Shown here piece by piece: positions 1-64,000 of a DNA stretch of 64,000 nucleotides (position 1 is the stretch's first letter; the number at the start of each line of letters is the position of its first letter). Under the pieces are notes generated by a model. It did not search any database. It saw nothing but the letters and a program-made list of their open reading frames with translations, and had not been told where the DNA came from. This DNA is from a virus. The stretch spans positions 1 to 64,000 of IMG/VR virus record IMGVR_UViG_3300037628_000218; one strand, written 5' to 3'. The position numbers were made by a program, and so were the translations under genes.

Positions 1-115
1 CTACAAAAGTACACCCGTTACTAATATACTCTTTACCGTCTGACATGAGTATCAAAAAAGACGGATTATTACGATAAGATTCTTCTACATACCCTACTAA
101 TCTAATAAATTTCAT
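1..115 (-). CDS. BspA-type leucine-rich repeat protein, N-terminal part (cut by window edge)
   Basis: Only the first 38 codons lie in the window, starting at the ATG at 113-115; the rest lies beyond the left edge. The sequence is identical to the start of the gene at 480-959, so this is a third paralogue of the MKF(I/V)... family with the shared LILMSDGKEYIS motif. It has its own early-type promoter at 154-181. Function is unknown; the family resemblance to BspA/DUF285 repeats comes from its paralogues. Confidence 0.75.
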   Translation of the reverse strand, partial: MKFIRLVGYVEESYRNNPSFLILMSDGKEYISNGCTFV

Positions 116-127
116 AATCTTAAACCT
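1..127. repeat. 127-bp perfect direct repeat, copy 1
   Basis: Bases 1-127 are identical to 845-971. The repeat covers the 5' end of two paralogous LRR genes and the ribosome-binding leader. Its true left boundary is outside the window. Confidence 0.95.
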
Positions 128-153
128 TTTTGCCGTTTGTTTAAGTTGTACCC

Positions 154-181
154 ATTTTAACAGCCTTAAAACTACTGTCAA
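154..181 (-). promoter_or_regulatory. early-type promoter for the partial LRR gene
   Basis: On the minus strand TTGACA (176-181), 16 bp, TAAAAT (154-159), followed by a leader containing ACAACTTAAACAAA that is shared with the other early promoters of the region. Confidence 0.75.
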
Positions 182-479
182 CACCTATTTCTAATACTCT
201 AAAGTTTAAAGATTGTTATAGTATTTATAACCCCCCACCTTGGGAGTTCCTACCAACCATTACTACATCAATCTAGGTAAACGCTCCCACACCTTCACAA
301 GCTCTAAAACCCTTCAACCCACCCTAGCCCTCCATTGATCCTCGGAGCTTCCTTGCAGCTTCTCATAAACTATTAAGACTCCCTATAAGCAGCCTGCTAG
401 GGATCTTGTAGGACGCTACAAGTAAGCTTAAAAGTGTAGTACTACATTAGTACTAGGTTAAGTTATATCTAGTTATTAG
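182..479. other. non-coding region with several hairpins
   Basis: No credible gene. The stretch holds a perfect 7-bp hairpin at 405-422 (CTTGTAG, 4-base loop, CTACAAG), a second at 380-403 (TCCCTA/TAGGGA with extra inner pairing), and two copies of the palindrome TAGTACTA at 437-444 and 448-455. It may be a structured RNA downstream of the 159-residue LRR gene, or a recombination scar. Confidence 0.5.
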
Positions 480-959
480 CTAGGGTTGGTATGGGCAGCC
501 TCGGAACATGCACATAACCTCAGCATCCTCGTTTATGTTGCCAGTAAATTCTGTTAACGCACGACAACGCTCAAATATACAATTTCCATAAAGTAAGCTA
601 GGTAAGTCACTTGTAAACTTTGATAACTTCTGACAATTATAAAACATATCGTTAGCAATAACTACACTAGATAGGTCCTCGTCAAATTCTGTTATACCCT
701 CTATACCCATGTAACCCCAAAACATACAGCTAGTATTAACCACTTTACCTATGTCTATCGCACTAGAGAGTAGTAACTTGTTAACGTGGTGGGTACATGT
801 AGGGTGTTCAGCTTCTAGCCTGTCTATATTCTTTGTTGTATTCTCTACAAAAGTACACCCGTTACTAATATACTCTTTACCGTCTGACATGAGTATCAAA
901 AAAGACGGATTATTACGATAAGATTCTTCTACATACCCTACTAATCTAATAAATTTCAT
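480..959 (-). CDS. BspA-type leucine-rich repeat protein (159 aa)
   Basis: The N-terminal domain (about residues 1-40, with LILMSDGKEYIS) is shared with two other genes here. After it come about four degenerate 23-residue repeats of the form MFxxCxxLTxFxxxLPSL, typical of BspA/DUF285 leucine-rich repeats. There is no signal peptide or membrane segment. The first 38 residues are DNA-identical to the partial gene at the left edge. LRRs of this type bind other proteins; the partner is unknown. A GAGG ribosome-binding site precedes the ATG. Confidence 0.75.
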   Translation of the reverse strand: MKFIRLVGYVEESYRNNPSFLILMSDGKEYISNGCTFVENTTKNIDRLEAEHPTCTHHVNKLLLSSAIDIGKVVNTSCMFWGYMGIEGITEFDEDLSSVVIANDMFYNCQKLSKFTSDLPSLLYGNCIFERCRALTEFTGNINEDAEVMCMFRGCPYQP

Positions 960-971
960 AATCTTAAACCT
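845..971. repeat. 127-bp perfect direct repeat, copy 2
   Basis: Identical to 1-127; identity stops at 972. Perfect identity between paralogues that otherwise diverge suggests recent duplication or gene conversion. Confidence 0.95.
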
Positions 972-1105
972 CGCTTATTAATATCTTGACACGCTATAAA
1001 ACCGCTATGCCATGCCTCACTAAGTGTCTTAGCCTTACACTCCCAAGCTATCCCATTCTTTAAACCGCTAGCAGTATAACCCCCTGATACTTTCTTGATT
1101 AACAT
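956..1105 (-). CDS. small unknown protein (49 aa)
   Basis: The open frame runs back to 1156, but the ATG at 1105 is preceded at the right distance by AGGGGC, so the 49-residue form (MLIKKVSGG...) is preferred. Lys-rich and soluble, with one Cys pair; not recognised. Its 3' end overlaps the start of the LRR gene by 4 bp. Confidence 0.6.
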   Translation of the reverse strand: MLIKKVSGGYTASGLKNGIAWECKAKTLSEAWHSGFIACQDINKRGLRL

Positions 1106-1107
1106 AA

Positions 1108-1191
1108 TTAAGCCCCTAATGTTATGGTTAGAACTGTTACTAAGATAGTACCCCAAATAGTGCCGTTAATTATGTTGTTAAAATCAATCAT
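1108..1191 (-). CDS. 27-residue single-pass membrane peptide
   Basis: ATG at 1189-1191 and stop at 1108-1110. It encodes MIDFNNIING followed by a hydrophobic segment TIWGTILVTVLTITLGA. It is the first ORF behind the early promoter at 1223-1250, and its stop overlaps the ribosome-binding region of the next gene, so the two look like a small operon. Function unknown. Confidence 0.55.
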   Translation of the reverse strand: MIDFNNIINGTIWGTILVTVLTITLGA

Positions 1192-1222
1192 TGTACTTAC
1201 TCGCTTTGTTTAAGTTGTAGCT

Positions 1223-1250
1223 ATCTTATCAGGTTGGTTAGTGGTGTCAA
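1223..1250 (-). promoter_or_regulatory. early-type promoter
   Basis: Minus strand: TTGACA-like TTGACA (1245-1250), 16 bp, TAAGAT (1223-1228), then the conserved leader AGCTACAACTTAAACAAAGC. Drives the small peptide genes at 1108-1191 and 956-1105. Confidence 0.8.
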
Positions 1251-1267
1251 CACCTTATTTAGGGGTT

Positions 1268-2023
1268 TTACCTAAAACCGTTTAACTCACTGCTAAAACC
1301 CTTTAGTGAGGTGCAAGTGTTGAACATACCGAATTCCACTTTTAACATTGGTAACTTGCTGTTAAAGCTAGTTAACTTGAAACAACCGTTAAACATACAC
1401 CAGCCGTTAACTAACAGCGGTAACTTACTACTAAACTCAATTAATGCTGAACACTCGCTAAACATCCACATAGACGTTACTAGACTTGGTAACGCTATAC
1501 TAAACTCGGTTATTGCTGTACACTTATTAAACATAGTATCGGCATATTTTAAACTTGGCAACTCTATACTAAACTCGGTTAGCGAAGTGCAACCCTCAAA
1601 AGTAGACCTCGCCCATTTTAATCTTGGTAACTCACTGTTAAAACTAGTTAACTTAGAACAACCATTAAACATACCCTTAGCATCTAATAAACTGGGTAAC
1701 TCGCTATCAAACTTGGTTAGCGAAGTGCAACCCTCAAACATATAACCACCATCAACTAAACTCGGTAACTCGCTATTAAACTCGGTTAACTTAGAACAAC
1801 CATTAAACATACCATTAGCATTAACTAAACTAGCTAGCTCCACACTCTCAGAATTAAGTAGGGCAGGAAAATAACTGATTAGCGACCCTGTAACTTTGTT
1901 AGTGTACTCTACAAAAATATCCCCATGCGATATGTATTCTTTACCGTCTGACATTAGTATCAGATACAAGGGTAAACCCCCGTAAGATCTTTCCACGTAT
2001 TTTAGCAATTTAACAAATTTCAT
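1268..2023 (-). CDS. BspA-type leucine-rich repeat protein with eight repeats (251 aa)
   Basis: Residues 1-65 form the shared N-terminal domain (MKFVKLLKYVERSYG, LILMSDGKEYIS). Residues from about 66 to the end are eight tandem 23-residue repeats of the pattern ELPSLxxxxxMFxGCxxLTxFxS, regular enough to give a curved LRR solenoid. The conserved GC(S/T)xL positions and the lack of cytoplasmic signal or anchor match BspA/DUF285 repeats, known in protein-binding surface proteins. Whether the phage uses it inside the cell or on the particle is not clear. It has its own early promoter (2056-2083). Confidence 0.8.
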   Translation of the reverse strand: MKFVKLLKYVERSYGGLPLYLILMSDGKEYISHGDIFVEYTNKVTGSLISYFPALLNSESVELASLVNANGMFNGCSKLTEFNSELPSLVDGGYMFEGCTSLTKFDSELPSLLDAKGMFNGCSKLTSFNSELPRLKWARSTFEGCTSLTEFSIELPSLKYADTMFNKCTAITEFSIALPSLVTSMWMFSECSALIEFSSKLPLLVNGWCMFNGCFKLTSFNSKLPMLKVEFGMFNTCTSLKGFSSELNGFR

Positions 2024-2055
2024 AATCTTGTACTCGCTTTGTTTAAGTTGTAGCT

Positions 2056-2083
2056 ATTTTAACAGACTGATTAGAGCTGTCAA
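2056..2083 (-). promoter_or_regulatory. early-type promoter
   Basis: Minus strand: TTGACA (2078-2083), 16 bp, TAAAAT (2056-2061), then AGCTACAACTTAAACAAAGC. Drives the eight-repeat LRR gene. Confidence 0.8.
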
Positions 2084-2090
2084 CCACTTA

Positions 2091-2399
2091 TTAACTAAAT
2101 AACCTAATAAAGCCTATTACTACACATACGTATAAACCACCGCATAGAAACCAAAAAGGGCAGTACGGGGGTATTAGTGGGGTTTTTTCAGCCTCTTTGG
2201 TTCGCTCTTTGATCTGCTGAATTAGATTAAACCTCACAACTTGAGTTAGTGCGTCTAAAATATCGGCTAGAATGTCAAGTTTAACTATCCCACAGGATCT
2301 AAGGACTACCCCCTCCCGTATATCCTTTAAGAGCCTATCAAAACTATGTTGTACCCCTTCGAGTACCTTTCTATGAATGTCAAGAGTTGCATCATTCAT
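2091..2399 (-). CDS. unknown protein with C-terminal membrane segment (102 aa)
   Basis: A charged helical N-terminal part (residues 1-70) is followed by a hydrophobic C-terminus (about 80-102, FWFLCGGLYVCVVIGFI), which suggests a tail-anchored protein. Its first residues MNDATL are shared with the gene at 3786-3983, a hint of leader or N-terminus exchange between cassettes. It overlaps the upstream gene by 8 bp. Confidence 0.6.
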   Translation of the reverse strand: MNDATLDIHRKVLEGVQHSFDRLLKDIREGVVLRSCGIVKLDILADILDALTQVVRFNLIQQIKERTKEAEKTPLIPPYCPFWFLCGGLYVCVVIGFIRLFS

Positions 2400-2703
2400 T
2401 AGTAGCCACCTCTAAAGCTTTCAGTGCTTTATTAGCTTTTCTTACATCAATGCAGACTATAGCCACCACAGCCCTGGGGTACTTCTTTTTGATATTAAGC
2501 AATGCTTGCTTTACAGTACCCTTAGCATACCATGACAAGTATTCGTCTATATAGCAGCACTCACAGAAAGGAGGTAAAACCTTAACCCGTAGATTCAAGC
2601 CTGCCCCTGTAGACCAGTGTCCAGCCATAACAGCACCCCCTGCTTTACCGTAAAACTTGCAGTTCATTACAGCCTCTAAACTTTTCAACTGTGTCTTACT
2701 CAT
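2392..2703 (-). CDS. unknown protein (103 aa)
   Basis: Basic soluble protein with a central CECC cluster near residue 50. Directly behind an early promoter and the conserved leader, so it is expressed as an early cassette. No family recognised. Confidence 0.6.
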   Translation of the reverse strand: MSKTQLKSLEAVMNCKFYGKAGGAVMAGHWSTGAGLNLRVKVLPPFCECCYIDEYLSWYAKGTVKQALLNIKKKYPRAVVAIVCIDVRKANKALKALEVATNE

Positions 2704-2735
2704 AATCTTGTACTCGCTTTGTTTAAGTTGTAGCT

Positions 2736-2763
2736 ATCTTAACAGTCCTATATCTACTGTCAA
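2736..2763 (-). promoter_or_regulatory. early-type promoter
   Basis: Minus strand: TTGACA (2758-2763), 16 bp, TAAGAT (2736-2741), then the full conserved leader ending GCGAGTACAAGATTATG at the next gene. Confidence 0.85.
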
Positions 2764-2767
2764 CCTC

Positions 2768-3043
2768 TTATTTAGGAATAAACGCATATCGGTAATAATT
2801 ACCTTCAAACTTTAATATTCCTGAGCCAGTAGCCTGCCGCATCTCTATATAGTCCTGACTATAATTATAGGGTTCGTTGTTACACTCTAAACCCCCGTCA
2901 AAAATTATTATACCGCTTCCAACGTCTAATTTAGAGTTTGTAAAGAAAACCGTCCTACCTTTTAAGTTCATCTCTTTAATAACAGGAACCTTAAGAGGGT
3001 TAATATAAATAGATAGCTCTATAATAGCCTTGTTGTAATACAT
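2768..3043 (-). CDS. unknown protein (91 aa)
   Basis: Predicted mainly beta, soluble. No motif recognised. It lies between two early promoters as a single-gene cassette. Confidence 0.55.
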   Translation of the reverse strand: MYYNKAIIELSIYINPLKVPVIKEMNLKGRTVFFTNSKLDVGSGIIIFDGGLECNNEPYNYSQDYIEMRQATGSGILKFEGNYYRYAFIPK

Positions 3044-3076
3044 ATTTAGACCCTCTTAGAAATTTAAGTTGCAACT

Positions 3077-3104
3077 TCTTTAACAGACTGATTAGAGCTG
3101 TCAA
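3077..3104 (-). promoter_or_regulatory. early-type promoter
   Basis: Minus strand: TTGACA (3099-3104), 16 bp, TAAAGA (3077-3082), then a shortened leader (GCAACTTAAA). Drives 2768-3043. Confidence 0.7.
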
Positions 3105-3114
3105 CCACTTATTA

Positions 3115-3750
3115 CTAATTAGTTAAGCCATCCTTAAAAATCTTTATAATTACACTATCTAGTATAATAGATTGGCCTGTAGTACAACGCCCCCAATATT
3201 CACCATCTAGCGTACACTCACCATATGCCTCTAATTTCGCTATTAGCCATCTATCACATGCCCACCATTCGTAAATTTCAGGGTAGGTCTCAAACTCCAT
3301 TGCTTCTAATTTATCGCAAATATCTAAAAATCGGTTTAGTGTCTTAGTCTCAAAGCTATCTAAACGTAACGCCAAAGCCACATGCTCCTTGGTATGGGGG
3401 TTTAGTCCATCATATGCAGCATCTCCTAGCGTGTATATCTTATGATATATAACGTTATAAACGTCCTGCGCCTTATCTCTCAAATACTCGTAGCGTTCTA
3501 GTTCAGAATCCCGTTCGCTTTCTGTTAGATTTTGATAATAAGTACCAATATCAATATGACCATAAGGAACATTATTGGTTATATCCTCATATTCCATAGG
3601 TGCGTCCTCACCTTCAAGGCTTTTTTGTATCACGTATTCAATCAGGGTAGTTTGACAGCATTGGACATAGCCACCAACAAACTTGGAAACTGCGTTCTGT
3701 TGTTCAGACGTTGGAGCTGCGTTATATTCTTCTAAAGTAGTTATAAGCAT
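3115..3750 (-). CDS. unknown acidic helical protein (211 aa)
   Basis: Soluble, acidic, rich in Tyr and Glu, with helices through residues 70-170. No catalytic motif is obvious. The start follows the conserved early leader (AAGCGAGTAAACAAA then ATG). Not recognised. Confidence 0.6.
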   Translation of the reverse strand: MLITTLEEYNAAPTSEQQNAVSKFVGGYVQCCQTTLIEYVIQKSLEGEDAPMEYEDITNNVPYGHIDIGTYYQNLTESERDSELERYEYLRDKAQDVYNVIYHKIYTLGDAAYDGLNPHTKEHVALALRLDSFETKTLNRFLDICDKLEAMEFETYPEIYEWWACDRWLIAKLEAYGECTLDGEYWGRCTTGQSIILDSVIIKIFKDGLTN

Positions 3751-3785
3751 TTTGTTTACTCGCTTTGTTTAAAATGTTGTTTCGT

Positions 3786-3983
3786 TTAAGTTGTAGCCAT
3801 CTTAACAGTTCTGTATCTAGTGTCAACTATTATTTCAGCACACGTAACCAAATATTGCAATTCCTCGAATAACTCAAGATAGACTATAGACTCTTTGGAA
3901 TACCATTTACTATTGTCGGCTACCCATCTAGCTTTCAACCTGTCTTTAATGTTTATATATACCTCAAGCGTTGCATCATTCAT
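3786..3983 (-). CDS. unknown small protein (65 aa)
   Basis: Begins MNDATLEVY, like the gene at 2091-2399. Its last 14 codons run through the -35 and -10 elements of the next gene's promoter (3799-3826), so coding and regulatory sequence overlap. This may be a natural read-through extension of a shorter protein. Confidence 0.5.
   Translation of the reverse strand: MNDATLEVYINIKDRLKARWVADNSKWYSKESIVYLELFEELQYLVTCAEIIVDTRYRTVKMATT
3799..3826 (-). promoter_or_regulatory. early-type promoter inside the end of a gene
   Basis: Minus strand: TTGACA (3821-3826), 16 bp, TAAGAT (3799-3804), then GGCTACAACTTAAACGAAAC. Drives 3115-3750 and lies within the 3' end of 3786-3983. Confidence 0.75.
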
Positions 3984-4016
3984 CTTAGTATTCCTAGTTT
4001 CGTTTAAGTTCTAGCT

Positions 4017-4045
4017 ACCTTAACAAACCACTTTCAGCCTGTAAA
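4017..4045 (-). promoter_or_regulatory. early-type promoter, variant
   Basis: Minus strand: TTTACA (4040-4045), 17 bp, TAAGGT (4017-4022), then AGCTAGAACTTAAACGAAAC. Drives 3786-3983. Confidence 0.6.
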
Positions 4046-4053
4046 GGTTTATT

Positions 4054-4275
4054 TTAAAATAATTCTAATTGTAGGTGACTATCCCCAAGTATATAAAAAG
4101 CCTCGTCTAGTTCAAAAGCTTCTACCTGACAACAATCAGAAACCTCTATAAAATCATGGTGAGTGGAGGTAAACCCCCAGTATTCTGTAGTGCCGATGCC
4201 CTCGTCGATTACTATAATGCTGCAAGGTTTTTCACAGTGTCCACAAATCATTTCAGTATTGTGCATATTCGTCAA
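4054..4275 (-). CDS. small zinc-ribbon-like protein (73 aa)
   Basis: CGHCEKPC near residue 10 and SDCCQ near residue 48 give a plausible four-cysteine zinc site. The C-terminus is acidic. Function unknown. It lies 6 bp after the gene at 4282-4620, probably in one transcript. Confidence 0.6.
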   Translation of the reverse strand: MTNMHNTEMICGHCEKPCSIIVIDEGIGTTEYWGFTSTHHDFIEVSDCCQVEAFELDEAFYILGDSHLQLELF

Positions 4276-4281
4276 CCTTTA

Positions 4282-4620
4282 TTAGTCAAGATGCCCAGCG
4301 CACATTAAGGAATGGTGTACACTCTCCCCAAATATATGGCAAGCCTTTGTAGCGTCGTTTGTATCAATAACTTCTGCCCCATATACAATACGGTGGCTTT
4401 TACCCCGTTTTACCCAAATAACAGCACAATCCCCTTCATCAAAACTAGCTAGAAGATCAAACCCCCGCCCTGCTATATGATACCCTTCAATAGCTTGCGC
4501 TAGTATCAATGTTGGCGCAGCTCCTACAAAGTCACCACAGAATCTAACAACGTGTTGCGGAGTGCCTGAAATATGCCCTGTGTACTCCAAACCTATTGTA
4601 TAGCGTGCATCATCATTCAT
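4282..4620 (-). CDS. unknown protein (112 aa)
   Basis: Soluble mixed alpha/beta protein; no family recognised. First gene behind the promoter at 4653-4681. Confidence 0.55.
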   Translation of the reverse strand: MNDDARYTIGLEYTGHISGTPQHVVRFCGDFVGAAPTLILAQAIEGYHIAGRGFDLLASFDEGDCAVIWVKRGKSHRIVYGAEVIDTNDATKACHIFGESVHHSLMCAGHLD

Positions 4621-4652
4621 TATACTGTACTCGTTTTGTTTAAGTTGTAGCT

Positions 4653-4681
4653 ATCTTACTAAAGGTGTTTCAGCCTGTAAA
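4653..4681 (-). promoter_or_regulatory. early-type promoter, variant
   Basis: Minus strand: TTTACA (4676-4681), 17 bp, TAAGAT (4653-4658), then AGCTACAACTTAAACAAAAC. Drives 4282-4620 and 4054-4275. Confidence 0.7.
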
Positions 4682-4705
4682 GCTTTATTTTAAAATACTC
4701 TGAAG

Positions 4706-5305
4706 TTATGCACTTACAGGAATCAAAACCCACCCCCCGAACTTACTAGAACCCTGTATACTTGCTAGACGCTCCCGCCTTGTTTGTACCGTTATTTTGG
4801 ATTGACCCATTACTGCCTGATTTAACTGTTGTGTGTCTAATACTATATCATCATTCAAGCGCGTCCTACTTAAAGAATTACCACGTTCATCCTGGGTACT
4901 AAAGGTTTCACATTTAGTTAAATCTACCTTCAACTCTAAAGGTCGCGTTTGGTCAATAATACGTTGTACTTGGGGGTAGTAACCAGACAGATCAACTAGG
5001 TTGCATGTTTTTGGACAATAGAACCCCTCTCCCAGCTCAGTGTTGCACCAGTGGATTCTTTGACCGTCTGAACCATACAAAACTGAACCGTCACTATGCA
5101 AGTAGTTTAAATACTCGCGCATATCCTTTTTACCTACCGCACTAGCTACCCACTGCCAAGCTGTTTTTGGTTTAGCTGGCAAGGAGGGCATAAAGTATTT
5201 GTAAAGTGCTTCTAGCTCACTGTTTGGGTTATCGTCAAGGCTCTTTGTTACATATTCAAAAGCTTGCTTGCGTGTCATTGCTTTAACATTACTATTAAGT
5301 TTCAT
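4706..5305 (-). CDS. unknown protein (199 aa)
   Basis: An N-terminal helical part (1-60) is followed by a Trp-rich region and a C-terminal half with WCNTELGEGFYCPKTC, where the Cys spacing could hold a metal. The C-terminus (GGWVLIPVSA) looks like a beta strand. No known family identified. Own early promoter at 5351-5378. Confidence 0.6.
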   Translation of the reverse strand: MKLNSNVKAMTRKQAFEYVTKSLDDNPNSELEALYKYFMPSLPAKPKTAWQWVASAVGKKDMREYLNYLHSDGSVLYGSDGQRIHWCNTELGEGFYCPKTCNLVDLSGYYPQVQRIIDQTRPLELKVDLTKCETFSTQDERGNSLSRTRLNDDIVLDTQQLNQAVMGQSKITVQTRRERLASIQGSSKFGGWVLIPVSA

Positions 5306-5350
5306 TCTATATACACCTGTTTGCTTGCTTGTTTCGTTTAAGTTGCAACT

Positions 5351-5378
5351 ACTTTAACAGCCTTGTAACCACTGTCAA
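5351..5378 (-). promoter_or_regulatory. early-type promoter
   Basis: Minus strand: TTGACA (5373-5378), 16 bp, TAAAGT (5351-5356), then AGTTGCAACTTAAACGAAAC. Drives 4706-5305. Confidence 0.75.
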
Positions 5379-5731
5379 CACTTATTTTTAATATTCTCTA
5401 CACTATCACGCCACTTTCGTCCTGTCACTGTCAAATTATCGCTATGATACACGTTTCCAATCGTTAACCTAGCCACTAGCAACAACTGCCTTGCTATGCC
5501 CCTCCTACGCTTACCAGGCTGTGTATACACGCTTTTAATAGTCTTGTTAGCCTCTACTATTAAGCAGCTATCAAAAGGGGTGCTAGTGCCTCCCTGTGAG
5601 TTCCTATGACAAAACCTATAGCTGTTATTAGATGCTTTCAATATTACCACGTCTAAGCCAAATTTGTGAGGTGTTAAAGTTTCTAGCAGCTTGTAGCAGT
5701 TAAGCGGTTTTAAGGTGTTAATATCAAACAT
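5375..5731 (-). CDS. GNAT-like N-acetyltransferase fold protein (118 aa)
   Basis: Residues about 68-90 read KSVYTQPGKRRRGIARQLLL. This fits the acetyl-CoA binding motif A of GNAT enzymes (V-x-P-x-x-R/Q-R/G-x-G-I/A). It is followed by VYHSDNLTVTGRKW, a C-terminal extension often seen in short phage GNAT-like proteins. At 118 residues it is shorter than a full GNAT (about 140-150). Substrate unknown; protein or DNA-base modification are both possible. Confidence 0.5.
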   Translation of the reverse strand: MFDINTLKPLNCYKLLETLTPHKFGLDVVILKASNNSYRFCHRNSQGGTSTPFDSCLIVEANKTIKSVYTQPGKRRRGIARQLLLVARLTIGNVYHSDNLTVTGRKWRDSVENIKNKC

Positions 5732-5740
5732 AGTAAACCC

Positions 5741-6031
5741 TTATATTAAACCATCTAAATTGCCACGTACAGCATAAACTAAACCCTTGCCAGCTATTCG
5801 GGTAATTTTATCCCTGCTAGCACTCCTAAAACCTTTATTGTCTTTGCTAGTGTTAGCTAGTGCTATTGTGAATAGATCACTGTACCCGTTGTGGCTACCA
5901 GGGCTTGCGACTAACTGCCCGTTTAATTTACGAGCTGAACCGTCTTTTTTAATGAAGTTAACAGTTACCACCTGCCCGTGTAAGTCTTCTAGTATGCTGT
6001 CAACCTCTTTTCTATTTAGAAAGTTAGTCAT
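5741..6031 (-). CDS. small beta-rich protein (96 aa)
   Basis: Contains VTVNFIKKDGSARKLNGQ, resembling the KKDG(S/T)xR turn of small SH3-like phage and plasmid proteins (DUF2693-like; tentative). A strong AAGGAGG site lies within the end of the preceding 46-residue gene, so the two are co-translated. Confidence 0.55.
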   Translation of the reverse strand: MTNFLNRKEVDSILEDLHGQVVTVNFIKKDGSARKLNGQLVASPGSHNGYSDLFTIALANTSKDNKGFRSASRDKITRIAGKGLVYAVRGNLDGLI

Positions 6032-6032
6032 C

Positions 6033-6173
6033 TTATAATTCCTCCTTAATTATCCAGAGTTGGCGGCGGTTCTTCTTTAACCTGCGCATAGATACCTTGC
6101 GTTCACGAGCGGTTTGCCGTTCTGTTTTAGGTTGCTGGCGTTTGCGTAACTTTTGAGTTTGAATATTAAACAT
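6033..6173 (-). CDS. 46-residue highly basic peptide
   Basis: ATG at 6171-6173, stop at 6033-6035. About 16 of 46 residues are Arg or Lys (for example KLRKRQQPKTERQTARERK), and the rest are mostly Gln and hydrophobic. This composition suits nucleic-acid or ribosome binding. The stop codon lies between the ribosome-binding site and start of the next gene. Confidence 0.6.
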   Translation of the reverse strand: MFNIQTQKLRKRQQPKTERQTARERKVSMRRLKKNRRQLWIIKEEL

Positions 6174-6177
6174 ACAA

Positions 6178-6492
6178 TTAACCCTTTTTGTGGTTGTTAG
6201 TAAATGCTATTTGATAGCCTATACGATTAATTAATAACTGTACTGTTGTTACAGCTAGTGTATTGTTAACCATTAATTTAGTTGCCATCGCCGCTATCAA
6301 AGGCTTGGCATTTTTGCCCTGGCAGTCGAGGATTTGAAAAGTCACGCACCCATTACAGATAAACTTTCTGACAGCTAAAAAGGCGTGTCCATTTCTATTA
6401 TGAACGTGAGCTATGCCGTTCTTTTGAGCTTCTCGCATAGCTTTAATAATGTTTTTCAGTACCGCTGTGCCGAATGATGTTTTAGTGATCAT
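6178..6492 (-). CDS. unknown protein (104 aa)
   Basis: Basic, soluble, with one FICNGCVTF segment. First gene of a four-gene unit (6492 to 5375) behind the promoter at 6524-6551. Not recognised. Confidence 0.55.
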   Translation of the reverse strand: MITKTSFGTAVLKNIIKAMREAQKNGIAHVHNRNGHAFLAVRKFICNGCVTFQILDCQGKNAKPLIAAMATKLMVNNTLAVTTVQLLINRIGYQIAFTNNHKKG

Positions 6493-6523
6493 TTTGTTTA
6501 CTCGCTTTGTTTAAGTTGTAGCT

Positions 6524-6551
6524 ACCTTAACAGCATTATTTCTACTGTCAA
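6524..6551 (-). promoter_or_regulatory. early-type promoter (leftward)
   Basis: Minus strand: TTGACA (6546-6551), 16 bp, TAAGGT (6524-6529), then AGCTACAACTTAAACAAAGC. It is back-to-back with the plus-strand promoter at 6634-6661. Confidence 0.8.
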
Positions 6552-6633
6552 CAAGTATCTACATTTTATTTTAGAGGCTTCTATATACTCTTTATATACA
6601 TATACCAACTTTAAACTATTTAAAAATAAAGGA

Positions 6634-6661
6634 TTGACAGCAACTTCTAGCATGTTAAGAT
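6634..6661 (+). promoter_or_regulatory. early-type promoter facing right
   Basis: Plus strand: TTGACA (6634-6639), 16 bp, TAAGAT (6656-6661). Same spacing and -10 as the leftward early promoters, but lacking their ACAACTTAAAC leader. It is the only convincing rightward sigma70-type promoter seen. Confidence 0.65.
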
Positions 6662-6740
6662 TCAACAACTACTAACAAGAGGGCGACAACTTCGCCTTGT
6701 TGAAGGTAGTCGCACATGGAAAGTGCGACTTGTTGCCCTA
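6661..6740 (+). ncRNA. candidate structured small RNA or leader
   Basis: Starts at the rightward promoter. TTCAACAA (6661-6668) can pair with TTGTTGAA (6697-6704), enclosing a GGCGA/TCGCC hairpin (6682-6696). It is followed by a perfect 8-bp hairpin AGTCGCAC/GTGCGACT (6708-6730). GGGCGACAA (6681-6689) can instead pair with TTGTTGCCC (6730-6738), so two exclusive folds exist. A GGAGGAGG-like run follows at about 6745. No protein of length explains the region. Confidence 0.45.
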
Positions 6741-6820
6741 AAGGGAGGAGGTAAGTGTGGGCGGTGGTTTTGTAAGCATGCAAATAGAATGCCAAGAACT
6801 TTTATTATTATAATTTAAGT

Positions 6821-6835
6821 TGGCATGATCTGTGC
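6821..6835 (+). promoter_or_regulatory. possible sigma54-like -24/-12 element
   Basis: TGGCAT, 5 bp, GTGC keeps the GG-N10-GC spacing of sigma54 promoters, but the -12 block is imperfect (GTGC for TTGC). Single occurrence; chance is a serious alternative. Confidence 0.2.
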
Positions 6836-6850
6836 TTGTAATATTCTTAA

Positions 6851-6865
6851 TGAGAATGATTCTTA
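6851..6865. promoter_or_regulatory. Fur-box-like dyad
   Basis: TGAGAATGATTCTTA is a near-perfect 7-1-7 dyad close to the Fur consensus TGATAATnATTATCA. It lies between the candidate small RNA and the coupled mini-ORF repeats. Confidence 0.3.
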
Positions 6866-6906
6866 TTTGCATTACTATGCGTGTGTGAAAGTGCGTTTAC
6901 GTGTTT

Positions 6907-7008
6907 GAAAATGTGCTACCTCAAATATGAAAAAGCTCGTAAGTCGTTTATGAAAAAGCTCGTGAGTCGTGAAAATGTGCTAACTCAAATATGAAAAAGC
7001 TCGTGAGT
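6907..7008. repeat. direct repeats carrying MKKLVS mini-ORFs
   Basis: A 38-bp unit (6907-6944 and 6971-7008, two differences) plus a half unit at 6950-6970. On the plus strand each contains ATG AAA AAG CTC GT(A/G) AGT. The first reading frame ends in TGA overlapping the next ATG, and the second does the same with the third. Confidence 0.8.
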
Positions 7009-7292
7009 TTTGCTCTACGCCTTGTTAGTGCAGCTCGTAACATGAGAAACGGGACATACGTTACAGGTATTGACACAATTAAAACTAGAGAGAATAATTG
7101 TTGAGCCAATACTTTCAGGTCAACAGAATCCAATATGGCGCGATTAAACTCACCCACTTGTATTCTAATTTCTGCTATAAAACTTCTGCTTACTGTAGCA
7201 AGAACACTGCTACCATTTTTATCAAACCGATCATTTTTACAAGCGCGCTCAAACTCTTTCTTTTTAAATTCTTCATATGTCATTTTATTCAT
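6948..7292 (-). CDS. unknown protein with one membrane segment (114 aa)
   Basis: A charged N-terminal region (1-30) precedes a hydrophobic stretch at about 65-90 (QLFSLVLIVSIPVTYVPFLM) and a basic tail. The ATG follows AGGTGATTAC. The C-terminal 25 residues are read through the direct repeats on the opposite strand and may be a late extension. Confidence 0.5.
   Translation of the reverse strand: MNKMTYEEFKKKEFERACKNDRFDKNGSSVLATVSRSFIAEIRIQVGEFNRAILDSVDLKVLAQQLFSLVLIVSIPVTYVPFLMLRAALTRRRAKLTSFFIFELAHFHDSRAFS
6991..7104 (+). CDS. possible 37-residue plus-strand peptide MKKLVSF...
   Basis: Third and longest of three overlapping ATGA-coupled ORFs (6927-6953, 6950-6994, 6991-7104), all beginning MKKLVS. 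It is antisense to the end of 6948-7292, so at most one of the two strands is likely to be fully functional here. No strong ribosome-binding site. Confidence 0.2.
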   Translation: MKKLVSFALRLVSAARNMRNGTYVTGIDTIKTRENNC

Positions 7293-7300
7293 GTAATCAC

Positions 7301-7468
7301 CTATTTAATTAAAGATATATCAGCCTTTCTGCTTAGCTTTTTATCTTGATACTTCCAGCCGCTTAACCACTGTGTGCGCTGTGGGCTTTCGTGCCAATAA
7401 CTGCAATTTTCAGAACTACAGTTATTGCTTCTAGCCTGCCTGCCTTCACTGAATATATTGTTTTTCAT
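7301..7468 (-). CDS. rmf: ribosome modulation factor (Rmf)-like protein
   Basis: A 55-residue protein with ATG at 7466-7468. The pattern EGRQA...C...NCSYWH...TQWLSGW matches Rmf, which has the order GxxAG...CPY...QWLGGW in 55 residues. Rmf binds near the 16S 3' end and dimerises ribosomes into inactive 100S particles in stationary gammaproteobacteria. A phage copy could modulate host translation. The tail after LSGW is unusually Lys-rich. Identification rests on motif and length. Confidence 0.65.
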   Translation of the reverse strand: MKNNIFSEGRQARSNNCSSENCSYWHESPQRTQWLSGWKYQDKKLSRKADISLIK

Positions 7469-7573
7469 GCTAACTCCCCATTGATTTGTTAATGCTGCTA
7501 ATTGCCTGCTTCCTACGCTTGATAGTTAGCTGATCTCCAAGCTAGTTCGTTCAGAAGCAGGAGCTTAGTAACT

Positions 7574-8086
7574 CTAGTCTTCCAGTGTCCATTGTAAACC
7601 TTTCTGGACTATACCATGATCTCGTATAGAACGTAGGACTGCAAGAGCAATGCCAATATCGTTGCGACCTGATAAACGGGAAGTCTCAATATCGTGGACA
7701 ATCTTGAAAAACGCTTCTTGCTCAATAGTGATGCTAATATCCTCCCAACCAGTACCAGCACGTTTAAGGTAACCTTGGCCTCCATCTACGGAACATGCAC
7801 CACACTTACAGGTAACATAATCATGACGGTGAGCTGAGTAGATAGAGTCCCCGCAAGCCTTACATATGATCTGGTTAGATGCTATGTACATGTCTCGCTC
7901 TTGTTCTTTAATTCTCCAAAGCCCTTGTTTAACATTAAACAAAACTGACGAGAGGTTGTAGTCAATACTAGATTCCTCCCAGCTAACTAAGTATTCTTCT
8001 CTATCTTTATCTAGTACTGCTGTGTACACAGTAGGGTCTTCCCACTCTAAACTGTGCGTAAACTCGAACTTATCTGGTAACTTCAT
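7574..8086 (-). CDS. zinc-ribbon protein, DUF7695-like (170 aa)
   Basis: Residues about 75-110 hold CKACGDSIYSAHRHDYVTCKC, a CxxC...CxC ribbon, followed by a VDGGQGYLKR motif known from small phage zinc proteins. The flanking parts look regulatory or structural rather than enzymatic. It sits 1 bp after the gene at 8088-8297. Confidence 0.55.
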   Translation of the reverse strand: MKLPDKFEFTHSLEWEDPTVYTAVLDKDREEYLVSWEESSIDYNLSSVLFNVKQGLWRIKEQERDMYIASNQIICKACGDSIYSAHRHDYVTCKCGACSVDGGQGYLKRAGTGWEDISITIEQEAFFKIVHDIETSRLSGRNDIGIALAVLRSIRDHGIVQKGLQWTLED

Positions 8087-8087
8087 A

Positions 8088-8297
8088 CTAATTCTCCTGT
8101 TTAGGTTGCTTTACCACATTCTTGCGGTAGAAAGTATCTTTGCCCCCGTTAGAGGCTGTACACTCAACTGTGAAGCCCAAGGGTGTCACTCTTATGATCT
8201 CACATTTAGCCAAACGGTGTGTACGAGGGAATATGCAAGCTACAGTATCTCCTACTTCTACAGGTGCTCCAAAAAAGTCTAACCCATGAGTTTGCAT
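8088..8297 (-). CDS. small SH3/KOW-like protein (69 aa)
   Basis: The ATG at 8297 is chosen because AAGGAGGT lies 7 bases upstream; the longer frame to 8333 lacks a site. GAPVEVGDTVACIF then TPLGFTVEC suggests a short beta barrel. It overlaps the start of the Thg1-like gene's end by 19 bp. Confidence 0.6.
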   Translation of the reverse strand: MQTHGLDFFGAPVEVGDTVACIFPRTHRLAKCEIIRVTPLGFTVECTASNGGKDTFYRKNVVKQPKQEN

Positions 8298-9058
8298 TGT
8301 GATACCTCCTTGCCCCATACTATTAACCCCCAATTTCTAGTTAAAAGAAATCGAGCTTTGTCTTCTACTTCTTTAAATTTACCCAACTCGATAGCTTCTA
8401 CCTTACTTCTAACCGCACCAGCCCTAATAAAGTTTCTACGCTTAACAAAAGTACCTTCTTTAAAGAAACGTGGATACTCATTCCAGTTTATACCTTTTTC
8501 TAGGAGCATGTCAAGGCGGTCTGCTCTACCTTTACCTTGTAGCTCCTTGTGAGAGGAAACTGAGCTAGCTGCCATAGACACACTGTTCTTAGTAGCATCA
8601 TTAACTCTCCATAAAAAAGTGTTAGCCAGCTCTTCATCATTAGGGAGCTGGAAGACTCGACAATCAAAAGTTGGTAGTGCCTTAGTACATTTTTCAGGCC
8701 ATTCCTTTAGCGCGATTGCTACAAACTTAGCTGTTGCCATTGCTGCTAAAGTAGATACCATCTTTTGTATCTTACCTCCAAAGAAGATCTCAGATTTGTA
8801 ATCCTCTTGCTTCCAGCATAAACTAATTTCATCGCTTTGGCAGTAACCTGTAAGTGCTCCGCTATTCTCTACAAGATACTTGGTAACCTCAGTCATAGCA
8901 TCAGACATAGCAGCATCGTAAGGTCTCTCCATACCTTTTGTAAATCTGCTGAAACCTCTACCATCAAGACGAGCGTATACAGGTAAGTAAGGTAGAAACT
9001 TCCTACCCGTTTCCCGTTGTTCATAGCCCTTCATGCGATCTCCCATTTCATCTACCAT
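8279..9058 (-). CDS. tRNA(His) guanylyltransferase / Thg1-like 3'-5' polymerase
   Basis: 259 residues, the usual size for bacterial and phage Thg1-like proteins. RLDGRGFSRFTK (about 31-42) carries the first metal-binding aspartate of the palm-like domain and GYCQSDEISL (about 72-81) the second. These enzymes add nucleotides 3'-5' to RNA 5' ends: Thg1 adds G-1 to tRNA-His, and Thg1-like proteins repair truncated tRNA 5' ends. GAGGAGGAG precedes the ATG. With the RNA ligase and tRNA-Arg elsewhere in the window, a role in tRNA repair is plausible. Confidence 0.85.
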   Translation of the reverse strand: MVDEMGDRMKGYEQRETGRKFLPYLPVYARLDGRGFSRFTKGMERPYDAAMSDAMTEVTKYLVENSGALTGYCQSDEISLCWKQEDYKSEIFFGGKIQKMVSTLAAMATAKFVAIALKEWPEKCTKALPTFDCRVFQLPNDEELANTFLWRVNDATKNSVSMAASSVSSHKELQGKGRADRLDMLLEKGINWNEYPRFFKEGTFVKRRNFIRAGAVRSKVEAIELGKFKEVEDKARFLLTRNWGLIVWGKEVSQCKLMG

Positions 9059-9099
9059 TCTCTCCTCCTCTCTTTTAGGACAATTTTATGCGCTTAACA

Positions 9100-9246
9100 C
9101 TACACAACTACCTTTTTGCTGAATATTGAATTTAAAACATGGCTAGATTCAGCTGCCAATTTTTCGTTTTCTATCAGCTCTAGCAGCACAGGGCGGTAAT
9201 GGTCTCCCTCTTTTCCCCTGGCAGCAACGCCAGCCCATGTACTCAG
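9100..9246 (-). pseudogene. open frame lacking a normal start codon
   Basis: A protein-like frame (ends ...VLNSIFSKKVVV) is open from 9303 to the stop at 9100-9102 but has no ATG, GTG or TTG; CTG at 9246 is the only near-start in a sensible place. It overlaps the end of 9249-9458 out of frame. It may be the frameshifted C-terminus of that gene or a decayed gene. Confidence 0.3.
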
Positions 9247-9248
9247 GG

Positions 9249-9458
9249 TTATGTGCCGTAAAATTCCTTTCTTGCGTTCTTTATCATGTCTACCTGTTCT
9301 TCTTCACCTGCGTTATCGAACAACACAAGAGTGTAATTCCATTCTGTTTTCTCTTGAGCCTCGTTAAACTTAGTATCAATACTTATCCTGGCTTCAAGCT
9401 CTAATATATATTTATCCTGTCTATCAACCTGAGCTTGCAGCTCTTGAATATGTTTCAT
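9249..9458 (-). CDS. coiled-coil protein (69 aa)
   Basis: Start at 9458 rather than 9479 because TTAGGAGGGG precedes that ATG. Residues 1-25 form a heptad-like helix (HIQELQAQVDRQDKYILELE). Not recognised further. A possible out-of-frame continuation lies downstream. Confidence 0.55.
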   Translation of the reverse strand: MKHIQELQAQVDRQDKYILELEARISIDTKFNEAQEKTEWNYTLVLFDNAGEEEQVDMIKNARKEFYGT

Positions 9459-9554
9459 TGCGTCCCCTCCTAATTGCATTAATCTGTTCTATGCGTATCC
9501 TATCGCCAATCTTAACACCTGTCAAGCCCTTTTCAACACACTCCTCCACCCCTG

Positions 9555-9758
9555 TTAGGGGGCTATCCCTGTATCCCATACATATGTGTATAGGCCATCT
9601 TCACCCATGCACGCATCAGCAACAACTTTGTCGTACTTTTCTTCTGCTAGTATCCGCACAATTTGGTCTATTACCCAGTCTTTATGATGTGATCCGTCAA
9701 TTCCACCGTACTCTACAGCAAACTCAATAGCTTTGTCAATTTTATCTTTATCGGTCAT
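9555..9758 (-). CDS. conserved phage protein of unknown function (67 aa)
   Basis: Contains AIEFAVEYGGIDGSHHKDWV and ends YVWDTGIAP. This pattern recurs in small proteins of many proteobacterial phages. Highly acidic; the conserved His-His-Lys suggests a specific site, but no activity is known to me. Confidence 0.65.
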   Translation of the reverse strand: MTDKDKIDKAIEFAVEYGGIDGSHHKDWVIDQIVRILAEEKYDKVVADACMGEDGLYTYVWDTGIAP

Positions 9759-9827
9759 GATATTACCCTCTTTATTTTCAGTTATCCCAGTGTTTCGTAA
9801 AAAATGTAATACTAGCTTATGCAGACA

Positions 9828-10031
9828 TCACAGATAAACCTCTGCCAAGACCTTACAGTCATTTATAGTTGATCGTGTATACATTGGTGCAGTTGAAGTC
9901 TCTCCCAGGTAAAGGTGGTAGCTTAAACCTCCAGGAGACTTCCTAATTATCCAAGTAACACTACCAGACCCTACACTTTTAGTTCCGATGGCTACTACGC
10001 CATTCTTTCGTGTGTTCTTCCAGCTTATCAT
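9828..10031 (-). CDS. unknown small beta protein (67 aa)
   Basis: Short, basic, beta-rich; stop and start codons overlap with the upstream gene (TGATG). Not recognised. Confidence 0.5.
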   Translation of the reverse strand: MISWKNTRKNGVVAIGTKSVGSGSVTWIIRKSPGGLSYHLYLGETSTAPMYTRSTINDCKVLAEVYL

Positions 10032-10261
10032 CAGTACCCCCGTTTTCCTATCACACTAAAGTTTGGGTTACCCTTACCATCCATCATCACATCACCTATA
10101 ATACTGTTTGTTCCATCTACTGTGACATAGAAGTTGTTACGCCTCAAAACTGCAATACAGTGGTTAATATCTTCTAAGTTAGGTTGGTATCCTTCTTCTT
10201 TAACTTTATCCATGTACTCTTGGACTAACTGCTTCGCTTCTTCAACTGTTATTATAGACAT
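10031..10261 (-). CDS. unknown small protein (76 aa)
   Basis: N-terminal helix (EEAKQLVQEYMDKVKEEG) followed by a strand-rich part. AGGAGATTCTACATG gives a good start. Translationally coupled to the next gene. Confidence 0.55.
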   Translation of the reverse strand: MSIITVEEAKQLVQEYMDKVKEEGYQPNLEDINHCIAVLRRNNFYVTVDGTNSIIGDVMMDGKGNPNFSVIGKRGY

Positions 10262-10296
10262 GTAGAATCTCCTTTATTTGTGTGTACCCATAATAA

Positions 10297-10326
10297 CAAA
10301 ACCCCTCAACAGAAGTCAAGGGGTTT
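10297..10326 (-). terminator. intrinsic terminator after 10338-11192
   Basis: Stem AAACCCCT (10319-10326 read leftward) with AGGGGTTT (10299-10306), followed on the minus strand by TTTTGTTATT. The complement also forms a run, so it may act both ways. Confidence 0.75.
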
Positions 10327-10337
10327 CTTAAAGCACC

Positions 10338-11192
10338 TTACCAGCTATCTAAGTAAGTGCTAGTTTTATCAGTTACAGCTTCTATAACTTTGTACTCGCA
10401 TACAGGATCCTTGTTATCATTATAGGTGGGTACTGCAACGAAGTCCTTAGACTTCACAATAACCTTTAGAGTACGCCCTGAAATATCCTGAAGCTTAATG
10501 CCAATTGAAACGTTCATCAGGGTATGGGCTACAGCAAACTCTTCATCTATGACAGCTTGGCGAACCTCTACAAAGTTAGGGCTGCCAGGTGTTACGGTCT
10601 CTGAGACACCGTTAATAGATAGTGTTACAGCGTCATTAGTTATCATGAAGTTAACCTTATCGGTAGACTCCTCACAAGGTTCTGGCCCTTCCTCCTCGGT
10701 CTCTGAAGCTTCAGGTGAGTCTGCTAAAATTAGCTCATTAGCGAATATCCAGCAGGTATCAGATAGCCCTCCTACCTCAAAAGAATTATCGGAAGGATCA
10801 TCGGATACTATGTCAAAAACTTCATTTGCGTCCAGTAAAGACTCATCAATGGTTTCGCACCCACCTACTCGGGAGGTATTTGAGGAAGGGTCTAGTAACC
10901 TAACCTTTTTCCCAATTGATGACCGATTAAAGTCTAGTGGAACAGGAGCCTTTTCTATCAGCTCTAAATCTCCAGCACTGAGCCAGAATGTTTTCTTCTT
11001 AAACTTAACCTCTACCTCAGCTTCTTCACAATGACCACCAAAAGCACAAGTACCAGCAGGGTAAAACTCGGTGACTATACCCTCTCGTGGGAACCTAAAA
11101 TATTTCTGCTTCTTTCTACCAGCTCCCAGGCATGAAGGCTCAGTATAAGCTAAGCTGGATACACGAACCTTATCATTAACTCTAAAATTCAT
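10338..11192 (-). CDS. unknown modular protein (284 aa)
   Basis: Three parts are visible: an N-terminal KOW/SH3-like module (NDKVRVSSLAY...), a second module around 90-150 (KKVRLLDPSSN...CWIFANELIL), and, after an acidic linker (SEASETEEEGPEPCEE-like), a C-terminal domain from about 180. It is transcribed alone between its own promoter (11224-11250) and terminator. The high level this implies, and the neighbouring 669-residue gene with the same promoter type, suggest a shared task. Not identified. Confidence 0.55.
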   Translation of the reverse strand: MNFRVNDKVRVSSLAYTEPSCLGAGRKKQKYFRFPREGIVTEFYPAGTCAFGGHCEEAEVEVKFKKKTFWLSAGDLELIEKAPVPLDFNRSSIGKKVRLLDPSSNTSRVGGCETIDESLLDANEVFDIVSDDPSDNSFEVGGLSDTCWIFANELILADSPEASETEEEGPEPCEESTDKVNFMITNDAVTLSINGVSETVTPGSPNFVEVRQAVIDEEFAVAHTLMNVSIGIKLQDISGRTLKVIVKSKDFVAVPTYNDNKDPVCEYKVIEAVTDKTSTYLDSW

Positions 11193-11223
11193 TTCCGATC
11201 TCCTTTACATTTAAGTTGTAGCT

Positions 11224-11250
11224 AGTATACACGAACTAACCGTAAGTCAA
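11224..11250 (-). promoter_or_regulatory. promoter for 10338-11192
   Basis: Minus strand: TTGACT (11245-11250), 15 bp, TATACT (11224-11229), then AGCTACAACTTAAA as in the early leaders. Similar to 13747-13774. Confidence 0.65.
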
Positions 11251-11265
11251 GCTTGTATCACAACT

Positions 11266-11298
11266 AAAAACAGGCTCACCTGAGATAGGCAAGCCTGC
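11266..11298 (-). terminator. intrinsic terminator after 11309-11692
   Basis: Minus strand: CAGGCT ... AGCCTG stem with TTGCC/GGTGA inner part, followed by TTTTTAG. Separates two promoter-driven units. Confidence 0.7.
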
Positions 11299-11308
11299 TA
11301 CGTTTAGG

Positions 11309-11692
11309 CTACAGTAACTTCTGTAACTCTTCTATACTTTTACCCGCTAACACTTCGTCTTGCTTGTTTGCAATCAGGCCAAGGATACGATCTGTTTGGG
11401 CCTTCTTAGTAGAGGCTTCTACCTTGCTCTTACCTTCTGCAACCTTAAAGTCAAGAATGTACTTAACTATATCAAACTTCAACTTTGTAGCTGCACTCCC
11501 TTTGTTAACCACGTCTACAAAACTAAGTTGTCTACTCTCATTTACAGCCTTGTTAAGCTTAATAGCTAAGCCATCCAGAGATACACCACGCGCAGAAGTT
11601 AGTGGTAAGTCCCACAAGTCTTCAACTGTTATGCTACCTTTTGCTGATTCCCAACGTAGCTTACTCTTAGCTGCCTGTTCAAAAATATTCAT
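11309..11692 (-). CDS. conserved phage protein of unknown function (127 aa)
   Basis: Helical, with LTVEDLWDLPL-like start (ITVEDLWDLPLTS) and end RILGLIANKQDEVLAGKSIEELQKLL. This arrangement recurs in phage proteins of this size. It is in one operon with the 669-residue protein upstream (12-bp gap). Confidence 0.65.
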   Translation of the reverse strand: MNIFEQAAKSKLRWESAKGSITVEDLWDLPLTSARGVSLDGLAIKLNKAVNESRQLSFVDVVNKGSAATKLKFDIVKYILDFKVAEGKSKVEASTKKAQTDRILGLIANKQDEVLAGKSIEELQKLL

Positions 11693-11704
11693 ATTTGTTC
11701 TCCT

Positions 11705-13714
11705 TTAAAAGTTAACTTTAATAGTACGTTCAAACTTACCCGTAACCTTAAAATATACTGAGTTACGCTGTGTTGATGAGAAACCTAGTCCGCTTAACTG
11801 GTTATCAGACTCCTCTGTTTTCATCTTAGCCCCTAGCACTTCAAAGACCTTACGATGCTCATTAAGCTTTGGGCCTAAGAACTCATTATAGAAACCTCGT
11901 GAAGATCCCTCCTGCTTACAGCCTTCTATGATAAAGAACCAGTGCTTATTACCAGTGCTGTTACCATCCCAGTGGTTAGGGGAGTTCATAATCATATTCA
12001 CTTTCTGGAAATTCTGGGTGGATACTCCCCATACTTCCTTAACAGTTTCACTATTAGGTAATGAGTCTTTCAAAGTAAACCCACCTTTCCTAGTGAAGTT
12101 AACAGTAGCGATGTCCACATACTCCCCGCTACGCATAAGCTTGACGTACTCATATGTATATATATGCCCATCAAATTCGATCTCCGCTGTGAAGCCCTTC
12201 CCTCCCCTGTGGCTGTAGTTGTTAACCATAAAACGGTAGTCTCCTTCTGGCATACAATCGGTATCTGCATATATAATATTCTCTACAGCTACTCCATCAC
12301 CAGGCGTCATAATGTCAACATCTAACATTCCCGACGAGGCGTGAAGTCTACCTTTATTACCGAAGTAGATACGATGATCGTTAGGCTCGTTGCAATGTGC
12401 ATCCAGATCGTTCGGATTATCCCCTTTGTCGTTCCATTGGATAGAGAAGCGTAACACCCCTTCTACCTTACCCCCAGCAGCTTTAACTCTATCTTTCATG
12501 GAGTCAGTTACTTCCCCATTATATGACCAAGAGAAGTTGTTATGCCATTTTAAGATATTCTTTGCATTCTCATTAACAGGAGCAATCAGGCTCATAAAGT
12601 TGTTACCATGCTTGTTCTCAACAAGAACTTCAATTCCTGTAGCGTTAGGTACAACATTATCAATAAAGGATTGTACACTTACTTCTTCAACCTTGTCCAG
12701 GTTCTTAGTTGGTGTACCAACCTCCTCCACTAGCTCATCAAAGACGTTCATAGTCTTTTTCGTAGCTCTATCAGCGAAGATAACATTGTTAATAGTTAGA
12801 TCTTCAGTAACTGCATAACGGCGGGATAGAGAATCCTCAATCCCTAACTCCTCAACTTTATCTTGCGCCTTTCTAATCATCCCTTTAGTGACAAGAGCTG
12901 TTGGGCGTTTGTAATTAGTAGGAGCAACCTTTTGTTCAAAGCTAGCAACAGCTGCATCTAGCTCACGTCCTTCTGATAAGTCTAATAGTAGACTACCAAT
13001 AACAGTGTTACGTATCTTAGCAGCACCTCCAAGCTTAGCGGACTCTGACCAGCAGAACAAGTCTTTGCCCTGACTAAGACCGTTATATGCTTTGAGCTGC
13101 TTAACAAACAAGGTTACAATACTTTTGTGCTCTTCTCCACGGTAGAGAGAGTTCTGGGCGATTAAGTCCAAAACAGTCTCAGCTGAGTCTAGTGTGAGAT
13201 CATCTAAGCTACGTTTAAAGACCTCTTTGTTACTACGTATCGTAGATAGGGTAGTAGCTATTGAGTCCTTACGTGCAATGAAAGGACTCCCAAGCTCAGC
13301 AGCTAAGTGTTCCCATGTTTGCACAAAAGAACCCGATAGCTGTTGGTGACTAAACTCAGTACCAACCTTTTTCTCATAGTGTAGGAATGAGTCCCTTACC
13401 TTTCCACCCTTAACTAGCTCAGACATAGCATCTGCAACAACTTGAAAGTGACCACCAACTTTGATGTCCCAAACGGAAACCATCTTGTTATCTTTAATGG
13501 TTACTAGCCTGCCGACAATTCTAATAAACTGTTTGCAGCAGTTACAGTCGTGTTCACGGCGTACTTTATAGATCTCGTTTGTACCTTCTGGGAAGCTATC
13601 TAAGTAGGTGTTCCATAGAACATCCTTAGGTATATCCACAACGTAAAGTCCAGAGTCTTGCATTACTTGTAGTTGGTTCTGTAACGCTACTCTTAGCGGT
13701 GTAATTAATGTCAT
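11705..13714 (-). CDS. large unknown protein with DUF2135/YfaP-like domain (669 aa)
   Basis: Residues about 1-300 are helical and not recognised (CNCC at 37-40 may bind metal). From about 400 a beta-sandwich region shows LRFSIQWND...NDLDAHC.EP....IYFGNKG and ENIIYADTDCMPEGDYRFMVNNYS. This is the layout of DUF2135/YfaP domains (L-x-W...D-L-D-x-H-V...P-x-G). It has its own promoter (13747-13774) and is probably strongly expressed. Role unknown; a phage-encoded binding or toxin-like surface protein are options. Confidence 0.6.
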   Translation of the reverse strand: MTLITPLRVALQNQLQVMQDSGLYVVDIPKDVLWNTYLDSFPEGTNEIYKVRREHDCNCCKQFIRIVGRLVTIKDNKMVSVWDIKVGGHFQVVADAMSELVKGGKVRDSFLHYEKKVGTEFSHQQLSGSFVQTWEHLAAELGSPFIARKDSIATTLSTIRSNKEVFKRSLDDLTLDSAETVLDLIAQNSLYRGEEHKSIVTLFVKQLKAYNGLSQGKDLFCWSESAKLGGAAKIRNTVIGSLLLDLSEGRELDAAVASFEQKVAPTNYKRPTALVTKGMIRKAQDKVEELGIEDSLSRRYAVTEDLTINNVIFADRATKKTMNVFDELVEEVGTPTKNLDKVEEVSVQSFIDNVVPNATGIEVLVENKHGNNFMSLIAPVNENAKNILKWHNNFSWSYNGEVTDSMKDRVKAAGGKVEGVLRFSIQWNDKGDNPNDLDAHCNEPNDHRIYFGNKGRLHASSGMLDVDIMTPGDGVAVENIIYADTDCMPEGDYRFMVNNYSHRGGKGFTAEIEFDGHIYTYEYVKLMRSGEYVDIATVNFTRKGGFTLKDSLPNSETVKEVWGVSTQNFQKVNMIMNSPNHWDGNSTGNKHWFFIIEGCKQEGSSRGFYNEFLGPKLNEHRKVFEVLGAKMKTEESDNQLSGLGFSSTQRNSVYFKVTGKFERTIKVNF

Positions 13715-13746
13715 AGTAGTCTCTCCGTTCTGTTTAAGTTGTAGCT

Positions 13747-13774
13747 AGTATACACGAGCTAGAGCTAAGGTCAA
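13747..13774 (-). promoter_or_regulatory. promoter for 11705-13714
   Basis: Minus strand: TTGACC (13769-13774), 16 bp, TATACT (13747-13752), then AGCTACAACTTAAACAGAAC. Confidence 0.75.
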
Positions 13775-13792
13775 GCTTTACTTTTAAGGTTC

Positions 13793-14128
13793 TTATTTAT
13801 ACCTAGCTGGGGTGGTTAGTCCTGGGAGCCTTCTTTTAGGGGTTGTTCGCACAGTATAGATAAGGGCATCTAAACACTGGCTATCCCAGTGGGCCTTTGA
13901 GGGGTATCTAACATCCTCAAGTTTACTACGATATAAGTTATTAACTAAATCCATAGTGGGTATAGGGTTGTACTCGTCTATAACGCTAGCGAGGAGACTA
14001 ACTATATGATTAGTCTCCACATCATAATTCAACCCTCGTGCGTAATACCTGCGATATATAGAACGCAACCTTACCCATGCAACCTCAGTTTTACACGCTC
14101 TAATTAAGAGTTGAGTTAATGTGTCCAT
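13793..14128 (-). CDS. unknown helical protein (111 aa)
   Basis: Arg/Tyr-rich, helical, with no motif recognised. It lies 1 bp from the next gene upstream, in an operon running from about 18700. Confidence 0.5.
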   Translation of the reverse strand: MDTLTQLLIRACKTEVAWVRLRSIYRRYYARGLNYDVETNHIVSLLASVIDEYNPIPTMDLVNNLYRSKLEDVRYPSKAHWDSQCLDALIYTVRTTPKRRLPGLTTPARYK

Positions 14129-14129
14129 C

Positions 14130-14474
14130 CTACTCTCCTGTACAATTAGTTATGATGTTAAAAGCAATGTCGCAGTCGTCTTCTACGCTACTCTCCATCT
14201 TACCTTGTATATACTTTATAAGCTCTGAACCTAATAGTGCTTTATTCAGAGTTTTATTATACGCTACTAGGCAAGCTTCTACCTGATTGTAAATAGTGAG
14301 ACTGCTGTACTCCTTCCATGAAAGAGCAGTAACAGCATCTTTCCAGTTATTAAATTGAATTAGAGTCATCCAGGTATCACCACCATTTATAGAGTAGTCG
14401 TAAGCTAATCCACGTACATAGTAGGGGACGTTTTGAGGTACAGCCTCTTTACGTGTTATTTTAATATCGTGCAT
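14130..14474 (-). CDS. unknown protein (114 aa)
   Basis: Mixed alpha/beta, soluble. Not recognised. It lies downstream of the macro-domain gene with an 11-bp gap. Confidence 0.5.
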   Translation of the reverse strand: MHDIKITRKEAVPQNVPYYVRGLAYDYSINGGDTWMTLIQFNNWKDAVTALSWKEYSSLTIYNQVEACLVAYNKTLNKALLGSELIKYIQGKMESSVEDDCDIAFNIITNCTGE

Positions 14475-14485
14475 AGTGTCACCTT

Positions 14486-14980
14486 CTACTGTTGGTAGAT
14501 TACAAGCTCAATGTCAATATCAGGGGTAACAAGGTCTATAATAGTGCTAATAGCTTGCCAATGTCCTCCAGCTAACCCTGCACCGATCATGGGGATACCT
14601 ACTACACGGTAGTCAGGTTCCTTAGCGTTTCGATCAATACTCGCTAGTAATGAGTTGAGACTCTTGAAAACTGTAGCTACAGCCTTGTAGTCTACAGCAT
14701 GCCCCCGTATTAGACGATCATAACCAAATTGAGTGTAACAGTTAAATATAAGAACATCAACTTCTGTATCGTGGAAGAAGGTATATTTTCCTAGCTTACT
14801 CATATCTCCACTCACAGTTGCTTGATCCGCTGCATAAGCCTCAGGCCATGCTTTAGCTATTTGAGGGGCTAAGCCACTACCCATGGCGTTTTTACAGTTA
14901 CAACCCTGTAGAATGGCTTTGTACTGGCCTGCTTGTGCTAGTTTTACGATGTTACCCTTAACTTCAGATACAATTGGCAT
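14486..14980 (-). CDS. macro-domain protein (ADP-ribose binding or hydrolysing)
   Basis: 164 residues, a single macro domain: GNIVKLA near residue 9, QGCNCKNAMGSGLA (25-38) in the position of the catalytic N/D loop, and GIPMIGAGLAGGHW (133-146) for the phosphate loop. Such domains bind or remove ADP-ribose and derivatives such as ADP-ribose 1''-phosphate. Closest in pattern to the ALC1/TARG-like and Appr-1''-p processing types. It may reverse ADP-ribosylation or recycle ADP-ribose, linking it to the NAD+ salvage pair at 38205-40913. Confidence 0.85.
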   Translation of the reverse strand: MPIVSEVKGNIVKLAQAGQYKAILQGCNCKNAMGSGLAPQIAKAWPEAYAADQATVSGDMSKLGKYTFFHDTEVDVLIFNCYTQFGYDRLIRGHAVDYKAVATVFKSLNSLLASIDRNAKEPDYRVVGIPMIGAGLAGGHWQAISTIIDLVTPDIDIELVIYQQ

Positions 14981-15026
14981 GTGATTATTCTCCTGTGATT
15001 TAAAATTAGTTTACCATGTCTAGTAA

Positions 15027-15203
15027 TTACTTAGAAGGGGAGCAGTCCCAACAGTACATTGTGTTTTCCAATACCTTACCCTCTTCAAACATCTTCATAG
15101 CCACTAGAATATCTTTACAGACTCTAGGGTCAGTTAAATCTTTACCAGGTATGGTGGAATTCCCTTCTTCCACTTTATCTTTCAAAAGTGCTACATAATC
15201 CAT
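15027..15203 (-). CDS. small unknown protein with CWDC motif (58 aa)
   Basis: ATG at 15201-15203 with AAGAGGATT upstream; stop at 15027-15029. Starts MDYVALLKDKVEEG and ends MYCWDCSPSK. The single CxxC pair is near the C-terminus. The plus-strand frame over the same bases has no start signals. Confidence 0.6.
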   Translation of the reverse strand: MDYVALLKDKVEEGNSTIPGKDLTDPRVCKDILVAMKMFEEGKVLENTMYCWDCSPSK

Positions 15204-15235
15204 ATCTTAATCCTCTTAAAGTATTCAAAAGCCCG

Positions 15236-15694
15236 CTACTCAACTAACTTAGGTCTGAATGGCTTACGTATGCTACCGCTTGGTTTAGGTTTATCCGTAG
15301 AGTGAACCAACTTAACCTTTGGCTCTTCTTTAACTGGTGGGGATTGTACCTCATTAGACTTATCTATGTCAAATGAAAAGTCTTGACACATCGTAGTATC
15401 CTCTTTAGCAAAGATACTAACTAAGGCTCCCCACGGCACAAATACATCGTTATGCACCCCACTAAACTTGGCCCCGAAGAATACTCCCTCCTCATTAACA
15501 TTGTAGGAAGCAAGAGCTTTACCTCCAAGGTTGAAAATTGTTAGCCCTTGGGGAGACTCATAGCTACGTGGGCCTTCAAACCCTGGGTGAGCAGTATATA
15601 CAGCTATCTGAGGGGTGTGACCTTCCGCACAGATATGTGTTAAACACTCATCGTACAAGCTTGCTTTAATCTTAGGAAACCTTGTCATTGACAT
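15236..15694 (-). CDS. sspB: SspB-like ClpXP adaptor protein
   Basis: 152 residues when started at 15694, where AAGAGGAG precedes the ATG. The SspB fold pattern is clear: LYDECLTHICAEGHTPQIAV (first helix and strand), TIFNLGGKALASYNV, FFGAKFSGV and VPWGALVSIFAKED (VPxxAVxAIYARE in SspB). A long flexible tail ends in a basic stretch (KPSGSIRKPFRPKL), comparable to the ClpX-tethering tail of SspB. SspB delivers ssrA-tagged and other substrates to ClpXP; a phage version could redirect host proteolysis. Confidence 0.8.
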   Translation of the reverse strand: MSMTRFPKIKASLYDECLTHICAEGHTPQIAVYTAHPGFEGPRSYESPQGLTIFNLGGKALASYNVNEEGVFFGAKFSGVHNDVFVPWGALVSIFAKEDTTMCQDFSFDIDKSNEVQSPPVKEEPKVKLVHSTDKPKPSGSIRKPFRPKLVE

Positions 15695-15714
15695 ACTGTG
15701 TACTCCTCTTAAAA

Positions 15715-16065
15715 TCATGGCTTTTTCATCAGTTCGGCTAATGCTTCTGGAAGGGTTACTAAGTATATTGAATAAGCATACTCCTCACCTACATGTTTAG
15801 CAAAAGCGTCGTAGAACCCCCTATAAGTATTGTACTGGCGTAAGAACTCTTTTTGCTCCTCAGACATACTACTACAACCTATAAACTCATTAAACCAGTC
15901 ATCCTGTGTACCCTCCCAGCTAAAGCCGAGAAGCCAAAAGTATCTGCCAACCCGTTGATAGACGCTGACCCCGAAAACTGTAAGCTTTGCAATATACCCT
16001 AGCTGCTCATACTCTACAAACCATTTCGATCCCCAGTAAATGTCTTCTCCAGTAGCCTTGCTCAT
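15715..16065 (-). CDS. unknown protein (116 aa)
   Basis: Aromatic-rich, soluble (many Trp, Tyr, Phe). The stop overlaps the region just upstream of the SspB-like gene. Not recognised. Confidence 0.5.
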   Translation of the reverse strand: MSKATGEDIYWGSKWFVEYEQLGYIAKLTVFGVSVYQRVGRYFWLLGFSWEGTQDDWFNEFIGCSSMSEEQKEFLRQYNTYRGFYDAFAKHVGEEYAYSIYLVTLPEALAELMKKP

Positions 16066-16130
16066 CTTTAGTCTCCTCGGTATTCCTAATTAAAAGAAAG
16101 TGTTTATTAGTGCAGGGCTGGATAACCTAG

Positions 16131-16619
16131 TTAGTCCGATACTCCCATATTCTCATTATCCCACCAAACACCTTTTGCTGGTTCTACATCCCAGTTACTT
16201 GAGTTATTTAGAATACATGCGATAATGTGCTTTGTCAATATACTTTCACTATCTTCTACTAAATACATCATATCCCAGGTTAGACCATCAGCATCAGTTC
16301 CTGTTAGTGATGTAAGCTCAAGCACATGGCTAGTCTTGAGATCCCCTGAGTATCCGAAGACACACTCAAGAGGTAGCTCAAACATCCTACCAAACACTGT
16401 GAAGCCATAAGGGATACTCATACAATGGGTTTCTAGCTTAAGCTCAGGTTCCTTCTTAACCTTTTCATGCTTCTTAGTACAAGACTTACCCTTCTTTTCC
16501 CTATACTCCCTCTGCTTTTCAGCTTTACAGCTCCTGCAAACTCCCCCATGCCCCTTTCTAGTAAGCTTAACCTCCGTAAGGAGGTTACACCTAGAGCAAA
16601 CTTTAGTCACAACGGTCAT
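16131..16619 (-). CDS. zinc-ribbon protein (162 aa)
   Basis: CSRC (8-11) and CRSC (28-31) followed by KAEKQREYREKKG resemble the N-terminal zinc knuckle of phage HNH-type proteins. However, no HNH core follows; the C-terminal 100 residues are acidic and unrecognised. It overlaps the end of the exonuclease gene by 4 bp (ATGA). Confidence 0.55.
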   Translation of the reverse strand: MTVVTKVCSRCNLLTEVKLTRKGHGGVCRSCKAEKQREYREKKGKSCTKKHEKVKKEPELKLETHCMSIPYGFTVFGRMFELPLECVFGYSGDLKTSHVLELTSLTGTDADGLTWDMMYLVEDSESILTKHIIACILNNSSNWDVEPAKGVWWDNENMGVSD

Positions 16620-17671
16620 GCAGTTATATTCATTCTTAAAGAGTTACACTTCTCTTTACTCAGAAGGTTAGTCCTACCTCTTACTTCAGCTCCACATGAG
16701 ACACACTGGAACCGATCAAACTTACTTAAGTTAGTGTAAGAATAACCATTGTGATTAAGCTCAGTATGACCACACCTGCACCTTAACTCGTTATCAGGGT
16801 AGTACAGATTAGTATTCAAATGAGTCTTCATCCAAGGAAGCATGATGGTGTACAACTCTTCAAGGGATAGAACATCATGAATATTGTACTCTTGCATCTC
16901 CTGCCACGCAAGTGGGTTACCACGTAAACACTCTTTCCAAAGCTCAAAACCAGGAAACTTTCCATGCTTAAGCTTCTTATACTTCTTACAAAGCTTATCC
17001 GTCATATACTCCAGCTTATTGCTAGTGAACCCGAAGTGCTTCTTAGCCTCTTGTAGGGTATCTATATGCCGATAACTAGATGGAGGCTTCATACCATTAA
17101 GGATAAAACGTGCATTGAGCTTCTTAGCATCAAACTTCTTACCGTTTTGAGTGATAATTATATCAGCCTCATCTAGTAACTTATGAATACCTTGAAGGAG
17201 TGGCTTATCGTTCTCATCCCCCCATGTGCTAGATTTATCTTCATAGCTAACTTGATCCTCGTGCATCCATTTAGCAGCCCAGCTAAGGATATACCAATCC
17301 TGTTCGATCATATTCAATCCAACATTCTGGTCAAACAACCTCCAAACGCTTGCCATAATTGGAGCTGTTTCAATATCCAAAGTTAAAATCTTAGGGCCTA
17401 TGAAGGTTTTAGGTGTAAAGGCGAACGTACCCTTTATCTGTACTTCGCTTATCACACCTGGTAACTGAATACTCTGATATATTGTAGCTACTCCCTTATC
17501 TGAGATTGTGATACCATCAAAGGCACTCCACCAACTTGCATAAGTCTCTTTACGAAGGAAATCCCCTACAGTTGACTTACCTAAGCCTAACTTCTTAGCG
17601 ATAGCTCGGCTGGCCTTACCTTCCTTAGTCATTTCAATTATTTGGTGCTTGATATTATTGTTTAGCTTCAT
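16616..17671 (-). CDS. HTH plus DnaQ/RNase H-like 3'-5' exonuclease with zinc ribbon (351 aa)
   Basis: Started at 17671 (GGAGGGG upstream; the stop of the previous gene overlaps the ATG). An N-terminal helix-turn-helix resembles those of resolvases (KASRAIAKKLGLGKSTVGDFL). The exonuclease core follows: LTLDIETAP (Exo I, DxE), ITQNGKKFDAKKLNARF (Exo II, NxxxFD), and YNIHDVLSLEEL (Exo III, H/YxxxD). The C-terminus carries a CRCGH...CVSCG zinc ribbon. The layout resembles YprB-like RNase H_2 proteins. It is likely a DNA-processing nuclease. Confidence 0.7.
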   Translation of the reverse strand: MKLNNNIKHQIIEMTKEGKASRAIAKKLGLGKSTVGDFLRKETYASWWSAFDGITISDKGVATIYQSIQLPGVISEVQIKGTFAFTPKTFIGPKILTLDIETAPIMASVWRLFDQNVGLNMIEQDWYILSWAAKWMHEDQVSYEDKSSTWGDENDKPLLQGIHKLLDEADIIITQNGKKFDAKKLNARFILNGMKPPSSYRHIDTLQEAKKHFGFTSNKLEYMTDKLCKKYKKLKHGKFPGFELWKECLRGNPLAWQEMQEYNIHDVLSLEELYTIMLPWMKTHLNTNLYYPDNELRCRCGHTELNHNGYSYTNLSKFDRFQCVSCGAEVRGRTNLLSKEKCNSLRMNITA

Positions 17672-17979
17672 ACATCCCCTCCAAGTTCTAGAAAGTCGCT
17701 TACAAACCTTCTCCATTTTCCATCAGCTCTAGGGTTACCTACATAGCGAACCCCTGTAGAGATTTCCCCTGTAAAAGGAGACCTGTGAGTATAACCAAAG
17801 TGTGGCTCACCTTCAGGCCAATTTTCAGGTACTTCTTCTACTTCCCGCTCGTCAGTGTAATAACCGTCAGATACTTGCATACCGTAATCGTGTAAAATAC
17901 TGTCTAAGTTCCTGTTAGGGTTACTCTTATCATAACGAGGGTGCTTTTCTACATCTGAGTGTGATATTACCCAATCCAT
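17668..17979 (-). CDS. unknown protein (103 aa)
   Basis: Soluble, rich in Asp, Glu and Tyr. Overlaps both neighbours by 1-4 bp, so it is translated in the same chain. Not recognised. Confidence 0.5.
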   Translation of the reverse strand: MDWVISHSDVEKHPRYDKSNPNRNLDSILHDYGMQVSDGYYTDEREVEEVPENWPEGEPHFGYTHRSPFTGEISTGVRYVGNPRADGKWRRFVSDFLELGGDV

Positions 17980-18473
17980 TAGTTACCTCCTTTAGGTGTA
18001 AAGGGTGTTAAGTCTGTAGGTAGCATATGAACAAGTTCCATAACAGTACCATCGCTTACACGGTGAACAGAATAGTAAGGAGACCTAGGCACCGATCCCT
18101 TTGGCAACACAACTAGGTGGCGTTTAGTTTTAATCCCTTGCTTGTTGTAGAAGTCAACGGTTCTATTAGCCCAAGCACGACTGTCAGTGCACTTGCGGTG
18201 GTTGCTTAGGATTACGTCAACAGCACCATGATAATCCCCATTGGAAAGATAGAGACCATTTAATACAGCAGTGTCGAGGTAAAGTAAATAGTCGAATGAT
18301 TTGTTAAGATCTCGGTTTGTGATCGCTTCCTTAACCTCAGTTAGTACCTTCTGAAGGTATGTAGCTTGCCAGTCAAGTGCTTCCCAGTATTCACCCGTGT
18401 CTGTTGCAGCAGGTACTTTACCGCAACGTTGGTTCAATGTAGCTAGCCGTGAATAGGTTGATTCTGTGTTCAT
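17979..18473 (-). CDS. possible MazG-like all-alpha NTP pyrophosphohydrolase (164 aa)
   Basis: EVKEAITNRDLNKSFDYLLYLD resembles the ExxE...D helix pair of all-alpha NTP pyrophosphohydrolases, and VILSNHRKC resembles the later N-x-x-K segment of phage members. If right, it would hydrolyse NTPs or dNTPs. Some metal ligands are not clearly placed, so the call is tentative. Confidence 0.35.
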   Translation of the reverse strand: MNTESTYSRLATLNQRCGKVPAATDTGEYWEALDWQATYLQKVLTEVKEAITNRDLNKSFDYLLYLDTAVLNGLYLSNGDYHGAVDVILSNHRKCTDSRAWANRTVDFYNKQGIKTKRHLVVLPKGSVPRSPYYSVHRVSDGTVMELVHMLPTDLTPFTPKGGN

Positions 18474-18658
18474 AGTTTAGGCACCTCCACATAATCTTCT
18501 CCCCGTGTTCCTACAATTACAACCTTTCCTTTGACGAACTTCTTCTTACTAACACTCACGCTAACCCACTTAGAAAAAGTACCTCTATCATTCCTAGCAG
18601 CGATCTCTGCGTCTTCGTCAAACCAATCAAGGGCTTCTATCAACTCTTTTACTTTCAT
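18470..18658 (-). CDS. unknown small protein (62 aa)
   Basis: ATG at 18658 chosen over the open frame to 18727 because AGAGGAGAT precedes it. KVKELIEALDWFDEDAEIA is a helix seen in small phage proteins of unknown role. Confidence 0.55.
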   Translation of the reverse strand: MKVKELIEALDWFDEDAEIAARNDRGTFSKWVSVSVSKKKFVKGKVVIVGTRGEDYVEVPKL

Positions 18659-18659
18659 T

Positions 18660-19109
18660 TTAATCTCCTCTAGTTGTTTTAGATACTGACTTAAAAAGCA
18701 CTTCAACCCTCTCGTTACCCTTATCATGTACTGTAGGCTTTATCCATTCGTCTTTGATATAGTCATCATTGTCGTCAGGTATAACACCACACTCTGTTAA
18801 AGCATCTAGCAAGAACTTAGCAGTTATAGAGGTAACATTCTGCTTGTCTAGCCTACGCTTGGTAGGCTTGAATACTTGATAGCTAACTGTGATAGGGGTC
18901 TCTAAAAGAAGGTTATCAAACTGCCCCCTTACTAGCTCTTTATAGAGCTTTTTTACTTGGTTAACTTCAAAGTATTGAGCGTTTCTTAGCCAGTTAAGGT
19001 TAACAGGGATTCTCTTGTCCTTCACAGTCTTTCTGGGTAGATAAACTGCAAAGGGAGCTATTACTTTTAACTCAGTTACTTTCTTCTTCTCTGGCATCTG
19101 ATTCAACAC
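18660..19109 (-). CDS. rusA: RusA-family Holliday junction resolvase
   Basis: 149 residues; GTG start at 19109 with GGAG 9 bases upstream. The C-terminal half has KRRLDKQNVTSITAKFLLDA and GVIPDDNDDYI, the D-x-x-N...K...D and G-x-(I/V)-x-D-D signature whose aspartates bind Mg2+ in RusA. RusA resolves four-way junctions; in phages it clears branched DNA before packaging. It lies in the replication block between the exonuclease and DnaQ-like genes. Confidence 0.8.
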   Translation of the reverse strand: MLNQMPEKKKVTELKVIAPFAVYLPRKTVKDKRIPVNLNWLRNAQYFEVNQVKKLYKELVRGQFDNLLLETPITVSYQVFKPTKRRLDKQNVTSITAKFLLDALTECGVIPDDNDDYIKDEWIKPTVHDKGNERVEVLFKSVSKTTRGD

Positions 19110-19335
19110 CTAACAGTTCTCCAATGTTTTTAATTGCACAATTAGCTTGACTTACTTCTGCTTCTGCGGTAACTTGACGAGCTATAGAAGCGTCCATCTT
19201 AGCTTTAAGCTGTTCTTGCTCTTCAATTGCTTTATCTGCAACAATGTGCTGCGCTTGCATAACACTATTTAGATCGGTAGTAAACTTCTGAAAAACGCCT
19301 GTAACAGTTTTAGGGCGAGTGAATATTTTAAGCAT
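19072..19335 (-). CDS. coiled-coil protein (87 aa)
   Basis: Residues 30-65 form a continuous charged helix (IEEQEQLKAKMDASIARQV). Overlaps the RusA gene by 38 bp in another frame. Possibly a replication accessory factor by position only. Confidence 0.5.
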   Translation of the reverse strand: MLKIFTRPKTVTGVFQKFTTDLNSVMQAQHIVADKAIEEQEQLKAKMDASIARQVTAEAEVSQANCAIKNIGELLGVESDAREEESN

Positions 19336-19349
19336 GTTTTTATGTCCTC

Positions 19350-20423
19350 TTAGTGTTTATAAATGGGGTTACCCCCGTTGAAGTATTTCTCAATAGGTGT
19401 AAGTACATCCTTACTTCCACGTTCATGATATGCTAAACGCATGTGCTGAATCAGCAGTTCTTTCCAAGTCCTTTTAATTATCTTACCCTTGTCCTGCCAG
19501 GCTTGGTACTCTATACCATCAGGGAATTTACCTTGGTAAAGCTCTACCAATAACTGGCAGCACTCTTCCACACTCTCAGCTTCGTTAAGCAACTCGTAAG
19601 CATCCATAGGCCCAAATCGGTAGATACCTTTGTAGCCATCAGAAGAGTCCCCTTGAGGGGTTTGAGCAGCTACTAGCTTAAATCCATTTCCTTCAAGAGA
19701 CTTAACACCCTTAGCACTACTTTTAATCCAGAGTTCACCGACTTCTGAAGTCTTAACTAACTTCCGTTTAGCGGGTGGATCATTCATGTTGATATAGTTT
19801 GAAGATATAACTTGCATTAAGTCTTTATCCTTCAAGCCTATCACAGCATTGTGACCCTTACGTTCAGCCATTCCAACCACAATAGCATCAGCTTCAACCT
19901 TCGGTGGAGACATTGTAATCCAATCATAGGTATTTAGCAAGTGGTTACGACAGTCCGCTAGATACATTGGCTTAGTTTTGCTTTCCCAATGCTCATAGTC
20001 TTTACCCTCAGCATCTTTGAAGTTAGCAAAGCGAGAATGCTGATACCGATGTTGTAGATCATGAACATCCTTATTTTTAATACCGCTACAAGTGAGATAA
20101 CCTTTGAAGATCACATCCTTATCAAATAGGTCTTGGCAAGTCTTCATCCACTTACCTAGTTCAAGGTCAACACATTTCAAAGCAACTGACAGGTCTTGTA
20201 GCTTTGGTATAGTGTGACGTTCCCATTGAGCTGGGTTAATCTCTTCAAACCCTACTCGTTCCTCATACCACTCCTTAGCTTCCTTAGCTTTAGGAAACTC
20301 AGGTGACTCCTGACTAGGTTCTATTCCTTCTTTCGTTTTCCAAATGTAAGCAACCTTTTCAGCAATACAACTTCCGATATAGGCTACTCCATCTAGGTCT
20401 AAGTACGCATATTTTTGAACCAT
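19350..20423 (-). CDS. 5'-3' exonuclease (T7 gp6 / FEN family)
   Basis: 357 residues from the ATG at 20423, which has GGAGAAA at the right distance. YAYLDLDGVAY (first metal aspartates), EADAIVVGMAE (ExD cluster), IGLKDKDLMQV and GDSSDGYKGI (helix-hairpin region) follow the FEN-type order. T7 gp6 removes RNA primers and degrades host DNA. It lies next to SSB, polymerase and RusA genes, fitting a replication and recombination role. Confidence 0.8.
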   Translation of the reverse strand: MVQKYAYLDLDGVAYIGSCIAEKVAYIWKTKEGIEPSQESPEFPKAKEAKEWYEERVGFEEINPAQWERHTIPKLQDLSVALKCVDLELGKWMKTCQDLFDKDVIFKGYLTCSGIKNKDVHDLQHRYQHSRFANFKDAEGKDYEHWESKTKPMYLADCRNHLLNTYDWITMSPPKVEADAIVVGMAERKGHNAVIGLKDKDLMQVISSNYINMNDPPAKRKLVKTSEVGELWIKSSAKGVKSLEGNGFKLVAAQTPQGDSSDGYKGIYRFGPMDAYELLNEAESVEECCQLLVELYQGKFPDGIEYQAWQDKGKIIKRTWKELLIQHMRLAYHERGSKDVLTPIEKYFNGGNPIYKH

Positions 20424-20650
20424 AATACGGCATTTCTCCAACGGTTTTTAGTGTATGAAGCCAAATGAGCGTCTCCTGCTTTTAACTCCAGGTACATCTC
20501 TATTAGCTCGTTCTCGTGTTTAGGTTCGTACCCATTACATAGTAGTCTAAAAATAAAATAACCATGAAAGTCGTTTACAGGTTTACCATTATAAAAGTAA
20601 AACTTCTTCCCGTTAGGTAGTGTTAGTGTTTTGTCTCTACTGCTATACAT
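20399..20650 (-). CDS. unknown protein (83 aa)
   Basis: Start at 20650 from the AGGAGGAAG site. Aromatic and basic; WRNAVLWFKNM end. First gene after the terminator at 20669, so its expression may depend on read-through from the SSB unit. Overlaps the exonuclease start. Confidence 0.55.
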   Translation of the reverse strand: MYSSRDKTLTLPNGKKFYFYNGKPVNDFHGYFIFRLLCNGYEPKHENELIEMYLELKAGDAHLASYTKNRWRNAVLWFKNMRT

Positions 20651-20668
20651 TATCTTCCTCCTAATACG

Positions 20669-20699
20669 AAAAAACCCCCTCAAGCTTTCGCAAGAGGGG
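20669..20699 (-). terminator. intrinsic terminator after SSB gene
   Basis: Minus strand: CCCCTC TTGCGAAAGCTT GAGGGG followed by TTTTTT. Very regular; probably partial, setting a higher SSB level than the downstream exonuclease. Confidence 0.85.
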
Positions 20700-20705
20700 A
20701 ACTGC

Positions 20706-21365
20706 TTACCATTCTTCTATATCTAAAGGGGTAGCTACATCCCCAGCTGGTGGAGTCTCCTCAGTATAGTCGAAGCCACCTTGATCAACTTTATCTTCTC
20801 CCTCGAAAGCAAACTCGTTCTCGTTGGCAGTACTTGGAGAAGTATACTCTACTAGGGTAGCCACTTGAATACCAGTAAGGTCTAAGGACAAGCCGTTATC
20901 GTCTTTATGTTTCCACTGGCGTTCTACGAATGATACACGACCTGTTGAGCCGTTACCCACCTCAATGTCACGACCTACCTTTTTACCATCATCTGTAGTT
21001 GTTGCGGTCTTAGTACCAACAACACGAGGTATTTTGTCTTCAGGGACTGGGCTACCGTCAGAGTAACCTGCAAAAGCTGTTAGCTTCATTGTAGAGTACT
21101 CGTCCTCCGAGTTAGCGTAAATAGCTGCGTCAGGGGCATCAACCTTATACCGCTTCTCATAGTCTTCCTTATCAAAGGTAGTTATGTTTTTCACGCTTTT
21201 AACAGCTTTGTACTTCTTTTTAAGTGCCTTAGCCGTAGCAGCGGGGAGACACACATCAATAGAATACTGACGGTCATTAATGGGGCAGTCCTTTTCTTTT
21301 TTGTACTTTGGTTCTGGAGTCTTGATTTTAACATAGTTAAAGACAACGTTGTTAATTACACTCAT
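20706..21365 (-). CDS. single-stranded DNA-binding protein (T7 gp2.5-like)
   Basis: 219 residues. Beta-rich OB-like core with a long acidic tail (from about 180: GEDKVDQGGFDYTEE ... TPLDIEEW) ending in an aromatic residue, as in gp2.5-type SSBs where the tail contacts polymerase and helicase. Its place just upstream of the polymerase-exonuclease block and its own terminator support the call. Core sequence identity is low, so the family call rests on the tail and context. Confidence 0.7.
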   Translation of the reverse strand: MSVINNVVFNYVKIKTPEPKYKKEKDCPINDRQYSIDVCLPAATAKALKKKYKAVKSVKNITTFDKEDYEKRYKVDAPDAAIYANSEDEYSTMKLTAFAGYSDGSPVPEDKIPRVVGTKTATTTDDGKKVGRDIEVGNGSTGRVSFVERQWKHKDDNGLSLDLTGIQVATLVEYTSPSTANENEFAFEGEDKVDQGGFDYTEETPPAGDVATPLDIEEW

Positions 21366-21459
21366 ACTTTTATTTCCTCTTGTTGCTAAAATTAATTTAC
21401 TTCTTCGCTTTGCATTTCTGTGGCTAACTTACATGTCAACCACTTCCATATCTCTTTTG

Positions 21460-23850
21460 TCAATGACACTCACTGTAATCTGACCCTACCTTTGCCGTAG
21501 ACCTCCAATCAAGGGTTAGTCCTAGGGTCTTAGCAGCCTCTACATACATCTGTGAGATCACAGCCTTAGCCTCATCTAACTCATCGTTAGGCACAGAGAA
21601 TAAGCACTCATCGTGGATAGACATTATTTGCTGGGTCTTCAGCCCTAGTCTTCGTATCTCCCTATTAACCCAGATAATTGCCACTTTCTGTATAACAGCT
21701 TCAGACCCTAACGCTGTGTAGTTAATTATCTTATGCTTGGAGTTAGCCCAGATATGATAACCACCTAGCACACTTATATAGGAACCCTTAGCCCGTTTCT
21801 GCGCTTTCCATAGTGCTTCCTTCTCTTTCAATAGTAAGTCTAATCCTAGTCCGTTCAAGAACGCATCCTTAATTTGCTGTGCCTCACTTTCAGACACACC
21901 TAGTATCAATGCTAGCTTCTTAGCTGAACAGCCATAGATAGTACCAAAACTGGCAGCCTTACCTTTCTTTCTACCAGAGTCTATTCTAGCTCGTAGTTCT
22001 CCATGATCTTGAATCTCCCTGCATAAGTCCACATCCTCCTGGGTGTTAAGTTTGAATAGAATACTGTTAACCGTATGTGCATCTTTACCCACATAAGTTC
22101 CATCTTCCTCTTCCTCCTTGCCATCAACAGCCGCAATATACAATGAGTTGCTGGTAAAGTCAGCTAGTACTCGGTGGTGACAATTTGGTTGATCTATCCC
22201 TACTAGAACAGAACCTTTGGGGGCTACTACAATCTTCCTGATCTTCTCTCCATATAGTGCTTGAGCACCAGGAGCGTTCACAAAGTTATGGTGCGATGCC
22301 CTACCCGCCGTTGTTCCGTAAGTTATAATGCCACAAGTTATCTTCCCATCTTCACGTATGTTATTGAGCAAACCCTTATCAGCTTTAGTTGGGTTTTCAA
22401 TAAACTTACGCCGATGTGAATATGTATTATACTCCTTGATCTTCTGTCCAAGCCCTTCAGGTAACCATTGAAAAGAATCTTCAGTAATTTTTGGAGTAGA
22501 CGGTATTAGCCCTCCCCCTTTATAACTCTCTTTAAGTTGTTTACCCTGAATAGGTTTATCAGGCCAGTACACTGTACCTCCTTTTTCTGCCCTTGCAAGA
22601 CCTCCTTCTGCATCCTTTTTATAAGTCCATTCGTCAGTCTGCCACCCTAATGTTACGAGAAGCATCTTAACTTTCTCATGTTGTGACATACGAGATTCTT
22701 CAAACTCAACTTTAGTGTACGCGCCTACTACTTCAGTAGCTCCTTCAAGCTCCTTTCCGAAATGGTTCTTTGTAAACCTATCATACTCGGAAGATACAAC
22801 TTCAATCCAAGGGTATTTAATCCCTTTAACTAGCGGGTAGCTCTCCTTGGCCCACTCACGTGCCTCCTTAACCTTTGGGAAGTCGTGACCTCTAACCTCT
22901 TCTCCGTCGATGACAACTGAGTACATCTTCTGCTTAGTGAGTTTAAAGACTCTCATAGTAGGTCTGTACATCAGCTTCTCTTCTGTCTGGTAGCTTTCAC
23001 CATTACGGACTTTCCATAGTACCTTCTTAGGAGGGATAACCCTAGCTCCTAATAGAGTAGCAACATTGTGTACTGACTCCCTAACCGACTTCACATTAAT
23101 TGAGGGAGGAAGCATAGGTTCGATCTCTACTCTTAGTCCTTCAAGGAGCTTATCAAGCTCTACACAGCACTCTCGCATGTGAGGTGCATCTACTAAGGCT
23201 CCGTTAAGCTCTTGGATAGTACACCAGTATCTGTACTCATTCTCGGTAGCTAGGGCTTGGTCGAAGTTAATTTGATTGCAATTATCTTGTAGCCACTGTT
23301 TTTCTATGTCAAGCTGTTTAGCTACTGCTACGTTAATCTTTACATCTTCAATACACCTGTTTAGCTTTAGTGCATCAATATAAGACCAGTCTTGTATCTC
23401 TGGCTTACGAATGCCTAACCTTGCCCCCCAGCTATTCAAATTGTGAATCCCCTTGTAACCCTTTACTGGCTTACGATCATACCAAAGAACTTGGGACATT
23501 AACATTGTGTCCCGCATTAAAGGGTAGTCATACCGTATTTTAAAATTAGGGAAAAACATTTTAAGGAGAAAAAGATCAAATCCAATCATATTATGGGCTG
23601 TTAACCCACGGGCCTTACTTAAAAACTTAGCACCTTCCTCCAAGGTTCCGCTTCTAGGTGGAATAGTAAACTCAACTCCTACTTCATCTCCTCCAACTAC
23701 GTTGTCAAATTCGGGGTAGTCATGGAATAGAAACCCCTCTCCAGTTTCAAAGTCCTCACAGTAGATACACCACATCTTAGTAACATTGTGCAGAAGACCA
23801 TTGGCCTCACAATCAAATACCAAGATCCTTTCTGAGCTATCTAATATCAT
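21460..23850 (-). CDS. family A DNA polymerase with 3'-5' exonuclease domain
   Basis: 796 residues. Exonuclease: FDCEANGLL (7-18, Exo I), AHNMIGFDLFLL (Exo II) and a later Tyr/Asp motif. Polymerase motif A is LVGIDQPNCHHRVLADF (about 552-570); motif B is RKKGKAASFGTIYG with Arg, Lys, Phe and Tyr in the usual spacing; motif C is MSIHDECLF. In motif A the usual Glu of SxxELR, which gates ribonucleotides, is replaced by His (NCHHR). Phe in motif B predicts normal discrimination against dideoxy forms. Role: phage genome replication. Confidence 0.95.
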   Translation of the reverse strand: MILDSSERILVFDCEANGLLHNVTKMWCIYCEDFETGEGFLFHDYPEFDNVVGGDEVGVEFTIPPRSGTLEEGAKFLSKARGLTAHNMIGFDLFLLKMFFPNFKIRYDYPLMRDTMLMSQVLWYDRKPVKGYKGIHNLNSWGARLGIRKPEIQDWSYIDALKLNRCIEDVKINVAVAKQLDIEKQWLQDNCNQINFDQALATENEYRYWCTIQELNGALVDAPHMRECCVELDKLLEGLRVEIEPMLPPSINVKSVRESVHNVATLLGARVIPPKKVLWKVRNGESYQTEEKLMYRPTMRVFKLTKQKMYSVVIDGEEVRGHDFPKVKEAREWAKESYPLVKGIKYPWIEVVSSEYDRFTKNHFGKELEGATEVVGAYTKVEFEESRMSQHEKVKMLLVTLGWQTDEWTYKKDAEGGLARAEKGGTVYWPDKPIQGKQLKESYKGGGLIPSTPKITEDSFQWLPEGLGQKIKEYNTYSHRRKFIENPTKADKGLLNNIREDGKITCGIITYGTTAGRASHHNFVNAPGAQALYGEKIRKIVVAPKGSVLVGIDQPNCHHRVLADFTSNSLYIAAVDGKEEEEDGTYVGKDAHTVNSILFKLNTQEDVDLCREIQDHGELRARIDSGRKKGKAASFGTIYGCSAKKLALILGVSESEAQQIKDAFLNGLGLDLLLKEKEALWKAQKRAKGSYISVLGGYHIWANSKHKIINYTALGSEAVIQKVAIIWVNREIRRLGLKTQQIMSIHDECLFSVPNDELDEAKAVISQMYVEAAKTLGLTLDWRSTAKVGSDYSECH

Positions 23851-23873
23851 TCATTATTTCCTCCTATTTAAAC

Positions 23874-24137
23874 TTAAAATGGTATGTCATCCTCCCAAGA
23901 ACTTGGGATTATAACGTCAATATCTGGAGGTAAATACCAACTTGTGAACTCTCCTGCCTGTTTCATCTCATGGGTGATAACAATCCAATCGTTTATAACT
24001 ATTAGTTTCCCTCCCTCTCCCAAGGTAAATGTTTCTTCATCCACGATATAAAGATTCCAGTGACCGTTGATAACCCAGTAATGGTCTCCACCGTAATAGG
24101 AACAACAAAGGATAGCAGTTTTACTAAATATAAACAT
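23874..24137 (-). CDS. unknown protein (87 aa)
   Basis: Beta-rich, acidic at the end (DIDVIIPSSWEDDIPF), no motif recognised. It lies 24 bp before the polymerase gene. Confidence 0.5.
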   Translation of the reverse strand: MFIFSKTAILCCSYYGGDHYWVINGHWNLYIVDEETFTLGEGGKLIVINDWIVITHEMKQAGEFTSWYLPPDIDVIIPSSWEDDIPF

Positions 24138-24146
24138 TCTAGCCTC

Positions 24147-24338
24147 CTACCAAACTTCTTCACACCATCTCTTAGGTTGCGTCTCAGTCCAAGCGTTATA
24201 CTTTAACACAGTAGTTTCGTAGTCTAAATTAGGTAAGGGTATAAATGCCGCCGTGTCTACACCGAAAGTGTCTAGCCCGCAGCTTTCACAGTACACAGAG
24301 CAATTACTAACGTTTATATCTCTTGAGTGGCTCAACAC
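24147..24338 (-). CDS. Lar-like zinc protein, apparently truncated start (63 aa)
   Basis: CSVYCESCGLDTF then ETTVLKYNAWTE matches the second half of Lar-type restriction-alleviation proteins (CxxCG...A(I/V)xxWNxR). The same frame continues upstream to 24369 as FNNCPRCNSSQVV, which supplies the missing first Cys pair, but no ATG, GTG or TTG lies there although a GAAGGAGAG site does. The GTG at 24338 omits that pair. A lost start codon or non-standard initiation is likely. Confidence 0.5.
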   Translation of the reverse strand: MLSHSRDINVSNCSVYCESCGLDTFGVDTAAFIPLPNLDYETTVLKYNAWTETQPKRWCEEVW

Positions 24339-24395
24339 TACTTGCGAACTGTTACAACGAGGGCAATTATTAAACTCTCCTTCAAAGGCTTGCCC

Positions 24396-24647
24396 CTATA
24401 GTTCGCCCTCATGTACCTTTATCAAGGTAGCAGCTAGGCTAATTATATCCTCCAAAGGTACACCGAGTAGCGCGAGGCTTAGTTCCTCACCGTATTTTAA
24501 GTGTAGGGTAGCACACTTCTTTCCCTCTCTATCTGGGTATAGATTGAGAATTAAAGACTCCTCAAGTTCCTCTGAAGTTTCCATAGTAATATTGTGTGTA
24601 TAATTGCCACCCACACCACCTAGCTTTGTTACTTTAATATTGGTCAT
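24396..24647 (-). CDS. unknown protein (83 aa)
   Basis: Starts MTNIKVTKLGGVGGNYTHNI; strand-rich N-terminus then helix. Overlaps the previous gene by 14 bp. Not recognised. Confidence 0.5.
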   Translation of the reverse strand: MTNIKVTKLGGVGGNYTHNITMETSEELEESLILNLYPDREGKKCATLHLKYGEELSLALLGVPLEDIISLAATLIKVHEGEL

Positions 24648-24852
24648 TTTTTACCTCCACCTGGTCAGCTATCTTTATAAAAGGGTTCCTTGGCGCTAAA
24701 GGATTATATGCAAGGTGTTCCAAAATAGTGCGAGTTTTTCCCGTATTTAAAAATACCATATCTAGAACTTCCTCAAGAGAGTGTTCAGAGTTTTTTAATA
24801 CTTTTTCAAACAACTTAGTTGATCTGTCTATATCTGTGTCGGCTTCTGTCAT
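24634..24852 (-). CDS. unknown acidic protein behind an A10G9 tract (72 aa)
   Basis: ATG at 24852, 6 bases after a homopolymer of ten A then nine G (24859-24877) that serves as ribosome-binding site. Helical; EVLDMVFLNTGKTRTILEHL in the middle. An upstream in-frame ATG at 24894 would require translating the tract. Confidence 0.5.
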   Translation of the reverse strand: MTEADTDIDRSTKLFEKVLKNSEHSLEEVLDMVFLNTGKTRTILEHLAYNPLAPRNPFIKIADQVEVKNDQY

Positions 24853-24858
24853 ACTAAA

Positions 24859-24877
24859 CCCCCCCCCTTTTTTTTTT
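24859..24877 (-). repeat. A10-G9 homopolymer in a ribosome-binding site
   Basis: On the minus strand ten A and nine G in succession, ending 6 bases before an ATG. Slippage would change Shine-Dalgarno strength and spacing, and would shift the frame of any longer upstream start. Confidence 0.85.
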
Positions 24878-24890
24878 ATACCTTTCCAAA

Positions 24891-25112
24891 TCATTTAAAC
24901 TTCCTCTTCAAATCGACAGCTCGATAAGTCCTTGTCCACGGTGATTTAAACAGGTCATCCCGATTACTACAAGTTAGCCCAGCACTACCGTAGCATTCCA
25001 CCAACCTAGCCTCCCTAGTTTTCGGTAAAACTCTTTTAACCCGTAGCTGAAGGTAACTTTTGCTCTTCAACTCAACATCTAAACCCTCGTGTAAATCTGA
25101 AGCTCTCATCAT
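24891..25112 (-). CDS. unknown basic protein (73 aa)
   Basis: Basic, strand-rich; begins with two ATG codons 4 bases after GGGGAGG. The start is not certain between them. Not recognised. Confidence 0.5.
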   Translation of the reverse strand: MMRASDLHEGLDVELKSKSYLQLRVKRVLPKTREARLVECYGSAGLTCSNRDDLFKSPWTRTYRAVDLKRKFK

Positions 25113-25354
25113 TCCTCCCCATCGTCATCAAAAGCGCGGTGGAAATGTGCTTTAAACCAAGACCCCATATTCTCAGGGTGAGGGTCGTACATTTCCGCTA
25201 AATAGTCTGCAAAGAATGCTATAGTTGTTATGTAAAAGCAGACATTCATTGGTATTAAACCGATAAAGCTAGCTGCTGTGCATACTACAACTATAGCAGA
25301 TACAGTGTGATAAAAGGTAGCTCTAACTCTATGCCTACCGAATATTGAATCCAT
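25109..25354 (-). CDS. small two-pass membrane protein (81 aa)
   Basis: Hydrophobic segments at about 14-35 (FYHTVSAIVVVCTAASFIG) and 38-55, then an acidic cytoplasmic-type tail (FDDDGEE). Strong TAGGAGG start. Function unknown. Confidence 0.55.
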   Translation of the reverse strand: MDSIFGRHRVRATFYHTVSAIVVVCTAASFIGLIPMNVCFYITTIAFFADYLAEMYDPHPENMGSWFKAHFHRAFDDDGEE

Positions 25355-25355
25355 A

Positions 25356-25415
25356 CTACCTCCTATAAAATTGGTCGGGGGCTACCACCTTTACTACCCC
25401 GTCTTGCGAGTCCAT
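25356..25415 (-). CDS. possible 19-residue peptide
   Basis: ATG at 25413-25415 with GAAGGGAGCG upstream; product MDSQDGVVKVVAPDQFYRR. Its stop lies within the ribosome-binding site of the next gene (AGGAGGTAG). Too short to judge by content. Confidence 0.3.
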   Translation of the reverse strand: MDSQDGVVKVVAPDQFYRR

Positions 25416-25503
25416 ACACTCGCTCCCTTCGTCCACCTAGGGTTACAGCCCCTTAACGACACTCTCTACTTCTGTAAAGCTTCGAGCCATGTTACCACAT
25501 AAT

Positions 25504-25720
25504 TTATGGCTTCTTTTTTGTAAGCTCTTGTCCCAGAATAATAAGAGCCATAATTGAAATACACACTAAACTTACAGCAGCAAGCCCCCAGAGAGGCGAA
25601 AGAACGTACCACCAAGACCAACTAATAACCCCCTGTAAGTTTAAGAGCTATAAACAAAATACCGAGCAAACCTAAAAAACCAACACCGCTGGAACTTGAA
25701 CTTGAACTTGAACTACTCAT
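25504..25720 (-). CDS. small membrane protein split by a frameshift at a G5 run
   Basis: ATG at 25718-25720 with AAGGAGATT upstream. Frame 0 gives 32 residues: ten serines, then GVGFLGLLGILFIALKLTGG and a stop at 25622-25624. A +1 shift at the five-G run (about 25629-25633) continues TGVISWSWWYVLSPLWG... with a second membrane segment to the stop at 25504. Together they read like the poly-Ser two-pass membrane proteins common in marine phages. Either a real frameshift mutation, a recoding site or a sequencing slip in the G run. Confidence 0.6.
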
Positions 25721-25824
25721 ATAGAATCTCCTTAAAATAGGAATTAATTAAAAACCCTAGAAAAGGTTACGAGAGTTACCCGCTTCCTTCCTAGGTGTAA
25801 TGTGATTTTTCAACTTGAAGTGAC

Positions 25825-25853
25825 AGTATATATAAGGATCTACTTGCTGTCAA
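25825..25853 (-). promoter_or_regulatory. strong sigma70-type promoter
   Basis: Minus strand: TTGACA (25848-25853), 17 bp, TATACT (25825-25830). Drives the poly-Ser membrane gene and probably the run down to the polymerase. The leader of about 95 bases to the ATG shows nothing else clear. Confidence 0.8.
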
Positions 25854-25887
25854 CTACTTTTACCTATTTAACTCTAAATATTACAGA

Positions 25888-26313
25888 TTAGGTTATCTTA
25901 GTAAAGGTATAAGTAGTTACCATTTCCTGCTTTTCTTCACAGTTAACCTCAAAAGCTTCGTCCATCCAATCCATTGCTGAAGGCTCACCATGCTTTCCAC
26001 CTCCGCTCCAATATACCCAGCTAACATACGTGCCATCACTTAGTTTTCTTGCTACCTGTTCGGATTCGTAATGCCTGCTATACCCTTTACAACTAAGGCT
26101 TGTTGCTCGGCCTCCCTCTCTAAAATATTCCTCTTCATCAATGATTTCAATCTCTGAAAACACACCATTGTAATCTTTTGCTAGCTTGTAAGCAGCATCA
26201 ATTCCTTCAGCAGTGCTAAAATCTAGGTAGTCAGGAGTACCCAACTGCTCTTCTGTTAGTACAGCTAGTAAAATGTGTCGTTTTATTCTCTGCTCAGCGG
26301 TTATAGTGTTCAT
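25888..26313 (-). CDS. unknown protein (141 aa)
   Basis: Mixed alpha/beta, ending in strands (KQEMVTTYTFTKIT). Contains SWVYWSGGGKHGEP. Not recognised. The last gene before the promoter at 25825. Confidence 0.5.
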   Translation of the reverse strand: MNTITAEQRIKRHILLAVLTEEQLGTPDYLDFSTAEGIDAAYKLAKDYNGVFSEIEIIDEEEYFREGGRATSLSCKGYSRHYESEQVARKLSDGTYVSWVYWSGGGKHGEPSAMDWMDEAFEVNCEEKQEMVTTYTFTKIT

Positions 26314-26330
26314 AAATTTATTCCTCTTAG

Positions 26331-26552
26331 TTAGTTAAAGTTGGTTAGCAGATTAGTAACACTGCTTGCATCGAAAGTTTGGGGCAGCTTAACCATATAG
26401 TCTTTAAATGTGCCTGACGCAGCAATATAAAACTCCACACCATCCACAGACGCATTATAGCTAGCCCCATCATCTACCGCCTCACAGTCCACTTTATGTT
26501 TATCTAGCAGCTCTGCAAACTCTAGTAAAAACTGCCTCATTTCTGGAACCAT
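26331..26552 (-). CDS. unknown small protein (73 aa)
   Basis: Start at 26552 (MVPEMRQFLLEF) chosen because TAAGGAGAT precedes it; the open frame to 26633 has none. N-terminal helix then strands. Not recognised. Confidence 0.5.
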   Translation of the reverse strand: MVPEMRQFLLEFAELLDKHKVDCEAVDDGASYNASVDGVEFYIAASGTFKDYMVKLPQTFDASSVTNLLTNFN

Positions 26553-26562
26553 AGTAATCTCC

Positions 26563-26907
26563 TTACTTTGTGTTGTAACATCTATCTGGTACTTTATAGT
26601 CATATTGTAGCTCCCCACCCCGCATTGAAACACCTACACGGTAGTTGGTATTTTCACAAGAGTTATCCTTGACATAATACCAAACAGAACCACCATGTTT
26701 GCCTATCCGTCCACGAGTAGCTTCATCTTTACGTATAATTGTCCATCCTCGCTCTGGTAGTTCACGGATTGCTAGTCTTTGAATATCATCTATATTACCT
26801 GACGTACCCACCACTAGGTATAATAACGATAAAATGAAGGCTAACGTAATTACTATCCCCATAATAGGTTCAATAATATCATCAAGTAGGTCTTCGAAGT
26901 CTCGCAT
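26563..26907 (-). CDS. membrane-anchored unknown protein (114 aa)
   Basis: One membrane segment at about 13-34 (IMGIVITLAFILSLLYLVVG), then a soluble strand-rich domain with two Cys (CENTNYRVGV and DRCYNTK), likely outside the cytoplasm. First gene behind the middle promoter at 26940-26968. Confidence 0.6.
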   Translation of the reverse strand: MRDFEDLLDDIIEPIMGIVITLAFILSLLYLVVGTSGNIDDIQRLAIRELPERGWTIIRKDEATRGRIGKHGGSVWYYVKDNSCENTNYRVGVSMRGGELQYDYKVPDRCYNTK

Positions 26908-26939
26908 ATCCTGTTCTCCTCTTAAGTTAAGTTGAGAGT

Positions 26940-26968
26940 ATCTTACTTAATTTCAGATACCCTGTCAA
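26940..26968 (-). promoter_or_regulatory. middle-type promoter with inverted repeat over the -10
   Basis: Minus strand: TTGACA (26963-26968), 17 bp, TAAGAT (26940-26945). GTATCT and AGATAC, 11 bp apart, form a dyad spanning spacer and -10. Copies at 33488 and 34175. Confidence 0.8.
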
Positions 26969-26975
26969 CAACTTC

Positions 26976-28886
26976 CTACCACTGATCTACCTTTCCTTTC
27001 GTATCAGCTCCGAAAGAGTTCAGAGGGACATCTTTACCTGACTCCCCGTCCTCTTCATTATCTAAGATTTCCTCAGGGCTTCTCCCCAGCTCCATCCTAC
27101 CGTTGTCACCATTGTAATATATGTAACCTGCTTTGCCAGTGTTCTTACCGTGTCTGCGACACTTAGACATCTTGATAGTAGTAGTGTTACGCACAGTATT
27201 GTTGTCATGCACCTTGTTACGGGTAAAGATCAGGTTCGTATTCGCAGTCTGGAACCATGCGCTAGTTCCCCGTATATCCTCCTCAGCAAGATCAGCCCCC
27301 TCCGAGTTAGCTTTATTTGTATTAGAGTTTTTCCGTACATGGTGAACATTAACCCACGCGATATTATTACGTTTAACCCTTTTAACGATCTCGCTAGCCA
27401 TTTCATCTTCATCAGTGTCACTTCCACTAAAAGCAAGAGTAACAGGATCAACTATAATTATCTTACAATCTAACCCGTTGACAAGGAAGTCTATCTTTTC
27501 CAAGAGTTCTTCACCAGTACATGCACCTTGATGATCAAGGAACTGGACTCTCTCAGAGTCATCTTCCTCAGCTTGTAGTTCTCCTGGCTGCAAATGTATA
27601 AGTTCTTTGAATGCGGTATGCTCGCTCTCCAAGTCCCTTTGGTCATACGGAATCTCATTTAACTGTGTACTCATATGGATTGAAAGGAAACCTTCGATAA
27701 ACTCATCTATGGTTTCTTCCAAGGAGATCACCCCAATCTTGTAGCTAGTTGTCTCTAACGCAGAGTAAATCATTTCCTTAACTATCCCGCTCTTACCTGT
27801 GCTACTAGCCGCAATAATATTAATAATTTCCCCTAGCGCGTACCCGCCATGAGTTCTTCCATTTAACTCACCAAAGCTGTCTGGGAAGCGTATAAGAGTC
27901 TCCTGACCACGTTTAGTGTATTGGCCCCACCCTTCAGATAAGCTCATGATACCAGCAGGAGAATACTTCTGAGCGTCCCATATAGCCCTCCAGAGGATAG
28001 CTGCTGCCTTCTTAGTACCAATCTGCTGTACCATACTAGAAGGGTCTTTATACCCCTTAGGAAGCCTTACAAGCCTTACCTTACCCACTGGGAGTAGCTT
28101 GCAAAGATCTTCCTCAAACTTCTCACCTGCCTTATCTTGATCTGCAATGATATAAATCTCACTAAAGCTTCCAAGGTATTTAAGATGAGGTTTAACCCAA
28201 GCAATGTTCTCACCAGAAGGGCAGGAGATAGAGGGATAGCCCCCTTCAAACTTGGTACTCATTTCTGTGAGCTTCCAAACAGTTAAGGCATCTTCCTCAC
28301 CACAGTTGATGATCACCCGTTTACCTCCTGCTGGGAAGAGCCACTGTCCAAACATAGCTATGCCTTTCTGCGTATCCCCTATACCCCCTGTGAAGTCTTT
28401 AAGAACCCCCATTTTACTTGGGTCTTTCTTTACTTGTTTATGCCAGCTTTGGAATCGCTTTCTGTTGCGGTAACCCTTATGCTCACCGTCCCTATAAGAG
28501 GGGTAGTAGATAGCCTCGATCTTAACTCCATCGCTAGCTGTCTCCATACGGCATCCATAGTGTTCATAGACATCAGCTCTAAGTCGTCTATCAGGGTTGT
28601 CTACGGGGATAAGATCGTCTCTGACGTATTCTAGCTTCTCCTGTTCTTCTTCCCAATTGATTTCTCGTTTCTTACTGCTGTCAACCATACTTGCTGTCTC
28701 TGGATCAAAGTCTTGAGCTGAGCCGTGACATGCGAAACATGAGTAAGAGTAGCTTCCATCTTCGTGCAGATAGAATGAACCTGCGTCTGAGGAGCCACAA
28801 GGGACTCCTTTTTTAATCTCTAAAGGACATGCACAATGACCCATAAAGATACCTTTCTCCTTCTGTTTAAAATTCTTCTTTGCCAT
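26976..28886 (-). CDS. primase-helicase (T7 gp4-like)
   Basis: 636 residues. Zinc-binding start with CACP, C at 26 and YSCFACHG (about 47-56). TOPRIM primase core has VIINCGEEDALTVW and YIIADQDKAGEKF (E and D-x-D). The RecA/DnaB-like helicase has Walker A AASSTGKSG (about 360), Walker B KIIIVDPVTLAF and a later HHVRKN sensor. It primes and unwinds DNA for the family A polymerase. The second zinc pair is close to the first methionine; no shorter helicase-only start was seen. Confidence 0.93.
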   Translation of the reverse strand: MAKKNFKQKEKGIFMGHCACPLEIKKGVPCGSSDAGSFYLHEDGSYSYSCFACHGSAQDFDPETASMVDSSKKREINWEEEQEKLEYVRDDLIPVDNPDRRLRADVYEHYGCRMETASDGVKIEAIYYPSYRDGEHKGYRNRKRFQSWHKQVKKDPSKMGVLKDFTGGIGDTQKGIAMFGQWLFPAGGKRVIINCGEEDALTVWKLTEMSTKFEGGYPSISCPSGENIAWVKPHLKYLGSFSEIYIIADQDKAGEKFEEDLCKLLPVGKVRLVRLPKGYKDPSSMVQQIGTKKAAAILWRAIWDAQKYSPAGIMSLSEGWGQYTKRGQETLIRFPDSFGELNGRTHGGYALGEIINIIAASSTGKSGIVKEMIYSALETTSYKIGVISLEETIDEFIEGFLSIHMSTQLNEIPYDQRDLESEHTAFKELIHLQPGELQAEEDDSERVQFLDHQGACTGEELLEKIDFLVNGLDCKIIIVDPVTLAFSGSDTDEDEMASEIVKRVKRNNIAWVNVHHVRKNSNTNKANSEGADLAEEDIRGTSAWFQTANTNLIFTRNKVHDNNTVRNTTTIKMSKCRRHGKNTGKAGYIYYNGDNGRMELGRSPEEILDNEEDGESGKDVPLNSFGADTKGKVDQW

Positions 28887-28892
28887 TAATTT

Positions 28893-29555
28893 CTACCCCT
28901 TATCATAAAAAGTTACTGCTACCTCTCCTACTCTTTGTAAGAAAGACTGTTCTGTACCATCATTGTTAATATCTATTGTATTTGTTACCACACCATCAGA
29001 GATAAACCTACGACTATCGCCATCAAAAGAACCACGCCCATGAATACGGATAAGCAAAATATTACCCATACCCAGTTGTCTGATTGTGGGGGGGATTTCA
29101 TCGTCGAAACCACAAGAATCATCAACAGCGCACTCACCGCTACTAAGCAGGCTAAGAGTGTTAGCACGAGCTGTACCAAGATACTCCCTACCGAACGTAG
29201 GTTTGCATATAACTTCTGAAACATAGATTAAAGCCTCTCGTACTGATAGTTTAACGTCTTGGTCGAGTAACCCAGGGTTGATGTTAGGTGTACCAATGAT
29301 AGGTGCTAATGCGTTGTAAGCCCTAGCAGATACGGCAAATACTTTTTTAGGTGTCTCTTTTGTCTCCCTATCGTTGTAGTGACTGTAAAACTCTGATTCA
29401 GTTAAACAAAAGAACTGCTGTGTTAACGTGAACAGGTGATCTTTGCAACGGCTATCAATGATAGGTACTGACATAACTTCCTTGATGTGAGCTACTGCTG
29501 CGTTCTTACCACATAGTCTTGGGCCATTTAGCAAGATTAGTTTGGGGGCTTCCAT
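28893..29555 (-). CDS. deoxynucleoside monophosphate kinase-like P-loop protein
   Basis: 220 residues. The N-terminal LILLNGPRLCGKNAA fits the phosphate loop of T4 gp1-like dNMP kinases, though the residue after GK is Asn rather than Ser/Thr. The size and the lid-like middle part (SARAYNALAP ... FGREYLGTARA) match that family. It would feed dNTP synthesis with dCMP deaminase and ribonucleotide reductase. A polynucleotide kinase role cannot be excluded. Confidence 0.6.
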   Translation of the reverse strand: MEAPKLILLNGPRLCGKNAAVAHIKEVMSVPIIDSRCKDHLFTLTQQFFCLTESEFYSHYNDRETKETPKKVFAVSARAYNALAPIIGTPNINPGLLDQDVKLSVREALIYVSEVICKPTFGREYLGTARANTLSLLSSGECAVDDSCGFDDEIPPTIRQLGMGNILLIRIHGRGSFDGDSRRFISDGVVTNTIDINNDGTEQSFLQRVGEVAVTFYDKG

Positions 29556-29583
29556 ACTTTACTCCTTTGATTAGTTTTGTAGA

Positions 29584-29811
29584 CTAAACATCTTCAGGTT
29601 GATCAAGGGTAAATTCCTCAAGTGCTCTATCTATACAAGCAATCCAATCGTCAAACCCCCTCATATGTTCCTTATGGGCTAAAATTGCCCTCTGTTTGCA
29701 CTGCCATATGTGCAGTTTTTGGGTCTCTACCATGTAAGGTGTAAGTCTCTTGCGCTCTTCAAACGGTAGATCATTCCATAGATGAGTAAAATCACTTGTT
29801 GGGTTTGACAT
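29584..29811 (-). CDS. unknown helical protein (75 aa)
   Basis: Helical, Trp-rich, with ERKRLTPYMVETQKLHIWQ. Not recognised. In the same transcript as the kinase-like gene. Confidence 0.5.
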   Translation of the reverse strand: MSNPTSDFTHLWNDLPFEERKRLTPYMVETQKLHIWQCKQRAILAHKEHMRGFDDWIACIDRALEEFTLDQPEDV

Positions 29812-29838
29812 TGTACCTCCTAAGGTTATTGTTAGGCT

Positions 29839-30129
29839 TCAAATGTAGTACCCGTGGCGTATATAACCTCTATCTTCTTCATTAAACTGCATGAATATAT
29901 CAAGGATAGCCCTCTCTACTGCCCATTGTGCCGCTTGCGTAATTGGTCTTTGTTTCGGTAGGCACTCTTCGTCTAACCATTTAATAGCACCGTCATTAAG
30001 GTTGCAATCGTCAATTAGTATGTGTAAGTTGCCTCCAACAGCGGCACCATCAAACTCGTAAAGAGCCTCACAAAGTATGCGGAAGTGTTCTCTTGCGGTT
30101 TCTATATCTAATTTCAGTATCTCAGTCAT
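29839..30129 (-). CDS. unknown acidic protein (96 aa)
   Basis: Helical, acidic; HILIDDCNLNDGAIKWLDEE in the middle. Not recognised. Confidence 0.5.
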   Translation of the reverse strand: MTEILKLDIETAREHFRILCEALYEFDGAAVGGNLHILIDDCNLNDGAIKWLDEECLPKQRPITQAAQWAVERAILDIFMQFNEEDRGYIRHGYYI

Positions 30130-30131
30130 AC

Positions 30132-30440
30132 TTACCCTCCAGTTTGTTTGTCGGTGCTATTCCGTAGAGACTCTATACCCTCAACACTTTTGGTAGTTTT
30201 ATAGAAGTGACCAGTGCTAGTGAGCACCTTACCTTCAATAAGACACTTGGAGTATGTTGTCTCCATGACTAACTTACCTTCAACTACTTCAAAACCCATT
30301 ACAACACTTGTTGCAACTGGCCCACCTTCTGTAAGGGAATTCCTACCTTTCTCACCAGAATAAGCATCTACACTGGCAAGGGTAGCGTATGCTACTCCAT
30401 CTTGGCTAAGTAACACGTCTTTCAAAGTACCACGATACAT
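30132..30440 (-). CDS. unknown beta-rich protein (102 aa)
   Basis: Strand-rich with Gly/Ser/Thr; AGGAGGTTATTATATG gives a firm start. Not recognised. Confidence 0.5.
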   Translation of the reverse strand: MYRGTLKDVLLSQDGVAYATLASVDAYSGEKGRNSLTEGGPVATSVVMGFEVVEGKLVMETTYSKCLIEGKVLTSTGHFYKTTKSVEGIESLRNSTDKQTGG

Positions 30441-30451
30441 ATAATAACCTC

Positions 30452-31444
30452 CTAAAAAATATATTCAATAAAGTAAGCACGAGTAATATCCTGAGCTTCG
30501 CGAGTAAGGGCTTTACATATCTGAGGCCACTCTCCACCCGCAGCTTCCTTAGCATTATCTGCGAACTCCGAGTTGTACTCTGCTAGTGCATCTTTCATAA
30601 GAAGGCCCATTATACGCCCAAAGTCCTTGTTTGTCAGCTCTTCAACAACCTCCTTTGACAGGACATTAGCTAGTCGGTTAGCAGTCAAGTTAGAGTGGAC
30701 AGCAGCAAGAACCTCATTACCTTTCTCAGACAGGTCTACAGGCTTTGTAATAAGTTTGGAGATTTTACTCTCACTAAACTTACTGTTCTTATTCTTTATA
30801 GCAACCCTGCTACCGTTACCGAAGTAAAGAACCTTTGAGTAAGGTACAATTACATTACCTTCTTTAACGTTAACCTCAGGGCTTTCATACCCTAATAACT
30901 CAGGGACTAAGGAGTTTCCATTGTTAGGAACGGCTAAAGCATCATAGATATTATCCGCTAAACCTAAAAGAGGTACAACAGCTAAACCTGACCCCCGTAT
31001 TATTTCTTCCATAACTTCAAAAGGTTGAGGTACATTGTCTAAGCGCAACTCAAAGGCCATGAACTCGTTGTTAGGGCTGTACTCTACCTCACCCGCTACT
31101 CGTTTAGCGTTATCCCCCTGCTTACCGTTAAGGGAGCCACCAAAGATCTCACCGAAAATTCTAATTTCTTTTACGAATGGGTACATACGGATAATATAAT
31201 CTATAGCTTCACGAAACTCTTTGAACATTGAGGTATACCCATTAAAAGCTTCTGTATCCTTCAAGAATGCGTTACGGCGGCTAAACTCAAGAAGGTCTGT
31301 AGGTACATCATAGTGTATTCCGAAGTTAGCTCCATGTATCTTTTCAGTAATGGCGTACTTCACATTAGCGTACCCGTGCTCTTCAATTATAGCTATTAAG
31401 CGTTGTTTAACGTTCTCAAGACTGTGGTACTTTTTGAATTCCAT
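30452..31444 (-). CDS. RNA ligase, Rnl2-type
   Basis: 330 residues. Nucleotidyltransferase motifs in order: AITEKIHGANFGI (motif I, adenylated Lys about 36), RIFGEIFGGSLNG (motif III region), FMAFELRL (IIIa), KEGNVIVPYS (IV) and VAIKNKNSKFSE (V). The C-terminal 100 residues are helical as in T4 Rnl2. Seals nicks in duplex or tRNA-like RNA. Close to the tRNA-Arg gene and YqeY-like gene, which supports a tRNA repair role. Confidence 0.9.
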   Translation of the reverse strand: MEFKKYHSLENVKQRLIAIIEEHGYANVKYAITEKIHGANFGIHYDVPTDLLEFSRRNAFLKDTEAFNGYTSMFKEFREAIDYIIRMYPFVKEIRIFGEIFGGSLNGKQGDNAKRVAGEVEYSPNNEFMAFELRLDNVPQPFEVMEEIIRGSGLAVVPLLGLADNIYDALAVPNNGNSLVPELLGYESPEVNVKEGNVIVPYSKVLYFGNGSRVAIKNKNSKFSESKISKLITKPVDLSEKGNEVLAAVHSNLTANRLANVLSKEVVEELTNKDFGRIMGLLMKDALAEYNSEFADNAKEAAGGEWPQICKALTREAQDITRAYFIEYIF

Positions 31445-31464
31445 CTAGTTATTCCTCTTTTAGT

Positions 31465-31860
31465 TTATTGCAGGTTAGCCTTAGCAACCCTTGATGCCAG
31501 CTTACCATCGAACAAGCCCTTAGAGTACCTGTTAAGATACCCCATAAACTGACCAATACTGTTTGCATGTGACTCAACCCATATCACACAAAGCTCGTCC
31601 TCTGTCAGTTGTTTAGGTATGTACTCAGCAAGAATACCGATCTCAGTTTGAGTGTCCTCGCTGTATTTAATTGCTAGGAACTCCTGACAGTTACTTTGGA
31701 ACTTCTTAACAAGTGCAAGCATATCAAACTTCTTTGCCTGCCTCCCTTTAAGTGCAGTCTCAGCTTCACCTACTAGCGTTGTCAGTAGGGTAGTGCGTAG
31801 CTTATCTGTGCCTTTCCGAGCTATTGTACGGTCTTGCTTAATTCTTGCTAGTAGTTCCAT
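31465..31860 (-). CDS. YqeY/GatB C-terminal-like protein
   Basis: 131 residues, near the 148 typical of YqeY. TTLLTTLVGEAE at the start, then ILAEYIPKQLTEDEL, IGQFMGYLNRYSKGLFDGKLASRVAK, match the pattern ILxxYLPxQLSxxEL ... MGxxMxxLxxxxxGxxDGxxAxxIV. The GatB tail domain recognises tRNA; YqeY's own role is not well defined. Directly downstream of the tRNA genes. Confidence 0.75.
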   Translation of the reverse strand: MELLARIKQDRTIARKGTDKLRTTLLTTLVGEAETALKGRQAKKFDMLALVKKFQSNCQEFLAIKYSEDTQTEIGILAEYIPKQLTEDELCVIWVESHANSIGQFMGYLNRYSKGLFDGKLASRVAKANLQ

Positions 31861-31879
31861 AGTTCCTCCTAAGTTAAAT

Positions 31880-31953
31880 TGGAGCAGGAGGGGGAATTTA
31901 ACCCTTCCGATTACCTTCGCAGACAGAGGTTAACGGTGTCTGTAGGATCCTGC
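31880..31953 (-). other. tRNA-like element, possibly a degenerate tRNA
   Basis: 74 bases on the minus strand, 6 bases after tRNA-Arg. GCAGGAT (31947-31953) can pair with CTCCTGC (6 of 7) before a T and an encoded CCA (31880-31882), as in an acceptor stem. A 5-bp ACAGA/TCTGT hairpin is inside, but normal D, anticodon and T arms cannot be drawn. Decayed tRNA or tRNA mimic. Confidence 0.4.
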
Positions 31954-31959
31954 ATAAAT

Positions 31960-32037
31960 TGGCACCCTCTGCTGGACTCGAACCAGCGACAATTGTGTTA
32001 GAAGCACAAATTCTCTAAAAGACTGAGCTAAGAGGGT
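31960..32037 (-). tRNA. tRNA-Arg (anticodon UCU)
   Basis: Acceptor ACCCTCT/AGAGGGT, D-arm GCTC...GAGA, anticodon stem TTGTG/CACAA with loop CTTCTAA (anticodon TCT, complement of 32000-32002), T-arm GCTGG TTCGAGT CCAGC, encoded CCA (31960-31962). Reads AGA/AGG codons, which are frequent in these genes and usually rare in gammaproteobacteria. Confidence 0.96.
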
Positions 32038-32062
32038 TTAAAAGTGTTCATAGTAGGTTCTG

Positions 32063-32419
32063 CTAAAAAGGGAGGTCTTCCGCTAACACTGTCTGTTCTT
32101 CCTGTTCAACTCCCGTTAAGGTTACTCCTAACTTCTCTAGCTTAAGATTAACATTGTCCAACTGGTCTTGAAGGAGAATTTTAGTAGCAGCTATTACTTG
32201 ACCCACTATGTAACACTCTTCAAGATATATAGTATTACAGCTGTCACCATCAGGGGTTAGCATTACCCTTCTACTTTTGTTAAGGTCTAAGCGTTGCTCT
32301 GTTAAATTTCTTCCTGGCTTCGACCGCGCTAGGGTATAATTACAGTTACTTATACTCTTCTCTATTTTATTTCTTAAGTTAAGTAGAAAAGTCACATCCT
32401 CAAAATCTGATTCTAACAT
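32063..32419 (-). CDS. unknown protein (118 aa)
   Basis: Helical at both ends, ending VLAEDLPF, a short acidic tail. Immediately upstream of the tRNA pair. Not recognised. Confidence 0.5.
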   Translation of the reverse strand: MLESDFEDVTFLLNLRNKIEKSISNCNYTLARSKPGRNLTEQRLDLNKSRRVMLTPDGDSCNTIYLEECYIVGQVIAATKILLQDQLDNVNLKLEKLGVTLTGVEQEEQTVLAEDLPF

Positions 32420-32439
32420 AATTGTATCTCCTGTATTGT

Positions 32440-33405
32440 TTAAGCTGCTTTTGGTACGTGAACTCGCGCTTTGCCTGTACCATGTGTTTTCTTGATTAGA
32501 TCTGGATGGTTCTTAGCCCAGTCCTGAACATACCAAAGTTGACCACAACCACCGCCTATATCATCTTGGCCTGCTGGATCAAACATACGTACACTATACC
32601 CTGCTTCTAGCATCTTGTCCATAAAATCTTCAACTAACTTACGTTGACGTTGGTTAGCAGCTGATACCCCTTCATCAGCTTCACATATTACTGACAAAGT
32701 ACACTCCCAAATTCCTGCTGGGAAGTGTTCACGGAGGGCGGTAACATCCTCCATAGTGTTATTCTTATCATGCACACAGTAATTGAAGAAAGGTCTACGT
32801 CCTGTGCTACCAGCCCAGTAAGAACCCCACTGAGAAATCTCAGATAGACTTAGCTTTGCTGTCATAGGGATTAACTTATCTCTAGCTTCTTGTACTGCTT
32901 CGTGGATTGAAAACTGTAAGCCTACTTGACTTATCTCTTGGCTTAACTCACACAATTCCAACCAGTTATGATGGGTAGAGTTAGGGGCCATAGTAGAGAT
33001 CAGGAGGTCAGCAGTAGGGTACTCCACATTGAGTCTCCTTATAGCTGTTTTTAGCTCCTTCCAGTTCAGCATAGGCTCACCCATAGACATGAACATTATT
33101 TGTAGTTTATCTATATCCTTAGCGCAGATTGATTCTTCAGATTCTGCAAGTAAGATACAAGCCTTCACCTGACTGAAGATCTCGTCAGCGGTTAAGTTCC
33201 TGATAAAGAAGTTACCAGTACCGCAGAAGCGACAACCAACAGGACACCCAGATTGAGTTGAGCAACAGACTACTGTTCGATCCATGTAAGTAGGGTACTT
33301 GTAAAGCACTGCTTCAGCTACCGCACCATTGCTTCCCTCTTGTGTGAAAACAATCTTCTTAACATTCTGATCTGAACTATGAACTACCTCTTGCTTATCC
33401 CACAT
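32440..33405 (-). CDS. RlmN/Cfr-type radical SAM RNA methyltransferase
   Basis: 321 residues. SGCPVGCRFCGTGNF holds the CxxxCxxC iron-sulfur site. The Cys seven residues before the first of these (VCCSTQSGC) matches RlmN Cys118, and DIGGGCGQL near the end matches methyl-carrying Cys355; both are needed for the RlmN/Cfr mechanism. MFMSMGEPMLNW (GEPL-like) binds SAM. RlmN methylates C2 of A2503 in 23S rRNA and A37 of tRNAs; Cfr methylates C8 of A2503. The N-terminal accessory domain appears shorter than in RlmN. Target here unknown. Confidence 0.85.
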   Translation of the reverse strand: MWDKQEVVHSSDQNVKKIVFTQEGSNGAVAEAVLYKYPTYMDRTVVCCSTQSGCPVGCRFCGTGNFFIRNLTADEIFSQVKACILLAESEESICAKDIDKLQIMFMSMGEPMLNWKELKTAIRRLNVEYPTADLLISTMAPNSTHHNWLELCELSQEISQVGLQFSIHEAVQEARDKLIPMTAKLSLSEISQWGSYWAGSTGRRPFFNYCVHDKNNTMEDVTALREHFPAGIWECTLSVICEADEGVSAANQRQRKLVEDFMDKMLEAGYSVRMFDPAGQDDIGGGCGQLWYVQDWAKNHPDLIKKTHGTGKARVHVPKAA

Positions 33406-33487
33406 ACTAGGTCTCCTGTATTGTTTAAGTTTTCGTTTACCTTCTCGGCTCTAAGGCAGATTACCAGTCAATGCTTAAGTTGAGAGT

Positions 33488-33516
33488 ACCTTACTTAATT
33501 TCAGATACTCTGTCAA
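33488..33516 (-). promoter_or_regulatory. middle-type promoter with inverted repeat
   Basis: Minus strand: TTGACA (33511-33516), 17 bp, TAAGGT (33488-33493), with GAGTATCT and AGGTACTC flanking. Drives the RlmN-like gene and the tRNA/RNA ligase run. Confidence 0.8.
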
Positions 33517-33536
33517 CTACTTTTACCTAATTAACT

Positions 33537-34142
33537 TTAAATGTCCCAGCCTGTAGCTTCACGTACCATCTCAGTTAGCATCTCGTTTGCTGCTGACCTT
33601 GCTGACCTTGCTGCTGCCTCTGCTGCCTCTGCTGACCTTGCTGCTGACCTTGCTGCTGACCTTGCTGCTGACCATGCTGCTGACCTTGCTGCTGACCTTG
33701 CTGCTGACCCTGCTGACCTTGCTGCTGACCTTGCTGCTGACCATGCTGCTGACCTTGCTGACTCCTCCCCTGTTTTTAGCCAAGTTAAGATTAACTCAAA
33801 ATCTGCATCTGGGCAGTATGGTCTGATCTTTTCGATGTGAATCAAAGCCTGGCTCCTAGCAAATTGGTGTAGTATCTTATCTGCGTCTACCCAATCTATA
33901 TATTTCCTAGTAGAAGCTGCTATTTTATCAGTACCTACCACTATCTCCCCGCCAAGTTCAACCAAGTATAATATTGATCCTGGTGCGTGGTTAACTGCAT
34001 CTAAGAGGTTGATAGATGCGTGTAGGCCATTTTTACATAGTTTGATCTTGCCAAGCACCTTATGGGTTGTACCCTTCCGTATTTTACGACCATCTCCGTG
34101 CCTTAATCGTCTCTCTTCCTTTGCAAAGTAAAAAGCTTGCAT
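33537..34142 (-). CDS. DUF7666-like protein with an AARSA repeat tail (201 aa)
   Basis: Residues 1-125 (FYFAKEERRLRHGDGRKI, CKNGLHAS, LVELGGEIVVGTDK) resemble phage DUF7666-type domains with conserved GLHAS and GxxI. Residues 128-186 are a run of SAARSAAW/ARSA repeats encoded by 12-15-bp tandem units (33590-33765), then a short end. The repeat would form an Arg-studded helix. Function unknown. Confidence 0.65.
   Translation of the reverse strand: MQAFYFAKEERRLRHGDGRKIRKGTTHKVLGKIKLCKNGLHASINLLDAVNHAPGSILYLVELGGEIVVGTDKIAASTRKYIDWVDADKILHQFARSQALIHIEKIRPYCPDADFELILTWLKTGEESARSAAWSAARSAARSAGSAARSAARSAAWSAARSAARSAARSAEAAEAAARSARSAANEMLTEMVREATGWDI
33590..33765. repeat. tandem 9-15-bp repeats coding Ser-Ala-Ala-Arg
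   Basis: Units of TTGCTGCTGACC and TTGCTGACC with occasional ATG and TCTGCC variants. All frames stay open on both strands, which creates several spurious reading frames here. Confidence 0.85.
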
Positions 34143-34174
34143 ACTCTGTTCTCCCCCTCAGTTAAGTTGAGAGT

Positions 34175-34203
34175 ATCCTACTTAATTTCAGATACTCTGT
34201 CAA
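34175..34203 (-). promoter_or_regulatory. middle-type promoter with inverted repeat
   Basis: Minus strand: TTGACA (34198-34203), 17 bp, TAGGAT (34175-34180), GAGTATCT/GGATACTC dyad. Lies just after the reductase gene and drives 33537-34142. Confidence 0.75.
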
Positions 34204-34208
34204 CAACT

Positions 34209-36746
34209 TTAGCTACAAGACTTCTGCCCTGTTTCTAAATCAACGTAGCAAGCTTTAGCTCCTTCGTCAGCTTCATCCTCTTCCTCCTCCTTCACTTCAT
34301 TAAGGATTCCGAACCTCTTACCACCACTATTAAATGTGGTTGCTCCTTTACAACCAAGCTTATAGGCATCAATATAGATACTTTTAAACTCCTCCCAAGG
34401 CATTTCTGGGGAGACATTGATAGTTTTAGAGACAGCAGAATCAACATAGCGGGTGGACAATGCTAGAACATCTAGGTGCTCCTTAGCAGTACACTCATTA
34501 GCAGTCTTACCCTTAACTCCCCAAGTCCCATAGGCGTAGTCAGTTACCCTCTCAACACGTTCTCCTTCATAGGTCTTGATAGTCCTATCATAGTAATGGC
34601 TGAACACTGGCTCAATACCACCACTGATATTATCAGCTGTGAGGCTAATAGTTCCTGTAGGGGCCATGCTAAGCAAGTGGCTATTACGTATTCCCTGTGT
34701 ACGTATCTTATCCTGCAACCACTGGGGGAGGGTTTTAATAAACTTACTCTCACAGTACTTGTCAACATCAAAAGCTGGGAAAGAACCCTTCTCAAGTGCT
34801 AAGTCGCAAGAGGCACTATAGGTCTCATTAGTATAAACCTGTAGGACTCCCTCATACCATTCAAGGAACTCAGGAGACCCGTAGGTGAACCCTAAAGCCT
34901 CCCCTGCATTAGCCACCCCTGTTAAGCCTAAACCCATTCTACGCTTTGTCCTACTCTCCTCTGCTTGGATCTCAAGGGGGAAGGTTGCAATATCATGAAT
35001 GTTATCCATAGCCCTCACAATGTGTGGGATGTCAGCCTTGAACTGCTCCATTCCGAAGAAGAAGTTTCCATCTAAGTCAGTAAAGATATACTTAACTAGG
35101 TTCCAGCTACCTAAGAGACAGGCACCTCCTGGGGGTAAAGGCATCTCCCCGCAGTTATGAACAACCATAGAGTCTGCTATGAAGTTATGAGTTCCCTCTA
35201 CAGTTAAATCATAAACATCGGTAACCTCCCCTTGCTCTATAGATACAATCTCATTTCCAGAGAGTGTCCCACCTGAAGCACTTGCTACTCTAATATTTTC
35301 CAGTTGGAGATCTCTACTACTCTCCGAAGTGAGGCTGTCAGGGTAAGCTAAACTACTACACAACTGCACCACCTTGTCACCTCCTACAAGATTCTTAGCC
35401 TCAACCCACCCTTTATCATGAACCATAACTTCATGGTTACCCGTTACACGGATAGTCTTACCATTTTGTGTAGTAACATTAATGGTTTGCGTGTCTTGCT
35501 TGCTAATCCATGAAGCAGTGGCGTTCCTTACTCCTAAAGACCCATCAGCTAACATAGTGTAAACTTGTGTTGGCTCTTTAATATCCTTGATTTTAACTCT
35601 TCCATTTATAGTTTCTATTAAGGAGTCAGGATGCAAGCATGGATTTGTCGCCCTGATCTCCTCACAGTAGTACAAGTTGTTTAACTCGTTTATACGATCA
35701 ATGAATAGAACTCCCATATATGTTAAAGTAAGTACGCTACTCCTTACCCCAGCTAACCTCGATCAAAGTTAACTGCTGCATGTCTCCATACAGATCAGAC
35801 TATATCAAGAACTCAAAGAGTTCCCACCTATTTCCACCCGCTTGGGTGTACTCCGTTGTCGGATAGTCGTTGCACGTTCAATTAAATACCTGTCGTATAG
35901 TGTACTTAATAGCTTCGCTCAGGATTGCCCTCACCCTAGATGTTAGGGGTTCCCCTGAATTAAAGTGGTTTCGACATAAGATCACTCTTATGAAGCCCAG
36001 TATTATTTAGGTTCTGCCCAATCCCACGTTGAGCGCATTATCTCTTCCCACAAGTTCTTAACGCTAACCTGCTTATACACTCTTCCTTGGAAAGTTAGAT
36101 TAAAAACCTCGTCAATACCTGAATCAGTAACACGAATAACCTTCTCCATGAACTCGTCAGTGATTGCTATGGAAAGGTTGAAAGCTTTCAAGTTGGTATC
36201 ATTTTGTTTAGCGTGAATAAACTCTTCAATATCTGGGTGGTCGATACGCAGTACTCCGATTTGCGCCCCTCGGCGATGCCCAGCACTAGCTATGGTATTA
36301 CAGATAGCATCAAAGATGTTCATAAAGCTAAGAGGCCCACTAGACTTGGAATCTAACGATACAATACGATCATCCCTTGGTCTAAGTGAAGAAAAATCAT
36401 ACCCTATTCCTCCTCCAACCCGCATAGTTTGTGCTGAGTCCTTCGCCCTGTCCATAATGGAATCCATCGAGTCTTCTATGTTTTTACTAACGAAGCAATT
36501 AAAAGGGGTTATCTGGCGTGGTGTTCCAATAGCCGCTTGAGTTCTTCCACCTCCCATAAACGCTTGGATTAGTAAAATGGCTCTAACCTTGTAGTAGTGT
36601 TCCTCGTTATCTTTTAATGCACTTGCGAACCTAGACACCCCCTCCTTGAAGGACTCCCCATTCATTCGGTATTTCATTGCATGTATTTCTTTACTAATGG
36701 CTAATTTTGGGCCATACTCTTCAATCTTATCAATCGTATCAGACAC
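34209..36746 (-). CDS. nrdJ: class II (B12-dependent) ribonucleotide reductase, interrupted by group I intron and mini-intein
   Basis: The coding sequence joins 36009-36746 and 34209-35714 (leftward), giving a 747-residue precursor and 585 residues after intein removal. GHRRGAQIGVLRIDHPDIEEFI is typical of NrdJ. The finger-loop thiyl-radical site is NPCGE and the phosphate-binding region is MAPTGTISL. The C-terminus CYVDLETGQKSC supplies the redox Cys pair. No NrdB partner is in the window, also pointing to class II. A short ORF that seems to start at 35717 is only the end of the intron. Neighbours are dCMP deaminase and a thioredoxin-like protein. Confidence 0.92.
35154..35639 (-). other. 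mini-intein (162 aa) in ribonucleotide reductase
   Basis: Begins CLHPDSLIET (block A, Cys1), VTGNHEVMV (block B, TxxH), DVYDLTVEGTHNFIADS (block F) and VVHN (block G, His-Asn), followed by extein Cys. This gives a complete splicing domain of 162 residues without the endonuclease. The +1 extein residue is the catalytic Cys of NPCGE, so unspliced enzyme must be dead. Confidence 0.93.
35715..36008 (-). other. group I intron (294 nt, no ORF)
   Basis: Splits the reductase codons CCT|GGA without changing frame; exon 1 would otherwise end after one more Lys codon. Exon end GAACCT pairs with intron GGGCTTC to form P1 with the required U-G pair at the splice site. The core CAATCCTGAGC (35917-35927) is the P4 region. 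P7 forms from GACTAT (35863-35868) and ATAGTC (35798-35803). The last intron base is G (35715). No homing endonuclease fits in the element. Confidence 0.93.
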
Positions 36747-36987
36747 TCTTCACTCCTACTTTTTTAAGTTTTCCTATTAAATCATCAGACACACCTACAA
36801 ACCGAGTAACCTCAGTATCGCCGTCATAAACTATTGTGGTGGGTATGCCTCTGATACCTTCTGCTGCTGCCTTATTCGGCTCTCCTTCTATACTTATTGC
36901 TGTATACTCAATCCCAGCACGAGAAAGAGAGCCTTTTACCATTCGAGAGGGGCCACACCAATCAGCCCCGAATACTACTAATCTCAT
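36739..36987 (-). CDS. thioredoxin/glutaredoxin-like protein with WCGPS site
   Basis: 82 residues. FGADWCGPSRMV is the active-site loop, and GIRGIPTTIVYDG contains the cis-Pro. The usual second Cys of WCGPC is Ser, so this is a monothiol version. Likely partner of the reductase, whose start it overlaps by 8 bp. It may work through a mixed disulfide or need glutathione. Confidence 0.75.
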   Translation of the reverse strand: MRLVVFGADWCGPSRMVKGSLSRAGIEYTAISIEGEPNKAAAEGIRGIPTTIVYDGDTEVTRFVGVSDDLIGKLKKVGVKSV

Positions 36988-37038
36988 AAATTCTCCTAGT
37001 TGTGTTTAAAGGATGCTAGCTACAAGAGTGTAGCTAAC

Positions 37039-37341
37039 TCAGAACATGAGTCTGTCTAGTAAGTTATCACTAATTTCAAACTCAGGTTGGTGTGGGTAGG
37101 CTGTATACCTCCCATTGCGCCCGACCTGGTATATACTATCTTCTACTTTAAAACAAAAGGGTGGTAGTTCCCCTTCTTTAACACCAACACGTAGTCTTAG
37201 AACTTGAAGCTCTGTAGCAACAAAAGTAGTAAGCTCTTTGTCTTCAAGTGCCAAAATCCTCTGATACCAAGCTTCTATGTTTTTATCGCAGCACGCTAGT
37301 ACATCCTGCTGTAACCAAGTAACTGTAAGTTTCTCTAGCAT
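37039..37341 (-). CDS. unknown protein (100 aa)
   Basis: Helical first half (ALEDKELTTFVATELQVL), strand-rich second. Good AGGAGGAG start. Not recognised. Confidence 0.5.
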   Translation of the reverse strand: MLEKLTVTWLQQDVLACCDKNIEAWYQRILALEDKELTTFVATELQVLRLRVGVKEGELPPFCFKVEDSIYQVGRNGRYTAYPHQPEFEISDNLLDRLMF

Positions 37342-37354
37342 TCGTTCTCCTCCT

Positions 37355-37774
37355 CTACATTAGTTCAGTAACCCTTATCCCAGCCCTTCTCAGTTCGTCT
37401 AACCCTGAGTCACAGCGGTAACGATGCTTAATATACACTTCTTTAATCTGAGCACCAATCAGAAGCATAGCACAAGAATGGCAAGGGCTATAAGTTATAA
37501 ATACTGTTGCACCTTTTGTGCTGACCCCTTCTGCCATCATCTTACTTAATGCCGCTGCCTCAGCATGTCTAACCTGGGGCTTGGTTACTAGCTCCCCCTT
37601 AACAGTATCTTCACAGCAGTTATCTTCATAGCCAATATAAGTACCGTTAAGCCCTATAGCGCACATACCAGACTCTGTGACAATGCAGCAACCCACTTTA
37701 AGCCTTTCAGCTACAGAGGTCTTAGCAGCTGCCTCAGCCATCTCCATGTACATTTGTAAGTATTTTACTTTCAC
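37355..37774 (-). CDS. deoxycytidylate deaminase
   Basis: 139 residues. HAEAAALSKM carries the zinc His and catalytic Glu, and YSPCHSCAML the PCxxC zinc pair. It converts dCMP to dUMP for thymidylate synthesis; regulated dCMP deaminases bind dCTP and dTTP. The N-terminus has a further VGCCIV segment. Operon with the reductase. Confidence 0.88.
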   Translation of the reverse strand: MKVKYLQMYMEMAEAAAKTSVAERLKVGCCIVTESGMCAIGLNGTYIGYEDNCCEDTVKGELVTKPQVRHAEAAALSKMMAEGVSTKGATVFITYSPCHSCAMLLIGAQIKEVYIKHRYRCDSGLDELRRAGIRVTELM

Positions 37775-37775
37775 A

Positions 37776-38054
37776 CTACCTCACCCATGATAAACCCCTT
37801 TTTAATCTCAGTAGGTGGTAGTTAGTTTCATCAAAGGTATGAGCTTCTTTAATGCCTGCTGTTAAGAGTACACAGGTATACTTCTTCTGTGTCAACCCGT
37901 AGAGAACTAAGCATACTGCCATTGGGAAGAACATGAGAGTCCAAAAGATAAGCCAGCCGTAGTGTGGTATATTAAAAGACGAGTTAAGGAGCATAACTTC
38001 TTTTATATCGTCAAGGTAGAGTTCAACACCATCTTTAGTTTTTACTATAGTCAT
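37776..38054 (-). CDS. unknown membrane protein (92 aa)
   Basis: About 30 soluble N-terminal residues, a hydrophobic span at 31-55 (YGWLIFWTLMFFPMAVCLVLYG), then a basic end. First gene behind the promoter at 38129-38158. Confidence 0.5.
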   Translation of the reverse strand: MTIVKTKDGVELYLDDIKEVMLLNSSFNIPHYGWLIFWTLMFFPMAVCLVLYGLTQKKYTCVLLTAGIKEAHTFDETNYHLLRLKRGLSWVR

Positions 38055-38103
38055 AATTAAGTTTACTCCTTCAAGAGTTTTATTAGTATTTAAGCTCTGG
38101 AAT

Positions 38104-38158
38104 ACCTCCGAGCAATAGCAAGATAGCTACTATAACCTCGGAGGTGTTTCTTTGTCAA
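38104..38158 (-). promoter_or_regulatory. promoter with a 9-bp perfect inverted repeat
   Basis: Minus strand: TTGACA (38153-38158), 17-18 bp, TATAGT/TTATAG (about 38129-38135). ACCTCCGAG (38137-38145 read leftward) and CTCGGAGGT (38104-38112) flank the -10 region. The repeat could be an operator or a 5' hairpin. No U-run follows, so termination is unlikely. Confidence 0.6.
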
Positions 38159-38204
38159 CAGATATATGTACTTTATTAGCTAGAACGTATACCTATATGT
38201 GTAC

Positions 38205-39947
38205 TTACATCTGACTTGCTACAAGATCTCGAATACCTTTCAAGGTCTGCTTATTGTAGAGTTTACCATTTTCAAAGACAACCTGCAATAAACCTGCTTC
38301 TTCCTGTTCACGAGTTTGCATATCGTATTGAACAAGCTCTCCATGTTCCCGTTCTATTCGTAGTAGACCTTTAGCAGACTTCTTCTTAGAGTCTGTTTTA
38401 GGGTCTTTAAAGACGGCTACATCAATCCCTTGCTGAACAACGTTAGTAGCCTTAACAGCACTGCCGTGTGTATCACGGGTAACCATCTGGTAGCTGTAAG
38501 AGCCTACTCCTAAAACTACACTAGGTACAAAGCCTTTATCCATTAGTCGTTTGTAGATCTCATCTTGCCGACCTAGGGTTATAGCATCACCGTAAATAGC
38601 CCCAATGTGGCGATCTAATTGTTTGAAACCTTTATCAGTAGTAGTACCTCCGAAGATCTCCCACAAACATTGGATTAGTCCTTTTTGTTCTGCGGTTAAA
38701 GTTACCTCTTTAAAGGTGCAATGATCAACATCATCCCCATCGTTATCAACATAGTAATACTGCTTGTCATGGCGGTCTAAGGTTGGCTCATATGTAACTT
38801 CATAAATAGTACCCCCAAAGCTATAGGTTTCAGTCTCAATGCCATGTGGGTCTTCTGGTTCTAAATTACAACGGAATTGATCATCCATAGCATCAGCAAC
38901 ACACTCTTTCCAATCATTGAACGTTTCCTCAGAGTCGTCCCAGTTGCCACTTAGGTATTTTACCTGTAAGCCACAAAGAACTTCTACAGGGCATCCAGAA
39001 TCTGGACGTACCACGAAAGTTCCCTCTCGATTCATAATGTCATCCTTTAGCTCAACTAAACCTTTCTCTACAAAACTCCAAAAGTCAAAGCTGTCCGATA
39101 CATGACTCAGAATACCTGTTGGGGCTTTAGTAAACAAGTACTTAACATACTGAAGCTCAGCTTCAAATAGACTGATACCTTGCTTTTCAGACTCAATCAT
39201 AATATAAGAAGTAGCTGTAGAATGCTCTGTGGCTGGTACTGAACAACCTACCAATTCTTTCTCCACATCTGCACCATAGAATTTCTCAGCAAATAAGATA
39301 GCAGATAAATTATCTGTACCTGCCAACCCGCTAGCCAAGTGACCAAAACCAATCATAGCTGCTGCGTGTCGACCTGGTAACCCTCGAAAGCTAAAGTCAT
39401 GTATGTTAAACTTAGCCATACTCACACCACCTGTTAGCTCTAAGGCTTCCTTACAACGCTTGTAATAAGCTAAGGCAGTAGTAGTAGCGGTCTGGATGGG
39501 CCAGTTCTCTGTACTCATTACAGTTTCAATGTAATTGGGTAACCACTGGAAACCACTCACAGTGCTTACAAATGTTACTGGTGCTACTCCGTATGGTACA
39601 ATAGAACCTTCCGCTAGAGCTTTAATGCGAAGAGGTAAGTAGCCTAAATCGTGTAGTGCTTCAAAGTGCGAGGCATCATAGTCAATACTTAAGTAGGAGT
39701 CTACTATACGCTTGAAAGCTTTAACAGCTTGCTCTTTAGGTATGTTAAAGAATGTATCATTCCACTCTTTAATTAACACGTCTTTGATAAAATACTGTAA
39801 CCCTACAAAGACTACTCCCTCATCAGATAGCGTGTTACTTAATCTACCATTACGTGAGGTATAGTTTGAGTAAACCTCTGTAATGTCTTGATGATACCCT
39901 TCTTTATGGAAAAGTTTATATCCATCAGTCTGTAAAAGTGCGCTCAT
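38205..39947 (-). CDS. nadV: NadV-like nicotinamide phosphoribosyltransferase
   Basis: 580 residues. GLPGRHAAAMIGFGH, SVPATEHSTATSY (catalytic His), VVRPDSGCPVEV (phosphate and ribose binding), and GVGSYSYQMVTRDTHG follow the NAMPT order. It is longer than human NAMPT (about 490). The extra 85 residues, acidic and Asp/Tyr-rich, lie after RPDSG at about 330-410. NAMPT joins nicotinamide and PRPP to NMN; phage relatives can instead use ADP-ribose pyrophosphate to make NAD+ directly. Strong own promoter. Confidence 0.9.
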   Translation of the reverse strand: MSALLQTDGYKLFHKEGYHQDITEVYSNYTSRNGRLSNTLSDEGVVFVGLQYFIKDVLIKEWNDTFFNIPKEQAVKAFKRIVDSYLSIDYDASHFEALHDLGYLPLRIKALAEGSIVPYGVAPVTFVSTVSGFQWLPNYIETVMSTENWPIQTATTTALAYYKRCKEALELTGGVSMAKFNIHDFSFRGLPGRHAAAMIGFGHLASGLAGTDNLSAILFAEKFYGADVEKELVGCSVPATEHSTATSYIMIESEKQGISLFEAELQYVKYLFTKAPTGILSHVSDSFDFWSFVEKGLVELKDDIMNREGTFVVRPDSGCPVEVLCGLQVKYLSGNWDDSEETFNDWKECVADAMDDQFRCNLEPEDPHGIETETYSFGGTIYEVTYEPTLDRHDKQYYYVDNDGDDVDHCTFKEVTLTAEQKGLIQCLWEIFGGTTTDKGFKQLDRHIGAIYGDAITLGRQDEIYKRLMDKGFVPSVVLGVGSYSYQMVTRDTHGSAVKATNVVQQGIDVAVFKDPKTDSKKKSAKGLLRIEREHGELVQYDMQTREQEEAGLLQVVFENGKLYNKQTLKGIRDLVASQM

Positions 39948-39988
39948 CTCTTTTCTCCTTTTCTTTGTGTTAAAACTCTAAGTATGGG

Positions 39989-40017
39989 ATTGTAAAACTC
40001 ATCTTCTGTTTTGTCAA
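39989..40017 (-). promoter_or_regulatory. strong promoter for nadV
   Basis: Minus strand: TTGACA (40012-40017), 17 bp, TACAAT (39989-39994). Near consensus; just after the Prs-like gene. Confidence 0.85.
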
Positions 40018-40028
40018 GTTTCAAGTTA

Positions 40029-40913
40029 TCACGGTTTGATATACTCAAGCCGTTCATGCTGTTCCCCACTTAAAAATGAGTTTGTAGTATACACACGGTC
40101 TATTCCGTTGTCAAGCACATAGTCTATTCCTTTAGAGAAGATTCCGTGAGTTACATAAAGTTCAATTGAGGCTGCTCCAGCTTTTTTAAGCTCTTTGGCT
40201 AGACCTATGAATGTACCACAACCATCTCCAATATCATCTACTATCAAACAGTTCGCACCTTCTAACATATTATCTGGATCGTTTACCCCAAACCCTGACA
40301 GCTCCCCTGTTAATAGATCACGTCGCTTGTAACCCTGAACCATAGGTACACCGCCAAAAGCTTTAGAGACAGCTTCAGTCTTCTTCATAGCCCCAGCATC
40401 AGGAGAGATAAGCACTACTTCTTCGTGGTAAAGCTTGGAAGATAGCCCTTCGTGTAGTGCGATTGCATAAGCTTGATTATGAATAGTAGTTACATTTTTG
40501 ATTACTGCACCTGCTACATCACTGTGGGTATCTAGTAACTGCACCTCTGCAAAGTTAAGGCTGTTAATAATGTTAGCAAAGACTTTGATAGATAGTGCTT
40601 CACCCTCATTACATACTCTATCTTGACGAGCATAAGGGGTGTAAAACATGGCAAGGGAGTAGTTGGCTATAGGGTGCTCCCGTTTCAAAGCATCTGTGAG
40701 CATGCACAAAGCTATTATGTCATCTGAACTCTGTAGCCTAGCATAAACTGTTACTGAGTTAGTGCTTTGGCATCCGCTCACATTATCAGGATTGTCTATA
40801 AGCACCGCAGGTAATCGAAGATTGATCTCACCACCGTTAAAAACTGTGTAGCATACGTCACTAGCAACCTGATAAGAATCCTCTTTTTCTAATAATACGT
40901 AGAATGTACTCAT
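40029..40913 (-). CDS. Prs-like pyrophosphokinase (PRPP or ADP-ribose pyrophosphate synthetase)
   Basis: 294 residues, slightly shorter than bacterial Prs (about 315). YTPYARQDRVC (ATP site), VISPDAG-like LISPDAGAMKK (ribose 5-phosphate), GYKRRDLLTG (flexible-loop Lys-Arg) and IVDDIGDGCGTF (PRPP loop) are all in place. Prs makes PRPP. The phage Adps relatives pyrophosphorylate ADP-ribose for NAD+ rebuilding with a NadV-like partner. Next to nadV with no NMN adenylyltransferase in the window, which favours the second role. Confidence 0.88.
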   Translation of the reverse strand: MSTFYVLLEKEDSYQVASDVCYTVFNGGEINLRLPAVLIDNPDNVSGCQSTNSVTVYARLQSSDDIIALCMLTDALKREHPIANYSLAMFYTPYARQDRVCNEGEALSIKVFANIINSLNFAEVQLLDTHSDVAGAVIKNVTTIHNQAYAIALHEGLSSKLYHEEVVLISPDAGAMKKTEAVSKAFGGVPMVQGYKRRDLLTGELSGFGVNDPDNMLEGANCLIVDDIGDGCGTFIGLAKELKKAGAASIELYVTHGIFSKGIDYVLDNGIDRVYTTNSFLSGEQHERLEYIKP

Positions 40914-41116
40914 ATAATCTCTCCTTCCTTAACAATGTATTCAATATCCCGCATAGGCTCTCCATTGGTTCCTAGAACTTCAGCTGTGCTGGGGTAGACG
41001 GATAAAAACCCACTCCCTACAAAACAGACAGTACCTGTGCGAATCTGTTTATTCTGGTAGAAGGTTATTTCATCCCCTACCGTGTACTTTAAGCCTTGCT
41101 TATGTTTTCGTGTCAC
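40910..41116 (-). CDS. unknown small protein, GTG start (68 aa)
   Basis: GTG at 41116 chosen because GGTGGAGGAA precedes it and the open frame to 41152 lies within the previous gene. KYTVGDEITFYQN suggests an SH3/KOW-like barrel. Overlaps both neighbours. Confidence 0.5.
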   Translation of the reverse strand: MTRKHKQGLKYTVGDEITFYQNKQIRTGTVCFVGSGFLSVYPSTAEVLGTNGEPMRDIEYIVKEGEII

Positions 41117-41345
41117 TGGACTTCCTCCACCTGAATAGCAAGTAAGTCCCAATGGCGCTTACAAAGTCTGCGTCTAGCTCGTCTTCTAACTCCTCTAGCT
41201 GGGGTAAGCTATACATTCTATCCCTTTCTTCACTAACAATTGCGCAGAACCTACTGGTGGTTTCTTCGATACTAATACCACGACTAGCCATTAACTTCTC
41301 TGGTACAGATCGGTCTATAAGGGTCTCACTAACTGGATTTGTCAT
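41100..41345 (-). CDS. unknown helical protein (81 aa)
   Basis: Acidic and helical (LPQLEELEDELDADFVSAIG). The start overlaps the previous stop (ATGA). Not recognised. Confidence 0.5.
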   Translation of the reverse strand: MTNPVSETLIDRSVPEKLMASRGISIEETTSRFCAIVSEERDRMYSLPQLEELEDELDADFVSAIGTYLLFRWRKSSDTKT

Positions 41346-41785
41346 ATTAGTTCTTCCTCCGCATCAAAGGTGACTTTCATTTGTTCTAGGGTTTTCATAG
41401 CATCCTCATAAGCCCCAGGGGGAACAACGAAACTTTTGCAAAAAAGTTTAGCCATATCAATTACTAACTTCTTTCGATTTTCTGTTAACTCCTCTCGTTC
41501 TCTTGTTAACTTCTTTTGGTGTATTAGCCTATCCTTTACATTGTTTAACTCCTTCAAAGCAGCCTTGTACTCTGCCTTAACGTCTGCTGTATCGTCCATT
41601 ATTTTCTCTATCTCGCGGTCTCCTTCTGAGTGTTTACTACCTTTACTATTCTCTGGCTTTCGTAGCCTATCACTCGCGTCTAGGAGGCTCCACCACCTTG
41701 CAGAAAGCGTGTACCCTATCTTAGTTTTAGGGTCTACCCTTGTTTCACCTCCGTCTAAATCATTACTCATTCTCCATCCCAACAT
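41342..41785 (-). CDS. unknown coiled-coil protein (147 aa)
   Basis: Start at 41785 (MLGWRMSND) from the GAGGAGAAT site. Residues about 55-110 are a long charged helix (KAALKELNNVKDRLIHQKK). Not recognised. Confidence 0.5.
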   Translation of the reverse strand: MLGWRMSNDLDGGETRVDPKTKIGYTLSARWWSLLDASDRLRKPENSKGSKHSEGDREIEKIMDDTADVKAEYKAALKELNNVKDRLIHQKKLTREREELTENRKKLVIDMAKLFCKSFVVPPGAYEDAMKTLEQMKVTFDAEEELI

Positions 41786-41839
41786 TAGTATTCTCCTCTT
41801 CAATATTATTTAAGTTGTAGGTCTTCTTCTCTATTCCTA

Positions 41840-42973
41840 CTATTCCAATGGGTTACCGTCTTCGTCTAACTTCCTAAAAGCTTTACCAATAGGTTTAGTC
41901 GGCTTCCCGTACTTTGATCTTTTCTCATAATCTACTGTCAAGAACTCACCTATATAGTTAGCTCTATTCTCATATAGTGCCTTACGCTTTTCAGCCGTAG
42001 CTGCGAAAGGAGCTTTGAAAGTATCCTCTTCTCCCTCTGGAGTAATGTAGCGACATACTGGCACACCAGCACCGTTCTTGTCAAGCTCGAAGTCAACAAC
42101 TTCAAACTCTTCAGATATAGGAACCTTATACTTAATGATACCTGTGGTACGATTGCCAAAGCTGTAAGGATCGAAGCAGCCACGAATAATAATCCCTTCA
42201 TAACCGCTAGCAACATACTCTGCGTGGCGAGTCAGCATATCTTGTTCAGAGATGATCTGAGATGCAGTTACACAGCGTAGCCTACTGGCACTTAATTTCC
42301 CTTTGTTAGAGTGACGGAGGTGCATAACGAACTTATAAGTTACGTAACGGGCAAACCAACACCTAGGGTCATCTTGGTGGCGTATCCAGTCAAATATATG
42401 AAACTGAATCTTCTTAGTATCTTCGTTGTGCTTCTTGACACAGGATGTAATATCCTCCAAGTACATACCATGACAATAGAGTTCACCATCAACAAAGGAA
42501 CCAGGGTGATCCTTAAAGAAAGATTCTTCAAGCTCTGCTGCAATCTCAGCAATAACTGGATATGCTTCACCTCCTCGTGATTGGAAGAATATAGCACCAT
42601 CTTTCTTAAAGACTGTGCAACGTACTCCATCAAGTTTAGGGAGTTCCCACACCTGATCCCAGTTAATTGTGTGTGCCTTATCCTGATACTTGTGGGCAAG
42701 GTTGGGCAATGTTGAAGATGGTATGTCTTCTACAGACTCTCGGTAGTCCTTTTTAAGCTGTTTGTTCCACTTAGACTGAGCTTCTAATAGGGCTTGTTCT
42801 GCCCCTGTAGTCTCATTAGACCTGCCAAGGTTCTTTGGCTTGCTAGTAGTACGCTTCTCAGCGATCTTACCACCTAGCTGACCATAGCTTACAACAACCT
42901 CATCTCCATAGGTTGTTACAGACCACTGCTTAGTCTTACCTGTACTTGCTTTACCGTATAGTGTTGGTAACAT
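41840..42973 (-). CDS. ATP-dependent DNA ligase with WGR-like N-terminus
   Basis: 377 residues. Residues 1-85 (LYGKASTGKTKQWSV, VSYGQLGGK, GRSNETTGAEQALLEAQSKW) form a WGR-like domain common in phage ligases. The catalytic core follows with PKLDGVRC (motif I, adenylated Lys), FVDGELYCHG, YEGIIIRG (motif IV) and IIKYKVP (motif V), and an OB-fold tail. Seals DNA nicks after replication and repair. Confidence 0.92.
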   Translation of the reverse strand: MLPTLYGKASTGKTKQWSVTTYGDEVVVSYGQLGGKIAEKRTTSKPKNLGRSNETTGAEQALLEAQSKWNKQLKKDYRESVEDIPSSTLPNLAHKYQDKAHTINWDQVWELPKLDGVRCTVFKKDGAIFFQSRGGEAYPVIAEIAAELEESFFKDHPGSFVDGELYCHGMYLEDITSCVKKHNEDTKKIQFHIFDWIRHQDDPRCWFARYVTYKFVMHLRHSNKGKLSASRLRCVTASQIISEQDMLTRHAEYVASGYEGIIIRGCFDPYSFGNRTTGIIKYKVPISEEFEVVDFELDKNGAGVPVCRYITPEGEEDTFKAPFAATAEKRKALYENRANYIGEFLTVDYEKRSKYGKPTKPIGKAFRKLDEDGNPLE

Positions 42974-42988
42974 ATCTTTGTCTCCTGT

Positions 42989-43378
42989 TTATACTACTCT
43001 GTCAATGAATTTTCGGGTGAACCAATTAGTTGATGACTCTAGCCAGAAGGCTAACCCACGATCAAAAGTATGTAATATGCTCAGGTACTCCCCTATCCCT
43101 ACCTCACGAATCTCGTAATACTCGTAGTTTGTACAGAATACCCCTAAGGTTGCCTCTATAAATGTGTTGTCAACTTTGTTTATGTAGTGTAGATAAGGAG
43201 ACCCACTATCAATGTAAATTACTTCATGGATAGTTCCTCCTTTCTCATGTTGGTACTGGACTGCATTTTGGTGGCACCGCCTATTGAATAGCCCTTGCCC
43301 CGATGTGGGGTATATTTTCATCTTTGTTGCCCTAACTTGCAGCATTACTCTCTTTTGAGCGGAAGTTTTAAAACTCAT
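42989..43378 (-). CDS. unknown protein with Cys-His-Asn pattern (129 aa)
   Basis: Start at 43378 from AGGAGGAG. RRCHQNAVQY, then YLHYINKVDNTFIEATLG, gives an ordered Cys...His...Asp/Asn as in small papain- or NlpC-like folds. That is a structural guess from pattern only. Confidence 0.45.
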   Translation of the reverse strand: MSFKTSAQKRVMLQVRATKMKIYPTSGQGLFNRRCHQNAVQYQHEKGGTIHEVIYIDSGSPYLHYINKVDNTFIEATLGVFCTNYEYYEIREVGIGEYLSILHTFDRGLAFWLESSTNWFTRKFIDRVV

Positions 43379-43433
43379 GGTTCTCCTCCTGTTTATCATT
43401 ATTTAAATTAAGGCTTGTTTTGAGCTGCTAGCC

Positions 43434-43934
43434 TTAAAACTTGTATATATCCACATCAAAGTCTAAGGTGTGAAACTTTTCTAAGTAGCCATTATCTTCG
43501 TAGGCTAAATCATCTAAATCTTCTGAGTCATCTATATTATCTTTAGAGTATATACCCACATCAAATCCTAGGGTGCGGAGTCTTTCTAAGTAGTCTAGAT
43601 CATCTAAGCCACCTTCAAAGTCGAAATCCTCTTCTAGCCTTACAAAATCTACACGGTCAAGGAAGGGTTCATCCGTTCCAGCTAAGAACCATAGATAATC
43701 TACATCGAGCTTAGAGGCTGTGTAGTCTAAGTATCCTTTGTCACAATAATAAGATGAGTTGTCTGAGCTGTCAATGTAGCCTTCAATCTGTTTAGCCACC
43801 CCTTGCTTGCTAGCAGCCCTCTCAGCCCTTGCGAACTTACGCTTTAGTTGTCTACCTCCAGGGCCACAGCAAGGGCAGCGATAGCCCCCTCCTCCAACCC
43901 GCTCAGTCTTCCTGTAGTTAGCTTTACCAGTCAT
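43434..43934 (-). CDS. acidic repeat protein with zinc-type start (166 aa)
   Basis: RCPCCGPGG near residue 20 and a basic helix, then a long acidic, Asp/Tyr/Leu-rich part. The second half holds two related segments (GYLERLRTLGFDVGIY-like and GYLEKFHTLDFDVDIY). Not recognised. Confidence 0.5.
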   Translation of the reverse strand: MTGKANYRKTERVGGGGYRCPCCGPGGRQLKRKFARAERAASKQGVAKQIEGYIDSSDNSSYYCDKGYLDYTASKLDVDYLWFLAGTDEPFLDRVDFVRLEEDFDFEGGLDDLDYLERLRTLGFDVGIYSKDNIDDSEDLDDLAYEDNGYLEKFHTLDFDVDIYKF

Positions 43935-43971
43935 AGTTAAACCCCCTTAATAATCTTTAGAAGATTAAAAC

Positions 43972-43998
43972 ACAAAAGGGCTGCCGAAGCAACCCCTT
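43972..43998 (-). terminator. intrinsic terminator after SPFH gene
   Basis: Minus strand: AAGGG(G)TTGC, UUCG-type loop, GCAGCCCTT, then TTTGTGTTTT. One bulged G. Confidence 0.8.
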
Positions 43999-44016
43999 GT
44001 TTGTACTACTTTGTGA

Positions 44017-44895
44017 TTACTTCAGAAACATGGAGGTATTCGTTCCAAGTACATGGGTAGGTAAGGCTCCGTTCCATGCCTTAGCTTTAATATAAGAGGT
44101 AAGCAGTGGTGTTACAGACTTAGCCAACTTACGGTTACCCTCTGCAAGTTGCTCCATATCATAAGCAATGGCTTCTGAGGCTAATGCAGCTGCCTTCTTG
44201 TTATTAACCGCAGCCTTATACCTAGATTCAGAGGTCTTAACAAGCTTTTGTGCATTGGTATCAGCAATCTGCAAGTCAGATTTTGCTTGATTTTCACCTT
44301 CCTGTCGCTTCTTGGTCTCAACCATAAAACCTCGGACTACAGGATCTAAACGAATATCAGAATACTGTACTGTCTTTATTTTATAACCACCACCAATACT
44401 AGCAATGTAATTGTTCACACAAGATAGGGTGAACTCTGCCATCTTAACCTGTGTAGCTTCATCGAAGAATGCTTGTGAGGTTTTTACAGTAAGACCTGCT
44501 TTGGTTTGACAGCTTAGCACCCGCTTACCTACGTGTGTGATTAAGAACTGCTCTGCTGTACCAGAAGACGCTCGGAGTTTATCGGCGTACCCTTTCTCAA
44601 AGTAGCCCGTAAAGGATACATCCATATTAGTTTTGAACTTATCCTGAGATGCAATTTGCAAATCTTCATAGTTCTCAGTTACGAACTGTTGGGAATACTC
44701 ATCAATGCCCCACCAAGGCAGCACTAAGTTGAACCCTTCCAGAACCTTACCTTGATGTACTTCACCAAACGACTCAACAGATGCCTGAGAGTTGGTTGTT
44801 ACAATCGTAAAGCTATTTAAGCTTGTAATAAGTAAGATAGTGATAAGTACACCACCACCGATTAGTTTAATTAGCTGGTTGTTACCTTTAGTCAT
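44017..44895 (-). CDS. SPFH/prohibitin-like membrane protein
   Basis: 292 residues. N-terminal membrane segment at about 9-31 (LIKLIGGGVLITILLITSL), then an SPFH-type domain (VESFGEVHQGKVLEGFNLVLPW) and a long coiled coil rich in Ala, Glu, Lys and Gln (210-270). Such proteins form large ring assemblies on membranes and can hold proteases such as FtsH. It stands alone between a small membrane gene and a terminator. A phage copy may protect the membrane or block host proteolysis (inference). Confidence 0.8.
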   Translation of the reverse strand: MTKGNNQLIKLIGGGVLITILLITSLNSFTIVTTNSQASVESFGEVHQGKVLEGFNLVLPWWGIDEYSQQFVTENYEDLQIASQDKFKTNMDVSFTGYFEKGYADKLRASSGTAEQFLITHVGKRVLSCQTKAGLTVKTSQAFFDEATQVKMAEFTLSCVNNYIASIGGGYKIKTVQYSDIRLDPVVRGFMVETKKRQEGENQAKSDLQIADTNAQKLVKTSESRYKAAVNNKKAAALASEAIAYDMEQLAEGNRKLAKSVTPLLTSYIKAKAWNGALPTHVLGTNTSMFLK

Positions 44896-44934
44896 AATTT
44901 AATTCCTCGCGTTAGTTAATTTTGTGTAGTTAGT

Positions 44935-45111
44935 TTACTTACTTATCGTTGGTTGGTCAACACTTTTCTCAGGATTAACCATAGGGCAGCTATTAGGGTC
45001 TTTGACCTCAGCTCCTCTATGAATGAATACACTTAAGATATATACTATCACCGCGACTATAAGTAGGTCTATTAGTCCTAGTAGCGTAAGGCCTTTTTGT
45101 TTCTTTCTCAT
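44935..45111 (-). CDS. 58-residue membrane protein with prepilin-like N-terminus
   Basis: ATG at 45109-45111, AGAGGAGAAAT upstream, stop at 44935-44937. MRKKQKGLTLLGLIDLLIVA resembles a type IV prepilin leader (basic, Gly, then hydrophobic), but the usual Glu at +5 is absent. One membrane span, then a polar tail with a single Cys. First gene behind the promoter at 45144-45171. Confidence 0.65.
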   Translation of the reverse strand: MRKKQKGLTLLGLIDLLIVAVIVYILSVFIHRGAEVKDPNSCPMVNPEKSVDQPTISK

Positions 45112-45143
45112 CTTATTTCTCCTCTCTATTTAAGTTGTGATCA

Positions 45144-45171
45144 TTATTACAAAAAGGTAGAGCTTTGTCAA
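45144..45171 (-). promoter_or_regulatory. promoter following the late-gene terminator
   Basis: Minus strand: TTGACA (45166-45171), 16 bp, TAATAA (45144-45149), then GATCACAACTTAAA leader. Starts the middle-gene block. Confidence 0.8.
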
Positions 45172-45174
45172 GGA

Positions 45175-45210
45175 CAAAAAAAAAGACCCACGATCCGAAG
45201 AAAGTGAGTC
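45175..45210 (-). terminator. intrinsic terminator closing the late operon
   Basis: Minus strand: GACTCAC / GTGGGTC stem (one G-U pair) followed by nine T. Ends the virion and lysis transcript just before the next promoter. Confidence 0.85.
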
Positions 45211-45245
45211 AAGGCTGGCGCAAAGGCCAACAGGAGGAAACTTGG

Positions 45246-45767
45246 TTATTCTTTAATGTTTGAACTTAGGTTAGTCATAGCCTTAGCCCAGTCTATTAGA
45301 CCACTGTGACGTACCGCATTCTGCTGGCAGACATTATAGTTCTCTGTAACCGCTATAAGAGCCTCTCTATCGGTGATAGTTCTTGTGGGTATACTAGGAG
45401 GTGGGCTGGGGGTGTTGGAAGCGTAGGACACTCCTGTGGCTTTATCATGTGACTGCACCCAACCGTCAGGCATAGAACAAGTACCAGTGTTAGGGTTTTG
45501 AACATAAACTAATACCTCCTCTCTAATTGTTGTTGCTCTAACTGTTTGAGCTAGCTCTTCAGCGGTAGTCTTAGCTGATATAGCTTCAGCTTTCTCTCTA
45601 TTAAGCCTTTCAATTCTGATTATGCTATTGACTATTTCAACTGCTTGTTCAGCCTGTTCAGCTTTATTCTTAGCAATATTTTCTCCAAGTCTCCAACCAT
45701 TTGTCATCCAGCCAGAGGAGAAAACTACAACTAAGATTAAGGCTTTAATGCTCATACCTACACTCAT
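45246..45767 (-). CDS. Rz-like i-spanin candidate
   Basis: 173 residues. N-terminal membrane segment (about 5-24), then a coiled coil (28-75, NKAEQAEQAVEIVNSIIRIE) and a C-terminal domain with CSMPDGWVQSHD and NYNVCQQNAV typical of single-gene phage lysis proteins. Spanins fuse inner and outer membranes at lysis. No separate Rz1 lipoprotein gene could be found in another frame. Confidence 0.7.
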   Translation of the reverse strand: MSVGMSIKALILVVVFSSGWMTNGWRLGENIAKNKAEQAEQAVEIVNSIIRIERLNREKAEAISAKTTAEELAQTVRATTIREEVLVYVQNPNTGTCSMPDGWVQSHDKATGVSYASNTPSPPPSIPTRTITDREALIAVTENYNVCQQNAVRHSGLIDWAKAMTNLSSNIKE

Positions 45768-45769
45768 AG

Positions 45770-46003
45770 CTACTCCTCCTTCTCATTACGTTTCATAATG
45801 GTATTTACTATCGCAAATAACCCTGCTATTAGAGCTGGAACCGCTGTTGTGATTGGAGCTAGGTGCCAAGTTTGTAAACTAACAAAAGGAGTAGCAATCA
45901 TCCAAGTAGTAAGACTGTATAGTACATAGCACAGAAAGATAGTAACACTAATCTGGACTACTCTCCAGTCTCTTATATGTTGGTGTGCAGGTTTTTTAGT
46001 CAC
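45770..46003 (-). CDS. holin candidate (two membrane segments, 77 aa)
   Basis: Membrane spans at about 14-37 and 49-69 with basic ends (MTKKPAHQ, MKRNEKEE). Size and topology fit class II holins, and it lies beside the spanin gene. Sequence alone cannot prove holin function. Confidence 0.55.
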   Translation of the reverse strand: MTKKPAHQHIRDWRVVQISVTIFLCYVLYSLTTWMIATPFVSLQTWHLAPITTAVPALIAGLFAIVNTIMKRNEKEE

Positions 46004-46024
46004 TACCGCTCCCTAATATTATAT

Positions 46025-46456
46025 TTAAATGTACCTAGATGCTGTGAAACTTACAGTAACTGCCACAATGAGTATGAGGGTGTTTTTAATCAAACCTCGC
46101 TCCTTAAAGGTTACTACCATTGTTTGGAGTAGTACCACCCCTAGTGCTACCCAAGGGTAGAATAATAGAGGGAAGTATCCCCACCAGGCAACAATACAGA
46201 TGTTGTACACTGCGTAGATAAGGAACAAACAAACCGAGGCTTTTCTCTCTTTCCCATCTAAAAGGAGTATACTTATACACATACAGATAATCTGGGTATA
46301 CGAAGTAAATAAAAAGAAGTCTAGTCCAACTATATCATAAAGAACACGAAGCTCTCTAGTAAATAATAAGATAAACGCATAAGCACTCATGAACCATCTG
46401 CTTTCCTTCCTATCAATAAAAGGAGCTATGAATAGCAATGTAAGCACATACACCAT
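46025..46456 (-). CDS. polytopic membrane protein (143 aa)
   Basis: Four to five hydrophobic spans over nearly the whole length. Position among lysis genes suggests a holin or antiholin partner; family unknown. Confidence 0.5.
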   Translation of the reverse strand: MVYVLTLLFIAPFIDRKESRWFMSAYAFILLFTRELRVLYDIVGLDFFLFTSYTQIICMCISILLLDGKERKASVCLFLIYAVYNICIVAWWGYFPLLFYPWVALGVVLLQTMVVTFKERGLIKNTLILIVAVTVSFTASRYI

Positions 46457-46464
46457 TTAGAAAC

Positions 46465-46800
46465 CTACGAGTGTGAGTTTATTTCCTTAACAGCTTTTTG
46501 GTATCCCTCTTGCTCCGCCATTTTGATTTGCATAGCTTTAGTAATCTCCATATTATCTGAAACCATATGCTTAATCTCAGACATAGTTTCTATCATTGGG
46601 TTTATTGCTGCCGAAGTAACCTCAGTAACAATCTCCCTTACCTTATCTTCAGTAACGGCTGTAGACTTAAGTTTAACAATCTCTTCAGTGTGTGCTTCTA
46701 ACAGCCTCTTATCCTCTTTCTTACCCCACCATAAGAATGACATAACCCCTGCAATTATCACTTTGAAAAACCAACCTATTAAATCATCAAGTGGTAGCAT
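46465..46800 (-). CDS. membrane-anchored coiled-coil protein (111 aa)
   Basis: One membrane span at about 8-25 (LIGWFFKVIIAGVMSFLWWG), then a coiled coil to the end (KRLLEAHTEEIVKLKST). Similar layout to phage lysis-associated small proteins. Not recognised. Confidence 0.5.
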   Translation of the reverse strand: MLPLDDLIGWFFKVIIAGVMSFLWWGKKEDKRLLEAHTEEIVKLKSTAVTEDKVREIVTEVTSAAINPMIETMSEIKHMVSDNMEITKAMQIKMAEQEGYQKAVKEINSHS

Positions 46801-46829
46801 AGTACCCTGTTTCCTCTATTATTAAAATA

Positions 46830-47105
46830 CTAAGTATAGTTAAACACACTCCAACCGAAGAGGATAACTAGAAAATAAAATGCGATAGCCTCAACCAATG
46901 CAAAAGGTTTGAAGTACCAAGGTAGCCTCTGTATATCCTTTAGCATTGCCAGCAGGAACCTAGCGTCACAATACCAACGCCAAAGCTCATCACCACCCTC
47001 TGAATACCCTTCATCATGTTTGTTGCAGGAAGCCTCGAAGAACCAATCAAATAACACTGGCTTCATCTTTCGAGGCATCCAAGAAGGGCCACAACCGTTA
47101 GACAT
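46830..47105 (-). CDS. PLA2-like protein with C-terminal membrane segment (91 aa)
   Basis: Started at 47105, overlapping the previous stop. SNGCGPSWMP and ASCNKHDEGY fit the CxxHDxxY active-site pattern of small phospholipase A2-type proteins in phages. A membrane span follows at about 70-90. It could act on host membranes at lysis, or be a virion component. Catalysis is unproven. Confidence 0.6.
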   Translation of the reverse strand: MSNGCGPSWMPRKMKPVLFDWFFEASCNKHDEGYSEGGDELWRWYCDARFLLAMLKDIQRLPWYFKPFALVEAIAFYFLVILFGWSVFNYT

Positions 47106-47406
47106 CTGAGTTGTAGTCAGCCCAAATTGACATAGCTGCCAATTGGCTCGATGCAAGTGCTATTTTAAGTTCATCTGTAGTAACCGCAGATATACTATTA
47201 TCCTCCATACGCCAATTTACGGATACCAGACTAGTAGATTCCATGACTTCTATAGCGTTACGAATATTGCTTTCATCTTCAGAGCGGGTTTGTATAATGC
47301 GACCGTCTCCAAAATCGTGAACAAGTGCAGCAAGCTCGTTATCGCGTTGCTGCTTAATTTTAGGTGCATCAATACCTTTTTTCTTGTCGGGGTCTAAAGT
47401 AATCAT
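47098..47406 (-). CDS. tail fibre assembly-type protein, DUF4376-like (102 aa)
   Basis: Pattern DFGDGRIIQTRSEDESNIRNAIE, as in DUF4376 domains of fibre-associated proteins. Located right after fibre genes. Overlaps both neighbours by 4-8 bp. Confidence 0.6.
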   Translation of the reverse strand: MITLDPDKKKGIDAPKIKQQRDNELAALVHDFGDGRIIQTRSEDESNIRNAIEVMESTSLVSVNWRMEDNSISAVTTDELKIALASSQLAAMSIWADYNSDV

Positions 47407-47660
47407 ACAAAGTCCTCCATAACGTGTGACGCAGAACCTACACCATCAGTGAGGTCTCCGCTGTTAACGTCCCACGCATTTCGATACCCATCACGGATAG
47501 GTAAATCTAACTCATCTATAATTTTGTAAGGTCTCCCATGAGGTACATCCTTCTGTGCTATTTTATCAATGTCTCCCCCTACTTGGTCTAACCCCCACTG
47601 AGTCGGAACTACTTGTTGAACATCACCACTATCATCTTTATAAATAATTCGATTAGCCAT
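47403..47660 (-). CDS. small fibre-region protein (85 aa)
   Basis: Soluble, acidic; KIIDELDLPIRDGYRNAWD. Small genes of this kind often sit between a phage fibre and its assembly protein. No activity known. Confidence 0.5.
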   Translation of the reverse strand: MANRIIYKDDSGDVQQVVPTQWGLDQVGGDIDKIAQKDVPHGRPYKIIDELDLPIRDGYRNAWDVNSGDLTDGVGSASHVMEDFV

Positions 47661-47664
47661 CTTT

Positions 47665-48618
47665 TTAATCCCCTACTACGCCAATGCAGACTGTATCATG
47701 GTCAGCAACACCAGCTGCCCATGTGTTTGCACTACAAATAATTCTAACACTGTTTGTAGTATTTGATACTGTGCCGTTCAGTGCTACCAACCCTTGTTGA
47801 CTAAAAACAGATACAGCCGCTTGCCTAGATGATCCAAGTAGGACAGTACTATTTGTAGGTACAGCACTCCCGAAGTTTGCTGAGTACTCTCCTGTCCCAT
47901 GATCGGTAACAGACGACACATTGTGGGCACTACGAACTGATACAGTCCCTGTGCCTACAAAATTTACACGAGCGTCAAATATCTGACCGCTTGATAGGTT
48001 TCCATTATGCCAAAATTCCCTCCACGGTTGCCATGCCCCATCATCATAGTGTCTAATCTGAGTTTGTAAGGTAGTTGGTGCGGGTGTTTGCCTAGTTGTG
48101 ATTTGAGTACACCCATTTTGCGCGTCTGGGCCAGCAATGACCAGCACATTTCCGAAAGACGTGGGTGCTCCTGTGGCTCCCGTAGTAAAACTGAAGAATC
48201 CAGATTCAAATTGAGCGTCTAAATCAGTAATAGAGGTGCCAGGGGTAACCCCTAACCCATACTGTTGGAAGGCTTCGTGGGCGCGTAAGGGTGTCATACC
48301 TTTAGTATTATCTGTCCCTGTTTCTGCTTCATTTTGGGTGGCAATTGTAAAAGCTAATTGGGGTTCCCATTGAGACGGGGAGACTTCAGGGTCTTGGTTT
48401 AGGTTATCTTGTAAGCAGAGGTATAGCACACCGTTGAAGGTTGTGTACCCATCTTTCAGAAAATTAAAAGTTGCAACCCAAGGTATGATACCCCCATGCC
48501 CCTGTTTAGATAATTCCCCTGTTAAATTTTTATCAGTAGCTCCCTGCCTTGTGATTAGTAAATCAGTATCTTGTAATCCAACACTAGCTGGTAGTTCTGG
48601 TATTTGTCTTGTAGCCAT
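47665..48618 (-). CDS. tail fibre / collar-type protein (317 aa)
   Basis: N-terminal MATRQIPELPASVGLQDTDL is the attachment start seen in short tail fibres. The middle has carbohydrate-module-like segments (YTTFNGVLYLCLQDN), and a pyocin-knob-like HYDDGAWQPWREFWHNGN occurs at about 190-208. The C-terminal beta region likely binds the receptor. Confidence 0.7.
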   Translation of the reverse strand: MATRQIPELPASVGLQDTDLLITRQGATDKNLTGELSKQGHGGIIPWVATFNFLKDGYTTFNGVLYLCLQDNLNQDPEVSPSQWEPQLAFTIATQNEAETGTDNTKGMTPLRAHEAFQQYGLGVTPGTSITDLDAQFESGFFSFTTGATGAPTSFGNVLVIAGPDAQNGCTQITTRQTPAPTTLQTQIRHYDDGAWQPWREFWHNGNLSSGQIFDARVNFVGTGTVSVRSAHNVSSVTDHGTGEYSANFGSAVPTNSTVLLGSSRQAAVSVFSQQGLVALNGTVSNTTNSVRIICSANTWAAGVADHDTVCIGVVGD

Positions 48619-48632
48619 ATAATATTCTCCTG

Positions 48633-48992
48633 TTAAGCTATTTTCTTAAATAAGCGTATGGTTTCACCAGCTATCGTGTCGGTTCCAAGGTCAGACCAAG
48701 TACCTTTGAATCTAACCTCAACTGTGGTTTGAGTTTCAGCGGTGCCAAGCACTTTGTAATCCCCTACAACCCCTTGATCAAAATAGGTAACCCAGTCATT
48801 GATTAGGTCAAATTGGTAGTTTATATATTGTCTTGGTAAGTTTTCTTGGAACTCTTCACCAGAAGCTTTCCACTCTTCAGTAGGTTCTACTTTATTATCC
48901 ACTACTGTTAGTACCTCGTCACCTTCAAGGTCTACCGTCTGTTGTTCATCATTAGAAGCCCACTCAGGGTAGAGCGTTGGTTGAGTTGCCAT
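48633..48992 (-). CDS. fibre adaptor-like protein (119 aa)
   Basis: YPEWASNDEQQTVDLEGDEV then a soluble domain with FDLINDWVTYFDQG, a start-and-linker pattern seen in proteins next to DUF2612 baseplate genes. Probably joins fibre to baseplate. Confidence 0.5.
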   Translation of the reverse strand: MATQPTLYPEWASNDEQQTVDLEGDEVLTVVDNKVEPTEEWKASGEEFQENLPRQYINYQFDLINDWVTYFDQGVVGDYKVLGTAETQTTVEVRFKGTWSDLGTDTIAGETIRLFKKIA

Positions 48993-49775
48993 TTACATTT
49001 CCTCCACTATTTGGTAACCTAAAATGTCCCCGTTTTCAAGGGCAAGGTTATCGTCATTCTCTAACAGTAAATCTCCAACCTCTGCATTAAAGCTTCTATC
49101 ATCTATAACTTCGCAAAGGGGGTTTATTGTTTGTATGTTTAACAGATCAGGCAAAAAAGAGTTGGTACTAAGCGGTACTACTTTGTTACTAGTAACTCCT
49201 AACACCGCAATTTCTACGCCATCATCTACTTCTAACTCGTCCAGATTCTCTAATACTAAGTCGAATGCCGCGCTAACAATGTCAGCACCTCTGAATGAGT
49301 TACCCAATCTATCAAACATTAACCTCGTGCTAACCCCAGCTGGGCTAGCATCGCCTAACGTGGCTGCTGTTTCATTTGAGACGTTCCTGTCTACAAAAGC
49401 GTGTATATTTGCAGGGTAATGCTCCCATAGGTGCGGTAGTGGGGTTAGTGTAATAGCTGATAAAATTTCTAGAATCACTTCGGGCGTTCCATCAGATTTG
49501 TTAAGCGCGATTCTGTTTAGTATTGCTTGTCTGTACTCTTCATCTTCACGCCCTCTTCTTAACTCACCCACCAGTAAGCCTAAAATGTCAAGCTGTTCTC
49601 CGATGGCTGAGTGTATACCTCTCTCATCTAACAGTTGGAAGCTGGCATCCTCTAAGGGTTGAATATTCTCTAAGTAGGACTTAAGTAACCCTTGAACTAC
49701 TGGCTTATCTTTCCATTGGTTGATGAGGCGGTTTAAACCTTCACCTACAACGTCTTTCGTGGTCGGGAGTGCCAT
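48993..49775 (-). CDS. baseplate DUF2612-type protein (tail protein I-like)
   Basis: 260 residues. SYLENIQPLEDASFQLLDER and QLDILGLLVGELRRGREDEE are hallmarks of DUF2612 proteins, which occupy the gpI position after gpJ. The C-terminal half is beta-rich and may connect to the fibre. Confidence 0.8.
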   Translation of the reverse strand: MALPTTKDVVGEGLNRLINQWKDKPVVQGLLKSYLENIQPLEDASFQLLDERGIHSAIGEQLDILGLLVGELRRGREDEEYRQAILNRIALNKSDGTPEVILEILSAITLTPLPHLWEHYPANIHAFVDRNVSNETAATLGDASPAGVSTRLMFDRLGNSFRGADIVSAAFDLVLENLDELEVDDGVEIAVLGVTSNKVVPLSTNSFLPDLLNIQTINPLCEVIDDRSFNAEVGDLLLENDDNLALENGDILGYQIVEEM

Positions 49776-51227
49776 TTACACCTCCGTTACAGTAATATCA
49801 GTACCTGTGGTACTAGCAAATTCTTTAAAGCTAATTGGAAGCTTAGTTGTCTGCCAGCTAGCAGGTACAATTGGGTCTCCAGGGCTAGCAAGAACTTGGA
49901 CTTTAACAACAAGGCTGTTAATGCCTTCTGTCCCCGCATAAATAGGGCCAAAGTACCTAGATGGTATTACATCTTCATCAAGCCCTAAACCATCTGTATG
50001 GCTTTGTACCGTAGATGCTATACTTGCCTCACCGCCAGCGGGAAAGCTCTCCTCATCGTACTTAGTGTACTCTACCAAGATTGCTAAATGGACTGGAAGA
50101 GGTCTTGTGTAATTGATCGTTTGCTGGTTACCACTAGAGTCTTCTATATTTGTAGAGGTAGTGCCGAACGTTTCAATACCAGCAGGTTTGGAAATCCAAA
50201 TTGCTAGTGCTACCTCTGCATCCGTTCCACCTTGAACAGTAACTTCAAAACTTTTTGGAGGTCTACCGTCAAGGTCTGTAACGCTTTGGTCATTCTCCAT
50301 CACGTTTGCCGTGGTTACCCCAGCAACGTTACTAACATCGTCTTGTATAGCCTCTACAGTACCTTTTCCGCTAGACTGTTGGCTAACTAAGATTCTTGCT
50401 CTATACTCCTCGTCAGTCTCTCTCAGCCTACCGATGATATACGCACTTGGGTTAGTGGTGGATGCAAGGCCAGCGATGCTAGTAACTATGGTGTTTACAG
50501 AGTTAGAGGGAGCACTTACCTCACCTTCAAACTCTGCTTCCGCTAGGCCAGATACTGTAACTTCATCAGCTAGCAAGAATGTGATAGTTACAATACTTAT
50601 ATCATCACCAGCCGTTGTGATAGCTAGCTGCTCTTCCCCCGTATCTACTTCGGATGACCAAGTTGCAGCGGTATCAGCATCAATAGCCGCTTTGAGTCCA
50701 TTTAAAATTTCTAGGGCTGTTGCGCTGACTCCTGTTGTATATGTATACTCTGTAGTATTAACTGAGAGAGTGTATAACTCAGTATCTAAAACGGAAGCAA
50801 CAGAGTATTTAGCAGAGATACAGGAACCCACGCTAATGCTAATATTGTTAGCTACGATGAATCTGTCTAAAGTGATTGGGTTCTGTACGATAGTCCCAGC
50901 AAGAACAGTTACTCCGTTGTTACCAGAAAACTGCTGGTCTGGGGTTGAAGATTTAGTTCCCGCTTGTCTGACTGTGCTTGTTAGCACACCTAGGTCATCT
51001 AGGTTCTTACCTTCTGCTTTTAAAAGGTTGAAGTTATCGTTCACAGCTTGAATTAACGCCCATACATCTGCGATTGGGGTTGCTACAATGTTATTAAGCT
51101 GCCCTAATAACTCATCGTCTCTTGTTGAAATATCTGGATCAATGTTCTCTTGTTCTGATACAACTATATCTGCAAGAACTTCTGGGAGCCGCTTGATCGT
51201 AAGCCCATTTTCGTCTAAACCTGCCAA
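49776..51227 (-). CDS. baseplate J-like wedge protein
   Basis: 483 residues. DENGLTIKRLPEVLADI and TIVQNPITLDRFIV with the long LEILNGLKAAIDADTAATW middle part match gpJ/Mu gp47-type wedge proteins. They form the ring around the hub and trigger sheath contraction. Confidence 0.85.
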   Translation of the reverse strand: MAGLDENGLTIKRLPEVLADIVVSEQENIDPDISTRDDELLGQLNNIVATPIADVWALIQAVNDNFNLLKAEGKNLDDLGVLTSTVRQAGTKSSTPDQQFSGNNGVTVLAGTIVQNPITLDRFIVANNISISVGSCISAKYSVASVLDTELYTLSVNTTEYTYTTGVSATALEILNGLKAAIDADTAATWSSEVDTGEEQLAITTAGDDISIVTITFLLADEVTVSGLAEAEFEGEVSAPSNSVNTIVTSIAGLASTTNPSAYIIGRLRETDEEYRARILVSQQSSGKGTVEAIQDDVSNVAGVTTANVMENDQSVTDLDGRPPKSFEVTVQGGTDAEVALAIWISKPAGIETFGTTSTNIEDSSGNQQTINYTRPLPVHLAILVEYTKYDEESFPAGGEASIASTVQSHTDGLGLDEDVIPSRYFGPIYAGTEGINSLVVKVQVLASPGDPIVPASWQTTKLPISFKEFASTTGTDITVTEV

Positions 51228-51238
51228 GGGTGTTCCTC

Positions 51239-51628
51239 CTAGATTCCTATTGGGAGATTCACAACTACAATCTCCTCACCTGTGCTTGTAATAGCAGTGA
51301 AACTTACTGTTAGTATTCTTTCTGCTCTATCAAAAGAAGATTCGTATACACTAATCTCAGTTATATTTTCTCTTGCTAGGATGTTACCTTTGATAGCTAT
51401 ATCGAAGTTAATCGTCTCTGACTGGCCCAGAAGCTGTACAGGGTTATTGTCATTAGCTAAATATGGAATACCTGCTAAGATATTAGCGAACCACTCCCCT
51501 AAGAAGGTAGAGAGGTCAATTTGAACTTGTTGCCTAGAACTTTCAGGGATAGAGCTTGTTAGCCTCATAGACTTGTTAGTAAGGTCTATATCACCTGTTA
51601 CTAGGTTTAAAAATATATCCTTTGCCAC
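51239..51628 (-). CDS. baseplate gp46/W-like protein (129 aa)
   Basis: IPESSRQQVQIDLSTFLGEWFANILAGIPY is typical of gp25/W-type baseplate proteins (LxTxxGEWxxxxxxGxxW). Links sheath to baseplate. Confidence 0.8.
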   Translation of the reverse strand: MAKDIFLNLVTGDIDLTNKSMRLTSSIPESSRQQVQIDLSTFLGEWFANILAGIPYLANDNNPVQLLGQSETINFDIAIKGNILARENITEISVYESSFDRAERILTVSFTAITSTGEEIVVVNLPIGI

Positions 51629-52293
51629 TACAGGGGTACTCCCGTATTTGAAACTGGGCCTGATGGCGCAGAAGGAGACCCAGCGTGAGGGTGGTTATTC
51701 AAAGAGATACCAGAGGCTGTTATAAAGTCCCCGTCATCTGTGATTTGTGCACCACTATGGTGCAGCACCTGCCCTGAAGGTTTTAACGTCAAGCTTTTAC
51801 CGTTAGCCTGGCTAAGTACCATATCCCCTGATGCGGCTAGTCTTATTGATTGCTCTTTAAACTTAAGCTCCACATCTGTTGTATTGGGTTTTAGATGTGA
51901 CTTTTTAGTATACAAACCTGGTATCGCTACCGCATCATTCAGGTAGTGAGTCCTGAGGTCTACAGGGGTAACGGAAAAACCTTCACCCTCTAGCCATTCA
52001 TCCATACTCCTCATAGAGAACACTAGCAGAACCGTATCTCCGACACTAATAGGGAAGGTTAACGCTCCTCCTCCCGCAGAAGGAAAGACCACAGGTACAG
52101 CTAGTATATTCGGAAGAGCTAGGATAACCCCGTCATCATAAGTTTTATTTATTAAGGGCTTCACATCTACAGTCTGTTCTGCTTCAAAAGTGCTGACGCT
52201 AACTACACCAGCAGGGATAGATGTATAGATGCTACTATTAAGATTATGATTGAATAGTCTAACAAATATATCTTCAAAGGTGGTTGCTGCCAT
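51628..52293 (-). CDS. baseplate spike protein (gp138-N/gpV-like)
   Basis: 221 residues. An N-terminal OB-type domain with PAGVVSVSTFEAEQTVDV and FPISVGDTVLLVFS fits the gp138 N-domain. It is followed by a repetitive beta-helix part (LKPSGQVLHHSGAQI) and an end rich in Gly/Ser/Pro. Pierces the outer membrane. Confidence 0.8.
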   Translation of the reverse strand: MAATTFEDIFVRLFNHNLNSSIYTSIPAGVVSVSTFEAEQTVDVKPLINKTYDDGVILALPNILAVPVVFPSAGGGALTFPISVGDTVLLVFSMRSMDEWLEGEGFSVTPVDLRTHYLNDAVAIPGLYTKKSHLKPNTTDVELKFKEQSIRLAASGDMVLSQANGKSLTLKPSGQVLHHSGAQITDDGDFITASGISLNNHPHAGSPSAPSGPVSNTGVPL

Positions 52294-53393
52294 TATGATA
52301 CTCGCTTACATGATATTTCTGTTACCCAGTTCCCAACTTCTAAACTGAGCATATGCTTCATAGAAACTACAGAGTAACCACCAGATAAGTCAGATTCCTC
52401 TATGTCTGAGACTACTATTAGTGCTGTTGTTGTTATTCTACCATTAAGAGGTACTGTTAAAGTTATCCCTCGCTGCTTCAGGGAGTCTCCTTTCAGGTGC
52501 ATGGTAGTATCATCCTCCTCCCTTATAGAACCTATAATAGATTCTCCAGTTATCTCTACAGTAGTCTGCTTGGTACGGAACTCTATAGGCTCTACATATA
52601 AAGATCCGTGTAGTAGGTAAGAGCGGAAATCAATGTTATCACAGGTCTTTGCTAGCTGTTCAAATAACATACCGTGTACAACATAACCAGAATCAAAAGT
52701 TGCATCTATCCTAAGATTAGCTACGCCCTTCGCTGGGTTGTACTTTGCAGTAGAGACTAAACTAGCAGAGGTTTGGAGTAAGCTTATCTCTTCTTCGATA
52801 GAGGGTACAAAAAACTCCCCTGTAGGTACTCCATAGTTTGCTGCTTGGTCTAACAAGTCTTGAATTACCGCCCTCTTTGTAGTTCCCCTTGGGTAGGTCT
52901 TAGAGATCCGTAGGTTCTTCCTAAGGGTAAAAGAGTCCCCACAAGTAATGGTAGTAACAATGTTAGCACCTTCCCTGCGGGTTTTAGTAGTTATTACTTG
53001 AGCTGCAAAGATAAGAGGAAGTTCTTTATCTTGTTCATACCCAGCCCGTAAGATAACTGAGTCATCTGTTTTTATCTTCTTCTGAGACTCTTTACTGAGG
53101 TTGAATATTCTTAATTTAATAGTAGCACCAGAGACGCTAGATTTAGCATTAGTTCCTAACTCTACTGTAGTTTCTATGTGAAGCTCTGTTATCTCTATCA
53201 CATTTTCTTCTGGAGGAACAGATACATAATCTCTGTACCCTTCTTGTTCACTGTTATTCTTAAGCACTCCCCCCGTTACTACATTTTCCAATGGGGAGAA
53301 GTCAAGGACGTTAGCTAGCACATCTTCAGGAGCTAACTTAGTTATACTCCCTATACGGAGAGAATACTTTCTTCCAAAAACTTCAGTAGCCAT
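52293..53393 (-). CDS. baseplate hub protein (gpD/gp27-like)
   Basis: 366 residues. The beta-rich start and ELPLIFAAQVITTKTRREGAN with TITCGDSF fit hub proteins that hold the spike. Order hub-spike-W-J-I is the usual one. Confidence 0.75.
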   Translation of the reverse strand: MATEVFGRKYSLRIGSITKLAPEDVLANVLDFSPLENVVTGGVLKNNSEQEGYRDYVSVPPEENVIEITELHIETTVELGTNAKSSVSGATIKLRIFNLSKESQKKIKTDDSVILRAGYEQDKELPLIFAAQVITTKTRREGANIVTTITCGDSFTLRKNLRISKTYPRGTTKRAVIQDLLDQAANYGVPTGEFFVPSIEEEISLLQTSASLVSTAKYNPAKGVANLRIDATFDSGYVVHGMLFEQLAKTCDNIDFRSYLLHGSLYVEPIEFRTKQTTVEITGESIIGSIREEDDTTMHLKGDSLKQRGITLTVPLNGRITTTALIVVSDIEESDLSGGYSVVSMKHMLSLEVGNWVTEISCKRVS

Positions 53394-53731
53394 TATCCCT
53401 CCAAAAGAGCTAGTTCATCATTTGTGTAATACTGTAATACATAAGGTTTACCTAGTCCTAGGTTATCTCTTCCGACTGGATTACCGTCATCCTCAAACCT
53501 CACGCAAACTATATCTCCGTGATCAAAGTCTGGCAGAATGTACCTACCAAGGAGGAATTGATTCTCCATAACCTTGACCCCAGAAATAACGGCAGCCCCC
53601 GCTAAAGAAATATCAAGTCTCCACCTACTGTCCCTTTCATTGTATGAGTAGGTGAACGTGTACTTCTTCCCACCTAGAGTTAGCGACTGGTCTGCCCAGG
53701 GTGCTGTAGGTGTATCAATTGTTAATGCCAT
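53393..53731 (-). CDS. baseplate plug / DUF6983-like protein (112 aa)
   Basis: YTFTYSYNERDSRWRLDI and a position just before the hub match the DUF6983 plug proteins in similar clusters. Small beta protein. Confidence 0.65.
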   Translation of the reverse strand: MALTIDTPTAPWADQSLTLGGKKYTFTYSYNERDSRWRLDISLAGAAVISGVKVMENQFLLGRYILPDFDHGDIVCVRFEDDGNPVGRDNLGLGKPYVLQYYTNDELALLEG

Positions 53732-54319
53732 TTAGGTTGCCTCAAAGAGAAGGGTACTAGCTGCTAGGTTTGCTTCACTTTTCCTTTGTAGAAGATTCCT
53801 TTCATCTTTAGGTGGCTGAGTAGACTTACCTGTAACCTCCTTATCAGAGAAAGAGTCAACAACTCTACTATCCCTCTCAACCGCTACTTGAGCAGCTTTA
53901 ATGATTCTTACTTGCTTTACTGAGAAAGTAACCTTGTAAGAGGAAGATCCGTTACTTACCCTTGTTCCGTTTCTAACACTTTGAGATATTGAAAGACTTT
54001 CAAAAACACAGTTAGTGAGTGGGTTTATCTTATCAGAAAAATGGATAGAGAAAGGCTGCCCAGACTTCTTTAGCTCCCTGATAGCATTAATATAACTTTC
54101 TGGAGACCTGTTAGTGATATTACCAGCAGACTTAGCTGTTGAAATAACCCCAGCCATAGAGACTTTAGTGTTACCGTTAATGTAATGGTCAGTGACCTCT
54201 TCCCCTGTTTCCAAGGGAAGGGTAGTGGTCTTACCAGTTTCATCTAACTGCACTGTCTGTGTTGCGTCTAGTGCTATTTGCTCATTAGAGTTCTGCGGTA
54301 GAATATAGTATATAGTCAT
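53732..54319 (-). CDS. Dit-like/DUF6046-type tail protein (195 aa)
   Basis: GEEVTDHYINGNTKVSMAGVI is the strand pattern of Dit-type N-domains, with a C-terminal Lys/Arg-rich helix. Lies between tape measure and hub, as distal-tail proteins do. Confidence 0.65.
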   Translation of the reverse strand: MTIYYILPQNSNEQIALDATQTVQLDETGKTTTLPLETGEEVTDHYINGNTKVSMAGVISTAKSAGNITNRSPESYINAIRELKKSGQPFSIHFSDKINPLTNCVFESLSISQSVRNGTRVSNGSSSYKVTFSVKQVRIIKAAQVAVERDSRVVDSFSDKEVTGKSTQPPKDERNLLQRKSEANLAASTLLFEAT

Positions 54320-54328
54320 AGGCTTCCT

Positions 54329-56623
54329 TTAAACTGTTGCGAGAGATGCGTTATTCGCACTCAACACATCTCGAACCTCTTCAGCTACCATAACTGATAC
54401 TTCTCTAGCGTCAGCACTAGGTGCCTCTAGGTTTATAGTGATCTCGTTAGTCGTGGTTACTGTGGAGGCTTCCCGTTTCCTTAAATGGGGGTTAGCCTCC
54501 AGCTCCCTAGCGAACTTCTCTCGTGCATCTGAGCTAAAGACCCTTGTAGCACCTTGAACAATGTTGCTTGAAGCTGCTTCTTCAATAAGTGAGAAGGCTG
54601 CTAAGGGGCCAGCCAACCTGCTTAGTCCTTTGGCAGCAAACTTAGCCCCTGTTATCGCTTTAGTTTTTAAGCTAGTTGGAGGAGGAGCACCCCTAGTAAT
54701 CCTGGTAGCTCCTCTCTTACTCCCTGGTTTACCTGGCTTACTTGGTTTACCTCCCTTCCCATCCACTTTATCCATTAGCCCTAATAAACGTAGGACACTT
54801 TTAATCACCCCAGAGATAATACTACCTAACATCTTAAGGGTCTTAATAGGTCTTAGAAATGCAAGGATTAATCCCCCACCCGCAAAGACACCTATTACCT
54901 GACGTAGTAGCTTCCATACGCCTTCAAGCTTCTCCGAGCCGTTGATAAGTGCTTGTAACCACCCTAGAAAACCTTGTATATGACCTACCAAGAATAAAAG
55001 AGACCCAGCTAGAACTCTCATAGCTACGCTCAATGCTGAGATATTTTCAGAGGACTTTTCTAGGTTAAAGGCTTCCTCAAAGATTTGTACAAGACCTGCC
55101 AAGCTCTGAGAAACAATTTCTAAAATAGGAGAAAGAATATCTAGTGTGGCAGTAATGACACTGAGACCAGTACCCACAACGCTCCCAAAAATCTTAAATA
55201 TTGGGGTTAGCTGGGTTATGTTCTCAGTTAATCTATCTAAGAAACCTACTAATCCAGACTTAAGCCCAGCATCAAATGAATCAATAATCCCCAGTTGAAT
55301 AGAAGAAGTAAATCTTTGGTTAGCAGCGGTTATTGTCTTTAACGATGCTTCATAAGCCCCAGATTCATCAACAAAGCTTTCCATTTGATCTAAGAATTTA
55401 GGTAAGAACTCTGTAGTTACTACCTGTCCACTTCTTAACATTTTGTCTAGTTCAAGAGTAGTTACCCCTAGGGCTTTAGCCGCTTGAGGAACTGCACCGA
55501 AAAGACGTTCACCTAACTGTCTACGAAGTTCTTCTGAGCTTACAACACCCTTAGAAATCATCTGCTGAAAAGCAAGCATTACTAAGCTGGAATCGGCAGC
55601 GGTGAGACCAAAGGCTCTAGAGAGTTTAGTCATTTGCCTAAACTGCTTGTTCATAACCTCTGAGGATGACCCAGAGGCTCTAGCAGCAGCACCAATCTGG
55701 CGGTAACCATCAGCTACTACTAACAAGCTGATCCCCATTTCATTGGAGATCCCTTTGATAAACTCAAAGTCTCTAGCAGCAGCTTCTACTCCACCTGAAG
55801 CAGCAAGTAAGGATGCGCTTAGCGAGTCAAACTTACTACCTGTTTGTAGGATAGCTCGACCACCCTCAATAGCAGCAAAGACAGAGAGATAGCTTGTTGC
55901 TAGATTATTCATACTAGCTGTTAAACTCTGTCCTACGGACTTCTGAGAGCGCATAGCAGAGCTTGCTGAGTTAACATTCTCTCTAAGTCTTACTATCTGG
56001 TTGTTAAGCCTCTCCAGTCCTGTACGTGAAGAGATACTGGAGATAGTGCTTTTTAGTTCTTGAGCGCGACTGTTGAGTTTTCTAAACTCTTCTGAGTTAA
56101 CTCCAATTGTCCTACCCGCTTTCCTCATTACAGTGTCGATAGAGTTAGCGAGTTTTAACTGTCTTTCATCTGCTAGACCGAAGGCAGAAGGTTGCTTTTT
56201 AACCTTAGCAGCCGCCTGCTTAGCCTCTATAGCTGATTGTCTAGCTGCCTGTCTAGCTTCTATAGCTGACTGTCTAGCTATCAGGTCTTTAGCTGCCTGC
56301 TTAGTAGCTACTTCTTTTTGCTTCTTTCGCTCTAGGGTTATAAGCTTTTCAAGCTCTAAACGTCTTTTCTCTAACTGAGGGATTTTACCCCCCCGTAGCG
56401 ACTGGGTGAAGCCTTGGGTTTTTAGACCTATCCCCCTAGCACGTTCGATAGCTCGTAGAAGTTGTAATCGTTTTGACTCCAAAGCATTCTGGCGTTTTAG
56501 AGAGTCTTCTATCTTCTTGTTAGCCTGTTTCAGGGGGGTTAGTATCTCCTTAGTCCCCTTACGAACTTGGGAGGTATCCATTCCGACACGTATTACCCAA
56601 TCGTTAACAACATCAACTGTCAT
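54329..56623 (-). CDS. tape measure protein (764 aa)
   Basis: A coiled-coil start (residues 1-130, with repeated AIEARQAARQSAI) precedes the tape-measure N-terminal domain, about 240-430 (FDSLSASLLAASGGVEAAAR, LGERLFGAVPQAAKALGV). Hydrophobic segments follow at about 470-570 and 590-640. Near the end a PGKPGKPSKPG-type linker and a basic region occur. Gene order and domain fit a length-ruler. 764 residues would predict a tail of roughly 100-120 nm at 1.5 angstroms per residue. Confidence 0.9.
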   Translation of the reverse strand: MTVDVVNDWVIRVGMDTSQVRKGTKEILTPLKQANKKIEDSLKRQNALESKRLQLLRAIERARGIGLKTQGFTQSLRGGKIPQLEKRRLELEKLITLERKKQKEVATKQAAKDLIARQSAIEARQAARQSAIEAKQAAAKVKKQPSAFGLADERQLKLANSIDTVMRKAGRTIGVNSEEFRKLNSRAQELKSTISSISSRTGLERLNNQIVRLRENVNSASSAMRSQKSVGQSLTASMNNLATSYLSVFAAIEGGRAILQTGSKFDSLSASLLAASGGVEAAARDFEFIKGISNEMGISLLVVADGYRQIGAAARASGSSSEVMNKQFRQMTKLSRAFGLTAADSSLVMLAFQQMISKGVVSSEELRRQLGERLFGAVPQAAKALGVTTLELDKMLRSGQVVTTEFLPKFLDQMESFVDESGAYEASLKTITAANQRFTSSIQLGIIDSFDAGLKSGLVGFLDRLTENITQLTPIFKIFGSVVGTGLSVITATLDILSPILEIVSQSLAGLVQIFEEAFNLEKSSENISALSVAMRVLAGSLLFLVGHIQGFLGWLQALINGSEKLEGVWKLLRQVIGVFAGGGLILAFLRPIKTLKMLGSIISGVIKSVLRLLGLMDKVDGKGGKPSKPGKPGSKRGATRITRGAPPPTSLKTKAITGAKFAAKGLSRLAGPLAAFSLIEEAASSNIVQGATRVFSSDAREKFARELEANPHLRKREASTVTTTNEITINLEAPSADAREVSVMVAEEVRDVLSANNASLATV

Positions 56624-56654
56624 TGCTACACCCTTTCCCTATTTAAACTTTAGA

Positions 56655-57346
56655 TTATGTTTTGGATTCACTGTCTTTCTGGGCTGCGATTTCCAAATCT
56701 GTCATCATCTCCACATACTCTTTAAGCTTAAGAAACTCAGGGAGTGAATACTCATTTTTTAAGATACGTATATCTTTTATAGGGCAATGTTTGGAAGATA
56801 ACACTCCGTAAAAAACCCAATCTGCTTCGGTAAGGGAAGCCTTCTTCATAGCTTCTCTAACTAAGAGGGTGTTCCTTCCTTGCTCACTTCCATCCCCATC
56901 GAAGGCAGGGATATACCCTTGTTCTGGAGATAGTCTACGAAAAAAGAGCCACAATTCTCTTTAAGCACAAACTCAAGTAAGGCTATTAAGCCTCCTAAGT
57001 TTCCTTTGAACTCTTCATCTACATCTACGACTACTCCTTTCTTCTTGATGTTTTGTGTTAGCAAGGTTACAAGGTCTAGGATGCTGACCTTATCAAGCTG
57101 GGTTACTAAAAGTGAACTTACATCAGCGAATAATGTGTCCTCTTCAGGTAGTATTAACCCCTCTCTCTTTGTTCCATCGAAGTACGCACCTATTGCTGGT
57201 AAGCACACTTTAAGTAATTGTGTAGCTACAGCAAGTGATTGTGTGGCAGGTAATAGATCAATGTTGTAAACAGTTCCTTTAATAGTTGTAGAATGTACAC
57301 CCGCTTGGTCTAGAGTTGATTGTGCAATTTTTTCAATATCGTTCAT
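56655..57346 (-). CDS. tail assembly chaperone, frameshifted long form (GT-like)
   Basis: Predicted 230 residues: codons 1-136 of the short form, then a -1 shift at 56939-56945 into the frame RRLSPEQGYIPAF... ending at 56655. Sits between tube and tape measure, as lambda G/GT does. The extension would bind the tape measure and guide tube polymerisation. The downstream frame has no credible own start. Confidence 0.8.
56861..57346 (-). CDS. tail assembly chaperone, short form (G-like, 161 aa)
   Basis: In-frame product; helical with a central hydrophobic part. AGGAGGAAACTAAATG start. The final 25 codons after the slip site overlap the long form's extension. Short and long forms are made in a fixed ratio in related phages. 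Confidence 0.8.
   Translation of the reverse strand: MNDIEKIAQSTLDQAGVHSTTIKGTVYNIDLLPATQSLAVATQLLKVCLPAIGAYFDGTKREGLILPEEDTLFADVSSLLVTQLDKVSILDLVTLLTQNIKKKGVVVDVDEEFKGNLGGLIALLEFVLKENCGSFFVDYLQNKGISLPSMGMEVSKEGTPS
56939..56945 (-). promoter_or_regulatory. -1 frameshift slippery heptamer
   Basis: Minus-strand T TTT TTC in the phase (codons TTT TTC) where both tRNAs can re-pair one base back. The new frame continues exactly into the downstream chaperone reading frame. No stimulating structure was worked out. Confidence 0.85.
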
Positions 57347-57369
57347 TTAGTTTCCTCCTAAATATTAGT

Positions 57370-57393
57370 AAAAGGGGATCTAACGTCCCCTTC
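57370..57393 (-). terminator. intrinsic terminator after tail tube gene
   Basis: Minus strand: AAGGGGA ... TCCCCTT followed by TTTAC. Likely partial, so the tube is made in excess over chaperones and tape measure. Confidence 0.75.
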
Positions 57394-57404
57394 TTTTCTT
57401 AGTC

Positions 57405-57905
57405 TTAGACGTTGCCTAAGATTGTTGTAATAGCGTTAAGTACCCGTGCTGTTTCATCTGAGTCAGCAGCAACCCCTTCAGGTACAGAAGCAAATTCCAT
57501 ACCCTCGCAGAAGAAAACCCAGTCTTTAGATTGTCCTGCTGCTGTGAGGCCCAGGATGACTTCTGGGGCTGTTTTGATGTAACTACCTGTTAGCAGAGCG
57601 ATAACACTACCAGAGGGGTCTATGATGCTTAGGCTTGCAGTTATGAAGGTGTCGTTAGCCTCTTGTGCTAGTAGTACACCAGACAGTATACGATTAGAGT
57701 CTGAGTTCTGTTGAAAAGACAAGGTGCAAGATCCTGTCCTATCAGGGGAGATAGAGATAGATAGATTGCCATCAGAACCAACCTCTTCGTCCGTAATATC
57801 TGCGCTGCGTGAAAACGTAACGAAAGCGTCTGGAGATAACGCTCCAAGAGCAACCCCGCCCCACGAAATCGTCACATTACGGCTTGAATATACAGGGAGT
57901 GCCAT
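57405..57905 (-). CDS. tail tube protein (DUF3277-type)
   Basis: 166 residues. RNVTISWGGVALGALSPDAFVTF and a beta-rich body with a C-terminal helix match DUF3277 tube proteins paired with DUF3383 sheaths. Own promoter candidate and terminator suit its high copy number. Confidence 0.85.
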   Translation of the reverse strand: MALPVYSSRNVTISWGGVALGALSPDAFVTFSRSADITDEEVGSDGNLSISISPDRTGSCTLSFQQNSDSNRILSGVLLAQEANDTFITASLSIIDPSGSVIALLTGSYIKTAPEVILGLTAAGQSKDWVFFCEGMEFASVPEGVAADSDETARVLNAITTILGNV

Positions 57906-57926
57906 ATTGATTTACCTTTAAGTGTT

Positions 57927-57980
57927 TGAGAGTTTGTTAAGAACTCTCATATTTATAGTTTATGTTAGTAGGGCAGTTAA
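57927..57980 (-). promoter_or_regulatory. promoter candidate and 5' hairpin for tail tube gene
   Basis: Minus strand: TTAACT (57975-57980), 17 bp, TATAAA (57952-57957), then a GAGAGTT/AACTCTC hairpin (57927-57947) before the AAAGG start site. The -35 is not consensus. Confidence 0.5.
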
Positions 57981-57986
57981 GCCGTT

Positions 57987-59339
57987 TTACGCTAGGTTAT
58001 CAAAGGTAAGGACACCCGTGATCTTTGTGATTTGGATAGCACCCGCTAAGAACGCTACGAACGAGGCGTTTAACTCTCGTAGTTGCTTTTCAGCAAAAGG
58101 TACGTCAGCTGCCCTTGGGAAGTTAGTTGTATACGGATTACTCTCTTGTAGGATAGAAGGAGTTGTTGAAGTAGATACCGAACGGCTTAGAACCGATGTA
58201 ACTGTGTTTCGTACTGTTCCGATACCACTATCTGTATAAGGAATAACAGGTTGGTTAATCTGTAGGTTCTGCAAGCCTTCTGTAATACGTGCTTCTAAGA
58301 AGTCACGGTTACGGATTGCATCAATCCACTCATCACCTGCTACCTTACCTCTCCGTGTAATATCAATTCCACCTACGCTTTCAATCCAGTTAGCGTTACG
58401 TGTATCAAGGTTGTTCTTCTGTGTGAACGTAAGATTCTTACCTGTAGCGTCCCTTGAGGCAGCTAGTCCAGCTATCCTGTTATTGGCCCATACCTTACTA
58501 CCTGGTGTGGAGGGTGCAGCGATTGCAACGAAAGCCATCTCAGGAAACTTAGTGTCTGCATCTTGGTGGAACCAACCAGAGGTTCTGAAGAAGTTGCTTT
58601 CGGCAAGCTTACCAAGAGTGTCACCAGAAGCAGCAGGTATTTCCAGTGCAGTAAGAGCAGCTTCCTCTTTTACAGATACAAAGTAGATCTTAGTAAGTGC
58701 TTCTGTAACAGCAGCCATCGCTAGGATAAAAACTTGAGTCTGGTCATTAGAGGTAATGAAATAGAAATCATTATCTATCTCAGTGATTGCGGTAATCACA
58801 GCAGCAGCAGTTTCAGTGGCTGTAGTAGTTTGAGTTAACTTAGTAATCTTAGTTACAGCAAACGGAGTACCTGGGGTAGCCTCTGCTAATGTCAAAGTAG
58901 CAGTACCACTTACGGTAACACCAACAATACCAGATAGGGCTGTAGATAGTGCTGTTACAACCTCTGTAGGTGTTTCAGAGCCAGTGGCGGTAGTAAATGA
59001 AGCTGCTATAGTTACGTTGTCAGTGCCGACTACTGTAATCTCAAAAACCTCACCAATAGCTGTTACAGCATCGGGAGTATAGGTTAAGAGGGTTACATCA
59101 CGCCGACCTACTTTGACAACACTTGGAGGAATCTCTTGGGAGAAGGCTGAGTTCACAGCAATCAACTCATTAGAACCCGCTGGTAGGTCTGCTGAGGCGG
59201 CAGTTATGTTAGGATAGGAGCGAACACGTTCAGTAAACCAACGATGCTCACCAATGAAAATGGGAGTCCCAAAACCTGCGCGGGAGACTGCTGCGGTCTG
59301 TAGACTAATAGTTACTGTGACAATATCTTGAAGGCTCAT
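57987..59339 (-). CDS. tail sheath protein (DUF3383-type)
   Basis: 450 residues. VTISLQTAAVSRAGFGTPIFIGEH at the start, RSYPNITAASADLPAGS, and a conserved C-terminal half (TRGWFHQDAD-like SGWFHQDADTKFPEMAF; NARNANWI-like DTRNANWIESV) are typical of DUF3383 sheaths. Contraction drives the tube through the envelope. Firm evidence for a myovirus. Confidence 0.9.
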   Translation of the reverse strand: MSLQDIVTVTISLQTAAVSRAGFGTPIFIGEHRWFTERVRSYPNITAASADLPAGSNELIAVNSAFSQEIPPSVVKVGRRDVTLLTYTPDAVTAIGEVFEITVVGTDNVTIAASFTTATGSETPTEVVTALSTALSGIVGVTVSGTATLTLAEATPGTPFAVTKITKLTQTTTATETAAAVITAITEIDNDFYFITSNDQTQVFILAMAAVTEALTKIYFVSVKEEAALTALEIPAASGDTLGKLAESNFFRTSGWFHQDADTKFPEMAFVAIAAPSTPGSKVWANNRIAGLAASRDATGKNLTFTQKNNLDTRNANWIESVGGIDITRRGKVAGDEWIDAIRNRDFLEARITEGLQNLQINQPVIPYTDSGIGTVRNTVTSVLSRSVSTSTTPSILQESNPYTTNFPRAADVPFAEKQLRELNASFVAFLAGAIQITKITGVLTFDNLA

Positions 59340-59411
59340 TAACAGAGTTCTCCTTTAATTAATGGTAGGTGTTCTTTTACGATCATACTTGTGGTTCCTT
59401 TCTTAAACATG

Positions 59412-59996
59412 CTAAGGTTCTGGTACAGTTATATCTACAATGAGTGGGGTTGGATCATCGGTACTAATATTGTAAATAGTGCCGTCCAAATGAACAGTTG
59501 TGAAACTGTCAGATCCCGAAGTATCGACGAAGGTGTCTATAATATTAAAAGTAATATTGAAAGACGCAGATTCTAGATAGTCATCTGTAAGTAGAATTGG
59601 CAGTGAGTCTATACTATCAACAATAACTACAGACCCTCCTGTAGTGTTTCTTATATCTCCAAGAACTCTGTTTAACCTAAAGAATCCATGAAGCTTCTGA
59701 GCTATGCTGATAGCGTTACCACCATAGACTCGGTAATTTAGTAGGAGCTGTTTAGTTGTTTCATAAACAGTCTGATCACTACTATTGATAGTCTCTGAAT
59801 AGAGCCAGCCAGATTCATCTTGAGTATCTAGTACATCAATAGTTACATAAGAGTAACCTGGTTTAGGGCCAGTTTGTCTAGCCCTTATAACTGCGGGGAG
59901 ATCGGCATTAGCACCTATTAGGGACAACTCTGTTGGTAACGCTTCTCTTGCTACTAAGATAAACTTGTCTAGGATAGCGTCATAGTCTATCGCCAT
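59412..59996 (-). CDS. neck/tail terminator-like protein (LIC_12616-type, 194 aa)
   Basis: RARQTGPKPGYSYVTIDVLD and NSSDQTVYETTKQLLL match the neck-terminator proteins in this gene position; ends beta-rich. Would cap the tail for joining to the head. Confidence 0.7.
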   Translation of the reverse strand: MAIDYDAILDKFILVAREALPTELSLIGANADLPAVIRARQTGPKPGYSYVTIDVLDTQDESGWLYSETINSSDQTVYETTKQLLLNYRVYGGNAISIAQKLHGFFRLNRVLGDIRNTTGGSVVIVDSIDSLPILLTDDYLESASFNITFNIIDTFVDTSGSDSFTTVHLDGTIYNISTDDPTPLIVDITVPEP

Positions 59997-60376
59997 TACA
60001 ACCCTCCGTTAGTAGTTTGATCGTCCCGAATAAACAAGGCTTTGAAATGATCAGTTGATAACCCAGATAAGTTCCAGTTCTCTACAGCCATCGCATAGTA
60101 GTTTTGACCCTCAATAGTTGTGGTATCAGCAAGTTCTTTGCTAAACTGATCAGAGGTATTTAGAGAGGTTGTAGTCCTGATAATACGAGCATCCGAGGCG
60201 GTTTTACCAGAAGGTAATATAAGCTGATTGGCCCCCATCTTGAAAGGTTGGATGCTACATTGTATTGTAATGTCTACTGGTGTGGGAGTTACCCAGCGAC
60301 CTTTCTCATCCCAGAATCCACTACCTCCATCACGTTTAATAACTAGAGTAGAGGTTCGCATTAATTTGAGAGCCAT
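59996..60376 (-). CDS. head-tail connector-type protein (126 aa)
   Basis: Beta-rich (TLVIKRDGGSGFWDEKGRWV) with FKMGANQLILPSGKTASD. The position between HK97 gp10-like and terminator-like genes fits a minor head-tail joining protein. Family not firmly placed. Confidence 0.55.
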   Translation of the reverse strand: MALKLMRTSTLVIKRDGGSGFWDEKGRWVTPTPVDITIQCSIQPFKMGANQLILPSGKTASDARIIRTTTSLNTSDQFSKELADTTTIEGQNYYAMAVENWNLSGLSTDHFKALFIRDDQTTNGGL

Positions 60377-60862
60377 TTATGCTTCCTTTACTTGTTTGTT
60401 TTTAGAAGTCCTGTAAGCTACTTTTGATTTTAGGTCGCCAGTGTCTACAAGGGGGTTGTTGGATTCCTTAGGAGGAACAGCGTTAGGAACTAGAGAAGGA
60501 CTTCCGAATATTTTCTGTTCTTCTTCTCTGAAGAACTTACCAATATCATCTAAAAGCATCCCGTCTGAACCGTTCCCTGGCTTTCTACCCTTCCATAGTT
60601 TAAATGCTCTACGTAATACAGGAGCTGTTAGCTTTCTACGCCTGAAGAAGAGTATGTCTAACACAGGTCTAGCGGGAAGATCCGTTTCAGGGTTACCTGC
60701 ATGGTGAATAGCCATTAGCTCAGGGTATGTAAAGCCTGAAGCATGTTTACCTTGTGAGCTAAAATGACCTACCTCTACAAATGCGTTATTAAGACTTAGA
60801 AGTTGTTGTGAGAGCTTTTCGAGCTGGTTTCCTTGTTTCTTTAGGCTTACTTTTAGTGCCAT
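60377..60862 (-). CDS. HK97 gp10-like tail completion protein (161 aa)
   Basis: FVEVGHFSSQGKHASGFTYPELMAIHHAG and IPARPVLDILFF-like DLPARPVLDILFF are typical of gp10-like proteins (VGWxxxxxxxGxxVAxIAxxxExG ... IPARPF). Its start overlaps the 54-residue gene in another frame. Confidence 0.75.
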   Translation of the reverse strand: MALKVSLKKQGNQLEKLSQQLLSLNNAFVEVGHFSSQGKHASGFTYPELMAIHHAGNPETDLPARPVLDILFFRRRKLTAPVLRRAFKLWKGRKPGNGSDGMLLDDIGKFFREEEQKIFGSPSLVPNAVPPKESNNPLVDTGDLKSKVAYRTSKNKQVKEA

Positions 60863-60953
60863 CTTTTTTACTCGCTACCTTTTTGGTCATATCAATTATT
60901 TCTTCGATAACCCGACCATCTGGGTAGGTTATTGTACGTTTAACAATTCCCAT
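60789..60953 (-). CDS. small basic protein overlapping the gp10-like gene (54 aa)
   Basis: ATG at 60951-60953 with AAGGAACACTT upstream. The product starts MGIVKRTITYPDGRVIEEI and becomes Lys/Thr-rich. The last 74 bases overlap the next gene in a different frame. Its independent ribosome-binding site argues for a real gene. Confidence 0.5.
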   Translation of the reverse strand: MGIVKRTITYPDGRVIEEIIDMTKKVASKKDGTKSKPKETRKPARKALTTTSKS

Positions 60954-61002
60954 AAGTGTTCCTTGTTGGTGGTGTGGACATATGAAAAAGAAGGGCTAAA
61001 CC

Positions 61003-61025
61003 CTAACCCCTCCGAAGAGGGGAAG
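61003..61025 (-). terminator. hairpin with UUCG loop, possible terminator
   Basis: Minus strand: CCCCTC TTCG GAGGGG after the 899-residue gene. The following TTAGGGTTT is only weakly T-rich. Confidence 0.5.
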
Positions 61026-61034
61026 GTTATAAGG

Positions 61035-63734
61035 TTATACGTTAGCCTTAGCTACCCAAACTCCATTCTCATAGAAGTTGAAAACACTTGTTGTTGTGTT
61101 ATATATCATCATACCATCAGCAGAAGTCAATAAATCACGTTGAGTCGTTGTCATACGAGGTAACATAAAACCTGCGGTTGTTGAGTTACACTCTATCCGA
61201 CCATTCTCAATCTGTATATCTGTACCGCCATCTGGTGACACAAACTTAGTATAGGCATTCGCAATGTGTAACCGCTCTCGTACACTATCATGGATAGCAT
61301 AATAAGCTGTCGCTTGAGTACCGTTATGGAAGGACTTGAAGCCACCTCCTTGTTGGTCTAACATCCAAGTGGCATCCGCATTAACATCTATACGTGTGGT
61401 TGTACCATCATGGTATTCAAGAGTGTTATTATCAAGCCAAAGATTGTCAGCTCCTGATTGACTCTTTATCTGAACACCTGTAGCCGTTGCACTTATTAAA
61501 TCGTATGTACCGTTGTTATAAGCGAAAGCTGTGTTGTCTACCAGCACAGAGTTAGTGCCATCAGGAGATGAAAGTTTAGAGGCGGTAGCATCAATCTCTA
61601 GACGGTCAATAACCCCAGCTTCTACGGTAAAGGCATATCTGTCTACAACAACATGTGTATTGGAACTTTCTTCACGCCCTATAACAACCTGACCATCAGG
61701 AATAGTGAAGTCAATTATAAAAAAGTGCTTTCCAGAGGCTCCACCACCCATTTCAATTGCATCGCCATAATCATAGAAAAGCCCCCTATTAGTTGAGTTG
61801 AAGTGTCCAAGGTAACCAGTATCAGTTTCACCTACAAATTGTACTCCAGCAAAACCAGAAGGTTGTAGGTTTGTAAACTCTAACCCACTAGCTCCAAATG
61901 AATCTCCTGTGTCTATGAACTCAGCTCTACCTGCATTATTTAATGATAGTAACTTTCCACCATCCGCAGAGACTAACTCTGTCTTTGTAGCATCTACAGA
62001 CACTCTATCCCTAGTGCCGTCACTATACGCCAACGCCCCGCCTGCTGTAGCGAGTGACATATCTCCACCAGTCTTTATATTCCTGACAGTGAAGTCTACT
62101 ACGTCAGCATCCAGATTAACCACATCCCCAGTCTCCTGATACATGGTATCTAGCTTATGATCACCAGTGGATGCCTGCATTGAATACAGTACCAAGTCAG
62201 TTGGTGTTTTATTCTGTACAACGAACTGGGAGCCGCCAACTACAGATTGGATTGCTGCTATTAGGTTATTTGCTGTGTCAAAAACTTTAAAGTTATCAGA
62301 TTTAACAACACTATTACCGCCACGACGCATGTGGTGAGCTTTAACCTCTTCTAACGATAGTGCTCTGGAATAGACTTTAGCGTAATCCATGTACCCATTA
62401 AACGGATATGACCCAACTTCATTGCGACCCCCAATTCCCCAAGTATTTGCTGAAATACCTAAGTTGGTCTCAGTAAGACTCGCCTTCACCTCCCCATTTA
62501 CAATAAGGTGCATTGTGGTGCCATCATACGTAGCTACAACGTGATACCACTCACCTGTTACAATATCAATGGTGTCATCTATATTGTTGTATGCCCCGTT
62601 TGCCTGTATCTCTATACCAATCTTATTAGGGAGTGAACTGGTGCTAGGTGAAATCCCGAACAGTAAGTCATTAGAAAACCCACCTTCATCTGAAGCAAGC
62701 AGTAGGGTTCTAGTGGAGTCAATTGCATTAAACACAACTTCCAATGACCATTCAGCTAGCGTTGGTAAATTGTCGGGGGTAGAGAGGAAAGTAGTGTTAG
62801 CACTATTGAAATATGCACCAGACCCGTATTGACCGTAGTCAGCTGCTATAACAGGAGAGCCAAAGTTAGTAAGGGTGTAAGCACTCTCACTTCTGTCATA
62901 CTGTGTTGCATCTGTTCCAATTTCTGTAAAAGGTACGTGCAAAACTAGCCCTGTCTCATCACCTAGCATTTCGTTAAACGGTGCTACTAAACCAGAGTGT
63001 GTGACTACCTCATCAGTAAAGGTGCGTAGCTCATACTTAGTATACGGTTCAGAGGGGTTGGTAGTACCTGGCTCAACTTGTAGGTAACTGAGAGATACAT
63101 CATCAGCACTTGTACGTCTATACATCACGACAGTAACAGGATCTCCTGCTGTAATATCCAGCGGGTGATCAAACTGCATTTTAATCGTACCGCCTGCTGC
63201 TACGGTATGCCCGTTGTTGTCTTGCATGTAGATCATTGTGCCTAAGTCATCAACTCCCCAGAACACTTCATAATGGAGCCATTCAGTAGGGGTAATCTCA
63301 TCAACAGAGATAAACTCCCCAGAGAAATATGAACCAGCGGTAGGGGCAGTAAACGTATATTTACAATCTACTGCGCCAGATCCTGCTGCTATTCCATTAG
63401 ATTCTGTGGTACTCATTGTATCAGAATGTATACGTACACTTGGAGCAAAGACACCAGTGGAATCTTGATTAGCCACTATAGATTGATCTTTCAAGCCACA
63501 CCAAGCAGGCCAATAGTTAACACCTGAAGATATGTTGGTAAAGAAAATATTCTCTGCGCCAGAGGACATCTTATGCTGTCCACCTAGGTAGAAGGAGTTT
63601 AGATCAGTCTCGATAGCTCTACTAGCTACTAGTCGATCTGTGGTGCTGTTGTATGTAAAGTGTAGTAAAGTAGCCTTCTGTTCTGGGGTAACTCTTTCAC
63701 TTGCTGAGCTACCGTCTGTTGGTAAAATAGACAT
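61035..63734 (-). CDS. large LamG/concanavalin-domain virion protein (899 aa)
   Basis: Residues about 1-230 are beta-rich and unassigned. From about 250 to 440 lies a LamG domain (WSLEVVFNAIDSTRTLLLAS, GEWYHVVATYDGTTMHLIVN, DYAKVYSRALSLEEVKAHHM). The remaining 450 residues are repeated short beta motifs (for example SADGGKLLSLNNAG, SSPDGTNSVLVDN, VSPDGGTDIQIEN), ending in MTTTQRDLLTSADGMMIYNT, typical of fibre tips. LamG domains bind sugars. A head or collar fibre is suggested by its place among neck genes. Confidence 0.7.
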   Translation of the reverse strand: MSILPTDGSSASERVTPEQKATLLHFTYNSTTDRLVASRAIETDLNSFYLGGQHKMSSGAENIFFTNISSGVNYWPAWCGLKDQSIVANQDSTGVFAPSVRIHSDTMSTTESNGIAAGSGAVDCKYTFTAPTAGSYFSGEFISVDEITPTEWLHYEVFWGVDDLGTMIYMQDNNGHTVAAGGTIKMQFDHPLDITAGDPVTVVMYRRTSADDVSLSYLQVEPGTTNPSEPYTKYELRTFTDEVVTHSGLVAPFNEMLGDETGLVLHVPFTEIGTDATQYDRSESAYTLTNFGSPVIAADYGQYGSGAYFNSANTTFLSTPDNLPTLAEWSLEVVFNAIDSTRTLLLASDEGGFSNDLLFGISPSTSSLPNKIGIEIQANGAYNNIDDTIDIVTGEWYHVVATYDGTTMHLIVNGEVKASLTETNLGISANTWGIGGRNEVGSYPFNGYMDYAKVYSRALSLEEVKAHHMRRGGNSVVKSDNFKVFDTANNLIAAIQSVVGGSQFVVQNKTPTDLVLYSMQASTGDHKLDTMYQETGDVVNLDADVVDFTVRNIKTGGDMSLATAGGALAYSDGTRDRVSVDATKTELVSADGGKLLSLNNAGRAEFIDTGDSFGASGLEFTNLQPSGFAGVQFVGETDTGYLGHFNSTNRGLFYDYGDAIEMGGGASGKHFFIIDFTIPDGQVVIGREESSNTHVVVDRYAFTVEAGVIDRLEIDATASKLSSPDGTNSVLVDNTAFAYNNGTYDLISATATGVQIKSQSGADNLWLDNNTLEYHDGTTTRIDVNADATWMLDQQGGGFKSFHNGTQATAYYAIHDSVRERLHIANAYTKFVSPDGGTDIQIENGRIECNSTTAGFMLPRMTTTQRDLLTSADGMMIYNTTTSVFNFYENGVWVAKANV

Positions 63735-64000
63735 TATGAGTTATCCTGTACGCTCAGAGGTGCATCTATATCGTCTATAGACTTAGCCCAAACTGCGTTC
63801 TCAAGTGCTGTGATTAACTTAATAGCTGTTGAGGCAGGTAGTGGTGGTAGTAATTCTCCGTTAGTAGAGTCAGCAGCGGGTTGAGCGTTGCTTATTTGGA
63901 GTAAGATTCTTGAAGTGGATTTATTAGTGATTACCAACGCTGTGCCTGCTACTACCCCTGAAAGGGTATTAACATTAACATATACATCTTTATCAACTAA
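63734..64000 (-). CDS. unknown virion-region protein, partial (5' end outside window)
   Basis: The frame is open from the stop at 63734 to the right edge: VDKDVYVNVNTLSGVVAGTA then LVITNKSTSRILLQ. A TTG at 63937 could be taken as start, but upstream codons continue with protein-like content. Beta-rich, 89 codons in the window. Possibly a decoration or fibre-base protein. Confidence 0.6.
   Translation of the reverse strand, partial: LVDKDVYVNVNTLSGVVAGTALVITNKSTSRILLQISNAQPAADSTNGELLPPLPASTAIKLITALENAVWAKSIDDIDAPLSVQDNS

Follow-up and report, generated by a model that had tools for sequence, protein, structure and literature searches.

The window analysed here, a stretch of 64,000 nucleotides, comprises positions 1 to 64,000 of the metagenomic virus record IMGVR_UViG_3300037628_000218 from IMG/VR. 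On its minus strand lies the class II ribonucleotide reductase (RNR) gene, nrdJ, of a tailed phage, which hosts both a group I intron and an intein (Table 1; in the motifs below a slash marks the insertion point). The thioredoxin/glutaredoxin-like gene upstream overlaps the start of nrdJ by 8 nt and is likely to lie on the same transcript. We also noted several neighbouring genes, all on the minus strand. The gene directly downstream of nrdJ (33537-34142) encodes a DUF7666 protein with a long low-complexity repeat of the AARSAAW type, which holds several overlapping frames open. The gene at 32440-33405 gave a weak, sub-cut-off radical SAM match and has a CPVGCRFC motif, RlmN-like by eye. The nicotinamide/nicotinate phosphoribosyltransferase-like gene at 38205-39947 (PF04095, E 1.5e-29) is possibly an NAD salvage gene near the dNTP genes.

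Table 1. Features of the nrdJ locus, in window positions
Feature	Position	Strand	Remarks
Thioredoxin/glutaredoxin-like gene	36739..36987	-	82 aa; PF00085 E 6e-7; upstream of nrdJ
nrdJ exon 1	36009..36746	-	246 codons; GTG start; ends ...GCAGAACCT (WAEP)
Group I intron	35715..36008	-	294 nt; Rfam RF00028
12-nt loop closing P6a	35890..35901	-	Stem at intron positions 99-107; filled by an endonuclease gene in L192
nrdJ exon 2	34209..35714	-	Contains the in-frame intein
Exon 2, first 25 codons	35640..35714	-	GVLFID...ATNP; sole coding sequence separating intron and intein
Mini-intein at NP/C	35154..35639	-	162 aa; C1 ... T66xxH69 ... H161-N162
HNH-domain stretch of intein (approximate)	35250..35363	-	Domain mostly absent; a short remnant is left
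nrdJ C-extein	34209..35153	-	Runs from CGEMPL... to the stop codon; catalytic Cys (C272) encoded by its first codon, 35153-35151

If the intron is left in, the reading frame of exon 1 ends at a stop in the second intron codon (AAA TAA). Taking it out joins CCT/GGA, so that exon 1 continues in frame into exon 2 and a single open frame of 747 codons results. With the intein also removed we obtained a protein of 585 aa that matches NrdJ_Z with 476.6 bits against a cut-off of 399.95 (E 1.2e-142), and the match spans the joined protein. Together with the Rfam, Pfam and TIGR matches reported below, the restored frame bears out the original prediction of two different self-splicing elements in one RNR gene, including their sizes of 294 nt and 162 residues. 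The spacing given there (78 bp, 26 codons) has to be corrected to 75 nt or 25 codons. The ATG at 35717, the last intron codon, was also considered as the start of a 502-aa protein; this is unlikely, the nearest AGGAG being ∼25 nt upstream.

The 585-aa enzyme has cysteines at positions 84, 272 and 283 and a C-terminal pair at 573/584, that is, the catalytic and partner cysteines expected for class II. C272 lies within NPCGE and the second cysteine follows 11 residues further on, the spacing also of C408/C419 in the L. leichmannii enzyme. C272 is both the catalytic cysteine and the +1 nucleophile of the intein. As the intein directly precedes it, the precursor has no continuous active site until the intein exits. 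Because the intein splits off the catalytic cysteine and the intron contains an immediate stop, enzyme activity should need the removal of both elements. The sequence thus supports the earlier expectation of such a double dependence as a prediction.

The intron matches Rfam RF00028 with 72.7 bits (gathering score 50, E 1.5e-16) over the full model (1-253), and the core from P3 to P9 is covered; the rest of the 64-kb window gave no other intron match in Rfam. U is the last base of the 5′ exon and G that of the intron, and P1 contains a U.G pair at the 5′ site. We assigned the helices P1, P2, P3, P4, P6a, P7, P7.1, P7.2, P8 and P9 by hand from the Rfam alignment and the related intron described below, since energy-based folding of the entire intron (z −2.5) misses some of the core helices. 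Hairpins P7.1 and P7.2 are typical of subgroup IA. From the core helices and the splice-site features the intron is predicted to be self-splicing.

Using the 5′ splice-site pattern we found one homologous intron at the identical P/G site (boundary WAEP/GVLFID), in locus L192/L272 of a related phage (IMG/VR contig 3300037587_000138; the full intron is in record G001). It sits in the same gene family and shares the core, but it is 809 nt long and its nrdJ has no intein. Inside the L192 P6a stem (UAAACUCUAU/AUAGAGUUUA) lies a gene for a protein that matches NUMOD4 (E 2e-10) and HNH_3 (E 2e-8) in Pfam. Between these two sequences, with the hand-assigned helices, the 49 pairs show six two-sided and three one-sided compatible changes and none that breaks a pair. 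The intron cores are 79-82% identical, compared to 60-64% for the exons. The higher identity of the core fits horizontal movement, and ribozyme constraint could contribute to it. A second search with an intron-core pattern again returned L192 only. A distant blastn search with the intron gave many phage group I cores, with a query coverage of at most 57% among the matches listed. ORF reading and Pfam revealed no endonuclease ORF or domain in either the intron or the intein of the window, as had been claimed, and a hidden endonuclease frame inside the intron was ruled out by six-frame translation. As only one homologous intron was found at the P/G site, gain and loss cannot be polarised, and L192 could instead have gained its endonuclease gene.

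The intein was recognised by Pfam Intein_splicing (PF14890, E 1.2e-21) and, above cut-off, by both TIGR01445 (N-terminal splicing region) and TIGR01443 (C-terminal splicing region). Its alignment with the homologous inteins shows no variation at C1, T66, H69, H161 and N162, and a cysteine occupies the +1 position, which fits the standard class 1 type. Given these intact residues we would expect the intein to splice. An AlphaFold model of moderate confidence (pLDDT 63.6) matched the Ssp DnaB intein in Foldseek with a TM score of 0.7, as well as the Npu DnaB intein; at the level of this model the intein adopts the HINT fold. The insertion of the NrdJ-1 intein lies after the cysteine of NPC, whereas that of the window intein lies before it. 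NrdJ-1 (PDB 8ubs), which is named after NrdJ, also has the HINT fold and gave a weak sequence match and a clear fold match; unlike the window intein it is naturally split.

Homologous inteins occupy the identical NP/C site in six relatives or groups of relatives (L171, L172, L173/L174/L200, L175/L177/L178/L206, L176 and L266). They differ from the window intein in their length of 239-250 aa, in their HNH domain and in the absence of an intron from the host nrdJ genes. For the L171 intein Pfam reported HNH_3 with E 8e-10, and the alignment shows an HHIDGD-type block common to the other homologues. The window intein aligns with the first part of this HNH domain (A98, Y99, L103, T104, E114, G124) and lacks the remainder. 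The aligned remnant makes a deletion more likely than an ancestral mini-intein, so the HNH domain has probably been deleted. Other insertions were seen at the same NP/C site: a LAGLIDADG intein in L006 and ∼1.1-kb insertions in L116 and L127. Searches of phages by tblastn, with the window intein and then with an HNH intein, gave distant inteins only, with no class II RNR among the matches listed. Another, only distantly related RNR has the same HNH intein family at its equivalent NPC site (L179, L180 and L181, ∼4001-5200), and L180 and L181 show a second intein-like start (CISLDTKIKT) further downstream.

The intron and the intein both lack an endonuclease of their own, the mark of a mobile homing element. 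Although their same-site homologues have one, we file both as endonuclease-less alleles and not as active homing elements. NUMOD4 and HNH_3 gave no match anywhere in the 93.8-kb record. The record does encode GIY-YIG and LAGLIDADG_2 proteins, but both belong to another insertion, which lies outside the window in the gene for the large terminase subunit of this phage (L089, 8256-11320, minus strand; record G000, ∼73249-75311). The insertion, of ∼1.45 kb, splits this gene in its Walker A motif (GGAAGS/ALGKT). It gives a group I match below the threshold (33.7 bits, E 2e-6), and of its two endonuclease ORFs one is LAGLIDADG_2 and the other GIY-YIG/I-TevI-like; in the relative G002 the gene is uninterrupted. 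Endonuclease-dead phage introns have been found to be moved by neighbouring endonucleases, and co-conversion of exons has been described (PMC2988022, PMC10643990). The view that neither element can spread by itself is therefore correct only in the narrow sense that both lack their own endonuclease, and is otherwise overstated.

We then counted insertion states across 202 distinct relatives whose junctions could be read, a number that includes the window; the resulting frequencies are not unbiased, because some of the loci were retrieved with intein or intron queries. Neither insertion was present in 188 of them (187 exact zero gaps and L046, whose exon 1 is frameshifted). The P/G intron occurred in two relatives and an insertion at NP/C in ten, namely six HNH inteins, three larger insertions and the window. 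Three relatives had an HNH-bearing insertion at or just after the cysteine codon. Only the window carried both elements. A search of related phages for each insertion alone, suggested along with the original prediction, thus recovered the intron alone in L192 and the intein alone in L171-L178 and L266. If relatedness is ignored, the chance that at least one of the two intron-bearing genes also has an intein is ∼0.1, and hence a functional coupling is not needed to account for the coincidence.

The closest relative, L001, has an nrdJ 89% identical to that of the window and neither of its two elements. It contains a 685-nt group I intron (1409-2093, Rfam 66 bits) whose boundary we read as NPCG/E, two codons from the intein site; the intron ORF is HNH-like and gives no match in Pfam. 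Thus one of the two closest relatives has this different HNH-bearing intron and the other is empty. The protein tree places the window, L001 and L002 together in one clade with full support, and each of the three has its own insertion state. L192 falls in another clade among empty genes, and the P/G intron and the HNH inteins are found in different clades. In L224 (∼1673-2316) and L234 (∼2638-3281) the catalytic cysteine codon itself is apparently interrupted (T/GT) by 638 nt that contain an HNH-like ORF and give no Rfam match at the gathering score. A nucleotide search that took 24 kb around the locus as query detected no close relative among 50,697 phage genomes, and plasmid searches gave nothing useful.

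The coincidence of an intron and an intein in a phage RNR gene has been known since 1998, and the window is a rare new example. The earlier case is bnrdE of Bacillus phage SPbeta (Lazarevic 1998, as cited in PMC3653736). Like the window, SPbeta (NC_001884) combines a group I intron of ORF-less size (∼252 nt, Rfam 92.4 bits) with an intein in an RNR large-subunit gene, and the intein likewise stands directly before the equivalent cysteine (NL/CSE). However, the SPbeta enzyme is annotated as a class I large subunit, its intron is inserted at another site (MG/QRQG) 420 nt upstream of the intein, compared to 75 nt in the window, and its intein has 385 aa and LAGLIDADG-like motifs whereas the window intein belongs to an HNH lineage. 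In the window both elements are minimal and endonuclease-free and lie much closer together. The two cases therefore share the intein site but not the intron site. Phage RNR genes that contain introns as well as intein sequence have also been described in nrdE of Brochothrix phage A9, with three introns and an endonuclease-bearing intein, and in nrdD of Lactococcus phage 949 (PMC3653736). Both belong to other RNR classes than the window gene, and we set them apart by description only.

We consider it most probable, at about 0.85, that unrelated self-splicing elements of homing lineages entered an intact nrdJ at two conserved sites close to each other, and that both are now without an endonuclease. 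The anatomy, the intact splicing residues and core helices, the endonuclease-bearing alleles at both exact sites and the sporadic distribution are direct observations. We infer that both elements were gained horizontally and that both splice. The group I ribozyme would fold in the nrdJ transcript, cut itself out with a guanosine cofactor and join CCT/GGA, after which the ribosome would make the 747-aa precursor. The intein would then exit by the standard pathway of C1 acyl shift, transfer to the +1 Cys and cyclisation of Asn162, leaving the catalytic cysteine at position 272 of the 585-aa enzyme. Loss of the endonuclease appears well supported for the intein, and for the intron the change may have run in either direction. 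The image of a double scar, which had been offered as well, is supported because endonuclease-bearing alleles of each element occupy the very same sites elsewhere.

Both elements might instead have arrived in one event by co-conversion from a phage that already carried the two; an endonuclease that acts at one site or the other may have been the driver. We regard such a joint arrival as doubtful: none of the other relatives surveyed has such a double allele, and the separation of the P/G intron and the HNH inteins between clades also speaks against it. A domesticated control point, at which RNA splicing followed by protein splicing would time or gate dNTP synthesis, for example according to redox state or temperature, had been proposed in part. 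The requirement for both steps and the position of the intein at the catalytic cysteine are in its favour, and conditional inteins are described in other systems (e.g. PMC5790916, PMC6195587). Nevertheless we think it improbable, as most relatives (188/202) have neither insertion, the closest ones are either empty or interrupted differently, chance could account for the coincidence (∼0.1) and we found no regulatory feature at the locus. A decaying pseudogene in which one or both elements no longer splice is the least credible reading, given exteins that are 87-92% identical to intact close relatives, in frame and with the expected cysteines, and complete splicing features in both elements.

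The double allele could, as a tentative suggestion at best, constitute an 'immune' haplotype. With both the P/G and the NP/C site occupied, every type of endonuclease present here in related phages may have its target disrupted: the HNH intron at P/G, the HNH and LAGLIDADG inteins at NP/C and the HNH-bearing insertions at or just after the cysteine codon. If so, selection would favour the haplotype as an allele that has no endonuclease, resists cleavage and uses the endonucleases of other phages to spread in mixed infections.

The SPbeta-type coincidence of intron and intein thus recurs in another class of RNR; the intein again stands at the equivalent catalytic cysteine, the intron elsewhere. 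To this the present analysis adds alleles with an endonuclease for each element, at the identical sites in other phages. At one conserved spot of one gene family, empty alleles, an endonuclease-bearing intron, endonuclease-bearing inteins and a double endonuclease-free allele form a matched set, which makes endonuclease loss, co-conversion over 75 bp and homing immunity directly testable.
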